Positions 1 through 49,155 of a stretch of DNA of 49,155 nucleotides are shown here, piece after piece. Position 1 is the first letter of the stretch; every line of letters begins with the position of its first letter. A program made the position numbers and the translations under genes. The stretch is taken from assembly GCA_017645765.1 (NCBI GenBank), contig JAGCNV010000076.1, positions 1 through 49,155 on the forward strand, in the 5' to 3' direction. The notes beneath the pieces were generated by a model. It saw nothing but the letters and a program-made list of their open reading frames with translations, ran no database searches and was not told the origin of the DNA. This stretch comes from a bacterium (lineage in GTDB: Bacteria; UBP6; UBA1177).

Positions 1-10
1 GGCAAAAACA

Positions 11-298
11 GTGGCGAAATACCACATGATCGTCCGGGAAATCGACAAAATCACCCCCAAAAAAGCGATCACTATAATCCAGAATATCCTCAAATGCTCG
101 TGCGGACTCGACGGCTTCATGGACGCAGTCAAAGCCGACAATGCACGCCAGAACGACGAAGCACGCTCCTTCATCAGAAAAATGCTTCCCGTCCTTGACG
201 TAAAACTTCCCGAAAAATACTGGAACGCAGGGAAAAAGAGCTCGGAAATCCTTACTCAGCTAAGGGTTTTGAAATACAAAGAGCTGGCAGGGAAATAA
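11..298 (+). CDS. hypothetical protein, 5' end probably outside the window
   Basis: I do not recognise this protein. The reading frame is open to the left edge (codons before the GTG at 11 are Ala-Lys-Thr), so the true start may lie upstream and this may be only the C-terminal part. The visible 95 residues are basic and mostly helical-looking, with a single Cys-Ser-Cys near residue 29 and no membrane segment. No Shine-Dalgarno sequence can be judged because the upstream sequence is missing. It ends in TAA and is followed by a 210 bp non-coding gap with tandem repeats before the next gene. No function is assigned. Confidence 0.45.
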   Translation: MAKYHMIVREIDKITPKKAITIIQNILKCSCGLDGFMDAVKADNARQNDEARSFIRKMLPVLDVKLPEKYWNAGKKSSEILTQLRVLKYKELAGK

Positions 299-363
299 AA
301 AAATACAAAAATCCTGTAAAGATATCATCCTCTTGCACAATCAATCAAAAAATACGGTATCAA

Positions 364-429
364 CGAAAAAATGTATTACAATCGCACTTTTTCCGACGAA
401 AAAATGTGTTACGCTTACACTTTTTCCGA
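364..429. repeat. two adjacent 33-nt imperfect direct repeats
   Basis: Unit 1 is 364-396 and unit 2 is 397-429. Both begin CGAAAAAATGT, share TTAC in the middle and end CACTTTTTCCGA. Within unit 2, GAAAAA and GTG can pair with CAC and TTTTTC across a short loop with a two-base bulge, so each unit can form a weak hairpin. They sit between the first ORF and the ATPase gene. They may be a regulatory or transcription-stop structure or a remnant of a repeat element; the sequence does not decide. Confidence 0.6.
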
Positions 430-510
430 GATAACATTGATTTTCGATAAAAAAAATATAAAATTCATCCGCTTTCAGAATTGCATTTTGAAAATCCGGA
501 GGAAATGGTC

Positions 511-1800
511 ATGCAGAGGCTTTTGACAGAAAAATTGGTTGAGTGGAAAAACAACAGATACCGGAAACCCTTGATTTTATGGGGCGCAAGACAGGTGGGA
601 AAAACCTGGCTGATGAAAGATTTAGGTGAGAAATATTTTGAAAACTGTGTCTACATTTCCTTTTACAACAATAAAAGAATGGCTGAAATTTTCGAGGAGG
701 ACTACAATCCCGCCCGCATTCTGCAGAGGATTTCGATAGAACTTCACACAAAAATCGAGCCTGAAAAGACACTCATAATTTTTGATGAAGTACAGTCCGC
801 GATGAAAGTTGTGGAATCTCTGAAATACTTCTGCGAAGAGGCGCGCGAATACGCTGTCGTTGCGGCAGGATCGCTTCTCGGTGTGGCACGGCACGAAGGA
901 TTTTCGTTTCCGGTCGGAAAAGTTGACGAGTTGATGCTTCATCCGATGAATTTTAAAGAATTTCTACTTGCTATGGATGAACCTGAGCTTGCTGGATTTC
1001 TGGATAACTGGAAAAATCCCGAAGTTTCCTCTTTTAATGCCAAATATTCGGATTTATTGAAACTTTACTTTTATTTGGGTGGAATGCCTGAAGTTGTGAG
1101 CCGCTATGCGGAAAACCGAGACCTTGCCGAAGCGCGTGAGATCCAGCTTTCGATCATAAGCCAGTATGAAGGTGATTTCGGAAAGCACATCCAGTCGTCG
1201 CAGCTTCCGCGCATCAATATGACATGGAACGCTATTCCGTTGCAGCTTGCGAAAGAAAACCGTAAATTTTTCTTCGGGCAGGTGAAGGAAGGCGGCAGAA
1301 TGAAAGACTTTGAAATGGCAATTCAGTGGTTGCAGAACGCAGGGCTCATTCACAAAGTCCACAAAATCACAAAACCCGGAATACCGCTGAAATCCTACAT
1401 CGACTTTGCCGCCTTTAAGCTTTTTTTGATTGATATCGGTCTTTTGGGTGCGCTTAGCGAGCTTGACAACGCCAGCATTCTTACAGGAAATACCGTTTTT
1501 ACTGAATTTAAAGGAGCTCTTGCTGAACAGTACGTGCTTCAGGAACTTATTGCCGGTGAAAAATACACACCTTATTACTACTCCGGCGAAAAATCGACTT
1601 ACGAAACCGACTTCGTCATTCAGCGCGGCAGCGACATAATCCCGATCGAAGTCAAAGCCGAAGAAAATCTTAAATCAAAAAGCCTCAGATTTTACTGTGA
1701 CAAGTTCAATCCTGTATTCGCAGTACGGACATCAATGGCAAAAGCCGAAAATCAAGGTTGGATGGTAAATATTCCGCTTTGGGCAATCGGATCTTTATAA
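511..1800 (+). CDS. AAA_14/DUF4143-family ATPase
   Basis: This is a member of the large family of bacterial and archaeal ATPases with an N-terminal AAA_14 domain and a C-terminal DUF4143 domain. Cellular function is not established for the family. The P-loop GARQVGKT lies at residues 25-32 and the Walker B strand LIIFDE at about 88-93. The C-terminal third carries E-x-DF-x-I followed by PIEVKA, which resembles a PD-(D/E)xK nuclease-like core found in this family. A longer frame begins at TTG 481 and there is another ATG at 505, but GGAGG at 498-502 is spaced 8 nt from ATG 511, so that start is chosen (429 aa). It is a stand-alone gene, convergent with glnA 21 bp downstream. Such genes are often patchily distributed and present in several copies per genome. 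Confidence 0.85.
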   Translation: MQRLLTEKLVEWKNNRYRKPLILWGARQVGKTWLMKDLGEKYFENCVYISFYNNKRMAEIFEEDYNPARILQRISIELHTKIEPEKTLIIFDEVQSAMKVVESLKYFCEEAREYAVVAAGSLLGVARHEGFSFPVGKVDELMLHPMNFKEFLLAMDEPELAGFLDNWKNPEVSSFNAKYSDLLKLYFYLGGMPEVVSRYAENRDLAEAREIQLSIISQYEGDFGKHIQSSQLPRINMTWNAIPLQLAKENRKFFFGQVKEGGRMKDFEMAIQWLQNAGLIHKVHKITKPGIPLKSYIDFAAFKLFLIDIGLLGALSELDNASILTGNTVFTEFKGALAEQYVLQELIAGEKYTPYYYSGEKSTYETDFVIQRGSDIIPIEVKAEENLKSKSLRFYCDKFNPVFAVRTSMAKAENQGWMVNIPLWAIGSL

Positions 1801-1821
1801 TTGTTTCAACAACAAAAGATC

Positions 1822-3174
1822 TTAGATATTGAAATAAAGTTCGTATTCCTGAGGTGTCGGAGCGTTGTAGACATAGCGTGCTTCCGCCTTTTTCGCCTTG
1901 ATCCAGAGGTCGATCAAAGCCTTCGGGAATGCAGGCATCAAGTATTCGTTGTCGGCAGCGAGACCGTCAAGGACAGCGTTGAGGTTGAGCGGGAACATTT
2001 TGCCGTTTTCCTTGTCGTGATAATTCGTTTCAAGCGGATCGCGGCCTTTTTTGATGCCGTCAACACCTGCAAGGATCATTGCACTCAGGAAATAGTAAAT
2101 GTTCGCGGTAGCGTCACCGGTCCTGTATTCGATCCTCTCTTCGCCTTTTGCAAGATAGCCGGGGATCCTGATCGAAGCTTCTCTGGATCCTTTCGCGAAC
2201 GTTGCGCTGACAGGAGCTTCAAAGCCCGGAACAAGGCGTTTGTAGGAGTTCGTGCTCGGGTTCGAGAAAGCAAGGAGCGAGCCGGTAAGGCTGTGGTCAA
2301 GAACACCTGCGGTGTAGGCAAGAGCCTCTTTCGAAAGGCCGTGAAGACCGTCACCGACAAATATCGAAGCGTCTTTTTTGACAAGGAACTGGTGAACGTG
2401 CATTCCGTTTCCTGCGATGTTGTAAACAGGTTTCGGCATAAACGTTACGAAAATCCCGTGCTCTCTGGCAACACTTACGATTATCCATTTAGCGAGAGCA
2501 ACTTTGTCGCCTGCTTCTGCAAGGCTGATGAAGTTGAGCTCGATTTCAAGCTGGGAAGCGCTGACTTCGTGATGGTGGTATTTAACAGGGATTCCGACTT
2601 CGCCCATTGCAGCGACGATATCGTTTCTCATGTCGAAGTACTTGTCAGCCGGAGCAAGTCTGTGGTAGCCCTGCTGGATACCGAAACGCGGAGAATCGTC
2701 ATAGTCCGGGCCGATCCCTTCCTGGCTCTGGACTTCGTAGAAGCTGTGCGAGTATTCGCTTGAATAGCGGACGCTGTCGAAAGCGTGGAACTCAAGCTCG
2801 ATGAGGACTTTAGCGTCATCGGCGATCTTCTGTTCCTTGAGGTAAGCCGCGGTTTTCTTCGCGATGCTGCGCGGATACTGGTCGAACAGCTCGCCTGTCG
2901 TCAGATAAACGTCGCAGAAAACGTGGACTATCGTGTGTCCTTCCTTCTCTTCGACGAAAGCTGTCGTCATATCGGGTTTTGCGACCATGTCTGATTTGTC
3001 GACTTTTGCATACCCGAAGTTCGATGCATCAAAACCGATACCTTTTTCAAAAATTTTGTCTGAAATATAACCTTTCGGAAGCGTAACGTGTCTGATTGAG
3101 CCGTTTATGTCGATCATAAGCAGGCTCAGGAAATCAATGTTGTCAAAATTACCGTCAAATTTTCTGAAGTTCAT
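1822..3174 (-). CDS. glnA: type I glutamine synthetase
   Basis: Glutamine synthetase joins ammonia to glutamate using ATP, the main entry of ammonium into metabolism. The order of motifs is that of GSI: an N-terminal beta-grasp region with GFDASNFGYAKVDKSDM, the metal-binding ELEFHAFD, the NGMHVHQF loop with its two histidines, NPSTNSYKRLVPGFEAP, and RIEYRTGDATANIYYF near the C-terminus. At 450 aa it has the size of the GSI-alpha type; I see no clear adenylylation loop of the GSI-beta type. The frame could begin at TTG 3186, but GGAGGAG directly precedes ATG 3174, which is used. It is divergent from the Ycf46-like ATPase gene with 117 bp between the starts. No GlnR or NtrC site was recognised. 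Confidence 0.96.
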   Translation of the reverse strand: MNFRKFDGNFDNIDFLSLLMIDINGSIRHVTLPKGYISDKIFEKGIGFDASNFGYAKVDKSDMVAKPDMTTAFVEEKEGHTIVHVFCDVYLTTGELFDQYPRSIAKKTAAYLKEQKIADDAKVLIELEFHAFDSVRYSSEYSHSFYEVQSQEGIGPDYDDSPRFGIQQGYHRLAPADKYFDMRNDIVAAMGEVGIPVKYHHHEVSASQLEIELNFISLAEAGDKVALAKWIIVSVAREHGIFVTFMPKPVYNIAGNGMHVHQFLVKKDASIFVGDGLHGLSKEALAYTAGVLDHSLTGSLLAFSNPSTNSYKRLVPGFEAPVSATFAKGSREASIRIPGYLAKGEERIEYRTGDATANIYYFLSAMILAGVDGIKKGRDPLETNYHDKENGKMFPLNLNAVLDGLAADNEYLMPAFPKALIDLWIKAKKAEARYVYNAPTPQEYELYFNI

Positions 3175-3291
3175 TTTCTCCTCCAATTAAAGAATTAACA
3201 AAAGCATCGGAGCACGGTAGCAGATAAAAACTTTATTTCAAGAATAACCGGAATTAAAATACTGCGTTTTTCGGTTTTTTCGGAGGTTTCG

Positions 3292-4620
3292 ATGTTAAAA
3301 GTCATTATTTGCGACGATCCGCTTTTCTACATCAAGGAGAGAAAGGACAAAATTTCGTGGAATGCCGCTTCAAAAGAGGAGTTTTTCGCACAGATTCTCG
3401 GTTTCATAAGGCAGAATAAAAATTTCAGCATCGCTTACGGCGAATACCTTTTCGACAGCGATTCCCGTGCCGTCACTCTGCTTGAAACGCTTGAAGGAAG
3501 CACTTCCGAGATAACGCTTTTCTGCCGTGAAGCCGCGCTTTCCCCTGCGATCATGCGCTACGCCGCGATAGAGACATTAAAACCCGACCTTTCGATATTT
3601 TCTGAAAAAATCAGCAGACTTCCCTTTTCGGAAAGCACGAAAAACACGATCCGCGAAAATCTGAAAGGCTTTCCTTTCTCAAGGATCGACGAACTTCTGA
3701 AAAACGCTTCGGAACTTGATGAAACCAAGGCTGTCGAATATGTTCTTGAATCGAAACGCAGTCTCCTCATGCAGAACGAAATTCTTGAAGTCATCAATGT
3801 AGATGACGGAATTTCAGGCATCGGCGGCTACGAAGAGCTGAAGCAGTGGATAATCGAAAGACGCGGCAACTTTTCCGACGAAGCCCGCAAATTCGGGATC
3901 CCGCTCCCGAAAGGAATGCTCATGCTCGGTGTTCAGGGCTGCGGAAAATCGCTCACAAGCAAAGTCATTTCAAACATCTGGAACTTCCCGCTCGTCAGGC
4001 TCGACTTCATCAACCTTTTCAGAAAAGGCCAGAGCGTTGAAGAACTTCTGAAATCGGCGATCGCAACGATCGAAGGTTTCGCCCCTGTCGTTCTCTGGAT
4101 AGACGAAATCGAAAAAGCTCTTTCACAGGAAGGCGAAGGGGCCGAAATACGCAGAGTTTTAGGCTGGCTTATGACCTGGATGCAGGAGAAAAAGGAACCC
4201 GTTTTCCTTGTCGCTACGGCAAACAGAGTCTCGCTTCTCCCTCCCGAACTTCTGAGAAAAGGGCGTTTCGACGAGATATTCTTCGTTGACCTTCCATCAA
4301 AACCTGAGCGCGAAGAAATCTACAAGATCCACCTCAAAAAAAGAGGCCGCAATCCCGAAGATTTCGACACAGACAAATTGGCTTACAACTCCGAAGGCTT
4401 CAGCGGAGCCGAGATCGAGCAGGTCGTAATCGACTCTCTCATCACGGCATATTCAAGAAACTGCGAACTGACGCAGAAAATCCTCGAAGAAATCCTGCGC
4501 AGAACAGTTCCCCTTTCAAAAACCTACGAAGAGAACATCAAAGAACTCAGGATCTGGTCGAGAAACCGCGCAAGAAACGCTTCCGGCAACAGAAAAATCG
4601 AATCATTTTTCGGGAATTAG
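3292..4620 (+). CDS. Ycf46-like AAA+ ATPase
   Basis: This AAA+ ATPase resembles Ycf46 of cyanobacteria and red-algal plastids. Residues 1-190 form the poorly characterised N-terminal region, and the AAA+ core follows: Walker A GVQGCGKS at 213-220, Walker B VVLWIDEIEKA at about 266-276, sensor-1 Asn 311 in VATAN, and the arginine-finger segment LLRKGRFDEIF around 320-330. The C-terminal lid contains GFSGAEIEQVV. SD GGAGG lies just before ATG 3292. The protein is likely soluble and its substrate is unknown. The last 135 bp (4486-4620) occur again at 8126-8260 with only synonymous changes, flanking a restriction-modification island, so the 3' end of this gene appears to be an insertion target and the present C-terminus may be donor-supplied. 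Confidence 0.88.
   Translation: MLKVIICDDPLFYIKERKDKISWNAASKEEFFAQILGFIRQNKNFSIAYGEYLFDSDSRAVTLLETLEGSTSEITLFCREAALSPAIMRYAAIETLKPDLSIFSEKISRLPFSESTKNTIRENLKGFPFSRIDELLKNASELDETKAVEYVLESKRSLLMQNEILEVINVDDGISGIGGYEELKQWIIERRGNFSDEARKFGIPLPKGMLMLGVQGCGKSLTSKVISNIWNFPLVRLDFINLFRKGQSVEELLKSAIATIEGFAPVVLWIDEIEKALSQEGEGAEIRRVLGWLMTWMQEKKEPVFLVATANRVSLLPPELLRKGRFDEIFFVDLPSKPEREEIYKIHLKKRGRNPEDFDTDKLAYNSEGFSGAEIEQVVIDSLITAYSRNCELTQKILEEILRRTVPLSKTYEENIKELRIWSRNRARNASGNRKIESFFGN
4486..4620 (+). repeat. left copy of 135-bp direct repeat (attL-like), 3' end of the Ycf46-like gene
   Basis: This stretch codes the last 44 residues plus stop of the Ycf46-like ATPase. It aligns without gaps to 8126-8260 (offset 3640 bp) with 7 mismatches. 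All seven fall on third codon positions and are silent: ACC/ACT, GAG/GAA, AGG/AGA, GCA/GCG, GGC/GGT, GGG/GGA and TAG/TAA. Similarity stops abruptly to the left of 8126, so the right copy is only the gene tail. The two copies bracket the restriction-modification island. Confidence 0.92.
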
Positions 4621-4742
4621 CAGAACAGATCAACTTGCAGTAAAACGCGGCAGCAATTCAAAGAATTCATTAAGTTGACATTCTCAGCATTAAACAAGGG
4701 TAAATGTACGATATAATGCGGATTGATGCCCTTGACACAAAA

Positions 4743-5348
4743 TCAATACTTTGAATCGTGCGAAATGTTATATTTACCTTCCTTTTCAAGCCATTTAGCC
4801 ATAGCCCACGCTTCTTCAAAACGAACTGACGCCATGGTTAAACCATATTTACGACAAAGCAAAGCGAATTCTTCATAGGTTGGCGGTTGCTTTGTAAACA
4901 AAATCCACATAAGCGCTGCTTCAGCAGTTAAGAAGGTTTTGCCCCCTTTTTTGTGTGAAGGGCGTTTAATTACATTACACCTTCTGCAACGCAACGTTAA
5001 ATTTTCAAGCGTGTTTGCCGCATCGCCTAATTCCTCTTTTGGTATGACATGATCTGCTTGAAGTTCAAGCCGTGTGCCACAGTCAGCGCATTTGCCGCTT
5101 TGCTCAAAATGCCATTGTCGAACGGCCGCCCAACATTTACCCTTTGGGTAGTGGGATTGAAAAGACTTTTTGCTTGCAACAGACGTTCCGACCTGTGACG
5201 GGTTTAAATGACCTAAAAGCAAAGAAGCAATTTCACGGTATTTAACAAGCCCGTTTGCTATAAGGTAATCAATCATTGTTTTCCAATCTTCTTCCGTATA
5301 ATCTCTGTCTGATTCAGGAAGATTTTCAAGCATTTCGTTATATTCCAT
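4743..5348 (-). CDS. HNH endonuclease, probable type II restriction enzyme
   Basis: This 201-aa protein carries a zinc-supported HNH (beta-beta-alpha metal) nuclease core: CADC at 87-90, LQADHVIP with the catalytic Asp99-His100, a central Asn in NTLENL around 112-116, and CRRC followed by Asn125 at 121-125. The N-terminal 80 residues are helical and could contact DNA or mediate dimers. The gene starts 1 bp after the stop of the XRE controller gene, with GGAGGG in the end of that gene as ribosome-binding site, so the two are translated as a pair. The divergent methyltransferase next door makes restriction endonuclease the most probable role. A homing or phage-type HNH protein is the alternative. 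The recognition sequence cannot be predicted. Confidence 0.82.
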   Translation of the reverse strand: MEYNEMLENLPESDRDYTEEDWKTMIDYLIANGLVKYREIASLLLGHLNPSQVGTSVASKKSFQSHYPKGKCWAAVRQWHFEQSGKCADCGTRLELQADHVIPKEELGDAANTLENLTLRCRRCNVIKRPSHKKGGKTFLTAEAALMWILFTKQPPTYEEFALLCRKYGLTMASVRFEEAWAMAKWLEKEGKYNISHDSKY

Positions 5349-5349
5349 T

Positions 5350-5601
5350 TTATAACCCTCCTTCCTTTAATCTTGTTTCATATTCACTTGCAAACTCAGT
5401 CAGGGAAACGCCTAAGACGGTACAAATTCGCCTAATTTCTACAATGTCAAGGCGTTTTTGTCCTTGCTCATACTTGCTTATGTACGATTGAGGACAGTTA
5501 AGAGACGCAGCAAGTTCTTGTTGCGTCATGCGGGATTGCGCCCGCAAATCTCGTAAACATTCGACAAAAATTTTGTAGCCTGGTTCATATATGTTGCTCA
5601 T
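5350..5601 (-). CDS. XRE-family controller (C) protein of the restriction-modification system
   Basis: This 83-aa protein is almost entirely one Cro/C1-type helix-turn-helix domain: RMTQQELAASLNCPQSYISK holds the helix pair at about residues 24-43, followed by YEQGQKRLDIVEIRRI. Size and position match C proteins of type II systems such as PvuII, which sit just upstream of the nuclease gene, activate their own C-R promoter and later repress it. It has a strong ribosome-binding site (GGAGGTGAT) before ATG 5601. A promoter lies at 5621-5649. Autoregulation is inferred from the family arrangement, not shown here. Confidence 0.85.
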   Translation of the reverse strand: MSNIYEPGYKIFVECLRDLRAQSRMTQQELAASLNCPQSYISKYEQGQKRLDIVEIRRICTVLGVSLTEFASEYETRLKEGGL

Positions 5602-5620
5602 AGCATCACCTCCTATTTTA

Positions 5621-5649
5621 ATTTTATTCCACCCTTAAGATTATCCCAA
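5621..5649 (-). promoter_or_regulatory. probable C-R promoter with overlapping inverted repeat
   Basis: Read on the minus strand, TTGGGA (5644-5649) and TAAAAT (5621-5626) are spaced 17 bp, a reasonable sigma-70 match ending about 20 bp before the controller ATG. An inverted repeat TATCC-N7-GGATA (5642-5658) overlaps the -35 box, a plausible operator for the controller protein. Operator identity is inference. Confidence 0.5.
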
Positions 5650-5658
5650 ATCAGGATA

Positions 5659-5687
5659 TTGACTTGATAGCTGTTCCGAACTATAAT
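5659..5687 (+). promoter_or_regulatory. methyltransferase promoter
   Basis: TTGACT (5659-5664) and a perfect TATAAT (5682-5687) are separated by 17 bp, one of the best sigma-70 promoters in the window. It would start transcription near 5694, shortly before the GTG start of the methyltransferase at 5722. Confidence 0.7.
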
Positions 5688-5696
5688 ATCATAGTT
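5679..5696. promoter_or_regulatory. inverted repeat over the methyltransferase -10 box (candidate operator)
   Basis: AACTAT-AATATC-ATAGTT has perfect 6-bp arms around a 6-bp spacer and covers the TATAAT box. A protein bound here would block the methyltransferase promoter. The controller protein encoded next door is the obvious candidate, but the repeat differs in sequence from the one at the C-R promoter. Confidence 0.5.
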
Positions 5697-5721
5697 TATT
5701 TTGCAGAAATGGAGGGGGCGG

Positions 5722-7944
5722 GTGCTTGAATCAATCATAACTAGTTTTTGTGATTTGATTTCGCAAGAATGGAAACCCACGTATTCACAAGTAGAAACCT
5801 TAAAGGCATTATATGAATTTTCTGAACAAAACGGATATTCCTGTTCAAACGCATATGAAGAATCGTTTTATGAAGCTGTAAACAATAAATTAACAACGAA
5901 TCTTTCAGCGTATCAGCATATCTTAGATGTGGCTTTTTTTCATGGCATAAAATTAAATTATCTTCATAAAACGGAAATCAGAGCACTACTTGATAGTGGT
6001 AATAGCACAAAATATAGAACTTATTTAATTGAAAACGGTATTTCGTCAACAGAAATGCTTGAAGCCTTTACCCCAGTTGAAAGATTTGTTACTATGCAGC
6101 AGTTCAATAAAGCAAAAGAGAACGATAAACAATTTGATGAAATGCTAAATGCTATTTTTTCACGATACTGCTATAACTTGTTTGACAAGAAATGTACCTC
6201 ATTATTCTTTTCAAAAAGCAATAAATACGCCCACGATTATTTTGATTTCATATCGGCAATATATCCGGATATGTGCCAAAGAAACAAGGCTCTGTCATTC
6301 GTTGATATAACCGCCGACCTGTTTGAAGGTGGATATTCAAACGGGTGTGACTGTGCTTTGAAAGCAATAAAACAATCTTTTGATTTATTGAATAACCATT
6401 GCGACATGGCAATCTATGTGCCCGATCTTGAAATAGAAGGACATAGTATTCAATGGAAATTATTTGCAGATTTGGTTTTGTATGCCGAAAAGATGAACCC
6501 AGAAAAAATAGACAGAATGTATTTTCACTGGAAGAAAATAAAAAGCGCCAGCGAAAAATATATAAATGGGTTAGATAGTGTTGATACAGATTTTAGTATT
6601 GCATTCCAAGGCTTTGTTTTTAAGGACTGCTTTGTTTTACAGCAGGATAAAAGCTATTCATTGTTGCTAATATTTGAAAAAAATATGCGCGATGAAAGAC
6701 CTCTATATTGCCCCGCTTGCCGCAGTCTTAATATTGAAGGCAACTCCTATCCAATATTAAATGTTCGCAGTTGGGAATGTCAAAACCCGCTTTGCCCTGA
6801 TAGAAGCAAGTATAACCGAGGGAAAAGATATGCTTTTTCTTCTATAATGCGGCAAAAGCTAATGTCAGATGAAGCAAATAGAATACCTGAAAAATCTATT
6901 GCAGCATGGCGCCTTGATTACGTTAAAGGCTTCGACAAGCACAACGCATTTGAAATGGTATTACGTCATTATAGCTGCGTAGGTGATGGAATTATGATTT
7001 TTACTTCTGATCCTGCTTTTTATTCATCGGTTAAAACATTCGGACGTGATCCACATTTTATGCAGTATGTAAATAGTGAGCACGGTACATTAGAAGCATT
7101 TAAGCAAAGTTCATATTTCAAACGCTATATTCAGAATGACAAGCGACCATATATAATCGCTGATTCATGGAAATATAACAATGCTGTTGTTTATAACGGA
7201 GATTCATTTGAAATCTTAAAAGGGTTTGAGAATAATAGTATAGACGGAGCTGTAACATCGCCACCATATTACAACGCAAAATCATATTCACAATGGGAAA
7301 ACATCTATTGTTATCTATATGATATGTATAACATATCAACCGAAATATTTCGTGTGTTGAAGCCAGGCGCAGTATATCTTTTTAATATATTCGACTATTT
7401 CGATAATGAAAAAAATATTGTCTTTTCCGCGATGGGAAACAAGCGAATGATATTAGGCGCGTATATGCTTGACATCTTTACAAGAATCGGCTTTTTCGTT
7501 CAGGGAAATATAATTTGGTATAAGGGCGAAATTCAAGGAAATAGGAGTTTTAACCAAGGCAATTTAACTCCATATTATCAAGCCCCATTGAATTGTTGGG
7601 AACATATTTTCATACTGTCAAAGGGAAAACCAGATAAAAAGTACAAAGATTTAAAATCTTGCATTGCGGCTATCCGCCCGGTTGTTAAAATAGTTAAAGG
7701 CAAAAATATATTAGGTCATACGGCTCCCTACCCAACAGAAATTCCCGACTTGCTGTTAAAATACATGAAACCAGGCGATTCTATACTTGATCCGTTTTTA
7801 GGCAGCGGAACAACATGTATAGCAGCAGAAAAAAAAGGAATAAAATCAATAGGCATTGAAAAAAACCCAGAATATTTCAAACTTTGCCAAAGTCTAATCC
7901 AGAAACGATCCTGTTTTCAGTTGTCATTTGATTTGCTACAGTGA
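5722..7944 (+). CDS. DNA amino-methyltransferase (N4-cytosine or N6-adenine, beta class) with long N-terminal region
   Basis: The C-terminal third is a DNA methyltransferase with motif IV TSPPYYN at residues 512-518 and the AdoMet-binding motif I LDPFLGSGTT at 689-698. The order IV before I marks the beta class, and SPPY is the form common in N4-cytosine enzymes, though N6-adenine activity is not excluded. The first 510 residues are unusual for a type II methyltransferase. They contain a four-cysteine zinc-ribbon-like element (C330, C333, C353, C358) and otherwise unrecognised helical sequence. The frame is open from TTG 5701, but that would lie nearly at the predicted transcription start. 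GGAGG at 5711-5715 is 6 nt from GTG 5722, which is chosen (740 aa). It should protect host DNA from the neighbouring HNH enzyme. The gene is A+T-rich compared with the flanking chromosome. Confidence 0.88.
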   Translation: MLESIITSFCDLISQEWKPTYSQVETLKALYEFSEQNGYSCSNAYEESFYEAVNNKLTTNLSAYQHILDVAFFHGIKLNYLHKTEIRALLDSGNSTKYRTYLIENGISSTEMLEAFTPVERFVTMQQFNKAKENDKQFDEMLNAIFSRYCYNLFDKKCTSLFFSKSNKYAHDYFDFISAIYPDMCQRNKALSFVDITADLFEGGYSNGCDCALKAIKQSFDLLNNHCDMAIYVPDLEIEGHSIQWKLFADLVLYAEKMNPEKIDRMYFHWKKIKSASEKYINGLDSVDTDFSIAFQGFVFKDCFVLQQDKSYSLLLIFEKNMRDERPLYCPACRSLNIEGNSYPILNVRSWECQNPLCPDRSKYNRGKRYAFSSIMRQKLMSDEANRIPEKSIAAWRLDYVKGFDKHNAFEMVLRHYSCVGDGIMIFTSDPAFYSSVKTFGRDPHFMQYVNSEHGTLEAFKQSSYFKRYIQNDKRPYIIADSWKYNNAVVYNGDSFEILKGFENNSIDGAVTSPPYYNAKSYSQWENIYCYLYDMYNISTEIFRVLKPGAVYLFNIFDYFDNEKNIVFSAMGNKRMILGAYMLDIFTRIGFFVQGNIIWYKGEIQGNRSFNQGNLTPYYQAPLNCWEHIFILSKGKPDKKYKDLKSCIAAIRPVVKIVKGKNILGHTAPYPTEIPDLLLKYMKPGDSILDPFLGSGTTCIAAEKKGIKSIGIEKNPEYFKLCQSLIQKRSCFQLSFDLLQ

Positions 7945-8003
7945 AATATAATTTTGTAACTTTAAGCGACAAATTGATATAGAGAAACATCGAAAACCCT
8001 TAT

Positions 8004-8083
8004 AAATCACCAGAAAAGTGTTATTCTTTTAAATCGCTCCAGCCATATTTCGACTTTATATTTCGACTGTTTTCAGGTGATTT
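8004..8083. repeat. spaced inverted repeat enclosing a short direct repeat at the island's right end
   Basis: AAATCACCAGAAAA (8004-8017) is complementary to TTTTCAGGTGATTT (8070-8083) with one mismatch in 14. Between the arms ATATTTCGACT occurs twice, at 8045-8055 and 8058-8068. The block lies between the methyltransferase stop and the duplicated gene tail. It may be a recombination or binding site, or a large stem-loop after the methyltransferase gene. Confidence 0.6.
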
Positions 8084-8125
8084 CCCTAAAACCCCAATTT
8101 ATAAAAGAACCTTTTGATCTTGGAT

Positions 8126-8260
8126 GAAGAAATCCTGCGCAGAACAGTTCCCCTTTCAAAAACTTACGAAGAAAACATCAAAGAACTCAGAATCTGGTCG
8201 AGAAACCGCGCGAGAAACGCTTCCGGTAACAGAAAAATCGAATCATTTTTCGGAAATTAA
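8126..8260 (+). pseudogene. right copy of the 135-bp repeat: orphan 3' end of the Ycf46-like gene (attR-like)
   Basis: This fragment would encode the same final 44 residues as the intact gene at 3292-4620, ending in TAA instead of TAG. Nothing upstream of 8126 resembles the rest of the gene. A short in-frame TTG exists at 8120, but there is no Shine-Dalgarno sequence, so expression is unlikely. Because all differences from the left copy are silent, both copies diverged while under coding selection, which means they were alleles in different genomes rather than a recent duplication in place. This copy may be the original chromosomal tail left behind the insertion. Confidence 0.9.
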
Positions 8261-8321
8261 CACAAAAAAGCCTCAATCTTTAAGACCTTAAAAACAATGT
8301 GGGGGAAATCATCGGGAAAGG

Positions 8322-8397
8322 TGGTGCCCAGGGACAGAATCGAACTGCCCACACGGGGATTTTCAGTCCCCTGCTCTACCGACTGAGCTACCTGGGC
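8322..8397 (-). tRNA. tRNA-Phe (GAA)
   Basis: The minus strand folds into a standard 76-nt cloverleaf: acceptor GCCCAGG/CCTGGGC, D-stem GCTC/GAGC, anticodon stem GGGGA/TCCCC around the loop CTGAAAA (anticodon GAA), T-arm with GTTCGATTC, discriminator A, and an encoded CCA at 8322-8324. It lies 61 bp after the orphan gene tail and is transcribed toward it. Confidence 0.96.
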
Positions 8398-8410
8398 ACC
8401 AACGGGCGGC

Positions 8411-8438
8411 ATAGTATCCAAATCGCCTCCGTTGTCAA
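8411..8438 (-). promoter_or_regulatory. tRNA-Phe promoter
   Basis: On the minus strand TTGACA (8433-8438) and TACTAT (8411-8416) are spaced 16 bp and end 13 bp before the tRNA 5' end, a strong sigma-70 match typical of stable-RNA genes. Confidence 0.75.
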
Positions 8439-8476
8439 GAAAAAAAATCGTGAAAAATTAATTTTAGGAATTTTTC

Positions 8477-8485
8477 TGCTATTAT
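8477..8485 (+). promoter_or_regulatory. possible extended -10 promoter for the cvpA-like gene
   Basis: TGC-TATTAT forms an extended -10 element 24 bp before the ATG at 8510. No good -35 box is visible, which is common for extended -10 promoters. Confidence 0.35.
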
Positions 8486-8509
8486 CAGCCGTTTTTGACG
8501 GAGGAAAGC

Positions 8510-8983
8510 ATGACTTTGGATATAATTTTAGCGGTTTTTATACTGCTTGCGATGGTTGCAGGATATCTCGGCGGCGGTTTCAAGGAGATTTTTAAACTCG
8601 TAATCTTCGCCATTATTTTCGCAGCATTCAAAATCCCCTCTCTCGAAAGCGCGATGCAGGAACTTGCAGGGCCTAAATTCTACACGACTTTTTACATTGT
8701 CGCATTCATTGCTTCGTATTTCCTTATCTACAAGATCCTCTTTTTCGTCCTCCGCGACCTCATTAAAGAAAAAGAAGGAGCTCTCGGCAAAACAAACAAG
8801 ACTCTGGGAATAGTTTTTGGATTTTTCAAAGGTTTAGCTGTCATTTTCGTGATGATCTACATCTTCGATTCACTCGTAAAACACAATATTTTCACAGAGT
8901 TAAAACCTTACACCGAAGATTCGGTCATTTATGCCGTAGTTAAAATAACTCTGGATAAAACCGGACTTTTCTTCTTTCAGTAG
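8510..8983 (+). CDS. CvpA-family membrane protein
   Basis: This small integral membrane protein (157 aa) shows the CvpA pattern: four hydrophobic segments at about residues 4-20, 30-45, 62-85 and 100-122, the glycine-rich GYLGGGFKEIFK after the first, and a short polar tail. CvpA proteins are inner-membrane proteins connected to colicin V export and stress tolerance in enterobacteria; their biochemical role is unsettled. GGAGG at 8500-8504 points to ATG 8510 rather than the in-frame TTG at 8495. It is followed after 8 bp by xseA on the same strand, so the two probably share a transcript. Confidence 0.8.
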   Translation: MTLDIILAVFILLAMVAGYLGGGFKEIFKLVIFAIIFAAFKIPSLESAMQELAGPKFYTTFYIVAFIASYFLIYKILFFVLRDLIKEKEGALGKTNKTLGIVFGFFKGLAVIFVMIYIFDSLVKHNIFTELKPYTEDSVIYAVVKITLDKTGLFFFQ

Positions 8984-8991
8984 AGGTAGTT

Positions 8992-10161
8992 ATGCAGGAA
9001 ATCGTCGTTCCGGTATCGGCTTTTGTCCGCGACCTTAAAAACGCGGTCGAAGGAGCTTTCGGCTTTGTCGCGCTGCGCGGCGAGATAAGCAACCTGACAC
9101 GCGCATATTCCGGCCACATCTACTTCACTTTGAAGGATAACGACGCCCAGATCAAGTGCGCCCTCTTCAAAAACCAGCAGAAAATGAACCGCGTCGAGAT
9201 CAAAAACGACGCCGAATACGTTGTTTACGGCAGGATCTCAGTCTACGAGCCGCGCACGGAAATCACACTTGTCGCCTCTCTCGTAGTTCCTTTCGGCGAA
9301 GGTCTAGCGGCGATGCAGCTCAAAATGCTAAAGGAAAAGCTCCAGAAAGAGGGAGTTTTCGACGCAGTTCACAAAAAACCGCTTCCAGAATATCCGGCGA
9401 CGATCGGAGTAGTCACGGCTGAAAGCGGAGCCGCGATACACGACATAATCAGAGTTTCAAGAAAGCGTTTTCCAGCAGCCGAAATTGTTCTCTCTCCCGC
9501 ATTGGTCCAGGGCAAAGAGGCACCTGCAAGCATAATCGCGGCGTTTGAAAGACTTTCCAAACTTGAAGAAGTCGAAGTCATAATCGTAGGCCGCGGCGGC
9601 GGCTCGAAAGAGGATCTTGAGCCCTTCAACTCCGAAGAACTGGCACGCGCTGTCATAAAGTGCGAAAAACCGGTCGTAAGCGCTGTCGGACACGAAACAG
9701 ATTCGACAATACTTGATCTCGCGGCAAGTTTCTCCGTCGCCACACCGAGTGCCGCGGCAGAACTCATATTCCCCGACAGCTCTGAAATAACGCAGAACAT
9801 CGACCATTCGCTCCATCTCATGAAAAAACAGACCGAAAACATCCTTTTCTCGAAGTTCATGCGCCTCGACAACCTAACACTGTCGCTCAAAAACCCGAAA
9901 GAGATCATAAATTCGATCCTTCACGACACAGAAAAACTGATGTTCAAAGCAGAAAAAATCTTAAAAGAATTGATAAACAGGAAAAGCGCGGAACTTTCAG
10001 AACTCGAAAAAAGGCTCGAGACAGTAAACCCGCTCTCACCGCTGCAGCGAGGTTTCGCCATCGTTTCGCAAAACGGAAAAACAATCAAAAAAAGCGTTGA
10101 ACTTAAACCAAAGTCGCCGTTTGAGATAAGGTTCGGCGACGGGAAAGTGGAGATCGGTTAG
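8992..10161 (+). CDS. xseA: exodeoxyribonuclease VII large subunit
   Basis: XseA is the catalytic subunit of exonuclease VII, which degrades single-stranded DNA from both ends into oligonucleotides. The N-terminal OB-fold is visible as LRGEISNLTRAYSGHIYFTLKDNDAQI. The catalytic domain carries the signature VIIVGRGGGSKEDLEPFNSEELARA and SAVGHETDSTILD, followed by a long coiled-coil region and a C-terminal GFAIVS segment. The length (389 aa) is slightly short of the E. coli enzyme. The small subunit gene xseB, often nearby, is not in the window. AGAGGT precedes ATG 8992. The ogt gene follows after 6 bp. Confidence 0.95.
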   Translation: MQEIVVPVSAFVRDLKNAVEGAFGFVALRGEISNLTRAYSGHIYFTLKDNDAQIKCALFKNQQKMNRVEIKNDAEYVVYGRISVYEPRTEITLVASLVVPFGEGLAAMQLKMLKEKLQKEGVFDAVHKKPLPEYPATIGVVTAESGAAIHDIIRVSRKRFPAAEIVLSPALVQGKEAPASIIAAFERLSKLEEVEVIIVGRGGGSKEDLEPFNSEELARAVIKCEKPVVSAVGHETDSTILDLAASFSVATPSAAAELIFPDSSEITQNIDHSLHLMKKQTENILFSKFMRLDNLTLSLKNPKEIINSILHDTEKLMFKAEKILKELINRKSAELSELEKRLETVNPLSPLQRGFAIVSQNGKTIKKSVELKPKSPFEIRFGDGKVEIG

Positions 10162-10167
10162 CGAATA

Positions 10168-10659
10168 ATGATATTCAAATCAAAATACATTACGCCTGAC
10201 GGTTTCGACGACATCGTGATGGAATCGGACGGCAAGTTTCTCACCGGACTCAGGTTCGAACAATGCAAAGGCGAAATTGAAGAGAGAGAAAATCTGCCTG
10301 TTTTCGCCGAAACCAGCCGCTGGCTCGACACCTATTTCAGCGGCCGCCAGCCGAACTGGCTGCCAAAATATAAAATCGAATTTTCCTCCCCTTTCAGAAA
10401 AGAGGTTTTGGAAGAAACATCAAAAATTCCTTTTGGAAAAACAATGACTTACGGCAAAATAGCACAAAGGATCGCAAGCCGCCGCGGCATAGCGAAAATG
10501 TCGGCGCAGGCAGTCGGCGGAGCTCTCGGCTGGAACCCGCTTTGCATCATAATCCCGTGTCACAGAGTCATCGGCGCAAACGGAAAACTCACAGGATATG
10601 GCGGCGGAATCAAAAACAAGACTGCGCTGCTTGAACTGGAAAAAATTAAATTACACTGA
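10168..10659 (+). CDS. ogt: methylated-DNA-protein-cysteine methyltransferase
   Basis: This suicide repair protein removes alkyl groups from O6 of guanine by transferring them to its active-site cysteine. The C-terminal domain shows IPFGKTMTYGKIA, the helix-turn-helix with arginine finger AQAVGGALGWNP, and the active-site motif IPCHRVIG followed by GYGGGIKNKTALLELE. The N-terminal domain is short and divergent, and no Ada-type metal-binding region is present, so it is of the Ogt/MGMT type (163 aa). It lies 6 bp after xseA, in a likely cvpA-xseA-ogt transcript with two DNA metabolism genes. Confidence 0.93.
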   Translation: MIFKSKYITPDGFDDIVMESDGKFLTGLRFEQCKGEIEERENLPVFAETSRWLDTYFSGRQPNWLPKYKIEFSSPFRKEVLEETSKIPFGKTMTYGKIAQRIASRRGIAKMSAQAVGGALGWNPLCIIIPCHRVIGANGKLTGYGGGIKNKTALLELEKIKLH

Positions 10660-10713
10660 TTTAAACTTTCCGGAAATCATCGCAAGTATATTTTCTTAAT
10701 CACCCAAAATCTC

Positions 10714-10742
10714 TTGTTTTTTAAGATTTTTACCTGTATAGT
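10714..10742 (+). promoter_or_regulatory. promoter before the GT-C glycosyltransferase gene
   Basis: TTGTTT (10714-10719) and TATAGT (10737-10742) are spaced 17 bp and lie 34 bp before the ATG at 10777, in the only long gap of this gene run. Confidence 0.5.
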
Positions 10743-10776
10743 GAGCCGTTTGAGCTTTTAAAAATCTGGTGAGAAT

Positions 10777-12279
10777 ATGGACTTCGGCAAAATCACTGAA
10801 AAATTTGACAAATTACCTTTTGAGCCGATTTACATTTTCATGATCATCTCATTCATTCTGAGGCTCGTAACTTTTATGGGGATTTCGGAAGGAGACGACC
10901 TTTCATACACTCTGCTGGCGCACAGATTCGCAAACGGAGATATGGCTGCGAATTTCATCTTCGATATCCGCTGGGTCGTATATGTTCCTGTCGCGCTTTT
11001 ATATAAAATTTTCGGCGTGAACGATATCACTTCGATCGCTCCGACATTTATTTACGGCATTTCGAGCGTGTGGCTCGCGTACAAAATAGTTCTCGAAGAG
11101 ACAGACAGGCTGACAGCTTCGATCGCTAATCTGCTTTACCTTTCATTTCCGATAATTTTGATTTACGGCAACTTTCTTCAGGTTGCGCCGTCGCTTGAAT
11201 TTTTCACGCTTCTCACCGTTTATTCGTTCCAGCGCGGCATAAAAAGCGAAAGGATCGGCTGGTTCATTCTCGGCGGATTCGCGATCGGCGGCATTTTCTT
11301 CGCCAGAACGACGGGACTTTTCATCGCTCCCCTCGCCTCGTTTTATGTCTGGTACCGCAAGGGTTTCAACAGAAAAACGGTGTTCTGGATCGTATGCGCA
11401 GCTTTATGTTCGCTCGTCCTGCCGATAGTTCAGGGTTTTGTATATCTCAATATCCACAATGACTTCTTTTACCACATCACGATAAGCAGAAAAGGGATCG
11501 ATTATATGGACAGAATGTTCGACGTCGACCCGAAAGACCTGTTTTTCTACATCAGGACGATGTTTGTCAAAGGCAACTTCGCGAACTGGATGATGTTCGG
11601 TCTCAACGGATATTTCATCGCCGCTTCGACTCTCGCCTGCATAGTCCTTATCTGCATGAAAAAAGCGGGAAAAGAAGTGATTTTCTTCATCTGGTATATC
11701 TCCTATTTCCTTTTCATGACGTTTGCTCCGACAAGCCTTTCGCCATACACAACTTTGATAAGAAACACCAGATACGCAATAATATTTCTCCTTCCGATCT
11801 GCGCTGTCTATGGAATATTCCTGAATAAAATGCTGCAAAGCAGGAACAAACCCCAACAAATAGCCGCGGCCGTCATTTTTCTTACGCTTTTCATAAGCAA
11901 CATCGCGTTTTCGGTTGAAGACAGTCTGAAATTCAAGGAGCGGAGAGTTGTGCAGAAATCCTCGGTAGACGAGCTTCTTAAAGATTATCCGAATGAACTT
12001 TTTTACATTCCGGACAAGAATACAGCCCGCAGGATCGCATACTATTCAGGCTATACAAACAAAAATTACAAACACATAAAATCTTTGAAACAGATAAAAA
12101 AACCCGGAATTTTCCTGATTCTCAAAAATCTGCCTGCGAGCGTTTCCCGTTTTTACATTCCTAAAGACGAACTTTTGAAAATAAGGAAAAATCCGCCGGA
12201 AGGAATGACTTTGAAAAAGAAACTCCCGTTTTTTTATGTTTATGAAGTTAACCCAAAGATTTTAAATAAAGAAAAGTAA
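10777..12279 (+). CDS. GT-C type membrane glycosyltransferase (GT39/ArnT-like)
   Basis: This 500-aa protein has about a dozen hydrophobic segments and looks like the lipid-sugar-dependent GT-C glycosyltransferases (GT39/ArnT-like). After the first membrane segment comes the acidic EGDDLSYTLLAHRF loop, which corresponds to the catalytic periplasmic loop of the family. GGIFFARTTGLFIAPLA and repeated aromatic-rich helices follow, and a soluble C-terminal region begins near residue 380. Such enzymes transfer a sugar from a polyprenyl-phosphate carrier to lipid A, glycans or proteins on the outer face of the inner membrane. Donor and acceptor cannot be read from the sequence. GGTGAG precedes ATG 10777. 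It is followed by an RNA methyltransferase gene 21 bp downstream. Confidence 0.72.
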   Translation: MDFGKITEKFDKLPFEPIYIFMIISFILRLVTFMGISEGDDLSYTLLAHRFANGDMAANFIFDIRWVVYVPVALLYKIFGVNDITSIAPTFIYGISSVWLAYKIVLEETDRLTASIANLLYLSFPIILIYGNFLQVAPSLEFFTLLTVYSFQRGIKSERIGWFILGGFAIGGIFFARTTGLFIAPLASFYVWYRKGFNRKTVFWIVCAALCSLVLPIVQGFVYLNIHNDFFYHITISRKGIDYMDRMFDVDPKDLFFYIRTMFVKGNFANWMMFGLNGYFIAASTLACIVLICMKKAGKEVIFFIWYISYFLFMTFAPTSLSPYTTLIRNTRYAIIFLLPICAVYGIFLNKMLQSRNKPQQIAAAVIFLTLFISNIAFSVEDSLKFKERRVVQKSSVDELLKDYPNELFYIPDKNTARRIAYYSGYTNKNYKHIKSLKQIKKPGIFLILKNLPASVSRFYIPKDELLKIRKNPPEGMTLKKKLPFFYVYEVNPKILNKEK

Positions 12280-12300
12280 CAATAATTACAGGTGGTTGAC

Positions 12301-13482
12301 ATGGAACAATACAAATTTTTCGCTTCAGCACCGCGCGGACTGGAAATGCCGCTTTCGCTTGAACTTTCAAGGATCGGCGCGTCTAATGTCAGGATAACCG
12401 ACGGCGGCGTTCACTTTTCAGGCAATCTCGAAATATGCTACAAAGCAAATCTCTATTCGCACACTGCCGGAAGAGTATATTTAGCACTCGCTTCGAAAGT
12501 TTACAGGACCGAGCAGGATATCTACGATCTCGCCTTTTCTATCGAGTGGAACGAATGGTTTTCGGTAAAGCAGAGTTTCAGAGTCGATGTCGTTGCAACA
12601 AACTGCCCGCTTAAAAGCCTTAACTTTGCAACACTCAAAATAAAAGATGCGATCTGCGACAAATTCCGCAAAACAGACGGTCTCAGACCTAATGTCGAAC
12701 CTCATACACCAGATATGAGAATCAGAGGATTTCTCGATGAAAACCAGGTCATCATATTCATCGATACAAGCGGAGACGCACTTTTCAAGCGGGGTTTCAG
12801 AGAAAAGACAAATATCGCGCCTATAAGAGAAAACTTAGCCTGCGGACTTCTTTTTCTTTCAGGCTGGGAACCGGGAATACCGCTACTCGATCCGATGTGC
12901 GGAAGCGGAACCTTCCTCATCGAAGCGGCAAGGATTTCGCTCAACATCGCGCCGGGAAGTTCAAGAAAATTCGCATTTGAAAAGCTTAAGAACTTCGACC
13001 CCGATCTTTGGAATTCGACACTGCAGACGGCTCTAGAAAACGAACTCGACGATGCTGATCTTCCGATTTTCGGAAGCGACGTCTCGGCTCTTGCAATAGA
13101 AGCGGCAAAAAGCAACCTCGAAAATGCAGGACTTGCCGACATGGTAAAACTCAAAAAGGCGAACATCCTCGACCTTACCGCTCCGGCAGAATCGGGGGTA
13201 ATGATCGCAAATCTGCCGTACGGCGAGCGCATGGGTGAACTTGACGAAATGCGCAAACTTTACCCGAAAATCGGAGACTTGCTCAAACGCAACTTCACCG
13301 GCTGGAATGCGTGTTTCCTGACGAGCGACCTCAAAATGCCGCGCTTCATCGGACTTGCGACAACAAAAAGGGTTCCTTTCAGAAACGGCAGCCTCGACTG
13401 CCGGATGTATGAATTCAAAATGGTGAAAGGAAGCAACAAGCCTTCAAAACAAGTTCTTGGAAACCAGGAAAATCAGGAATAA
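12301..13482 (+). CDS. THUMP-domain class I SAM-dependent RNA methyltransferase (RlmL/YpsC-like)
   Basis: The protein has an N-terminal THUMP-type region (about residues 1-160) and a C-terminal Rossmann methyltransferase. It contains FKRGFREKTNIAPIRENLACGL, the AdoMet loop LLDPMCGSGTFLIEAA, FGSDVSALAIEAAKSNLENAG, and the amino-methylation motif NLPYGERMG. This set is typical of the RlmL N-terminal-half/YpsC family, which makes N2-methylguanosine in 23S rRNA (around position 2445 in E. coli). The RlmK half found in the E. coli fusion is absent (393 aa). A longer frame opens at GTG 12292, but GGTGG at 12291-12295 is spaced 5 nt from ATG 12301. ribF follows after 17 bp. Confidence 0.9.
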   Translation: MEQYKFFASAPRGLEMPLSLELSRIGASNVRITDGGVHFSGNLEICYKANLYSHTAGRVYLALASKVYRTEQDIYDLAFSIEWNEWFSVKQSFRVDVVATNCPLKSLNFATLKIKDAICDKFRKTDGLRPNVEPHTPDMRIRGFLDENQVIIFIDTSGDALFKRGFREKTNIAPIRENLACGLLFLSGWEPGIPLLDPMCGSGTFLIEAARISLNIAPGSSRKFAFEKLKNFDPDLWNSTLQTALENELDDADLPIFGSDVSALAIEAAKSNLENAGLADMVKLKKANILDLTAPAESGVMIANLPYGERMGELDEMRKLYPKIGDLLKRNFTGWNACFLTSDLKMPRFIGLATTKRVPFRNGSLDCRMYEFKMVKGSNKPSKQVLGNQENQE

Positions 13483-13499
13483 CGACTAGCGAGGCTGCA

Positions 13500-14456
13500 A
13501 TGAAAGTTTTCAAATCACTCGAATCGGTTCCGAAAGATGCGGCAATATCCCTTGCGATAGGCAATTTCGACGGAGTCCACCTCGGACATGCTGAAATAAT
13601 CAGGCAGTGCAAAGCCGAAATTTCATGCCGCTCTGCAATACTCACATTCGACATCCATCCTAGGAAATTCCTCTATCCCGATTTTGCACCGAAATCTTTG
13701 ACTTTGCCTTTTGAAAAATACGCGTTTTTCAAAACCTTGGGAGTCGATTTCGTTATAGAACTTCCGTTTGCCGAATACTATTCAATGGATCCGCTGAAAT
13801 TTCTCGACACGCTGAAACAAAACCTCGATTTGAAGCAGATAACCATCGGTTTCAACTTCTTCTTCGGCAAAAATCAGAAGGGAAATGCGGAAATAGCCTT
13901 CTGGTGGGGACGTTCCGCGGGTGTAAAGATCAATGTGGTACAACCGTTTCTCAAGAACGGAACAAGAGTCAGTTCAAGCGCAATACGCGAACTCATCCTT
14001 TCAGGTCACATGAAAAACGCGGCTTCGCTTTTAGTTTATCCCTTTCTCATCAGCGGCACGGTCAAACGCGGCAAACAGATAGGAAGAACCCTGAACTTCC
14101 CGACACTGAACCTCGAAACTCCGGACAAAATCATGCCGCCAGACGGTGTCTACATAACTCAGACCGTTTTTGACGGGAAACAGTTCACATCTCTCACGAA
14201 TATCGGAACAAACCCGACTATAGACGCTGAATCAAAGCAGAAAATCATCGAAACATGGGTCGATTCCGAAGAAATCGGTGAGCTTTACGACAAAAAAATC
14301 TCGGTTTATTTCCTGAAAAAGGTAAGAGACGAAATCAGATTTTCTTCAAAAGAAAAACTTGCTGAAACGATTTCTCACGACAAAGAAATCTGCCGCAAAT
14401 TCATGGAATCAAATAAAATCAAAGAGTTACCTGATATTTTTCAAAATATTGACTGA
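13500..14456 (+). CDS. ribF: bifunctional riboflavin kinase / FAD synthetase
   Basis: RibF phosphorylates riboflavin to FMN and adenylylates FMN to FAD. The N-terminal nucleotidyltransferase domain has IGNFDGVHLGHAEII and the later SSSAIRELI motif. The C-terminal kinase domain has GRTLNFPTLNL, PPDGVYITQT and LTNIGTNPTID with the catalytic ETWV segment. At 318 aa it is a full-length bifunctional enzyme. The TGA stop at 14454-14456 directly abuts the stop codon of the convergent lipoprotein gene, leaving no intergenic space. GAGG precedes ATG 13500. Confidence 0.96.
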   Translation: MKVFKSLESVPKDAAISLAIGNFDGVHLGHAEIIRQCKAEISCRSAILTFDIHPRKFLYPDFAPKSLTLPFEKYAFFKTLGVDFVIELPFAEYYSMDPLKFLDTLKQNLDLKQITIGFNFFFGKNQKGNAEIAFWWGRSAGVKINVVQPFLKNGTRVSSSAIRELILSGHMKNAASLLVYPFLISGTVKRGKQIGRTLNFPTLNLETPDKIMPPDGVYITQTVFDGKQFTSLTNIGTNPTIDAESKQKIIETWVDSEEIGELYDKKISVYFLKKVRDEIRFSSKEKLAETISHDKEICRKFMESNKIKELPDIFQNID

Positions 14457-15212
14457 CTACTGGCAAGCGGGATAAGGAATCATCGACTCTGCAAGAGAAG
14501 GATCAAAAAGATCGCCGTTCGCAACAAATGCAATGTTAGCGCCGTCATTTGCAGTTATCTCGTATTCGCCCGAATCGGAAACAGCTCTGACACATTTAAT
14601 GTCAAACTGACCGCCGGTGATATTTACTGTTATATCGCCGTAAAAAGCGTAGGAACCGAGTTCCTTCATCGTTCCCGAACCGGTTCCGGCATTCTGCGGG
14701 AAAGAGATTCCGAAAACCTGCTTTTCGGAAGTTCCTGAAATATCTGAAAGTCCAAGGCTGTCAAGCCACAGAACGATAATGTTTCCGCTATTCACCATGG
14801 CAAGCGGGAAAATGTCGCCGACCATAGGAATATTGATTGAATTGAACGTGAAAGGCATTCCGTTGTAGTTGAAATTTGCCACACCGTTTCCGCCGCGGCT
14901 GCTCGTGCTGATTGTAGTATTTATCTGACCCGAAAAATTGAGATTGAAATTTCCGATAGGATCAATAGCCGGTTCTGTCGGTTCTTCCTCTGGCTGCTCA
15001 GGCTCGTCAGGTTCTTCCGTCACGTCATCGACTTGATCTTCATCATTTTCTTCAATGATTTCTTCATCCTGAACATCAATGTCTTCAGCAGCAGTATTAT
15101 CATCAGACACTTCGTTTCCGTCAGATGAGACCATTTCCGGATCAGACTCACTGCACCCGACAAACAAAAAAGCGATGAAAAGTACTAAAACCAGAATAAA
15201 AACTTTTTTCAT
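14457..15212 (-). CDS. lipoprotein with long acidic linker, unknown function
   Basis: The 251-aa protein starts with a lipoprotein signal (lipobox LFVGC, lipidated Cys at 20). A roughly 60-residue tract dominated by Asp, Glu and Pro follows, ending in a PEEEPTEP run, and then comes a 150-residue domain with beta-rich, Asn/Gly/Ser-rich sequence that I do not recognise. Two cysteines near the C-terminus may form a disulfide. The layout fits a surface or periplasmic lipoprotein whose domain is held away from the membrane by the acidic spacer. GGAGGT precedes ATG 15212. It lies 21 bp downstream of mreC on the same strand, in the place where mreD often stands, but it is not MreD. The CotH lipoprotein at 30436-32199 has the same kind of linker. 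Confidence 0.8.
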   Translation of the reverse strand: MKKVFILVLVLFIAFLFVGCSESDPEMVSSDGNEVSDDNTAAEDIDVQDEEIIEENDEDQVDDVTEEPDEPEQPEEEPTEPAIDPIGNFNLNFSGQINTTISTSSRGGNGVANFNYNGMPFTFNSINIPMVGDIFPLAMVNSGNIIVLWLDSLGLSDISGTSEKQVFGISFPQNAGTGSGTMKELGSYAFYGDITVNITGGQFDIKCVRAVSDSGEYEITANDGANIAFVANGDLFDPSLAESMIPYPACQ

Positions 15213-15233
15213 AATTTTACCTCCATAAATTCA

Positions 15234-16061
15234 CTAAAACAGCGACTTGTTTTCCCCTGTATTCGCACCGACAACAATGAAAATGTGATTGAGTTTTCCC
15301 TTTTTGAAAAGCGGGATCGCCTCGCCTTTCATGAAAAGAATGTTGCTCTCGTCCTCTTTCAGATTTCCGATTATTGCGATCGGAATATAAGGAATCGTGT
15401 AGTTTTCGCTAAGATTTGCACTCAGCATCTTTTTGCCGTCGGCTTCGGGAGAGTTGCAGAGTTTGTCGAGAAAAAGGACAGAAAGCGACTGACCGTTACC
15501 GCGCAGTATTGCCGTACATTCCTCCCTGTTTTCGAGAACCGCCGGAATCGTGAACTCCTTTGAAGTAATGAGCTCTACTTCAGCCCTTGCGCCGTGGAAC
15601 GACGTGACAAGCCCGACCAGCCCCATGCTCGAAACGACCGTCGATTTCTCAGCCATGAGTTTTGCATACTGCTCTTCATAACTTATCGTGATACGGTTCG
15701 GGTTGAGTTCCGAATAGTTCAGTATTTTTGCAGGGATAATCGTATATTTTCCGTAGCTGTCCTTGAGTTTGAGCAGTTTTGAAAGTTCTTCATTCTCCTT
15801 TTTTATCGCATCGTTCATAAGAAGTCTGACTTTCAGTTCAGAAACTTCCTGCTCTAAGATTTTGTTCTGCCTGCCGACATTTTTGAGATCCAGAATAATG
15901 TTAAAAGTTTCGCGTACATTCACAATCTGAGCGTGCAGAAGCATCTGGAGATCGTCGATAAAATAAAACCGCGAATTATACTCCAAGAAAAACTGCGGAA
16001 TTATCAGAACAAGAAAGAAAGAGAGAATAAAAATATAGCGGATAACTTTTTTTCTGTTCAA
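15234..16061 (-). CDS. mreC: rod shape-determining protein MreC
   Basis: MreC is a bitopic inner-membrane protein that links the MreB filament to the cell-wall elongation machinery. It has a short cytoplasmic N-terminus, one membrane helix at about residues 8-26, a coiled-coil at 60-100 (ILEQEVSELKVRLLMNDAIKKENEEL) and the periplasmic beta domain with NRITIS and VVSSMGLVGLVTSFHG. Length is 275 aa. The only suitable start is TTG 16061, 2 bp after the mreB stop, without a clear Shine-Dalgarno sequence, so translation is probably coupled to mreB. No mreD follows. Confidence 0.92.
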   Translation of the reverse strand: MNRKKVIRYIFILSFFLVLIIPQFFLEYNSRFYFIDDLQMLLHAQIVNVRETFNIILDLKNVGRQNKILEQEVSELKVRLLMNDAIKKENEELSKLLKLKDSYGKYTIIPAKILNYSELNPNRITISYEEQYAKLMAEKSTVVSSMGLVGLVTSFHGARAEVELITSKEFTIPAVLENREECTAILRGNGQSLSVLFLDKLCNSPEADGKKMLSANLSENYTIPYIPIAIIGNLKEDESNILFMKGEAIPLFKKGKLNHIFIVVGANTGENKSLF

Positions 16062-16063
16062 TA

Positions 16064-17104
16064 TCAGTACAAGGATACAGTTTTCAAAAGCGAAATATTT
16101 TCAAGTATTTTACCGGTTCCAAGAACAACGGATTTCAGCGGATCCTCCGCAATGATGACCGGAAGGTTCGTATCTTCGCGGATGAGGATGTCGAGATTCT
16201 TCAGAAGAGCTCCGCCGCCGGCAAGAACGATGCCTTTGTCAACGATGTCGGCAGCAAGTTCGGGCGGAGTGTTTTCAAGAACGCTTTTTACCGCCGAAAC
16301 AATAGATTTGACAACTTCTGAAAGAGCCTCTCTGACTTCATCGCTCTGAATCTCGATAGTCTTGGGAACACCGGCAACAAGGTCGAGCCCTTTGACCTCC
16401 ATAAATTCGCGGGATTCGTCGGGATAAGCGTTTCCGATGGTACACTTTATCTGTTCAGCCATCCTTTCGCCTATCGCGAGGTTGTACTTTTTCTTGATGT
16501 AGTCAATGATGCTCTCGTCCATTTTGTCTCCGGCAGACTTAACCGATTTTGAATAAACGATCCCGGCAAGTGAAATAACGGCAACTTCCGTAGTACCGCC
16601 GCCGATATCGACAATCATGTTTCCGGTCGGTTCGGTAACGGGCATATTCGCACCGACTGCAGCAGCCATCGGCTGTTCGACAAGAAAAACTTCTCTCGCA
16701 CCTGCGCCGAGTGCTGCTTCACGAACCGTTCTTTTCTCGACTTCTGTGATGCCGTAAGGAACGCCTATCGCAATTCTTGGTTTGATGAAACTTCCGCGTT
16801 TGTATGCGTGTTTGATGAAATATCTGAGCATCTGGCTGGCGACTTCGAAATCTGCGATAACGCCGTCTTTTAAAGGTCTGATAACACTGATGTTTACAGG
16901 CGCCTTGCCTATCATTTCCTTGGCTTCGCGACCGACTGCACGGACAGATTTTGCGCCTCTCGAATCCTTTTCCTGAACAGCTACGACACTCGGCTCGTTT
17001 CCGACGATTCCTTCGCCTTTGACGTATATCAGGGTGTTCGCCGTTCCCAAATCTATTGCTATATCGCTTGTAAAAACCGATAAAACATTATCCAATTGAA
17101 ACAT
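16064..17104 (-). CDS. mreB: rod shape-determining protein MreB
   Basis: MreB is the bacterial actin homologue that guides lateral wall synthesis. Typical motifs are DIAIDLGTANTLIYVKG (phosphate 1), MIVDIGGGTTEVAVISL (phosphate 2) and GIVLAGGGALLKNLD (adenosine region), with RPLKDGVIADFEVA between. Length (346 aa) is normal. AAGGAAGG lies before ATG 17104. The 94-bp gap to dnaE contains a TATACT hexamer that could be a -10 box for a separate mre promoter, but no convincing -35 box was found. Confidence 0.97.
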   Translation of the reverse strand: MFQLDNVLSVFTSDIAIDLGTANTLIYVKGEGIVGNEPSVVAVQEKDSRGAKSVRAVGREAKEMIGKAPVNISVIRPLKDGVIADFEVASQMLRYFIKHAYKRGSFIKPRIAIGVPYGITEVEKRTVREAALGAGAREVFLVEQPMAAAVGANMPVTEPTGNMIVDIGGGTTEVAVISLAGIVYSKSVKSAGDKMDESIIDYIKKKYNLAIGERMAEQIKCTIGNAYPDESREFMEVKGLDLVAGVPKTIEIQSDEVREALSEVVKSIVSAVKSVLENTPPELAADIVDKGIVLAGGGALLKNLDILIREDTNLPVIIAEDPLKSVVLGTGKILENISLLKTVSLY

Positions 17105-17198
17105 TTTTCCTTCCTTTAAACCAACAAAAACAAAAAACGCAAAAGTATAGTCGCAGAAATCTCAAAGTAAAGAAGTTTTGAGTTTTCAGCGCTGAATT

Positions 17199-20100
17199 TT
17201 ACTTAACTTTCAGATAGAACTGGTCGTAGCCGAATATTGATTTGTACTGCGCAAGTTTCGACAAATCTATATTGCCCTGTTTTTCAAGAATTATACTATC
17301 ACCGGAATCACCGAAAGTTATCTTCAGTTGCAGCCTCATTTTGAAAGCAGTCGGCTCTACTGAGAAAATTTTCCCTAAATTCGTCCTGTTTTTCATAAAT
17401 TCTTCTTCTGTGCACTCGTAGACCAGTACCGGCTCAAAATCGGCATCATCCTCACGACAGTAAAACATAAACTGATCGACAGTTTTAATATCAGTTTTGA
17501 TATCGCTTATGGAAAGCACCACTTTTTCGAGAGTTTTTTCCTCTTCGTCTCCAGTAAGAACAGCCCTTCCTCTGACCTTGAAAATAAGCGGAACTTTTGA
17601 AGCAAGTTTTGCAACATCCGGATTCCCCAAAGGATTTCCGATTTTGTTTATCGAAAATTCGATCGCACTCTCTTCGCTTTCTAAAATTCCTTTAAGATAG
17701 TATTCCTTGCCGTCCTTGCTCTTTACCGGCTTGATTTCGGTAGTGATTATGCCGGGGACCCAGTTGTCGTTGCGCTGCCCGTAGAAACGCTTTCCAGATT
17801 CCACATCTTCCACGACACTCTCTATCGAACTGAGACCAAGATTCTGAAAATCCTTTCTGAAAAACCTTGCCGGATGGTTAGAAAGATAAATTCCCAGGAC
17901 TTCACGCTCGAATGCAAGAGAATCAAAAACATCCCACGCTGCAGCCTTATCGACCTGTTTGAGAAGATCTTCATCGGTCATACCCGGACTGTTGTCGGAA
18001 ATTTCTTCTGCAAACGCGGCAAAAAGACTGAGTTGACCGTTATCTTTGTCTTCAGCCGCCTTGCTTCCCTCTTTCAGCGCATTCGGAAGCATCGCCAGAA
18101 GAAGTCCGCGGTTGATTCCGGTAAAATCAAAAGCACCCGCTTTTATCAGAAACTCTATCGCACGGGAATTGACTTTCGACTGGCTCATCCTGCTCGTGAA
18201 GTCGATCAGAGATTTAAAGTCGCCGTTTTTCTCACGTTCTTCGATTATCGCGTCAACCGCCGCTTCGCCGACATTTTTAACAGCTCCGAAACCATACCTT
18301 ATGGCGTTTTCTTCGATACTGAAACTGTTGAAACTTTTGTTTATATCGGGAAGACAGACTTTTATTCCGCGCTCTCTCGCATCGCTGATATACATGAAGA
18401 CTTTGTTTGCATCACCTGCTTCGGAAGTGATGAGAGCCGTGAGAAATTCCGTCGGATAGTGCGTTTTCAGATAAGCCGTCTGATACGAAATATAGCCGTA
18501 ACACGCCGCATGCGATTTGTTAAATCCGTAGCTTGCAAACTTTTCCATGTGGTCGAAAACCAGTTTCGCAGTCTCTTCGGAAATCCCGTTGTTTTTCGCC
18601 CCTTCAATGAATTTGACCTTCGCTTCGGCCATTTTTGCGGCGATTTTTTTACCCATAGCCTTTCGCAGACCGTCCGCCTGACCCATCGAGAATCCTGCAA
18701 GACGGCGGGAAATCTGCATAACCTGCTCCTGATAAACCATAAGCCCGTAAGTTTCACTCAGGATCTCACTAAGCCATGGATGATCGTATTCTATCTTCTC
18801 TTTTCCGTGCTTTCTGCGGATGTAGTTCGGAATGATATCCATAGGTCCGGGACGGTAAAGGGCAACAGCCGCGATAAGGTCTTCGATCCGGTCAGGTTTC
18901 ATCTGGTGGATCATCTTTTCAAAACCGCCGCTTTCCATCTGGAATATACCTTTTGTACTGTTCTCGCAGATGTATTTGTAAGTTTCCGCGTCATCAAGCG
19001 GTATCTTTGATATGTCGAAATCGGGATTTTTCTTCTTAACGAGCGATACAGCGTGGTTTATCATAGTGAGTGTTTTGAGCCCGAGGAAATCGAATTTGAC
19101 CAGACCTACAAGTTCGACTGTCGTTTTTTCATACTGCGTGACACGGTAGTTGTCCTTATCGACGAATATCGGCGAATACTCGTAAATCGGCTTCTGACCG
19201 ATGACAAGTCCGCATGCGTGCTTTCCAGGCTGACGCAGAAGGCCTTCGATCTGCACAGCTATTTTTATGATTTTCGAGAAATCGGGATTGTCGCGGATGA
19301 CCTGTCTTTCGTTTGCAAAAGCCTCGATCGCCGACTTGAGCGATTTCACCTCTTCGGCATCTTCCGGAGCGAGCCTCAGATTTTCTATCGCAGCCTTCAG
19401 TTTGTCGGGATCTGCCGCCGTATCAGCAGAAACATTATATTTTTCTATAAGTTTTTTCGTGGTATCTTTAGTCTTTTTAAGGTATTGCGGCGAATACATA
19501 TCGGCAAAGACTTCGGGAACAAGTTTAGCCAGCTTGTCGGCAGTACTCAGAGGAATATCGAGAGCCCTGGCGACATCACGGATCGCTGATTTGGCCTTGA
19601 GCTGACCGAAAGTAGCTATCTGCGCGACATTGGGTTTGCCGTATTTTTCCTCGACATACTGAATGACACGTTCACGGTTGTCCTGACAGAAGTCGACATC
19701 GAAATCGGGCATTGAAATTCGTTCCGGATTGAGAAATCTCTCGAAAAGAAGCTCGTAACGCAGAGGATCGAGGTCTGTGATTCTCGTACAGTATGCAACA
19801 AGCGAACCGGCACCGCTGCCACGCCCGGGACCGACCGGAATTCCGTGGTTTTTCGCCCAGCGGATAAAGTCGGAAACTATGAGGAAATATCCCGGGAAGT
19901 CCATTCTGATGATAACACCGAGTTCGTATTCAAGCCTGTCACGGTAAGCCTGCTTCTTATCTTCGGGAGTTCCCAACTCCAAAAATCTCTCTTCAAGTCC
20001 TTTTTCAGCCATATCGCGCAAAAATTCAGCCGGGCTTTTGTCACCAGTATCGAAAATCGGCAGATAGTTATGCCCCAGATCAAGCTGCACACAGCACCTT

Positions 20101-20945
20101 TCTGCAATTTTAACGGTATTTTCGATCGCTTCCGCTCCCGCTTCGCCGTAAACACTGAACAGAGAACGCATTTCCTCTTCGCTTTTGAGGTAGAACGCCG
20201 CCGTTTCATGGTGCATTCTGTCAGTATCTGTCACTTTTTTCTTTTCGTTTATGCAGAAAAGAATGTCCTGCGCTTCCGCATGCTCTGGACTCAGATAGTG
20301 GACATCATTCGTTGCAACGAGACCTACTCCGAGTTCTCTGGCAAGTTTTATAAGTTTGGGATTAATTTCTTCCTGCTCTTTTATGCCGTTTACCTGAAGC
20401 TCAATAAAGAAGTTTTCCTTTCCGAAAAGCTCGATATATTCAAGCGCGATCCGTTTTGCATCGTCGTCTTTTCCCGAAACAAGCGCGCGCGGGATTTCTC
20501 CGCCCAGACAGGCACTCGTTGCAATGATTCCTTCCGCGTGTTCTCTTATCAAAGCTCTGTCGATACGCGGTTTGTAGTAAAATCCGTCAACAAAAGCTGT
20601 CGAAGCCATATAGCACAGATTTTTGTACCCTTTCTCATTTTCGGCAAGCAGAAGAAGATGAAACGCATCGGACTTCACTTTTTCAGTTCTGTCGTGAGCG
20701 GAAATATACGCCTCCATACCTATTATCGGCTTTATATCGGCATTTTCGAGCTTGTTGTAGTTCCCTTTTTCATCTTTGCCGATCATCGTCGTGTAGAAAT
20801 CAACGACACCGTGCATATTACCGTGGTCAGTGATCGCAACTGCATTCATGCCAAGCTTTTTCAGCTTTTTCGCAAGTTCTGCCGGCTTTACAAGACCGTC
20901 GAGAAATGAATAAATCGTGTGCAAATGCAAGTGGACAAACGCCAT
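17199..20945 (-). CDS. dnaE: DNA polymerase III alpha subunit (replicative polymerase)
   Basis: DnaE is the replicative polymerase subunit. The N-terminal PHP domain runs to about residue 270 and keeps a full set of potential metal ligands: HLHLH, TDHGNMHG, GMEAY, FHLL, SACLGGE and NDVHY. The polymerase core has GPGRGSGAGSLVAYC and the catalytic PDFDVDFCQDNRE, then RPGPMDIIP and AACYGYISYQTAYLK. An OB-fold is visible near residues 1080-1170 (WVPGIITTEIKPVKSK). At 1248 aa it is longer than E. coli DnaE, mainly in the C-terminal part. It starts 10 bp after the last polysaccharide glycosyltransferase gene, which makes it the distal gene of that long transcript unless an internal promoter exists. 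AGGTG precedes ATG 20945. Confidence 0.97.
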   Translation of the reverse strand: MAFVHLHLHTIYSFLDGLVKPAELAKKLKKLGMNAVAITDHGNMHGVVDFYTTMIGKDEKGNYNKLENADIKPIIGMEAYISAHDRTEKVKSDAFHLLLLAENEKGYKNLCYMASTAFVDGFYYKPRIDRALIREHAEGIIATSACLGGEIPRALVSGKDDDAKRIALEYIELFGKENFFIELQVNGIKEQEEINPKLIKLARELGVGLVATNDVHYLSPEHAEAQDILFCINEKKKVTDTDRMHHETAAFYLKSEEEMRSLFSVYGEAGAEAIENTVKIAERCCVQLDLGHNYLPIFDTGDKSPAEFLRDMAEKGLEERFLELGTPEDKKQAYRDRLEYELGVIIRMDFPGYFLIVSDFIRWAKNHGIPVGPGRGSGAGSLVAYCTRITDLDPLRYELLFERFLNPERISMPDFDVDFCQDNRERVIQYVEEKYGKPNVAQIATFGQLKAKSAIRDVARALDIPLSTADKLAKLVPEVFADMYSPQYLKKTKDTTKKLIEKYNVSADTAADPDKLKAAIENLRLAPEDAEEVKSLKSAIEAFANERQVIRDNPDFSKIIKIAVQIEGLLRQPGKHACGLVIGQKPIYEYSPIFVDKDNYRVTQYEKTTVELVGLVKFDFLGLKTLTMINHAVSLVKKKNPDFDISKIPLDDAETYKYICENSTKGIFQMESGGFEKMIHQMKPDRIEDLIAAVALYRPGPMDIIPNYIRRKHGKEKIEYDHPWLSEILSETYGLMVYQEQVMQISRRLAGFSMGQADGLRKAMGKKIAAKMAEAKVKFIEGAKNNGISEETAKLVFDHMEKFASYGFNKSHAACYGYISYQTAYLKTHYPTEFLTALITSEAGDANKVFMYISDARERGIKVCLPDINKSFNSFSIEENAIRYGFGAVKNVGEAAVDAIIEEREKNGDFKSLIDFTSRMSQSKVNSRAIEFLIKAGAFDFTGINRGLLLAMLPNALKEGSKAAEDKDNGQLSLFAAFAEEISDNSPGMTDEDLLKQVDKAAAWDVFDSLAFEREVLGIYLSNHPARFFRKDFQNLGLSSIESVVEDVESGKRFYGQRNDNWVPGIITTEIKPVKSKDGKEYYLKGILESEESAIEFSINKIGNPLGNPDVAKLASKVPLIFKVRGRAVLTGDEEEKTLEKVVLSISDIKTDIKTVDQFMFYCREDDADFEPVLVYECTEEEFMKNRTNLGKIFSVEPTAFKMRLQLKITFGDSGDSIILEKQGNIDLSKLAQYKSIFGYDQFYLKVK

Positions 20946-20955
20946 TTTTCACCTA

Positions 20956-22062
20956 TTATTTACTGATTTTTCTATATATTTTCATCATTTGCGTTACATT
21001 TTCATTCCAGTCGTAGAGTTTGAGAACACGTTCTCTTCCCGCATCGCCTATATTTTTTCTCAGCTCTGAGTCAAGAACAAGTTTCTCAAGTTTTTCAGCC
21101 GCAGCAGCAGCGTTTTTTCTCTCCACGACAAATCCCGTCACGCCGTCTTCGACAACTTCGGGAAGACCTCCGGCATCCGAAACGACGACCGGATTTCCGC
21201 AACTCTCGGCTTCAACTATCGCAACGCCGAAACTTTCGCTGTCAAGAATAGAAAGCGCGGCATAGACATCGATAACCTTGTGAAAATACGGAACTTTTGA
21301 ATATTCAGCCATTCCTGCGAAATAAACTTTGTCTTTTATTTCAAGTTTTTCAGACAAAATCTCAAGGTTTTTCCTCTCGCTGCCATCACCAACAATCAGA
21401 AGTTTGAGCGAAAGTTCGGGATGCTTTTTAGCAACCATTGCAAAAGCCTCAATCAGATAGTTTATCCCGTATTTTGTCTCAATCAGTTTTATTGTTCCGA
21501 CAACGATATCGTCTGCGGAAAAAGGCGTTAAAGCGGTTCTGTCGACTTTTTCAGGCTTGAACAGTTCAGTATTAATACCAAATGGAGTTACTTCGATTTC
21601 CTTATCCGTATATTTCTTTGTTTCGACCGCCATAACGTTGCTTGTGGAAAGGATTGTGTCCGCCTTTTTCAGATTGTATTCAAGAATTTTTCTGTGAAGA
21701 GAACTCTTTTTCGGAAAGTCGAAGACATCGCTTCCCCAGACCGAAAGAACAAACGGATGAAAACCGCTCAAAGCCCCGAGCAGACCGTAACTTGTGGCAA
21801 AATGGGCGTGCATGATGTCAGGTTTGAACTCTCGAACAACTTTTTTAAGCTGCGGCAGAACTTTCAGATAGTTAAGTTTGCTTAAACCTCCCGCCCTTTT
21901 CTGAAGGTCAAAGTCGGTGAAAGTGAAATCATGATCTGGATAATCGGTCTTATTTACAGGTTTTAAACTGAAAAGATGAATCTCAACCCCTTTTTCGGTG
22001 ATGGAATTAACCCATCTTTTCGTGTGGATCGACGAAGCATCCGAAAGGAAAAGAATCTTCAT
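20956..22062 (-). CDS. glycosyltransferase family 4
   Basis: This is a GT-B fold retaining glycosyltransferase of family 4. The N-terminal half begins MKILFLSDASSIHTKRWV and contains PDIMHAHFATSYG and LSVWGSDV. The C-terminal half has the GT1 domain features LLIVGDGSERKNLE, VYFAGMAEYSKVPYFHK and the E-x7-E-type ESFGVAIVEAESCGNPVV, followed by GGLPEVVEDG. It adds one sugar to the growing repeat unit at the cytoplasmic membrane face; sugar specificity is unknown. A longer frame exists from 22113, but ATG 22062 overlaps the preceding gene's TGA by 4 nt (ATGA) with GGAG upstream, so it is chosen (368 aa). Confidence 0.9.
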   Translation of the reverse strand: MKILFLSDASSIHTKRWVNSITEKGVEIHLFSLKPVNKTDYPDHDFTFTDFDLQKRAGGLSKLNYLKVLPQLKKVVREFKPDIMHAHFATSYGLLGALSGFHPFVLSVWGSDVFDFPKKSSLHRKILEYNLKKADTILSTSNVMAVETKKYTDKEIEVTPFGINTELFKPEKVDRTALTPFSADDIVVGTIKLIETKYGINYLIEAFAMVAKKHPELSLKLLIVGDGSERKNLEILSEKLEIKDKVYFAGMAEYSKVPYFHKVIDVYAALSILDSESFGVAIVEAESCGNPVVVSDAGGLPEVVEDGVTGFVVERKNAAAAAEKLEKLVLDSELRKNIGDAGRERVLKLYDWNENVTQMMKIYRKISK

Positions 22063-23168
22063 TTTTTTTCTCCGCAAAGCTGCTTTGCCACAAACAAAGC
22101 CCTCGCTTCCCAAGTGTTTTCATACCGTTTTTTCAGAACATTCTGCCGTTTTTCTTCAATAAGAGCCCTGTTTTCAGCCAGTTTTTGCAGAAATTCTCCG
22201 AAATTTTCCTCTACGACCCAGCCTATACTGTTTGATTCCACAAAATCTGCGACTGCTGTTCCCGGCGATGCAACAACAGGAACGCCGTAGGAAACAGTTT
22301 CAAAAAGCTTGAACGGCATAGCGAACTTCAAATATTCGTCAAAAACCCGAAGATTTGCAAAAACATCAGCGTTTTTATAGCTTTCTTTCACAATTTCACC
22401 GCTGCCGTGAATAACAGAAATATTCGGCTCGGACTCCATTTTATAGAAATCCTTCATGGAATCGTATTCGTTTTTGCGGCATATAACGGTCAGATTGAGC
22501 ATTTTTCTGCCGCGCACCGCTTCTATCAGAGGGGTAAGATCATATAAAGGCTGCGTAATGCCGCCTATGTACAGAATATTAAGACCGGAACGGCCGTTTT
22601 TTTCAGTAATCTGATCGTAAATTTCACACCCGGAAGGCAGCGGCTGCACATTCGGAATTTTTACCCCGCCGGGAATATACTGAAGCATTTTAAGAGAAGG
22701 CAGAAAAAGTGTGTCGACAAATTTGTCGTACTGCTTTAAATCATATTTGTAAAAATGAACCGCAAACACCCTTTTCAACGTGGAAACAGACTTTTTATAA
22801 AGGTCAAAAGCCCAGTAGACGTCCCTGTAAAAAAGCCCGATCGGAATATTGTGCCTTTTCAACTCTTTAAAGAAACCGAAATCTGTAAACGGATGAAGCG
22901 GCAGATGGTGCCTGTCAGTCAGCAGAGTCGGCATCGTCGAAGATTCCGAATAACAGAAGTCATACTTTTCGCCGTTTTTTATTTTATTTATTATTTCCGA
23001 GCACTTAGCCTTTCTTTCCGAAGCCGTTCCGCAGACTTTTTCGACATAAAAGCCGGCTTTTTCAAAACCTTTTATCATTTTCAGAGGTCTGATTCCGCTC
23101 GCCGACACCGCGTTTTCATCCAAAGCGGCCGGAATATGGAAAATCATTTTTCTGCTATTTTGCGGCAT
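22059..23168 (-). CDS. glycosyltransferase (GT-B type, divergent N-terminus)
   Basis: The C-terminal half reads as a glycosyltransferase family 1/4 domain: LNILYIGGITQPLYDLTPLIEA, a middle PNISVIHGSGEIVKESYKNADVF, and FAMPFKLFETVSYGVPVVAS with the conserved acidic residue. The N-terminal half is diverged, with DFCYSESSTMPTLLTDRHHL and GLFYRDVYWAFD. It probably transfers a sugar to the lipid-linked repeat unit. SD AAGGTG precedes ATG 23168. The first 14 nt overlap the end of the Wzy-like gene, and its end overlaps the next glycosyltransferase by 4 nt, so translation is tightly coupled. Confidence 0.82.
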   Translation of the reverse strand: MPQNSRKMIFHIPAALDENAVSASGIRPLKMIKGFEKAGFYVEKVCGTASERKAKCSEIINKIKNGEKYDFCYSESSTMPTLLTDRHHLPLHPFTDFGFFKELKRHNIPIGLFYRDVYWAFDLYKKSVSTLKRVFAVHFYKYDLKQYDKFVDTLFLPSLKMLQYIPGGVKIPNVQPLPSGCEIYDQITEKNGRSGLNILYIGGITQPLYDLTPLIEAVRGRKMLNLTVICRKNEYDSMKDFYKMESEPNISVIHGSGEIVKESYKNADVFANLRVFDEYLKFAMPFKLFETVSYGVPVVASPGTAVADFVESNSIGWVVEENFGEFLQKLAENRALIEEKRQNVLKKRYENTWEARALFVAKQLCGEKK

Positions 23169-24561
23169 GTTTCACCTTTTTGAATTTGATAATGTATTTT
23201 TTGCCTGTATTTATCATTCTGAGCATCAATGCGGAAGATATGATTATGACAAAAATAAAGAGCATCGTAACAATACCGGCATTGTATATGAAATCGTTGA
23301 ATCCGCCCGTAACAGGCCATTTCAGGGTTAAATAGACCGTAAGAGCCAGAAACAACGGAGTCTTTTCAGCCTTCAAAAGCAGAATATAACTCCACTGGAT
23401 TACAAAGCCCACCCAAAGCGGGGCGAATATAACCCCTGCCAGCCCGAAATTTGCCCATGCCTCGCCGATAAAAAGAGAGTTTATAACTCCAGCCGTTCCT
23501 TCTTCAACCGCTGACGGCATTATTATTGACATTATGATACGGGCGCTTCTCTCGCTTTTATCCATGGAGAAAATTTCCGACAAAACGGAGGAAAAACTGG
23601 AAAAACCCAAAAAATCATGACGCGAAGGGAAAATATCAAATGAAAAGAATGTTCCGGCAGACTGACTGAGAAGAATTCGCCCTGTAATACCGCTGTTCGG
23701 CGAAAGAAAAAGGGTATAAATTTTAGCGGTATCGGCTCCCATAATGAAGACGTATGCCAGAATCAGAATTGAAACCAAGGCGATACCTGTAAAAACAAAA
23801 AGTTTTTTGCTGACCTCTCCGTCTATCAGCGTTTTCAGAAGCAGGAAGCCTATCATATAGACAAGCAGCGGTGATTTTGCAAGACTGTATGTCGAAATCA
23901 TAATTCCTGCACCGAGCATAATCAGAAACCAAAGCAGATCTTTTTTCGATTTCGTCATTTTGTAGTAGGCAAAAGCAATATAGGATAGAATCGGCGTCAA
24001 AGCAATTGCAAAAATATTCCTGATATATATATTTCCCTGAAATCCGGCAGAAGAATCTATCCTCAGCTTTGCCAGAAATTTCGCACTTTCTCCTCTGACA
24101 ATACTCATAACAGGAATTGTTCCGATGGATTTGAAAGTATAGATTACCGAAAAAACAGATACGGCAGACAGAATCAGAAGAAAAAATTTGATATAAGAAT
24201 CCTTTTCGGAAAGCAATGGCTTAATCTTGCTTTTTGCATAGCAATTCGTCAGTTGTTTCATATCGTGATTTTTAAAAAACATGCCGGCTATAAGCATTCC
24301 GCACGGTGCGGCCACCATAGAATACATTATTGCAAGCCAGCCGTAGAATCTCGATGAATCATACGCCAGTTTGTTTATGAGATAATGGTTGTCTATGTGA
24401 TTTACCACGAGAATGGATCCCAAAAACGACATCGCAAAAAAATGAAAATAAAAAATATATGAAACCATGTTGAGTTTGTTCAAAGCCATAGTCCCTGCAG
24501 CTTTTTTAAAAAGGCCGAATGAAAGCGCTAGAACTGTCAAGCTGATAATCAAATAAAACAC
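23155..24561 (-). CDS. oligosaccharide repeat-unit polymerase (Wzy-like)
   Basis: This 468-aa protein has about 11-12 hydrophobic segments and the look of the O-antigen/repeat-unit polymerase family: an N-terminal half with paired helices, a periplasmic loop with SPNSGITGRILLSQSAGTFF and SRHDFLGFSSF, and a late NSLFIGEAWANFGLAGVIFAPLWVGF segment, which matches the family's conserved GxxGxxxxP-like stretch. Wzy proteins join undecaprenyl-linked repeat units in the periplasm. Sequence conservation in this family is low, so the call rests on topology, this segment and the Wzx/Wzz neighbours. The start is GTG 24561, with GAGG 5 nt upstream. Confidence 0.8.
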   Translation of the reverse strand: MFYLIISLTVLALSFGLFKKAAGTMALNKLNMVSYIFYFHFFAMSFLGSILVVNHIDNHYLINKLAYDSSRFYGWLAIMYSMVAAPCGMLIAGMFFKNHDMKQLTNCYAKSKIKPLLSEKDSYIKFFLLILSAVSVFSVIYTFKSIGTIPVMSIVRGESAKFLAKLRIDSSAGFQGNIYIRNIFAIALTPILSYIAFAYYKMTKSKKDLLWFLIMLGAGIMISTYSLAKSPLLVYMIGFLLLKTLIDGEVSKKLFVFTGIALVSILILAYVFIMGADTAKIYTLFLSPNSGITGRILLSQSAGTFFSFDIFPSRHDFLGFSSFSSVLSEIFSMDKSERSARIIMSIIMPSAVEEGTAGVINSLFIGEAWANFGLAGVIFAPLWVGFVIQWSYILLLKAEKTPLFLALTVYLTLKWPVTGGFNDFIYNAGIVTMLFIFVIIISSALMLRMINTGKKYIIKFKKVKHAAK

Positions 24562-24612
24562 AACAACCTCAACAATTCAATAGACAAAAACACTGCTATA
24601 TTTCCGGTAAAA

Positions 24613-26238
24613 TCATTTTTCCTGAACTTTAGAACAATCATCGTCCTCTTGTTTCAGACTTTCTTTAAGGAATTGGAGAATTTCTTTTACAAACACCATA
24701 AAGAAACCGAAGAAAGTGGAAAACATGACAATGATCATCGCAAAAACTTTAACTTTCGGGAACGAACGGAGGACATTCGGATCAGGAGAATCTATAACTC
24801 TTACCGGAACAATACCGACATTCGGAGAAACCGAAGATTCATAAAGTTTTGCTGACAGCGTGACATAAACTTTTTCGGCAAGTTCGACATCCCGTTTGAG
24901 ATTCGCGAAAGTGAAAAGCGTTTCGGGGATCTTCCCCTGCCCGCTCATTATCATGCCGAGAAGATCGTTAAGGAGTTTCTCTCCTTTTTCATACTGTGCG
25001 ATACTTGTTTTTATAACGTTTTTCAGCGCTTGTTCGCTCTCTTTGATTTCTTCATCGGCTGCAACTTTGAGAGGGTGTTCTTCTGTAAGCCGCTGAGACA
25101 TCTCGTTCCGTTTAAAAAGAAGAGAGTTATGATATTTCAACGCTTCCTGAACAGAAGCCTCCTCTATCGGGATAGTTATCGGTTTTCCCGGATCGCCTTC
25201 GACACTTTTCAAAGTATTTACAAGAATCTGCTTTTTGAATTTGAACTCTTCTATCTGAATTCTCAGAGTTTCCTGTTTTTTCAGAAGTTCGGGAACTTCC
25301 ACTTCAGGCATGATTGTCTTTTCCTGCTGCTGGAATTCAATCATTTTACGGCTTTTTTCATCGATTCCGAGAGATAGTTCGTCAAGCATTTTCGTGATAT
25401 ATTCCTTTTTGGAACGGGCATCGCCCTCTTCCCACTCGGTCTTTTTCTGAATGTAAAGTTCTACAACATCGTTGAGTATTTTCACGGACATAACAGGACT
25501 TTCATGAGTAAGGACAAGAGTGAGCGTATCAGATTCGGCCGATTTTGAAACGGCGAAAGTCTTTCCCATCCTCTCTCTTGCCATGATAAGCGGCTCATAT
25601 TCGAACTTGTACGAAAGCGGAAAAGAGAATGTTCCCAACTTTTCGACAGCAAGTATTCCACCTTTGAAATTGCAATCCTTATCCCACTGACAATCGGTTT
25701 TTTCCCCGTCGAATTCAATCGTAAAACCTTCTTCCGAAGCTGTTACCAGCCCAGCTTTTTTCGATTTCAGCGGTTCAGGAATTTTCTTGAAGACAATAAA
25801 CGCGTCTTCCGGAAGGCTTCCGAAGACTCTGTTCCAGATATATGCGAACATCGTGTTGTTTTTCCTTCTGACATTCATCCGGAGTTCGTTGTTTGCAATT
25901 ATAGCATCCATAATAGTTCTGCTTTTGAGAAGCTCCAGATCAATACTTTTGTCATTTGAAATTCCCCCGCCCATCAGCATTGATATTGCATCAAATGAAA
26001 AAGACGGCGAACTCTGCTGAGCTCTTATTTCTACCGAGGAATTAACATCATATACAGGTGTCAGCAAAAAGAGAAAAACAAACGAAAGAACGGCAAATGC
26101 AATAAAAGATGAAACAAAAAACAACTTTTTGTTATTGTGCAGAATCCTTATGATATCCTTGACTGTTATTTCAACAGTTTCCCTTTCTATCAAAACATTA
26201 TTTTCTGTTTTATCAGTGTTTTCAGACATATTATCCAT
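24613..26238 (-). CDS. chain-length determinant protein (Wzz / polysaccharide co-polymerase)
   Basis: The protein has the Wzz layout: a cytoplasmic N-terminus, one membrane helix at about residues 40-62 (FVSSFIAFAVLSFVFLFLL) followed by TPVYDVNSSVEI, a long periplasmic helical region with coiled-coil between about 280 and 440, and a C-terminal membrane helix preceded by the proline-rich RVIDSPDPNVLRSFPKVK. It controls the length of the polymer made by Wzy. No cytoplasmic tyrosine-kinase domain is attached (541 aa). The frame opens further upstream, but GGAG is 5 nt from ATG 26238. It follows the deacetylase gene after a 70-bp gap, the largest gap inside the cluster. Confidence 0.9.
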   Translation of the reverse strand: MDNMSENTDKTENNVLIERETVEITVKDIIRILHNNKKLFFVSSFIAFAVLSFVFLFLLTPVYDVNSSVEIRAQQSSPSFSFDAISMLMGGGISNDKSIDLELLKSRTIMDAIIANNELRMNVRRKNNTMFAYIWNRVFGSLPEDAFIVFKKIPEPLKSKKAGLVTASEEGFTIEFDGEKTDCQWDKDCNFKGGILAVEKLGTFSFPLSYKFEYEPLIMARERMGKTFAVSKSAESDTLTLVLTHESPVMSVKILNDVVELYIQKKTEWEEGDARSKKEYITKMLDELSLGIDEKSRKMIEFQQQEKTIMPEVEVPELLKKQETLRIQIEEFKFKKQILVNTLKSVEGDPGKPITIPIEEASVQEALKYHNSLLFKRNEMSQRLTEEHPLKVAADEEIKESEQALKNVIKTSIAQYEKGEKLLNDLLGMIMSGQGKIPETLFTFANLKRDVELAEKVYVTLSAKLYESSVSPNVGIVPVRVIDSPDPNVLRSFPKVKVFAMIIVMFSTFFGFFMVFVKEILQFLKESLKQEDDDCSKVQEK

Positions 26239-26308
26239 AAAAACTCCATTACGAACAAAAAAAAGCTGATTATTATATAAAAAACATAAAGAAAGGCAAA
26301 TTAAGGAA

Positions 26309-27616
26309 TCAAAGCGGTTTGACTGCAAGATATTTTAGAATATTTCTATAAAGCGCATCGTGCCAGCCTTGCAGAAATGAGGTGTTGTGCCACAGCAGAT
26401 TCAATTCTCCGTTATATTCCCTGACTTTATCTGCAATTTCCTTACATATTTTTTGTGCTGCTTCAAAATCCAGTCCCATATAAACTTTGCGGTCGAGCGA
26501 GCATTCCATGATTTCCAACGGATGGATTAAAATATTCGAAACGCGGAGTGTTTTCGGATTTATAAATTTGTAAGGTCGGCAGGTTCCCAGCCTGAATCCG
26601 GCACAGTCGGCATATCCGAGAGTAAAATCTTCCGTTATTCCCGCACTTTCCATTTCATCTATATGTTCAGGCTCTCTCCAGCGCAGAAAATGATGGCGGC
26701 TTTTCGCAGTTGCGTTTTTGCAGAATTTGAACATTCTCTCGATTTCGCCTTTAAGAAGCGCTGGATCTCCACCGGCTTCGTAACTTACGTGCAGTCCTGT
26801 TTCCGCACCGCTTTCAGAGAGAATCCGAAGCATTGTCTGATATTTCGGCAGTTCGATATCGCAGTAGTTTTTTGAATTTTTGTCTCCGGCTGCGATCATA
26901 AAATAAATCGGTTCCACAATATCTTTACCGATTTTGTCGCGCAACTCTGTATCATAACTTATGATTTGTGAAAAATTGTTGCACGGATCACCGTCTCCGG
27001 TTTTGTAAACTCTGTATGGATGAGGAATTTTTATTCCGCGATGAAGTATATTTTTTATCCACTGTTTGATGACCTGTTTTTTGCGCCACAGCATAAACGG
27101 GGTATCTATGTCATGGGTCAGATAAATCTTTTTGAATCCATGTTTTTCGGCAGACAAATCAATTCCAGCTTTCCGAAAAAGATTTCTCAGATATTTTCCC
27201 CACTCGTCTACAAGAGGTCTCATTCCGAAGCCCTGCTGAAAAACAACGGCGTCTTTCGCAAGGAAACGCCCGTGTTGGTCACGGCTTTCAGGTTTTATTA
27301 TTTCTTCGTAGCGGCTCAGCATGAAATATGCCGATGCAACAAGATCTGCGTAAAGCACCAATCTCCCTTTTTCATCCGTTTCCAATCGCGGTTCGCCAAA
27401 AAGAAACGGTATTTCCGAATCCGGCAGCGCCGCAAACGGAGTTTTAGGAAGAGTTGCAGGAGTTCCGTAAACACCTTCATCAAAGAAATCCGAAGGAACA
27501 ATGACGATTTTTGCCTGTGACGGAGCAGATTTCGGCAGACCGTAAAAAACAAACTGCTCGCAACCGGAAGCGTTGTCGCCTAATAAAAAAGAGATTATGT
27601 ATTGCTGTGCATTCAT
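26309..27616 (-). CDS. polysaccharide deacetylase family protein
   Basis: The 435-aa protein contains a NodB-like core with IYLTHDIDTPF, where Asp-Ile-Asp supplies the catalytic base and metal ligand, and later GLHVSYEAGGDPALLKGEIERM with the histidine that follows in the fold. HHFLRWREPEHIDEMESAGITEDFTLGYAD comes next. The N-terminal 150 residues are typical of the version found in surface-polysaccharide clusters. No signal peptide is visible, so it may act on a cytoplasmic lipid-linked sugar. The start ATG overlaps the FemAB-like gene's TGA by 4 nt. Confidence 0.82.
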   Translation of the reverse strand: MNAQQYIISFLLGDNASGCEQFVFYGLPKSAPSQAKIVIVPSDFFDEGVYGTPATLPKTPFAALPDSEIPFLFGEPRLETDEKGRLVLYADLVASAYFMLSRYEEIIKPESRDQHGRFLAKDAVVFQQGFGMRPLVDEWGKYLRNLFRKAGIDLSAEKHGFKKIYLTHDIDTPFMLWRKKQVIKQWIKNILHRGIKIPHPYRVYKTGDGDPCNNFSQIISYDTELRDKIGKDIVEPIYFMIAAGDKNSKNYCDIELPKYQTMLRILSESGAETGLHVSYEAGGDPALLKGEIERMFKFCKNATAKSRHHFLRWREPEHIDEMESAGITEDFTLGYADCAGFRLGTCRPYKFINPKTLRVSNILIHPLEIMECSLDRKVYMGLDFEAAQKICKEIADKVREYNGELNLLWHNTSFLQGWHDALYRNILKYLAVKPL

Positions 27617-28584
27617 TTCTTTATCAATTTCATGACAATGTTTCTAAAATCTTTAAGCAAAGGAATTATCAGTCTACTATCCTTGCTGATGTTGAAGTAT
27701 TCGGTCTGGCGCGTTCCGTAACCGCGATAGGCATCCTCGACACCTTTTATCATACTTCCTTCAAAATCGAAACAGTTTACAAAACCTGCGACATATTCGA
27801 CACACTTGTAAGTGAGAAATTCCGTACTTCCAGAAGAGTTGTATTTTTTCGGCCTCATACCGATGATGTCATACGCAGTTGATGAATCCCATACAATGAA
27901 TTTTATTGCAGCGACCTCGCCTGTTTCATTGTCGGCGCAATAAAATGTCTTTCCCGCCTTATGTTCATATATTACATTATAAAGTTTACAGAAAAAATCT
28001 TTCGAATAAGAAACCTCATCATTCCGGCCTTCTATGACTTCCGCAAAACAGTCATAAAATTCATCGGCTGACAGATCCTGTCTGAACTCAAAAGCCTTCT
28101 CGCCTTTTCTGACTTTTTTCCTTTTTGATTTCTCGAATAATTCAAACCAGTCAGATGTCTGAAGATTTTCGATTCTGTAAGTGTATTTTGAAGTCTGTTT
28201 GAAACCGTTCCAGTAAAATTCAAGCCAGTTTCTGTAGCTAATGTCGAAATTGACATTGAAAAGAGCAAAATCCGGCAGTTCAGAAATTATAGCGGCAAAA
28301 ATTCCGTTCTCATACTCAATCCGTTTATATTCATTCAGCTGTTCTTCACCGTATACGATATACGGCCCGAGCTTCTGGGTAAGCATCGGCATACCAATAT
28401 GATTTCCGAATCTTCCGCGTTTCAGCACGTAAGGAAAAGTCGCCACAATATCACCGTCCCGTTCGACAAGAATGACATCCCAGTTTTCCGCTCCGGCTGT
28501 AGCGTCCAGCCACCAAGGAGAGCTGAAAATGCAGATATCATTGTGCTGATTAAAAAATTCGCTGTATTTTTCCTTTTTCGTCAT
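27613..28584 (-). CDS. FemAB/BioF2-like GNAT-fold acyl or aminoacyl transferase
   Basis: This 323-aa protein resembles the CelD/BioF2 and FemAB-like double-GNAT proteins common in exopolysaccharide clusters. It begins with a substrate-entry region containing FSSPWWLDATAG, has SKRKKVRKGEKAFEFRQDL in the middle (the conserved basic stretch before the second GNAT domain), and ends with GSTEFLTYKCVEYV and FDFEGSMIKGVEDAYRGYG. It probably adds an acyl or amino-acid group to a sugar of the repeat unit; the substrate is not known. It sits 5 bp after the small GNAT gene and overlaps the deacetylase gene. Confidence 0.8.
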   Translation of the reverse strand: MTKKEKYSEFFNQHNDICIFSSPWWLDATAGAENWDVILVERDGDIVATFPYVLKRGRFGNHIGMPMLTQKLGPYIVYGEEQLNEYKRIEYENGIFAAIISELPDFALFNVNFDISYRNWLEFYWNGFKQTSKYTYRIENLQTSDWFELFEKSKRKKVRKGEKAFEFRQDLSADEFYDCFAEVIEGRNDEVSYSKDFFCKLYNVIYEHKAGKTFYCADNETGEVAAIKFIVWDSSTAYDIIGMRPKKYNSSGSTEFLTYKCVEYVAGFVNCFDFEGSMIKGVEDAYRGYGTRQTEYFNISKDSRLIIPLLKDFRNIVMKLIKK

Positions 28585-28589
28585 GATTT

Positions 28590-29165
28590 CTACTCTACAA
28601 CTATATCTGTTTTTCCCAAAACCCGTTTTATCCTATAAGTTCTGCAAAGTTCAAAACCGGCCTTTTCTATTCCTCGTATACTTGCAGTGTTGTTTTTGTT
28701 CACGGCTATAAAAATCTGTTTGGCGGAATAGTCCTGTACAATCCTGCTTAAAACCTGCGGATATATTCCGAGTCCGCGTGCAAAAGCGGCAGTCTCGCAC
28801 CATGCGATATAAACCTGATTTTCAAGCAGAGGTTCGGCTACAAGAGAGTGGATCTGCATCTTTTGTTCAAAAACCCATGAACGGTGAACGCAGACACCGT
28901 CTTTGTAGGCATAATATCCTACTGCTCCCTTTTTCAGAAAATTCCTGAAGAACCTGATGTAGTTTTCGCTTTGAAAACTTTTGGCGTCATCTACATTTTC
29001 CAGAGTAACTTTTTCTATTTTTATCACTGCAGCAGCAGAACCACAGCAAACTATCTTGCCGGAATGTATGTATAAAAGTTCCGTTTGGTTAAGCCATACG
29101 AATCTCTTTAATCTTTTCAGAAGATTTTTTATTCTGCCGATTGTTTTAAACAGACTTTTTTTCAT
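28590..29165 (-). CDS. GNAT-family N-acetyltransferase
   Basis: The C-terminal half matches the GNAT fold: VYIAWCETAAFARGLGIYPQVLSRIV provides the acetyl-CoA binding loop region, and IFIAVNKNNTASIRGIEKAGFELCRTYRIKRVLG is the classic Asn-x-x-Ser followed by KAGF segment. The N-terminal 90 residues are basic and not recognised. It probably acetylates a sugar amino group of the surface polysaccharide. GTG 29183 and ATG 29180 are in frame, but AAGGA is 5 nt before ATG 29165, which overlaps the flippase gene end by 20 nt (191 aa). Confidence 0.8.
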   Translation of the reverse strand: MKKSLFKTIGRIKNLLKRLKRFVWLNQTELLYIHSGKIVCCGSAAAVIKIEKVTLENVDDAKSFQSENYIRFFRNFLKKGAVGYYAYKDGVCVHRSWVFEQKMQIHSLVAEPLLENQVYIAWCETAAFARGLGIYPQVLSRIVQDYSAKQIFIAVNKNNTASIRGIEKAGFELCRTYRIKRVLGKTDIVVE

Positions 29166-30423
29166 TTTTTCCTTTTGCATCACACAAGAAAAATGCAGTT
29201 ATATAACCCAAAATGTAAAAAACTATCAAAGCTGTCGAATTTATAAAAATCGTCATTTCAAACGAGCATTTCAGAGAAAGTGCAATAACAAAGCCTGCTA
29301 TCATAAGGGCAAGCCGCACGACCTGAAAAATGAACGAAAGAAAATTTTTCTCCTTTATGTTGTAAACAGCTGTAACCGGCGTAGTTGCAAACCTTATTAC
29401 AAGCATCGGAGCCATCAGACGTGCAAGATTGGCTGCCGGAATCCATTTTTCGCCGAAAATAAAAGAAAAAAGCTGCGGCGCAAAAATAACACCGATAACA
29501 GCAGGCGGCAGTATAAGGAGGAAAAGAGCTACAGAAGTTTTGATAAAGATTTTTTTCTGATCTTCAGGCGAACTTTGAGAAATTCTCTGCATAAAAACCT
29601 GTGTAACGTTGGTTCCGATAACAGTCATCGGAAGCGAGGCTATTTTATAGACAAAGGCGTAAAGACCTATCATCGTGTCGCTGAAATAGTTCGCAAGTAC
29701 CAGAATCGGCATATTAAGCGTGAGAGAGTTGAGCAGTTGCCCGCTCATCGTGAAAGCCGGGAATTTCCAATAACGGACAAGAGGCTGCTTTATCGCCGCT
29801 AAAGACCACGGCTGTTTTTCTTTTCCGAAAAGCCTGAAAAACAAAAAAAGGAAAAGTATAAGAGCAACCATCTGAGCAGCTGTCGTTGAAGTAACGAAAA
29901 CCTTATGGCTGTAAAAAAAGTAACCGCAAAGCAGATTAAGCCCTACTGTCGTCAGTGAAACGACGACCGTCCGCGAGCTTATGGCCTTGAAATGTTTCCG
30001 GCGCAGAAAATAATAACGAAACGACTCGCACATATTCGAACAGAGGACAAACAGCACAGCGACAAAAACAAGACCGTTCGAGACAAGTGCATTAAAGGCT
30101 TCGTTGAATCTGCCGACACCGATAATAATCACAGGCAGAAAACAGCATATTGCAACGCATACTGAAAGAGAAAGCCTGAGAATATTACGCGCATCGCTCT
30201 CTTTTTCCGGCAGCAGTATTGCCACTTCATATTTTCCGGAGCAAAAAACAACACAAAGCGATGTTACAGATGTGAAGGACGCAAGCAGAGCGAAATCCTC
30301 CGGTGTGAATAACCTTGACAGAACCGGACTTGCAAGAACAGTAAGCATCTGTGCTACAACGGTTCCGCTCATAAGAGTGACAACATTTTTCAAAAACGAA
30401 TGTTTCTTCAGATTCAGATTCAT
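29146..30423 (-). CDS. polysaccharide flippase (Wzx-type, MOP superfamily)
   Basis: This 425-aa membrane protein has about 12-14 hydrophobic helices and the N-terminal signature of oligosaccharide flippases: FLKNVVTLMSGTVVAQMLTV, then SPVLSRLFTPEDFALLASF. Later features are GLYAFVYKIASLPMTVIGTNVTQVF and PPAVIGVIFAPQLFSFIFGEKW, both usual in the O-antigen/teichoic acid translocase family. It would move undecaprenyl-linked repeat units from the cytoplasmic to the periplasmic leaflet. It lies 12 bp after the CotH lipoprotein gene, second in the transcript. Confidence 0.92.
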   Translation of the reverse strand: MNLNLKKHSFLKNVVTLMSGTVVAQMLTVLASPVLSRLFTPEDFALLASFTSVTSLCVVFCSGKYEVAILLPEKESDARNILRLSLSVCVAICCFLPVIIIGVGRFNEAFNALVSNGLVFVAVLFVLCSNMCESFRYYFLRRKHFKAISSRTVVVSLTTVGLNLLCGYFFYSHKVFVTSTTAAQMVALILFLFLFFRLFGKEKQPWSLAAIKQPLVRYWKFPAFTMSGQLLNSLTLNMPILVLANYFSDTMIGLYAFVYKIASLPMTVIGTNVTQVFMQRISQSSPEDQKKIFIKTSVALFLLILPPAVIGVIFAPQLFSFIFGEKWIPAANLARLMAPMLVIRFATTPVTAVYNIKEKNFLSFIFQVVRLALMIAGFVIALSLKCSFEMTIFINSTALIVFYILGYITAFFLCDAKGKNEKKSV

Positions 30424-30435
30424 ACTGCTTAACGC

Positions 30436-32199
30436 TTAATCGCCGGGGTTTACTGTATCATTAGCGGCTATCTCGCCGTCCACTACGGAAATTTTTGCTT
30501 GAATTCTTTCCTTCAGGTAATCGACATAGCCGTCAAAATTCCCGAAATCTTTATCTAAAAGCATATTTGTATAATCGTTGTGCCCCCAAAGTGTCAAGTC
30601 GTATCCAGCCGCGACATCAAGCTGACTTCGCAATGATTCGACAAGCGGTTCTATGTCAATACGGCCGGAATAGTCATTCCAGAGTTCATTTACGCGGCTG
30701 TTGAAAGCAGGAGACTTAAACAATGCATCGTAATAAATAGTCGTTTTCAGCTGCGGGGTCAGCGGCTTTCGGAATGCTGATTTATCGAAATCCCAGACCG
30801 GACCGGCCTTGAAGATACTGTTTTTGCTGTCAAAGGTAAAATAGCTGCTCCTCGGATGACCTGAATCTCTGTTATCCATAATTTCATTCACGAACCAGAA
30901 TTTCGCCCATGAGTCAATATCGATTATCTCTGCGTAGGATTCGTCCGGTGCGGAACAGTCGTTTGTATCCATTCCTTCCGTCCAATCAGGATAAAGCCGT
31001 TTTTCCAAATCACTTATTTTAGTCTGAAACCGTTCAAGTCTCGCCTGACCGCCGCTTGTGAGCTCATTATTTTTGTCAATCATATAATCATCATTTTGGA
31101 TCATATACGGAAGATCTCTGACCGGACTTCTGAATTTGACCGTTTCGTCATAATAGACATCCATTTCAACAAGAAAATCTTTGTCTTCTTCATCTGTGAT
31201 ATTTGAACTTCCGTCGTTGATATCAACGCGGTTTTTATCAACTTTTACCGCTTCCCCAAGCCAGTAAAGACCTTTGTATTCGCCGTTCAGGATAAGATCG
31301 ACAAATTCCCCGTGAGGAGTCCAGTCAAATTCAAAAATCCTGCTGAGATAAAAGGCGGCTTCATTGCGCATAAATGAATTGTCACGGTAATTTGCCAGCA
31401 GAACCCAGCGCTTGTGCGCAGACATTCCCATGATTTTCTGCTTTTTGTCCAATTTGAGAGCGTAAGGCTTTTTAGGGTTGTTCCAAGTTGAGTTCTCTCT
31501 GCCGCGGATACTTGTCGTAGTTTTGAAATTCCAGTTTTCGTCTACCGCCCCGACAAGCGAAATTTCTGCATTTTTTATCCATTCTTCCTTGGATACGATT
31601 TCAACAGCGTCAGGAGTGTTTATGTAAAGAGTCGGGAGAGCCGTAAAAGCAACACTTGCGACATTGGAAACTAAAGAAATATTTTCAATAGTAGCAACAC
31701 AATAGTAGTAACGGACTCCTTTTTCGGTATATACCGGCGTTTCAAAAGTTGAATCAGTCGCTCCGGAGATCGCTGTTCCAGTATCGGTCGTACCGTCAGA
31801 ACTTGCATACCACTGGTAACTTATATTCCGCCCGTCAGCTCTCACTTCGCATTCAAGAGTCACACTTTTATTCCTCGGCGCGATATTCATGCTCTTCGGT
31901 TGCTTAATAAACACCGGTTCCGAGACAGTGTCTTCATCCGGAATCTCCGGCTTATCGTCACTGCCATCAAAAGTATCAGAATCATCTGAAGCATCCTGAT
32001 TTTCGGAATCTTCGTCCGCCGACAAATCCGCCTCGGTTTCTCCGTCATCAGAAACACCGTCCGTGTCATTGTTTACAATCTCCGTATCGGAAAACGAATC
32101 TCTATCGTCGATGTTGTCATTTTCTGTTTGTGCCGAACTGCATCCGCAGACAACAAAAAAAACCGCCAGACAAAACATTGTTAACAACTTGTTTTTCAT
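30436..32199 (-). CDS. CotH-family lipoprotein with acidic linker and Ig-like domain
   Basis: The 587-aa protein has a lipoprotein signal (lipobox VCGC, Cys 20), an Asp/Ser/Glu-rich linker to about residue 95, an Ig-like domain (PKSMNIAPRNKSVTLECEV to VRYYYCVATIENISLVSNVAS) and a C-terminal CotH domain. The CotH part shows SIRGRENSTWNNPKKPYALKL, KRWVLLANYRDNSFMRNEAA, EYKGLYWLGEAVKVDKNRV and GPVWDFDKSAF. The last holds the Asp-Phe-Asp expected for metal binding. CotH of Bacillus is an atypical protein kinase of the spore coat; here the protein would be lipid-anchored outside the cytoplasm, where ATP is not expected, so kinase activity is uncertain. AAGGAGG precedes ATG 32199. It heads the polysaccharide transcript. 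Confidence 0.88.
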   Translation of the reverse strand: MKNKLLTMFCLAVFFVVCGCSSAQTENDNIDDRDSFSDTEIVNNDTDGVSDDGETEADLSADEDSENQDASDDSDTFDGSDDKPEIPDEDTVSEPVFIKQPKSMNIAPRNKSVTLECEVRADGRNISYQWYASSDGTTDTGTAISGATDSTFETPVYTEKGVRYYYCVATIENISLVSNVASVAFTALPTLYINTPDAVEIVSKEEWIKNAEISLVGAVDENWNFKTTTSIRGRENSTWNNPKKPYALKLDKKQKIMGMSAHKRWVLLANYRDNSFMRNEAAFYLSRIFEFDWTPHGEFVDLILNGEYKGLYWLGEAVKVDKNRVDINDGSSNITDEEDKDFLVEMDVYYDETVKFRSPVRDLPYMIQNDDYMIDKNNELTSGGQARLERFQTKISDLEKRLYPDWTEGMDTNDCSAPDESYAEIIDIDSWAKFWFVNEIMDNRDSGHPRSSYFTFDSKNSIFKAGPVWDFDKSAFRKPLTPQLKTTIYYDALFKSPAFNSRVNELWNDYSGRIDIEPLVESLRSQLDVAAGYDLTLWGHNDYTNMLLDKDFGNFDGYVDYLKERIQAKISVVDGEIAANDTVNPGD

Positions 32200-32237
32200 C
32201 TCGGCCTCCTTGTTTTGCTTTAACAAAAAAACGCAGC

Positions 32238-32265
32238 ATGATACAAAAAAAACTTACAAAGGCAA
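32238..32265 (-). promoter_or_regulatory. candidate promoter of the polysaccharide cluster
   Basis: On the minus strand TTGCCT (32260-32265) and TATCAT (32238-32243) are spaced 16 bp and lie 39 bp before the CotH start codon. The match is moderate. It lies back to back with the lepA promoter. Confidence 0.45.
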
Positions 32266-32278
32266 ATTCATCAACTTC

Positions 32279-32307
32279 TTGTAAAATCAAAGTTTTTCAT
32301 ATATAAA
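32279..32307 (+). promoter_or_regulatory. lepA promoter
   Basis: TTGTAA (32279-32284) and TATAAA (32302-32307) are spaced 17 bp and end 35 bp before the lepA ATG. Confidence 0.55.
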
Positions 32308-32342
32308 CGCGCGGTTTTATTAACTTGGGTTCCAAGGTTAGT

Positions 32343-34148
32343 ATGAAAAACATCAAAAATATCAGAAATTTTTCGATCGTAGCCCACATCGACCACGGCA
32401 AATCGACTCTTTCCGACAGACTTCTTGAAATGACGGGCGGCCTCAGTGAAAGGGAGATGACCGAGCAGTTTCTCGACGACATGGAGCTCGAGAAAGAGCG
32501 CGGGATCACGATCAAGGCACGCGCAGTCACGGTTTTTCACGAATACAAGGGCGAAAAATACGAGTTCAACTTTATCGATACTCCTGGACACGTCGATTTT
32601 TCATACGAAGTGAGCCGCGCACTCACAAGCTGCGAAGGCGCTCTCCTCGTAGTTGACGCGACTCAGGGAGTCGAAGCTCAGACTCTGGCAAACGTATACA
32701 TGGCTATCGACAACGACCTCGCGATCGTTCCTGTCATCAACAAGATCGACCTTCCGAGCGCGGATGTCGAAAAAACAAAGACTGAAATCGCCGATATCAT
32801 CGGGATCGACACTGAAGATGCAGCCCTTGTTTCGGCAAAAACAGGTGTCGGAGTAAGAGAACTTCTCGACAAAATAGTAACTGAAATTCCGGCTCCGAAA
32901 ACAGATCCTTCAATGAAAACAAGGGCTCTTGTGTTCGACAGCTGGTTTGACGCATATGTCGGAGTCAGAATGATGGTGAGGATGTTCGACGGCGAGATCA
33001 AAACTGGAGACATAATCCATCTCATGCACTCGGATGCCGATTACGAAGTGATCGAAATCGCGAAATATATGCCTTTCCTCAAGAAAGTTGACTCGCTTTC
33101 CGCGGGCGAAGTCGGCGTTATAGCTGCCGGGATCAAAACTATCCACGATGTCAGGATCGGCGAAACGATAACTCTGGCAAACGATCCTACGACTACTCCC
33201 CTTCCCGGCTTCAAACCGATGAAACAGATGGTTTTCTGTGGAGTTTTCCCCGTTGAGACCTCAAAATACGAGGAAGTGAAACGCGCGGTCGAGAAACTCG
33301 CCCTCAACGATTCGAGTTTTTCATACGAGCCTGAAAATTCGACAGCTTTGGGTTACGGCTTCCGCTGCGGATTTTTGGGAATGCTCCATCTTGAAATCGT
33401 AAAAGAGCGTCTTGAACGCGAATTCGGGCTTGAACTCATCACGACCGCTCCAAGCGTCGCATACAAAGTTGTCCTCACGAACGGAGATGAAGTTATCGTC
33501 GAAAACCCAGACAAGCTCCCGAAACCGCAGATAATCGCCCACATCGAAGAGCCTATCGTCAAAGCCTCGGTATTCACTCCGGCAGAATTTATCGGCGGGC
33601 TCGTAAAACTCTGCTTAGACAAGCGCGGCAAGCAGAAAAACATGATCTATCAGGCTGCCGACCGCGTTATTTTGGAATACGAAATGCCGCTCAGCGAGAT
33701 AGTTTACGACTTTTACGACAAACTGAAATCGATCTCGCGCGGATTCGCTTCGCTTGACTACGAATTCGACCGCTACGAAAAGTCAAACCTTGTCAAAATG
33801 GATATTCTCATCAACGGAGAGCCGGTCGACGCGCTTTCTGTCATCGTCCACAAAGACAATTCTTACCAGATGGGACGCTCGCTCGTAATGAAGATGCGCC
33901 GCGTTATACCGAGACAGATGTACGATGTCGCGATCCAGGCTGCTATTGGTTCGACCGTAATTTCACGCGAAACCGTCAAGGCTTACAGAAAGGATGTCAC
34001 CTCGAAATGCTACGGCGGCGACGTATCCAGAAAGAGAAAACTTCTCGAAAAGCAGAAGGAAGGAAAAAAGCGGATGAAACAGCTCGGAAATGTCGAAATT
34101 CCGCAGGAAGCCTTCCTTGCCGTCCTTGAAGCAGGTGAAGAAGAATAG
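32343..34148 (+). CDS. lepA: elongation factor 4
   Basis: LepA/EF4 is a ribosome-bound translational GTPase of the EF-G type. G1 is AHIDHGKS, the switch region contains [12 protein letters not shown]3 is DTPGH, and G4 is NKIDLPSA. The protein continues with EF-G-like domains II, III and V and the LepA-specific C-terminal domain ([26 protein letters not shown]-type basic stretch near residue 560), giving the usual 601 aa. An in-frame ATG exists 18 bp upstream, but AAGG is 5 nt from ATG 32343, which directly precedes the conserved [15 protein letters not shown]. Confidence 0.97.
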
Positions 34149-34168
34149 ATAAAATCCGCCAGCAAACG

Positions 34169-35344
34169 ATGTCGCACAAGTCACTGATTTTTCTAATCTT
34201 TTTATTTTCATTTTTAGTCATAGAAGCTGTAGACACAGAAAAAGAAAACAAAGAAGCTCTGCTGAAAGCCGAAACAACGGATGAACAGAAAAAAGAAAAT
34301 GAAGAACAGAAAGAAAATGAGGCAAAAGACGAAAAAAAACTCGGAATCATCGCATTTCCGATCGTTTTTTATTCAAGCGACACCAGCGCCGGGTTCGGTG
34401 CTTCGGCGGTTCTGCACAAAGAGCACTACAAAGACGAATATGTGAGCAAGTCAAATTCGCTCGCACTTGTCTTTTTCTACACTTTGAGGAACCAGATGCT
34501 CAGCGCGAATGTCGGGAATCTGTACTGGAACAATGCAAACTGGCACTGGAAAAGCAAACTTGTATTCAAAAAGTATCCCACCGATTTTTACGGGATCGGA
34601 AACGACACGAAACCTGATGCCCACGAGGTTTTCGAGCCTTTTACCTTCCAGTTCGAAAACTCTGTAAACCGCAGGGTCTGGAAATCCTTCTATGCCGGGA
34701 TTTCGCTTACGCAGGGCTATCACATGCTTCTCAAGAAAAAAAAGGACGGACTTGCGCAGTCTTATTTTGAAAATCACAGAAAAGAGGGTTTTATCTCAGG
34801 GATCGGCCTGCGTCTCAGCTACGACAGCACGGACGATTCGTTTTTCCCGACAACCGGCAGTTTTGCAGAAGTCGTCTGGCAGTATCACCCGTTCTGGCTC
34901 GGCAGCCAGTACAGCTTTTCCCGCTTTTTCCTCGACGGACGCACTTTCGTAAAAATTCCGATACCGAAATTCGAGTCGGTTCTGGGCTTTCAGCTGATAT
35001 ACGAGGGAGTTAACGGCAACACTCCGCTCTCGTTTCTCCCGACAATAGGCAGCAAGGACATCATGCGCGGCTATATCGGAGACCGCTTCCGCGACAACTA
35101 CATGCTTGCAGTTCAGACAGAATGGCGCTTTCCGATCTACTGGAGATTCGGCGGTACACTTTTTTTCGCCGCAGGAAAAGTGCAGCACAATTTCACCGAT
35201 TTCATTTTTCAGGATATCAAATACGGCGGCGGATTCGGAATAAGAGTCAGACTTGCGAAAAAGAAAAAGATAAATCTCCGTTTTGACATGGGTTTTACGC
35301 CGGAAGGATATAAATTCTACTTCAATCTGCTCGAGGCTTTTTAA
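34169..35344 (+). CDS. Omp85-superfamily outer-membrane barrel without POTRA domains
   Basis: The 391-aa protein has an N-terminal hydrophobic signal (about residues 4-19), then a 35-residue Lys/Glu-rich segment, then a beta-barrel starting at LGIIAFPIVFYSSDTSAGFG. Features of the bacterial surface antigen (D15/BamA barrel) domain are GLRLSYDSTDDSFFPTTGSF, the RGYIGDRFRDN motif resembling the conserved loop-6 RGF/Y motif, and the final strands GGFGIRVRL and INLRFDMGF. No POTRA repeats fit between signal and barrel, so it is not BamA itself. It may act in lipid or protein transfer across the outer membrane or be a patatin-type barrel relative. It follows lepA by 20 bp with only a weak ribosome-binding site. 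Confidence 0.82.
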   Translation: MSHKSLIFLIFLFSFLVIEAVDTEKENKEALLKAETTDEQKKENEEQKENEAKDEKKLGIIAFPIVFYSSDTSAGFGASAVLHKEHYKDEYVSKSNSLALVFFYTLRNQMLSANVGNLYWNNANWHWKSKLVFKKYPTDFYGIGNDTKPDAHEVFEPFTFQFENSVNRRVWKSFYAGISLTQGYHMLLKKKKDGLAQSYFENHRKEGFISGIGLRLSYDSTDDSFFPTTGSFAEVVWQYHPFWLGSQYSFSRFFLDGRTFVKIPIPKFESVLGFQLIYEGVNGNTPLSFLPTIGSKDIMRGYIGDRFRDNYMLAVQTEWRFPIYWRFGGTLFFAAGKVQHNFTDFIFQDIKYGGGFGIRVRLAKKKKINLRFDMGFTPEGYKFYFNLLEAF

Positions 35345-35361
35345 AAAAATTCATATTTTTG

Positions 35362-35389
35362 TTGCATTTTAAATGATTCCGACTATAAA
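35362..35389 (+). promoter_or_regulatory. promoter of the CAT tRNA
   Basis: TTGCAT (35362-35367) and TATAAA (35384-35389) are spaced 16 bp and end 13 bp before the tRNA. The same box pair and spacing occurs before uvrA. Confidence 0.6.
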
Positions 35390-35402
35390 GGTTGCGCTTT
35401 GC

Positions 35403-35478
35403 GGGCCTATAGCTCAGTTGGTAGAGCCCCCGGCTCATAACCGGATGGTCAGAGGTTCGAACCCTCTTGGGCCCACCA
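35403..35478 (+). tRNA. tRNA with CAT anticodon (elongator Met or Ile2)
   Basis: The 76-nt cloverleaf has acceptor GGGCCTA/TGGGCCC, D-stem GCTC/GAGC, anticodon loop CTCATAA, T-arm AGAGG/CCTCT around TTCGAAC, discriminator A and encoded CCA. It lacks initiator features (the first base pair is G-C). The first anticodon-stem pair is a C-A mismatch. The GGGCCTA acceptor resembles many bacterial tRNA-Ile genes, so a lysidine-modified Ile2 tRNA reading AUA is possible; sequence inspection alone does not separate it from elongator tRNA-Met. Confidence 0.92.
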
Positions 35479-35536
35479 CTTTTTTGTGGAGGCTGGATTT
35501 GCTGTTTATTTACAAATTTCACGACATAAATTTGAA

Positions 35537-35569
35537 AAAGCACTTGTCAAAAACAAGTGCTTTTTTTTT
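35537..35569 (+). terminator. rho-independent terminator after the CAT tRNA
   Basis: AAAGCACTTGT (35537-35547) pairs perfectly with ACAAGTGCTTT (35553-35563) around a 5-nt loop, followed by a run of T to 35569. It lies 58 bp after the tRNA and just before the COG1579 gene. Confidence 0.88.
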
Positions 35570-35593
35570 GCTTTTTAACTAATGGAGGCTCCT

Positions 35594-36337
35594 TTGCTTG
35601 AAGAACTGAAAAAACTTGTAAGTCTGCAGAACGTTGACTCTGAGATTTTCAAACTTGAAGAAGAGTTGGACACTCTGCCGGACAAAAACGACGCTCTTGA
35701 AGATCAGATCGTTGAAAAGGAAAACAAGATCAAAGAACTTAAAAACGCCATCGACATTCAGGTAGACGAAAAAGAAAAGAGAGACGAGATTTACAAAAAA
35801 GGCGAAGAAAAGCTCAAAACGATCACCGGCAAACAGTCCGCCATCAGAAACAAAGAAGAATACAACGCTCTTTTGAGAGAAATCGACAACATCAAAAGGT
35901 TCAACCGCGACCTCAGCGATGAAATTGCCGAAATCAACAAAGAGATCGAAGCAAAAACCGAAGAACTCAATGTTACCGAAGAACAGTTCTCCCGTGAAAT
36001 CGAAGGTTTCAAAAAACAGATAGAAATCAACTCGAAAAGAATGGATGAGCTCGACAAAACGATCGACAAACTCTACGACGAAAGGGAAAAACTTTCGAAA
36101 AACATCAGACCGGCTGTTTACAACAAATATCAGAGAATCATCGAAACTTCACCGAACGGCAAAGCGATCGCCATGGCTGAGCACAGAGTCTGCCTCGGCT
36201 GCAACATGACGCTTCCGCCTGAACTTTACAACATGGTTCTCCGCGCAGTCAGAATCGAAGTCTGTCCGAACTGCCAGTGCATACTCATTCCCGGTGAAAA
36301 CCACTCAAAACCGGCATCAGACAAAGACGAAAATTAG
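35594..36337 (+). CDS. coiled-coil C4 zinc-ribbon protein (COG1579 family)
   Basis: The protein is a long antiparallel coiled coil (about residues 5-190, rich in Glu and Lys heptads) ending in a C4 zinc ribbon, CLGC at the front and CPNC at the back with TLPPELYNMVLRAVRIEV between. It belongs to the widespread COG1579 family, thought to bind nucleic acid or other partners; function is not established. The nominal ATG at 35582 has no ribosome-binding site. GGAGG (35584-35588), inside that extension, is spaced 5 nt from TTG 35594, so TTG is chosen as start (247 aa). RNase P RNA follows directly. Confidence 0.85.
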   Translation: MLEELKKLVSLQNVDSEIFKLEEELDTLPDKNDALEDQIVEKENKIKELKNAIDIQVDEKEKRDEIYKKGEEKLKTITGKQSAIRNKEEYNALLREIDNIKRFNRDLSDEIAEINKEIEAKTEELNVTEEQFSREIEGFKKQIEINSKRMDELDKTIDKLYDEREKLSKNIRPAVYNKYQRIIETSPNGKAIAMAEHRVCLGCNMTLPPELYNMVLRAVRIEVCPNCQCILIPGENHSKPASDKDEN

Positions 36338-36350
36338 TTCTTTTACTTTG

Positions 36351-36705
36351 TGAAAAAGCAGCACTTCCAGTCGCTGGTTTTCAGAGGAAAGTCCGGACTC
36401 CAAAGGGCAGAGGGCTGGCTAACGGCCAGGAGCAGCGATGTTACGGAAAGTGCAGCAGAAAATAAACTACCCGGTTTATCCGGGAAAAGGTGAAAAGGCG
36501 GGGCAAGAGCCCACCGGGGTCACGGCGACGCGGCCCGCAAGGCAAACCCCCCTCGGAGCAAGGTCTAATAGAAATGCCATCTGCCGCGGCAGATAAGGAT
36601 CGCCCGTCCGACGCATTCGGGTTGACCGCTTGAGATTGCAGGCAACTGTAATTCCAGATGAATGACTGGTTAAAACAGAATCCGGCTTATGTGCTGCTTT
36701 TTCTC
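36351..36705 (+). ncRNA. rnpB: RNase P RNA, bacterial type A
   Basis: The conserved core sequences of RNase P RNA are present: GAGGAAAGTCCGGACTCC near the 5' end, AGGGCAGAGGGCTGGCTAAC, GGCAAACCCC, and ACAGAATCCGGCTTAT near the 3' end, the two outer elements forming helix P4. The termini pair as helix P1: GAAAAAGCAGCAC (36352-36364) with GTGCTGCTTTTTC (36691-36703). The CACGGCGAC region and GGTTGACC segment match the specificity domain. Length is about 355 nt. The RNA processes the 5' leader of tRNA precursors together with RnpA, which is not in the window. Confidence 0.96.
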
Positions 36706-36753
36706 CACTTTTTCAGAAAAGTTCTTTAGTTTATCAACTTTGAGGAGGCTTGA

Positions 36754-38064
36754 ATGTCTTCAAGAGACCACTGGGGAAACAAACTAGGTTTCATTTTAGC
36801 AGCTGTCGGAAGCGCTGTCGGACTCGGAAATATCTGGAAATTTCCCTATGTCGTAGGCAAAAACGGCGGCGGCGCGTTCATACTGATTTATCTTGCGTGC
36901 ATAATTCTTGTGGGAATTCCGATACTTATAACCGAAATCTATATCGGAAAAAAGAGCCAGCTCAACCCTGTAGGAGCATTCAGATTTTTCCAGAAAGGAA
37001 AAGTTCCGTTTTCGCCCATAGGATATGCCGGAGTTTTGTGCGGAATCATAATTCTTTCGTATTATTCGGTAATTACAGGCTGGATCTGCCATTATCTCAT
37101 GCTCAGTTTCCGCGGATTTTCGGGAACCGAAACCGAAATCAGCACGATTTTCGACCATTTGAACGCGACTCCGTGGCTCAATGTCGCGTGGCACACTTTT
37201 GTCATGGTAACAGTCATGCTGATTCTTATGAAAGGCGTTATGAAAGGAATCGAAAAGGCGAGCAAAATCCTCATGCCGACTCTCGGAATCCTTCTTATTA
37301 TCCTTGTCTGCTACTCGCTGACTCTCGACGGAATGAAAGATGCATGGCATTTCCTCACTTATCCCGATTTTTCAAAAGTAACGGGCGGATCGCTGCTTGA
37401 AGCTCTAGGAACTTCCTTTTTCACCCTTTCGCTCGGAATGGGAGCAATGATAACCTACGGAAGTTACCTCAAAGGCGATGTCAACATCACGAAATCGGCC
37501 GTTCAGATTGCTTCGGTAGATACGCTTATCGCTTTTCTGGCAGGGCTTGTAATCTTCCCGATAGTCTTTTCCAACGGGCTTGAACCGAGCGCAGGACCGG
37601 GACTCATTTTCAAAACCCTTCCAGTCCTTTTCGCGAAGATGCCGGGAGGTCACATAGTTTCCATTGCCTTTTTCGCTCTCGTCCTTTTTGCCGCGATAAC
37701 CAGCGCGATTTCTCTTCTCGAAGTTGCGGTTTCGTTTGTTGTAGACGAATACAAGTTCTCAAGAATAAAGGCGATTCTGATAATGGGAACAGTGATCTGG
37801 GCACTCGGAATCCTTTCCGCAGTCTCATCCTGGAATGTCGGCGGAGTTCCTTTTCTCGATATTTTCGACAAAATCTCATCCTGCTACATGCTCCCGCTCG
37901 GCGGTCTCGGTACAGCTCTCGTTTTCGCCTGGGCAATATCGAATGAGCAGAAATATGCAGAAATCGGCTCAAAACCGATTCATAAAATACTTCTTTTTGC
38001 CGCAAAATATGTAGCGCCGCTGCTTTTGTTGGTTATTTTCCTTAAAGAGATCGGATTGTTCTAA
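36754..38064 (+). CDS. sodium-dependent transporter, NSS (SNF) family
   Basis: The protein belongs to the neurotransmitter:sodium symporter family, whose bacterial members (such as LeuT and MhsT) import amino acids with Na+. The first helix carries the family signature WGNKLGFILAAVGSAVGLGNIWKFPYV followed by NGGGAFILIYL, including the unwound Gly-rich substrate and Na+ site. SLGMGAMITYGSYL in the sixth helix and the later ITSAISLLEVAVSF in the eighth also match. At 436 aa it has about 11 helices, the short bacterial form. GAGGAGG precedes ATG 36754. The substrate is probably a hydrophobic amino acid, which is inference. Its gene is convergent with the NrnA-like gene. Confidence 0.93.
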   Translation: MSSRDHWGNKLGFILAAVGSAVGLGNIWKFPYVVGKNGGGAFILIYLACIILVGIPILITEIYIGKKSQLNPVGAFRFFQKGKVPFSPIGYAGVLCGIIILSYYSVITGWICHYLMLSFRGFSGTETEISTIFDHLNATPWLNVAWHTFVMVTVMLILMKGVMKGIEKASKILMPTLGILLIILVCYSLTLDGMKDAWHFLTYPDFSKVTGGSLLEALGTSFFTLSLGMGAMITYGSYLKGDVNITKSAVQIASVDTLIAFLAGLVIFPIVFSNGLEPSAGPGLIFKTLPVLFAKMPGGHIVSIAFFALVLFAAITSAISLLEVAVSFVVDEYKFSRIKAILIMGTVIWALGILSAVSSWNVGGVPFLDIFDKISSCYMLPLGGLGTALVFAWAISNEQKYAEIGSKPIHKILLFAAKYVAPLLLLVIFLKEIGLF

Positions 38065-38112
38065 CCCTAATTGCCGGAATACGGGCGGCACTCCTGCAAA
38101 GATAGATGGAAT

Positions 38113-39081
38113 TTACAGATCGAGCGTTTCAGCTATTTCGAGAACGGCTTTTCTTCCTTCGTCGAGAGTGCCGTAAAATGTGAATCCTGCCGCATTTTTG
38201 TGGCCGCCGCCGCCGAATTTCTGCGCTATCGGGATGCAGTCGATGTCGCCGCGGCTTCTGACGCTGAATTTCCAGACTTTGCCATCTTCGACTTCGCGGA
38301 TGCGGAAGATTATCTGGACTGTGCCTATTCTGCGGATCTCCTCTACGTAAGGATCAATTTCGTCGATCGCGAGGTTGAATCTTTTGAGCTGATCAAGGGT
38401 GGTTGCGAAGAATACGACTTTGCCGTCCTTGTATTTTTCCATGCTGTTAAGGACTTCGGCAAACATTGCGAACCAGTTTTCGGGGAGATTTTCAAAGAAT
38501 TTCGAGCAGAAATCGCCGTAATTTATCTTTTCGGCAAGGTCAGCGACGATGCTCAGAGCCTCTTTGTCGGTGCTTGCGTAACGCAAACCGCCTGTATCGC
38601 CGAAAATGCCGAAGCAGATGTCCTCGGCCTCGCTTTTCGTAAGCTCGTGAGCAAGACTTTTCGCCCAGCGGTAGACTATCGCGGCTGTCGCGCTCGCCCC
38701 TTCGTCGGTAACTTCGGCGTCGTAAAAACCGGTATCTTTGTGTCTGTGGTGGTCAAACAGAATTTTTCTGCTTTTTGAAGCCGCCATCTTTGTAAAAAAC
38801 GGCTCTGTTGTCCTTTCAGGAGTCGCGCTGTCGAGAATGAAGTAAAGGTCAGGCTCGAAATCGGGAACAGTTTCGGTCGCGACACCGGCATATTCGAGAA
38901 AAGCGCCGTTGTAAGGATATTTGTCACTGCGGAAAAGGGCGACTTCCTTCCCCATCGACTTCAGGATCGAATAAACCGCAAGCGAACTGCCCATGCAGTC
39001 GGGGTCGGGATTGACGTGCCCTGCGATTATGATTTTCTTTGAATCTGCCAGAATTTCATTGATTTTACTGAAATTATCCAT
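38113..39081 (-). CDS. DHH-family phosphoesterase, NrnA-like oligoribonuclease/pAp phosphatase
   Basis: The DHH domain has HVNPDPDCMGSSLA (motif I), FILDSATPERT (motif II), the name-giving DHHRHKD (motif III) and FGIFGDTGGLRYAST (motif IV). The C-terminal DHHA1 domain shows FGGGGHKNAAGF, the substrate-binding glycine motif. Proteins of this architecture (322 aa) degrade short RNA oligonucleotides and dephosphorylate 3'-phosphoadenosine 5'-phosphate, needing Mn2+. The frame opens at TTG 39093, but GGAGGTGAAT precedes ATG 39081, which is used. It is divergent from uvrA, with the uvrA promoter in the 106-bp gap. Confidence 0.92.
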   Translation of the reverse strand: MDNFSKINEILADSKKIIIAGHVNPDPDCMGSSLAVYSILKSMGKEVALFRSDKYPYNGAFLEYAGVATETVPDFEPDLYFILDSATPERTTEPFFTKMAASKSRKILFDHHRHKDTGFYDAEVTDEGASATAAIVYRWAKSLAHELTKSEAEDICFGIFGDTGGLRYASTDKEALSIVADLAEKINYGDFCSKFFENLPENWFAMFAEVLNSMEKYKDGKVVFFATTLDQLKRFNLAIDEIDPYVEEIRRIGTVQIIFRIREVEDGKVWKFSVRSRGDIDCIPIAQKFGGGGHKNAAGFTFYGTLDEGRKAVLEIAETLDL

Positions 39082-39135
39082 ATTCACCTCCAAAAAAACG
39101 TTGTATTATATTTATTTCGGAACTCTTGTAAAATC

Positions 39136-39163
39136 TTGCATATTCAACCGGAAAAAATATAAA
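39136..39163 (+). promoter_or_regulatory. uvrA promoter
   Basis: TTGCAT (39136-39141) and TATAAA (39158-39163) are spaced 16 bp, 24 bp before the uvrA ATG. No LexA-type SOS box of the E. coli (CTGT-N8-ACAG) or Gram-positive (GAAC-N4-GTTC) form is seen. Confidence 0.5.
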
Positions 39164-39187
39164 AGCGGCAAGTTTCGGGAGGTAAAA

Positions 39188-41977
39188 ATGCTTCGTTCAA
39201 TCATTATAAAAGGTGCGAGACACCACAATCTGAAAAATTTCGATATCGAGATCCCGCATGAGAAACTTGTCGTCGTGACAGGCGTTTCGGGAAGCGGCAA
39301 AACATCGCTCGCGTTCGATACGATCTATGCCGAAGGTCAGCGCAGATACGTCGAAAGCCTTTCGAGTTATGCCAGAATGTTCCTTGAACTTTCGGAAAAA
39401 CCGGAAGCCGACCTGATCGAAGGTTTGTCGCCTTCGATCGCGATCCAGCAGCGCGGACTCAACGCAAGCCCCCGCTCGATCGTGGGAACGACAACCGAAA
39501 TCTACGACTACATGCGTCTTCTTTTCGCCCGTGCCGGAAAAGTCCACTGCCACAACTGCGGACGCGAAATAACAAAGACTCCGGCGGCGAAGATCGTTGA
39601 ACTCATCCTCAACAAAACAGGCAAGAAAATACTCGTTTTGTCGCCAGTGGTAAGCGGCAGAAAAGGGACTTACGAAAAACTTTTCGAAGACTTGAACAAA
39701 GAAGGCTATCTCCGCATAATCATTGACGGAACCGAATACCGCCTTGACGAAGAAATGCCGAAATTGGATAAGTTCAAAAAGCACGACATCAACCTTGTCG
39801 TCGACAGGCTCGCGATCAAACCGGATACCGACGCCGCAAGAGTCCAGGCCTCGGTCGAAACCGCTCTCAAAAAAGGAAACGGCAAAATGATCGTCAAAGA
39901 GCTTGAGGGTGAAGAGAAACTTTTCAGCGAAAATTTCGCCTGCCCCTACTGCGACATCTACTACGACGAAATCGAGCCGCGCACATTCTCTTTCAACAAT
40001 CCGGCAGGCTCCTGCCCCGAATGCAGCGGCCTCGGCACGCGGACTTACATGGATGTCAACAAAGTCCTTGTCGACCCGTCGCAGCCTGTGAACAAGGCGT
40101 TTCCCGACCTCTGGGCGTTCACGAAATACAATATAAAACAAGTGATCGAGCACTACGGCGAAGACCCGAAACTCCCCTTCGACCAGCTTTCGACGACAGT
40201 CCAGAACGCCGTTTTATACGGTTCGGAAGATGAGATCGACTTCTCGATAAGCACAAAAACCACTAAATTCAATATGACGAAAAAATATGAAGGGCTCATG
40301 CCTTCCCTCGAGCGCCGCTGGAGAGAAAGCGAATCGGAAGCAGTGCGCGAAGATCTGTCTAAATTCCTCGCTGAAGGCGTCTGCCCCGAATGCGGCGGAA
40401 AAAGGCTCAGCAAAAAAGCCCTTTCGGTCACGATCGGCGGGCTTAACATTTACGAAATGTGCGAAATCCCGGTGCGCGAACTCTATAAAAAACTATCGGA
40501 CGACAAATTTTTCGGATTCTCAGAATTCGAGCGCGAAGTCGCTGCAAAACCGCTCAAAGAGATCCGCTCGCGCCTAAAATTCCTCGATTCAGTTGGGCTC
40601 GGATACTTGACTCTGAACCGCAAAACCAACTCGCTTTCGGGCGGAGAAGCGCAGAGGATAAATCTCGCAAGCCAGATCGGCTCCGCTCTTACCGGAGTCA
40701 CCTATGTTCTCGACGAACCGAGCATCGGGCTTCACCCGAACGACACGGACAAGTTGGTAAATTTATTAAAAAATCTCCGTGATATCGGAAACAACGTGAT
40801 AGTTGTCGAACACGATAAGGAAATCATCGAAGCGGCCGATTTTCTTGTCGATTTAGGTCCCGGTGCCGGAGAAAAAGGTGGTGAACTTCTTTTTGCAGGA
40901 GAATCAAAGGATATTCTTGCTGTGAAAAAATCGCTCACAGCCGACTATTTAAGCGGCAGAAAGACTATCGAAGTTCCTGCAACACGCAGGAAACCGGCAG
41001 GCTGGATCAAACTTTCGGGAGTCACGACAAATAACCTCAAAAACGTGAACGCAGAGATCCCGCTCGGTGTCTTCTGCTCGGTAACGGGAGTATCTGGAAG
41101 CGGAAAGAGCTCGCTCGTCATGGAGACGCTCATCCCCGCTCTGCGAAAGGAGAAAGCCGACTTCAAGAGCATAAAAATCAACGGAAAAATCGACGAACTC
41201 ATTGAGATCGACCAGTCGCCAATCGGCAGAACTCCGCGCTCGAACCCTGCAACTTATGTCGGACTTTTCGGTTACATCCGCGACCTGTTTGCCGCAATGC
41301 CCGAAGCGAAAGCGCGCGGTTACAAGGCAAGCCGTTTCTCCTTCAACGTCAAAGGAGGCCGATGCGAAACCTGCCAGGGAGCCGGGATCATCAAAATCGA
41401 GATGAACTTCATGCCGAACACCTTCGTCAGATGCCCGGACTGCGGCGGAAAACGCTTCAGCGACGAAACTCTGCAAGTAAAATTCAAAGGTTACGACATC
41501 CACGACATTCTTGAAACAGATGTTGCGAAAGCAGCCGAGATCTTTGCCCCCTTCCCTGCGATAAAGCGCAAACTCGACCTTCTGAATTCAATAGGACTCG
41601 GCTACATCAAACTCGGACAACCGGCGCACACCCTTTCGGGCGGAGAAGCGCAGAGGATAAAACTTGCAGAAGAACTTTCAAAAAAACGCTCAGACAGTTC
41701 AATTTATATACTTGACGAACCGACCACAGGGCTTCATTTCGACGACGTGAAAAAACTTATCGCCATACTCAACCAGCTCGTAAATAAAGGCTCTACCGTC
41801 ATCGTAATCGAACACAACCTCGACATAATCAAGTCATCCGACTACATCATTGACATCGGCCCCGAAGGCGGAGATGCGGGCGGCAGAATAGTAGCAGCAG
41901 GAACTCCCGAAGAAATCGTCAAAAACAAGGAATCGCTCACCGGAAAGTGGCTGAAAGGACTTTTAAACCAGCATTAA
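39188..41977 (+). CDS. uvrA: excinuclease ABC subunit A
   Basis: UvrA is the damage-recognition ATPase of nucleotide excision repair. It has two ABC domains: Walker [11 protein letters not shown] in the first and [10 protein letters not shown] in the second, and LSGGEAQRI signatures in both. Zinc-binding cysteine pairs are present: CHNC, then CPYC with CPEC, and CETCQGAG with CPDCGG near residues 720-760. [16 protein letters not shown] and [12 protein letters not shown] are the expected switch regions. The ORF is open from 38993, but the conserved N-terminus [17 protein letters not shown] begins at ATG 39188, with GGAGGT at 39178-39183 (929 aa), and the longer version would overlap the divergent gene. 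Confidence 0.97.
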
Positions 41978-42017
41978 TTGCTATTTTTATTCAGCAATTC
42001 CGGCACTTTTTTTTATT

Positions 42018-42045
42018 TTGACTTTTATACCCCCGACACTAAGAT
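42018..42045 (+). promoter_or_regulatory. candidate promoter of the V-ATPase operon
   Basis: TTGACT (42018-42023) and TAAGAT (42040-42045) are spaced 16 bp, 43 bp before the first ATG. The -10 match is 4 of 6. An AATTGCT/AGCAATT stem just upstream may weakly end uvrA transcription. Confidence 0.45.
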
Positions 42046-42088
42046 ACCTCCGTTGAATGTTTGAATAACACACTTCCGGAGGTAAAAA

Positions 42089-42721
42089 ATGAGCGAAGCT
42101 CAAAACACGAAACTCAATGTCACCGACAGCAAAATTAAGGACATCACCGATTTCCTTAAATCTTCCGTTCTTGAACCTGCCGAGCAGGAAAAAGCCACAA
42201 TTATTTCCGACGCGAAAAAGGAATCAGCGAAGATTATCGCAGACGCAAAAAAAGAGGCTGAGTCGATAATCGAAAACGCGAAAAAAGAGGCCGAGACAAT
42301 GAAACACAACACCGAATCGGCTCTTAAGATCGCGGCTAAACAGTCTGTCGACAAGCTTAAACTCGTTCTCGAGAAAGAGGTTCTCACGGCGGCTGTCGCA
42401 ACTCCTGTAAAAGAGGCTATGAAAAGCGAAGCACTGATCAAAGAGTTCGTTTCGGAATTCCTCAAAATATATGCAGACAAAGGGTCGTTCTCTGTAGAAC
42501 TTCCGGCTGCACTTAAAGACAAACTTTCAGCTTATGTTAAAAGCCAGATCGATTCGCTCGGCGCGAAAGAGATCAAGCTCAGCGACGAAACGCTTCCTTC
42601 GGGATTCGCTGTAATCGCGGCAAACGGAGCTCTCCGCTACGATTTCACCGATGAATCGGTCGTTGAACTGCTTACTGAATACATCAGACCCGAACTTAGA
42701 AAAGCTCTCTTCTCGAAATAG
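42089..42721 (+). CDS. atpE: V-type ATPase subunit E (peripheral stalk)
   Basis: The 210-aa protein has a long N-terminal helix rich in Ala, Lys and Glu with repeating AKKEAE units (about residues 35-80) and a globular C-terminal domain ending LLTEYIRPELRKALF, the usual design of V-ATPase E subunits in the peripheral stalk. In two-subunit stalks E pairs with G/H, but no separate G-like gene is in the window. It is the first gene of the operon with GGAGGT before its ATG. The identification rests on domain layout and gene order. Confidence 0.85.
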   Translation: MSEAQNTKLNVTDSKIKDITDFLKSSVLEPAEQEKATIISDAKKESAKIIADAKKEAESIIENAKKEAETMKHNTESALKIAAKQSVDKLKLVLEKEVLTAAVATPVKEAMKSEALIKEFVSEFLKIYADKGSFSVELPAALKDKLSAYVKSQIDSLGAKEIKLSDETLPSGFAVIAANGALRYDFTDESVVELLTEYIRPELRKALFSK

Positions 42722-42735
42722 CGGGGTGATTAAGC

Positions 42736-43551
42736 ATGAAGTTTAATCACTACACGATAGCGGCTCTGCCCCAGCTCACCTGGGACGGCGACCTTCCGTG
42801 CACCCTGGCCGACCTGCTTGAAGAATTCGACATGCAGCTTGAGCCTCTGCGCGATGGGATCCGCTCTATCCTTCTTCTCGATGACATCAGAAATATCGAG
42901 CTCATCATCAAATCAAGACTTGCCGCTGAAGATGGCAAAGTTATCGACTTTTTCCGCACCGGCATGACCAAACCAGAAGAGCTTGAACTTTTCGTTGATG
43001 ACCCGAGACATAACGCTCCCGACGGATATCCCGAATTTATCGAGGATTTCTTCGAGTCGGCAAAGACAAACGAAGAGAGAAACGCGAAGATCGAAGAGCT
43101 TTACACCGGCTACTACACCTGGTTGTCCGCGAACAAAAACCCGTTTCTGGCACGCTACGGCGCGAACATGATGACAGTTTACACTGTTGTTTCGGCTTTG
43201 AGAATGCTGAAAAACGGAAGCGACCTCGACAAGCACTTGAAAGGCGACAGCGACGCGGTCAAACTTATCCTTGAAAACAGGAACAACGCAGACCTCGGGC
43301 TTAAAGGCTATTTCCCGGAAGTCACAGAAATTGCTGCGCTTTTCGACAAGGAGAAGACTCCGGACGAAGTCGAGAGAGAACTCGACAGGATACGCTTCAG
43401 CCTTCTTGACGAAGTTGGTCAGGAAAAGCCTTTCGCCGACCACATCATCTACGGTTACATCATCGGTTTCCAGATGAAAGACCGCTGGATGACGCAGAGC
43501 GACGAAGCCGGAATGAAGATTTTGGAAAACATAATCAATGGAAATTACTGA
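42736..43551 (+). CDS. DUF2764 protein of the V-ATPase operon (subunit C position)
   Basis: This 271-aa soluble, mostly helical protein starts with NHYTIAALPQLTWDGDLPCTLADLLEE and belongs to the DUF2764 family, which is found nearly always between the E and A genes of bacterial V-ATPase operons (for example in spirochaetes and chlamydiae). The classical subunit C/d gene is missing from the order, so DUF2764 probably substitutes for it, linking the rotor or stalk to the membrane part. That role is inference. GGGGTGAT precedes ATG 42736, and the next gene follows after 14 bp. Confidence 0.85.
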   Translation: MKFNHYTIAALPQLTWDGDLPCTLADLLEEFDMQLEPLRDGIRSILLLDDIRNIELIIKSRLAAEDGKVIDFFRTGMTKPEELELFVDDPRHNAPDGYPEFIEDFFESAKTNEERNAKIEELYTGYYTWLSANKNPFLARYGANMMTVYTVVSALRMLKNGSDLDKHLKGDSDAVKLILENRNNADLGLKGYFPEVTEIAALFDKEKTPDEVERELDRIRFSLLDEVGQEKPFADHIIYGYIIGFQMKDRWMTQSDEAGMKILENIINGNY

Positions 43552-43565
43552 TAGGAGACTTGCAA

Positions 43566-45317
43566 ATGGATGAAAAAACCAAAGGGATAATCATTGCGGC
43601 GCAGGGAAACCTTGTCACCGTAAGATTCGACGGAACGATCCGTCAGAACGAAGTTGTTTTCGTCAAGACCGGCGGACAATCGCTTAAAGGCGAGGTCATC
43701 GAAATCAACGGAAACGAAGCGAAAGTCCAGATTTTCGAGCCGACCGACGGCATCAGATACGGCGACGAGGTCGTTTTCGAAAAAGATCTTCTCTCTGTCG
43801 AACTTGGACCGGGACTTTTGAAAAGAGTCTTCGACGGTCTTCAGAATCCTCTCGAGGATATCGCGGAAGCTGCGGGATACTTCCTTAAAAGAGGTATCTA
43901 CCTTCCTCCCCTTCCCCGCAACATCAAATGGCAGTGGAATCCGACGGCTAAAGTCGGCGACGTCGTCTACAGAGCACACTTCCTGGGCTGGGTTCCCGAA
44001 GAGAACATCAAGCACCAGATCATGGTTCCTTTCAATTTTATAGGTAAAGGTATAGTCAAGTCGATAGCGGCTCCAGGCGAATACACAGTCGAGCAGGAAA
44101 TCGCGAAAATCGAAGACGAAAAGGGAAACATCCGTTCGGTCAACATGATCAATATGTGGCCTGCAAAGTTCGCGCTCCGTTTCGGCGAAAGACTTCTTCC
44201 GACAGAACAGCTTGTAACTTCGCAGCGCATCATCGACGGACCTTTCCCTGTCGCTAAAGGCGGAACGTTCTGCACTCCCGGACCATTCGGCGCAGGCAAA
44301 ACAGTCCTTCAGCACCAGATCTCAAAATACGCTACAACTCAGATAGTTATCATCGTTGCATGCGGCGAGCGCGCAGGTGAAGTCGTTGAAATTCTTCGTG
44401 AATTCCCGCACCTTGACGACCCGCAGACCGGAAAGAAGCTCATGGACAGAACCTGCATCATCTGCAACACTTCTTCAATGCCTGTTGCAGCACGTGAAAG
44501 CTCGATCTACATGGGCGTCGCGATCGCTGAATACTACAGACAGATGGGTATCGACTGCCTTCTTCTCGCCGACTCGACTTCGAGATGGGCTCAGGCTCTC
44601 CGTGAAATGTCAGGAAGACTTGAGGAAATCCCCGGCGAAGAGGCGTTCCCGGCTTACCTCGCTTCCAGAATTTCGGAACTTTACGAGAGAGCCGGCGTTA
44701 TCAAGCTCTACAACGGCGAGCAGGGTTCGCTTACGATCGGCGGATCGGTAAGCCCCGCAGGCGGTAACTTCGAAGAGCCGGTAACCCTTTCGACTCTTGC
44801 AGTCGTCGGATGCTTCCTCGGCTTAAGCAGACAGAGATCGGACGCAAGAAGATTCCCGGCGATCGATCCTCTCATCAGCTGGTCGAAATACGGCGAGAGA
44901 TTCGCGGCTCACGGCGATGACAAGATGAAAGAAAGGATCAAAATCATCGAAAAAGCACAGAAAATGATCATCGAAAGCGACGATATCGGCAAAAAGATGT
45001 CGGTCGTCGGCGAAGAAGGTATCAGCATCGACGATATGGTCACCTACCTCAAAGGCGAGTTCTACGATGCGGTTTACCTCCAGCAGAACGCTTACGACAA
45101 GGTCGATACGGCAACAAGCATGGACAGACAGAACGAGCAGCTCGGCATCATCTCGAAAGTCCTCGACAAGAACTTCAAGTTCGATGACAGGGAAAAGGCG
45201 AGAAACTATTTCCTCGACCTCACAGACAAGATAATCCAGCTCAACTACCTGCCGCGCGAAGCTTCGATCTACGGCGAAAAGAAACAGGAAATACTCAACA
45301 TGATTGAGGGGGAATAA
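43566..45317 (+). CDS. atpA: V-type ATPase catalytic subunit A
   Basis: Subunit A carries the catalytic nucleotide sites of the V1 head. The P-loop GPFGAGKT is at residues 239-246, followed by [25 protein letters not shown] with the catalytic glutamate. [36 protein letters not shown] is the conserved SRWAxALRE segment, and the family's non-homologous insertion lies between about 110 and 190. At 583 aa it has normal length. TTG 43560 opens the frame, but GGAGA is spaced 7 nt from ATG 43566. The stop precedes the atpB start by 1 nt. Confidence 0.97.
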
Positions 45318-45318
45318 G

Positions 45319-46623
45319 ATGGTAAAGACATACAACCGAATTGAAAGAATCAAAGGAAGTATCGCTCAGGTCAAGGCCGAAGGCGTTATGCTGGGAGAGC
45401 TTGCCCAGATCAAAATGAGCGACGGCAGATCGACTCTGGGACAGGTCATCGGTTTCAACGGCGACAGAGTCAGCCTTCAGATTTTTGCCGGAACGAAAGG
45501 TGTCGGCACGGGCGACCAGATCCGTTTCCTCAGCAAGCCGATGCAGGTAAACTGCGGCGAAAGTATGCTCGGAAGAGTCTTCAACGGCAGCGGCGAACCG
45601 ATCGACAACGGCCCCGAGATCATGGCTGAGAAGATCGACATCGGCGGACCTTCATTCAACCCGTCAAGAAGGATCGTCCCGAAGAGATTCGTCAGAACGA
45701 ACATCCCGATGATAGACATGTTCAACGCGCTCGTCATCAGCCAGAAGATTCCTATTTTCTCGATTTCAGGCGAACCCTACAACGAACTTCTTGCACGAAT
45801 CGCGAGCCAGACCGATGCCGACATCATCATTCTCGGCGGTATGGGTCTCAAATTCGACGACTACCAGTTCTTCAAGGATTACTTCACGAGAACTGGAGCT
45901 ATGGAAAAGACTTCGATGTTCATCCACCTCGCTTCCGACCCGGTCGTTGAGTGCGTCCTCGTTCCCGACATGGCGCTTGCGGCTGCTGAACAGTTTGCTA
46001 TCAAGGACAAAAACGTCCTCGTTCTTCTTACCGATATGACCTCTTTCAGCGATTCGCTCAAAGAGATCTCGATCTCTATGGATATGGTTCCTTCGAACCG
46101 CGGTTATCCGGGTTCGCTCTACTCCGACCTCGCTTCGAGATACGAAAAGGCGGTCGATATCGAAGGTTCCGGCTCGATCACGATCATCGCGGTCACGACG
46201 ATGCCCGGAAACGACGTAACGCACCCGGTTCCCGACAACACGGGCTACATCACGGAAGGCCAGTTCTATCTCCACGGCGGCAGGATCGACCCGTTCGGCT
46301 CGCTCAGCCGTCTTAAACAGCAGGTCATGGGAAAAGTTACGAGAGAAGACCACGGCGACCTTGCAAACGCGATGATCAGGCTTTACGCCGACGCTAAAAA
46401 GGCGCGTGACAGAGAGTCGATGGGCTTCAGACTTTCAGGCTGGGACAAGAAACTTCTCGCTTACGCAGAAACATTCGAGAAGAAGATGATGGACCTCCAG
46501 GTCAACCTCGACATCGAGGAACAGCTTGACCTCGGCTGGACGATCCTCGCTCAGTGCTTCGACCGCAACGAGACGGGTCTCAAAAACACATGGATTGAGA
46601 AATACGGTAAATGGGATAAGTAA
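45319..46623 (+). CDS. atpB: V-type ATPase regulatory subunit B
   Basis: Subunit B alternates with A in the V1 hexamer and contributes arginine to the catalytic interface. It lacks a P-loop: [18 protein letters not shown] stands where the ATP-binding loop would be. Other family features are [19 protein letters not shown] and the preceding [27 protein letters not shown] and [22 protein letters not shown]. The chosen ATG 45319 has GAGGGGGA upstream in the end of atpA (434 aa). The stop TAA abuts the ATG of subunit D without a gap. Confidence 0.96.
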
Positions 46624-47247
46624 ATGGCAGTAATAAAACTGAACAAAACAGAGCTGAAAACTCAGAAGAACCTTCTGGCGCAGCTCAGCAAATACCTTCC
46701 CACGCTCCAGCTCAAAAAGCAGCAGTTACAAGCGGAAGTCGAGAACTCCCGCAACATGGCGGCGGCAGTCGAGGCTGAGATCGAGAGAAGAAAAAATTTC
46801 GTCGCAAAATGGGCGGCGCTGCTGAGTCAGAAGACGACGCTGAACATCTATCAGCTTATTGCAGTTGACGAAGTCGTCACCGACACCGAAAATATCGCCG
46901 GAGTCGATGTCAGAGTCTTCAAGGATGTAAAGTTCAAGCCGTTTGAATACTCATTTTTCGCTAGTCCGATCTGGCTTGACAAGGCCTTTGAAGAACTCCG
47001 TGCCCTTGCATCCGAAAGGGAAAAACTGAAAATCGTACATGAGCGTTTCGACATTCTTTCGGAAGAACTGCGCCAGACGAGCATCAAGGTCAACCTTTTC
47101 GAAAAGAGGAAGATCCCCGAGTGCAAGGAAAACATCAAAAAGATCTCCATTTTCCTCGGCGACCAGGAGATCGCGGCGATCTGCAACGCTAAAATCGCGA
47201 AAGACAAGCTTAAACGCAAAGACGAACAATTTGCGGAGGCAGAGTAA
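46624..47247 (+). CDS. atpD: V-type ATPase subunit D (central stalk)
   Basis: Subunit D forms the rotating coiled-coil axle of the V1 sector. The 207-aa sequence has the typical two-helix design: LNKTELKTQKNLLAQLSKYLPTLQLKKQQL at the N-terminus and a long helix beginning FEELRALASEREKLK and ending RKIPECKENIKKISIFLGDQE, with the conserved variable middle. Its ATG follows the atpB stop immediately and its TAA is directly followed by the atpI ATG, so the three genes are translationally coupled. The rotor partner subunit F is not in the window. Confidence 0.93.
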   Translation: MAVIKLNKTELKTQKNLLAQLSKYLPTLQLKKQQLQAEVENSRNMAAAVEAEIERRKNFVAKWAALLSQKTTLNIYQLIAVDEVVTDTENIAGVDVRVFKDVKFKPFEYSFFASPIWLDKAFEELRALASEREKLKIVHERFDILSEELRQTSIKVNLFEKRKIPECKENIKKISIFLGDQEIAAICNAKIAKDKLKRKDEQFAEAE

Positions 47248-49143
47248 ATGATCAGTAAAATGCAGAAACTTCTGCTGGTCGGACCGCAGAAAAAGAAAGA
47301 CGGGATAATAAAAACGCTGCAGAAGGCGGGCGTTGTCGAAGTCATGCCCTACAAAGGCAAAGAGTTCAGGACAGACGGCCGCTTCGTCACAACCGCTGAC
47401 GCTGACACCGCACTTTCGGCACTCAAACTTGCCGACAAATACGGTGCGATGGAAAACGCGAAAGGCTCCCGCAGCGAAATCAATCTCCACGGCTCCGAGC
47501 TGGCAAACAAAATCATCGAACTTGACGCTTCGTGCAAAAAAATCAAGGACGAACTCACGCTTCTTGGCAACAAGCTGTCAACTATCGAAAAACTCGGCGA
47601 TTTCTCGCTTGACGATATCCGCCTCATTGAAAAGAAGGGCAACGTCCGGATCCAGATCTGGGAATGCCCGAAAAAGAGCGCGGAAGAGATCAATTTCGAA
47701 AAAGTTCTCGCAGTTTTCAAGATTTATGCCGATAGTTCGAGCGTATTTTTCCTCACCTGCGCGAAAGAGCCGGTTCAGCTTAGAAAGTGCTCTGAGATCG
47801 TAGTCGAAGAAGACCTTGCAGGGCTCAAAAAGGCGATAACAGCGCTCAAAGAAAAGCAGAACGGCACAGAATCAGCGATCTTCGACCTCGCGGCAAAACG
47901 CGGCGAACTTTACGACAACTATCTCGCCGAACTCGACAAAATCAGCTTCAACCGCGCGGCAAAAGGAACTGTCAGTGAATTTGACGACAAAGTTTTCCTT
48001 CTTCAGGCATGGTGCCCGAAATCGGAACTTGCGAATCTGAAAAAAACTTTTGAAAACGAATGTGCGGCAATCATCGAGATCGAGCCCGAAAAAGACGAGA
48101 CGATCCCGACGCTTATCGACTCGAAAAAAGCGGTCGACGAAATGGGACGCGACCTTGTCAACATCTACGACACCCCGGCATACAACGACTGGGATCCGAG
48201 TTCATGGGTATTCTTCTCGTTCACACTTTTCTTCGCGATGATCGTGGGCGACGGCGGATACGGACTTCTCCTTTTCGTTTTCATGCTTTTCCTCAAGATA
48301 AAGCTGAAAAATCCTGGCGCGGCTATGAAACGCTTCATCAACCTTTCACTCGTTCTCACGGGAGCAACGGCGGTTTACGGCATACTTACGGGCGCATTCT
48401 TCGGCTGGTTCCCGAAAGCGTTCGAGGCACCGCTCATCACCTTCTGCAAGAACATGGATTTCATCAAAATCGACAAGGCCAATCCAGACACGACGAAATT
48501 CATGATGCAGCTTTCGGTGCTCATCGGTATGGTCCACATCTGCCTTTCCCTCATTTTGAGAGGGCTCCGCGCGGCCAAGGACGAAAAAGACTTCATCACT
48601 CCGCTCATCAACATCGCATGGATAGGCGGCATCTGGTCTTTCTTCTTCTGGTATGCGTTCGACAAGGGCGGAAGCACGGTTTTCAACGCAGTTGACCCTG
48701 GTGCAATCAGCGCGAACGGACTTCTTTCGCTTGAGATTTTTGCCGGGATCCTGGTCGTTCTCTATGCGGTTCAGGCAAAGACTTTCAACCCGTTCAAGAT
48801 GCTTTACGCCTCATTCTTCGGGCTTTACAACGGAGTTCAGTTCTTCAGCGACATACTGAGCTACATAAGGCTTTTCGCGCTCGGTCTGTCCGGTGCGCTT
48901 CTGGCTCAGACCTTCAACAACCTGGCAGGTCAGGTCCTTGATCTCGGTGTAGTCGGATACATTTTCGCCCCGCTGATCGCGATTTTCGGGCATCTGCTCA
49001 ACATCGCGCTCTGCCTCATGGGCGGCGTGATCCACGGGCTCAGGCTCAATTTCCTCGAATGGTACAGATGGTGTTTTGACGGCAGCGGCAGAAAGTTCGT
49101 GCCGTTCAAGAATTTAACAGCAAATGCTAAAGGCAACGATTAA
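47248..49143 (+). CDS. atpI: V-type ATPase subunit I (membrane subunit a homologue)
   Basis: This 631-aa protein has a soluble N-terminal half (about residues 1-310, alpha-beta with a coiled-coil hairpin) and about seven membrane helices after SSWVFFSFTLFFAMIVGDGGYG. The helix with FFSDILSYIRLFALGLSGALLAQTFN carries the conserved arginine in the ion path that works with the c-ring. Subunit I forms the stator half-channel for ion translocation. The stop TAA lies 12 bp before the window's right edge; the c-ring gene (subunit K) is expected next but is not visible, so the coupling ion cannot be judged. Confidence 0.95.
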   Translation: MISKMQKLLLVGPQKKKDGIIKTLQKAGVVEVMPYKGKEFRTDGRFVTTADADTALSALKLADKYGAMENAKGSRSEINLHGSELANKIIELDASCKKIKDELTLLGNKLSTIEKLGDFSLDDIRLIEKKGNVRIQIWECPKKSAEEINFEKVLAVFKIYADSSSVFFLTCAKEPVQLRKCSEIVVEEDLAGLKKAITALKEKQNGTESAIFDLAAKRGELYDNYLAELDKISFNRAAKGTVSEFDDKVFLLQAWCPKSELANLKKTFENECAAIIEIEPEKDETIPTLIDSKKAVDEMGRDLVNIYDTPAYNDWDPSSWVFFSFTLFFAMIVGDGGYGLLLFVFMLFLKIKLKNPGAAMKRFINLSLVLTGATAVYGILTGAFFGWFPKAFEAPLITFCKNMDFIKIDKANPDTTKFMMQLSVLIGMVHICLSLILRGLRAAKDEKDFITPLINIAWIGGIWSFFFWYAFDKGGSTVFNAVDPGAISANGLLSLEIFAGILVVLYAVQAKTFNPFKMLYASFFGLYNGVQFFSDILSYIRLFALGLSGALLAQTFNNLAGQVLDLGVVGYIFAPLIAIFGHLLNIALCLMGGVIHGLRLNFLEWYRWCFDGSGRKFVPFKNLTANAKGND

Positions 49144-49155
49144 TAACTTTTTTCA

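Follow-up and report, generated by a model that had tools for sequence, protein, structure and literature searches.

Control region of an inserted Type II-like restriction-modification cassette with one conserved candidate operator between back-to-back promoters

Introduction

Most of the studied C proteins of restriction-modification (R-M) systems delay the nuclease by late activation. Most C proteins are described as carrying an SQE patch that contacts sigma and activates (PMC4824078), and C.Esp1396I is reported to control both the methyltransferase and the nuclease side, with three operator sequences (PMC3758141). The systems C.Csp231I and C.EcoO109I (motif 8) are described with operators of 5-bp arms and an A-rich N5 spacer (CTAAG-N5-CTTAG), two of them lying 18 bp apart, and with regulators that have two extra C-terminal helices and SQE (PMC3115060, PMC4824078). 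In Kpn2I, as PMC6237814 describes it, the regulator and methyltransferase genes are divergent and close, and C.Kpn2I is closer to XRE proteins in general than to the classical C proteins. Its site falls within the C gene, where it serves as an elongation roadblock; its binding at the methyltransferase (M) -35 box represses M; and the nuclease is transcribed from a promoter of its own.

Here we describe an R-M cassette in a 49,155-nucleotide stretch of bacterial DNA (hereafter the window) that resembles Kpn2I in the divergent and close arrangement of the regulator and methyltransferase genes and perhaps in a regulator nearer to general XRE proteins. In the literature searched, no description of a Type II control region with one operator and a regulator that only represses was found, which is not to claim that none exists.

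The Cassette and Its Insertion Site

An inserted R-M cassette of Type II-like character occupies 4621-8125. Its minus strand encodes an HNH protein of 201 aa (4743..5348; Pfam HNH 4.3e-08), the presumed restriction endonuclease, and a small XRE/C-like regulator of 83 aa (5350..5601; HTH_31 1.1e-14), whose gene is the first of the C-R unit. Divergent from these, the plus strand encodes a long N4/N6-type DNA methyltransferase of 740 aa (5722..7944; N6_N4_Mtase 6.6e-27; PADLOC MTase_II 2.5e-97), the start of which is most likely the GTG at 5722, preceded by GGAGGGGG. A DNA methyltransferase domain and a presumed nuclease gene linked to it, a linkage kept in the related locus L006, are features of Type II R-M systems, and a small XRE gene that precedes the nuclease gene within a single unit is a feature of the classical C proteins (PvuII, AhdI, Esp1396I). 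A search by sequence for a solved relative of the HNH protein found none, and the predicted model of the methyltransferase (pLDDT 33.9) was too poor and was left out of the analysis. No HTH domain was matched in the methyltransferase in Pfam or NCBIfam, and the suggestion in the initial annotation that the methyltransferase itself may be a repressor is thus unsupported.

The 3' end of an AAA ATPase gene stands on either side of the cassette, in plus-strand copies at 4486..4620 and, on the other border of the insert, at 8126..8260; this 135-bp duplication has 7/135 mismatches between its copies. In the sister genomes L070, L072, and L073 the site is empty, and the AAA gene continues directly into the sequence found after 8126 in the window. 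The AAA gene is directly followed by tRNA-Phe in four of ten sister loci (these three and L074) and by other DNA in the remaining six. Longer stretches of those six loci reached the far border in five (it was not seen in L086), and a second AAA end was present in none of the five, which indicates that the 135-bp duplication is tied to the R-M insert. R-M systems are known to move by insertion with a long target duplication, to judge from a title cited in PMC3874152. The G+C content is 34.4% in 5722-8125 and about 45.5% around the cassette. Horizontal acquisition of the cassette forms part of the explanation that we consider best.

The interval 4621-8321, which separates the AAA ATPase gene from tRNA-Phe (8322-8397), resembles an insertion hotspot in this genus. 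The DNA filling it in sister loci includes an ankyrin-like lipoprotein gene and an HTH gene beside a small partner gene, both named by eye.

Related Loci

The genome contig scan matched 13 stretches, among which L006, on a Firmicutes MAG contig, is the only one related to the methyltransferase over its full length. The three cassette genes are present there in unchanged order and orientation, with identities to the window proteins of 57% for the methyltransferase, 76% for the HNH protein, and 64% for the XRE regulator. The L006 cassette is bordered by apparent transposase gene pieces, recognized by eye (L006 2660-3000 and 6371-6778), which suggests that it was also mobile in the past.

Further searches, the genome sets of which overlap, returned few relatives. 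A methyltransferase search in 61 genomes found its own copy alone at full length. With a two-sequence methyltransferase profile (E up to 1e-40), the matches were G061 itself among 398 genomes of its phylum, and the own copy plus a partial copy in G975 among 386 relatives of G000. The HNH profile matched G061 itself alone, both in 296 genomes (E up to 1e-25) and in 391 (E up to 1e-15), and the XRE profile (E up to 1e-8) matched G061 and four distant genomes (5/391). No complete relative was found in viral contigs, where one search gave 42 loci that share the catalytic part of the methyltransferase; in plasmids and phages, only this catalytic part was matched, and the HNH protein gave no match. 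By tblastn against 63 loci (E up to 1e-3), the XRE regulator matched its copies in the window and L006 and no others, and the HNH protein matched its own two copies there and L019 over 55 residues.

Two loci encode distant methyltransferases with a TSPPYYNA..YSQWEN motif (L021 991-2484 and L022 4509-5927) and a different N-terminus that, by eye, resembles a small HTH. The L021 gene has a convergent 280-aa gene nearby, and the L022 gene lies in a viral contig.

The Regulator Protein

In PADLOC, the regulator matches the Control_protein profile (5e-10), but HTH_VI is the better match (3.8e-12). Its predicted structure (pLDDT 89.1, five helices) appears to have the C-protein fold, which is also common to other XRE regulators. 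The best structural match of this model is C.Esp1396I (Z 13.8, rmsd 1.0 over 75 residues), followed by 3eus, 3f6w, C.EcoT38IS, and C.BclI, matches less than 1 apart counting as tied. The solved chains closest in sequence are 3f6w (3.9e-12) and 2ef8, which is C.EcoT38IS (1.4e-08). Both are XRE proteins about a third identical to the window regulator (27 to 32% in the structural matches) that share with it the pattern QS..SK.E....RLD around the recognition helix. The window and L006 regulators share an identical HTH stretch, QSYISKYEQGQKRLDI, unlike RTYISEVERG of C.BclI, and a similar half-site is therefore expected for the two proteins.

At the position of the SQE patch, the window and L006 regulators have TQQ, 3f6w has TQK, and 2ef8 has SQS. 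Replacement of SQE in C.Csp231I is reported to have abolished activation and also DNA binding (PMC4824078); since binding was lost as well, this mutant is not a clean test of activation. By analogy, TQQ would argue against activation and for a repressor.

Promoters and Inverted Repeats

The initial annotation had described the region 5602-5721 as a divergent R-M control region with two promoters and an inverted repeat over each, and all four elements were found where it had placed them. The methyltransferase promoter on the plus strand is TTGACT-17-TATAAT (-35 at 5659-5664, -10 at 5682-5687), and that of the XRE-HNH unit on the minus strand is TTGGGA-17-TAAAAT (-35 at 5649-5644, -10 at 5626-5621); their counterparts in L006 are TTGACT-17-TATACT and TTGGAA-17-TATAAT. 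The promoters are arranged back to back in the window and in L006 alike; their spacers are 17 bp long and their -35 boxes 10 bp apart, so close that polymerase could hardly occupy both promoters simultaneously. The fit to consensus in the window is 11/12 for the plus promoter and 9/12 for the minus promoter, whereas in L006 it is equal (10 and 10, counted by hand). The methyltransferase promoter of the window, being nearer to consensus, may thus gain an early win over the XRE-HNH promoter, an advantage that the equal scores in L006 show not to be conserved.

Promoter-like sites in 4500-7500 number 11, with 10.5 expected. The two palindromes are the only perfect inverted repeats in 5602-5721 (arms of at least 5, spacer up to 12), and when this 120-bp stretch was shuffled 2000 times under a first-order Markov model, repeats with arms of 5 or more numbered 1.7 on average, and 35% of the shuffles had one or more repeats whose arms measured at least 6. 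By statistics alone, the promoters and palindromes are not beyond chance.

Comparison with L006, the one complete relative, tells these elements apart. The control regions were aligned by anchoring on the plus -35 box, and the alignment is gap-free through both promoters. Hexamer identity is 6/6 for the plus -35, and 5/6 each for the plus -10, the minus -35, and the minus -10 (21/24 in total); outside the hexamers, it is 5/17 in the plus spacer, 8/17 in the minus spacer, and 4/13 immediately downstream of the plus -10. This low identity between the hexamers makes the kept positions meaningful, within a single pairwise comparison. L006 retains both promoters and the left palindrome, but not the right one, so that the divergent control region, with XRE ahead of the nuclease and its left dyad, is supported, but the reading of an inverted repeat over each promoter as two operators is not.

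The left palindrome, TATCC-N7-GGATA at 5642-5658, had been placed over the minus -35 box. It is present there, but in the register of L006 it extends over 21 bp (5640-5660, centre 5650) and touches both -35 boxes, covering the whole minus -35 (5644-5649) and two bases at the start of the plus -35 (5659-5664). This proposed operator, ATTATCCCAAATCAGGATATT, is identical to L006 3921-3941 at 15/21 positions, and in L006 as in the window its centre lies 9 bp from the M -35. The aligned place in L006 holds a perfect 9+3+9 repeat, AATATTCCA-AAA-TGGAATATT. In the common register, 9/10 pairs match in L006, a count reached at any centre in 0.98% of 4000 shuffles, and 7/10 match in the window (3/10 fail), a count reached at the one given centre in 0.48% of 4000 shuffles. 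At position 5 of the half-site from the centre, C/G in the window is replaced by T/A in L006, a symmetric change on both arms. Eight of the 21 bases fall in -35 hexamers; outside these, 8/13 are identical to L006 (counted by hand), which is not striking. Because the dyad, its place, and the symmetric change are kept in L006, TATCC-N7-GGATA is likely to be the core of one real, conserved candidate operator between the promoters.

The consensus AWTATYCCAAANNRGRATATT fits 5640-5660 perfectly, which proves nothing since it was built from the two loci. With up to 3 mismatches, it finds one other site in the window (1768-1788, 3 mismatches; 0.23 sites expected in all), to which no role is ascribed. 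The pattern had no match in the viral contigs, and in the four distant XRE loci the best operator-like scores were 16 or 17 of 21, with no common position seen. An extra overlapping repeat, TGGAAT-ATTCCA (L006 3918-3929), adjoins the proposed operator of L006 on the regulator side, and this third half-site could allow a second dimer.

The right palindrome, AACTAT-N6-ATAGTT at 5679..5696 over the M -10, is perfect in its 6+6 arms and matches in 8/9 pairs overall in the window. The stretch of L006 aligned to it, TTATATACTATTACGGAC, matches in 4/9 pairs. As a dyad it is unlike the left operator, its middle AATATC resembling one left half-site, and its pattern (up to 2 mismatches) occurs once in the window, as itself, with 1.65 expected. 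It is probably not an operator and is probably due to chance or lineage-specific.

Proposed Control and Alternatives

From the gene order, the likeness of the promoters, and the conservation of dyad and spacing observed in one relative, we infer binding, dimerization, and a direction of regulation as follows. The small XRE protein would bind as a dimer to the single dyad at 5640-5660 between the back-to-back promoters. There it would block the minus -35, and since the operator covers the whole of that box, binding would repress the XRE-HNH operon and cap the nuclease. The right edge of the operator overlaps the first two bases of the M -35, and the same dimer would probably damp the methyltransferase promoter; because this overlap is 2 bp, the effect on M could also be none or positive, and block is placed ahead of no effect and activation. 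That the XRE protein represses its own promoter through this one dyad, and probably the M promoter also, with the right palindrome being chance or lineage-specific, is the account we regard as probable. A fuller version is held more tentatively: the regulator may be a purely homeostatic repressor of both promoters, its activation lost or never had, with the timing of methylation before restriction arising from promoter competition and gene order instead of delayed activation.

Autorepression by occlusion of the regulator's own -35 is favoured over the classical arrangement of two operators with activation and repression. In the classical switch of PvuII and Esp1396I, the XRE protein would activate and then repress its own C-R promoter and would repress M; the C-like fold and the regulator-nuclease order divergent from the methyltransferase speak for it, but there is a single candidate operator, which lies on the C-R -35 box instead of upstream, the GACT/AGTC C-box is absent, and TQQ stands in place of SQE, which together make this switch unlikely here. 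The TQQ patch, in which Q replaces the acidic residue for the sigma contact, also weighs against one operator with opposite effects, where the XRE protein would repress itself and activate M from just upstream of the -35, as lambda CI does at PRM. The right edge of the operator borders the M -35 at the same distance in the window and in L006, as that arrangement would have it, but the M promoter is already 11/12 to consensus, and we judge it quite unlikely.

The remaining alternatives turn on which repeats matter. Two ordinary promoters with no specific regulation, the dyad being conserved merely through the -35 boxes, would agree with the commonness by chance of single repeats of such size and with the share of operator bases in the hexamers; this is improbable given the perfect repeat of L006 at the same centre with its symmetric change, and the dedicated XRE gene kept in both loci. 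The initial annotation had instead envisaged two different operators, with the XRE protein or the methyltransferase binding the right one over the M -10. The perfection of the right palindrome in the window is in its favour, but its decay in L006, the frequency of such arms in shuffles, a half-site differing from that of the conserved candidate operator, and the unmatched HTH domain in the methyltransferase render it highly improbable. With so few pairs matching in L006, the puzzle of two differing operators probably has nothing to explain.

Comparison with Known Systems

Under the favoured autorepression through one dyad, the control region looks like a variant of known R-M control. The half-site of the C.Esp1396I operator differs from that of the window. 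The window regulator shares its fold with C.Esp1396I and is proposed likewise to control both sides, but one operator is seen instead of the three described (PMC3758141). The two adjacent GACT/AGTC operators of the classical systems are replaced by one dyad with other letters. The 5-bp arms and A-rich N5 spacer of motif 8 recur in L006 as ATTCC-AAAAT-GGAAT, but the window has neither the CTAAG-N5-CTTAG operator pair at its described spacing nor SQE, and its five-helix regulator lacks the two extra C-terminal helices (PMC3115060, PMC4824078). Repression of M by binding at its -35, as in Kpn2I, is proposed for the window; in contrast to the Kpn2I site, the window dyad is intergenic, on the -35 of the regulator, with its centre 49 bp upstream of the XRE start, and the nuclease gene follows the regulator instead of having its own promoter (PMC6237814).

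If this account is true, a regulator that only represses, through a single shared site, would make it simpler for an R-M cassette to enter a new host. If binding is confirmed, the half-site may serve as a marker for finding this small regulator family in genomes.
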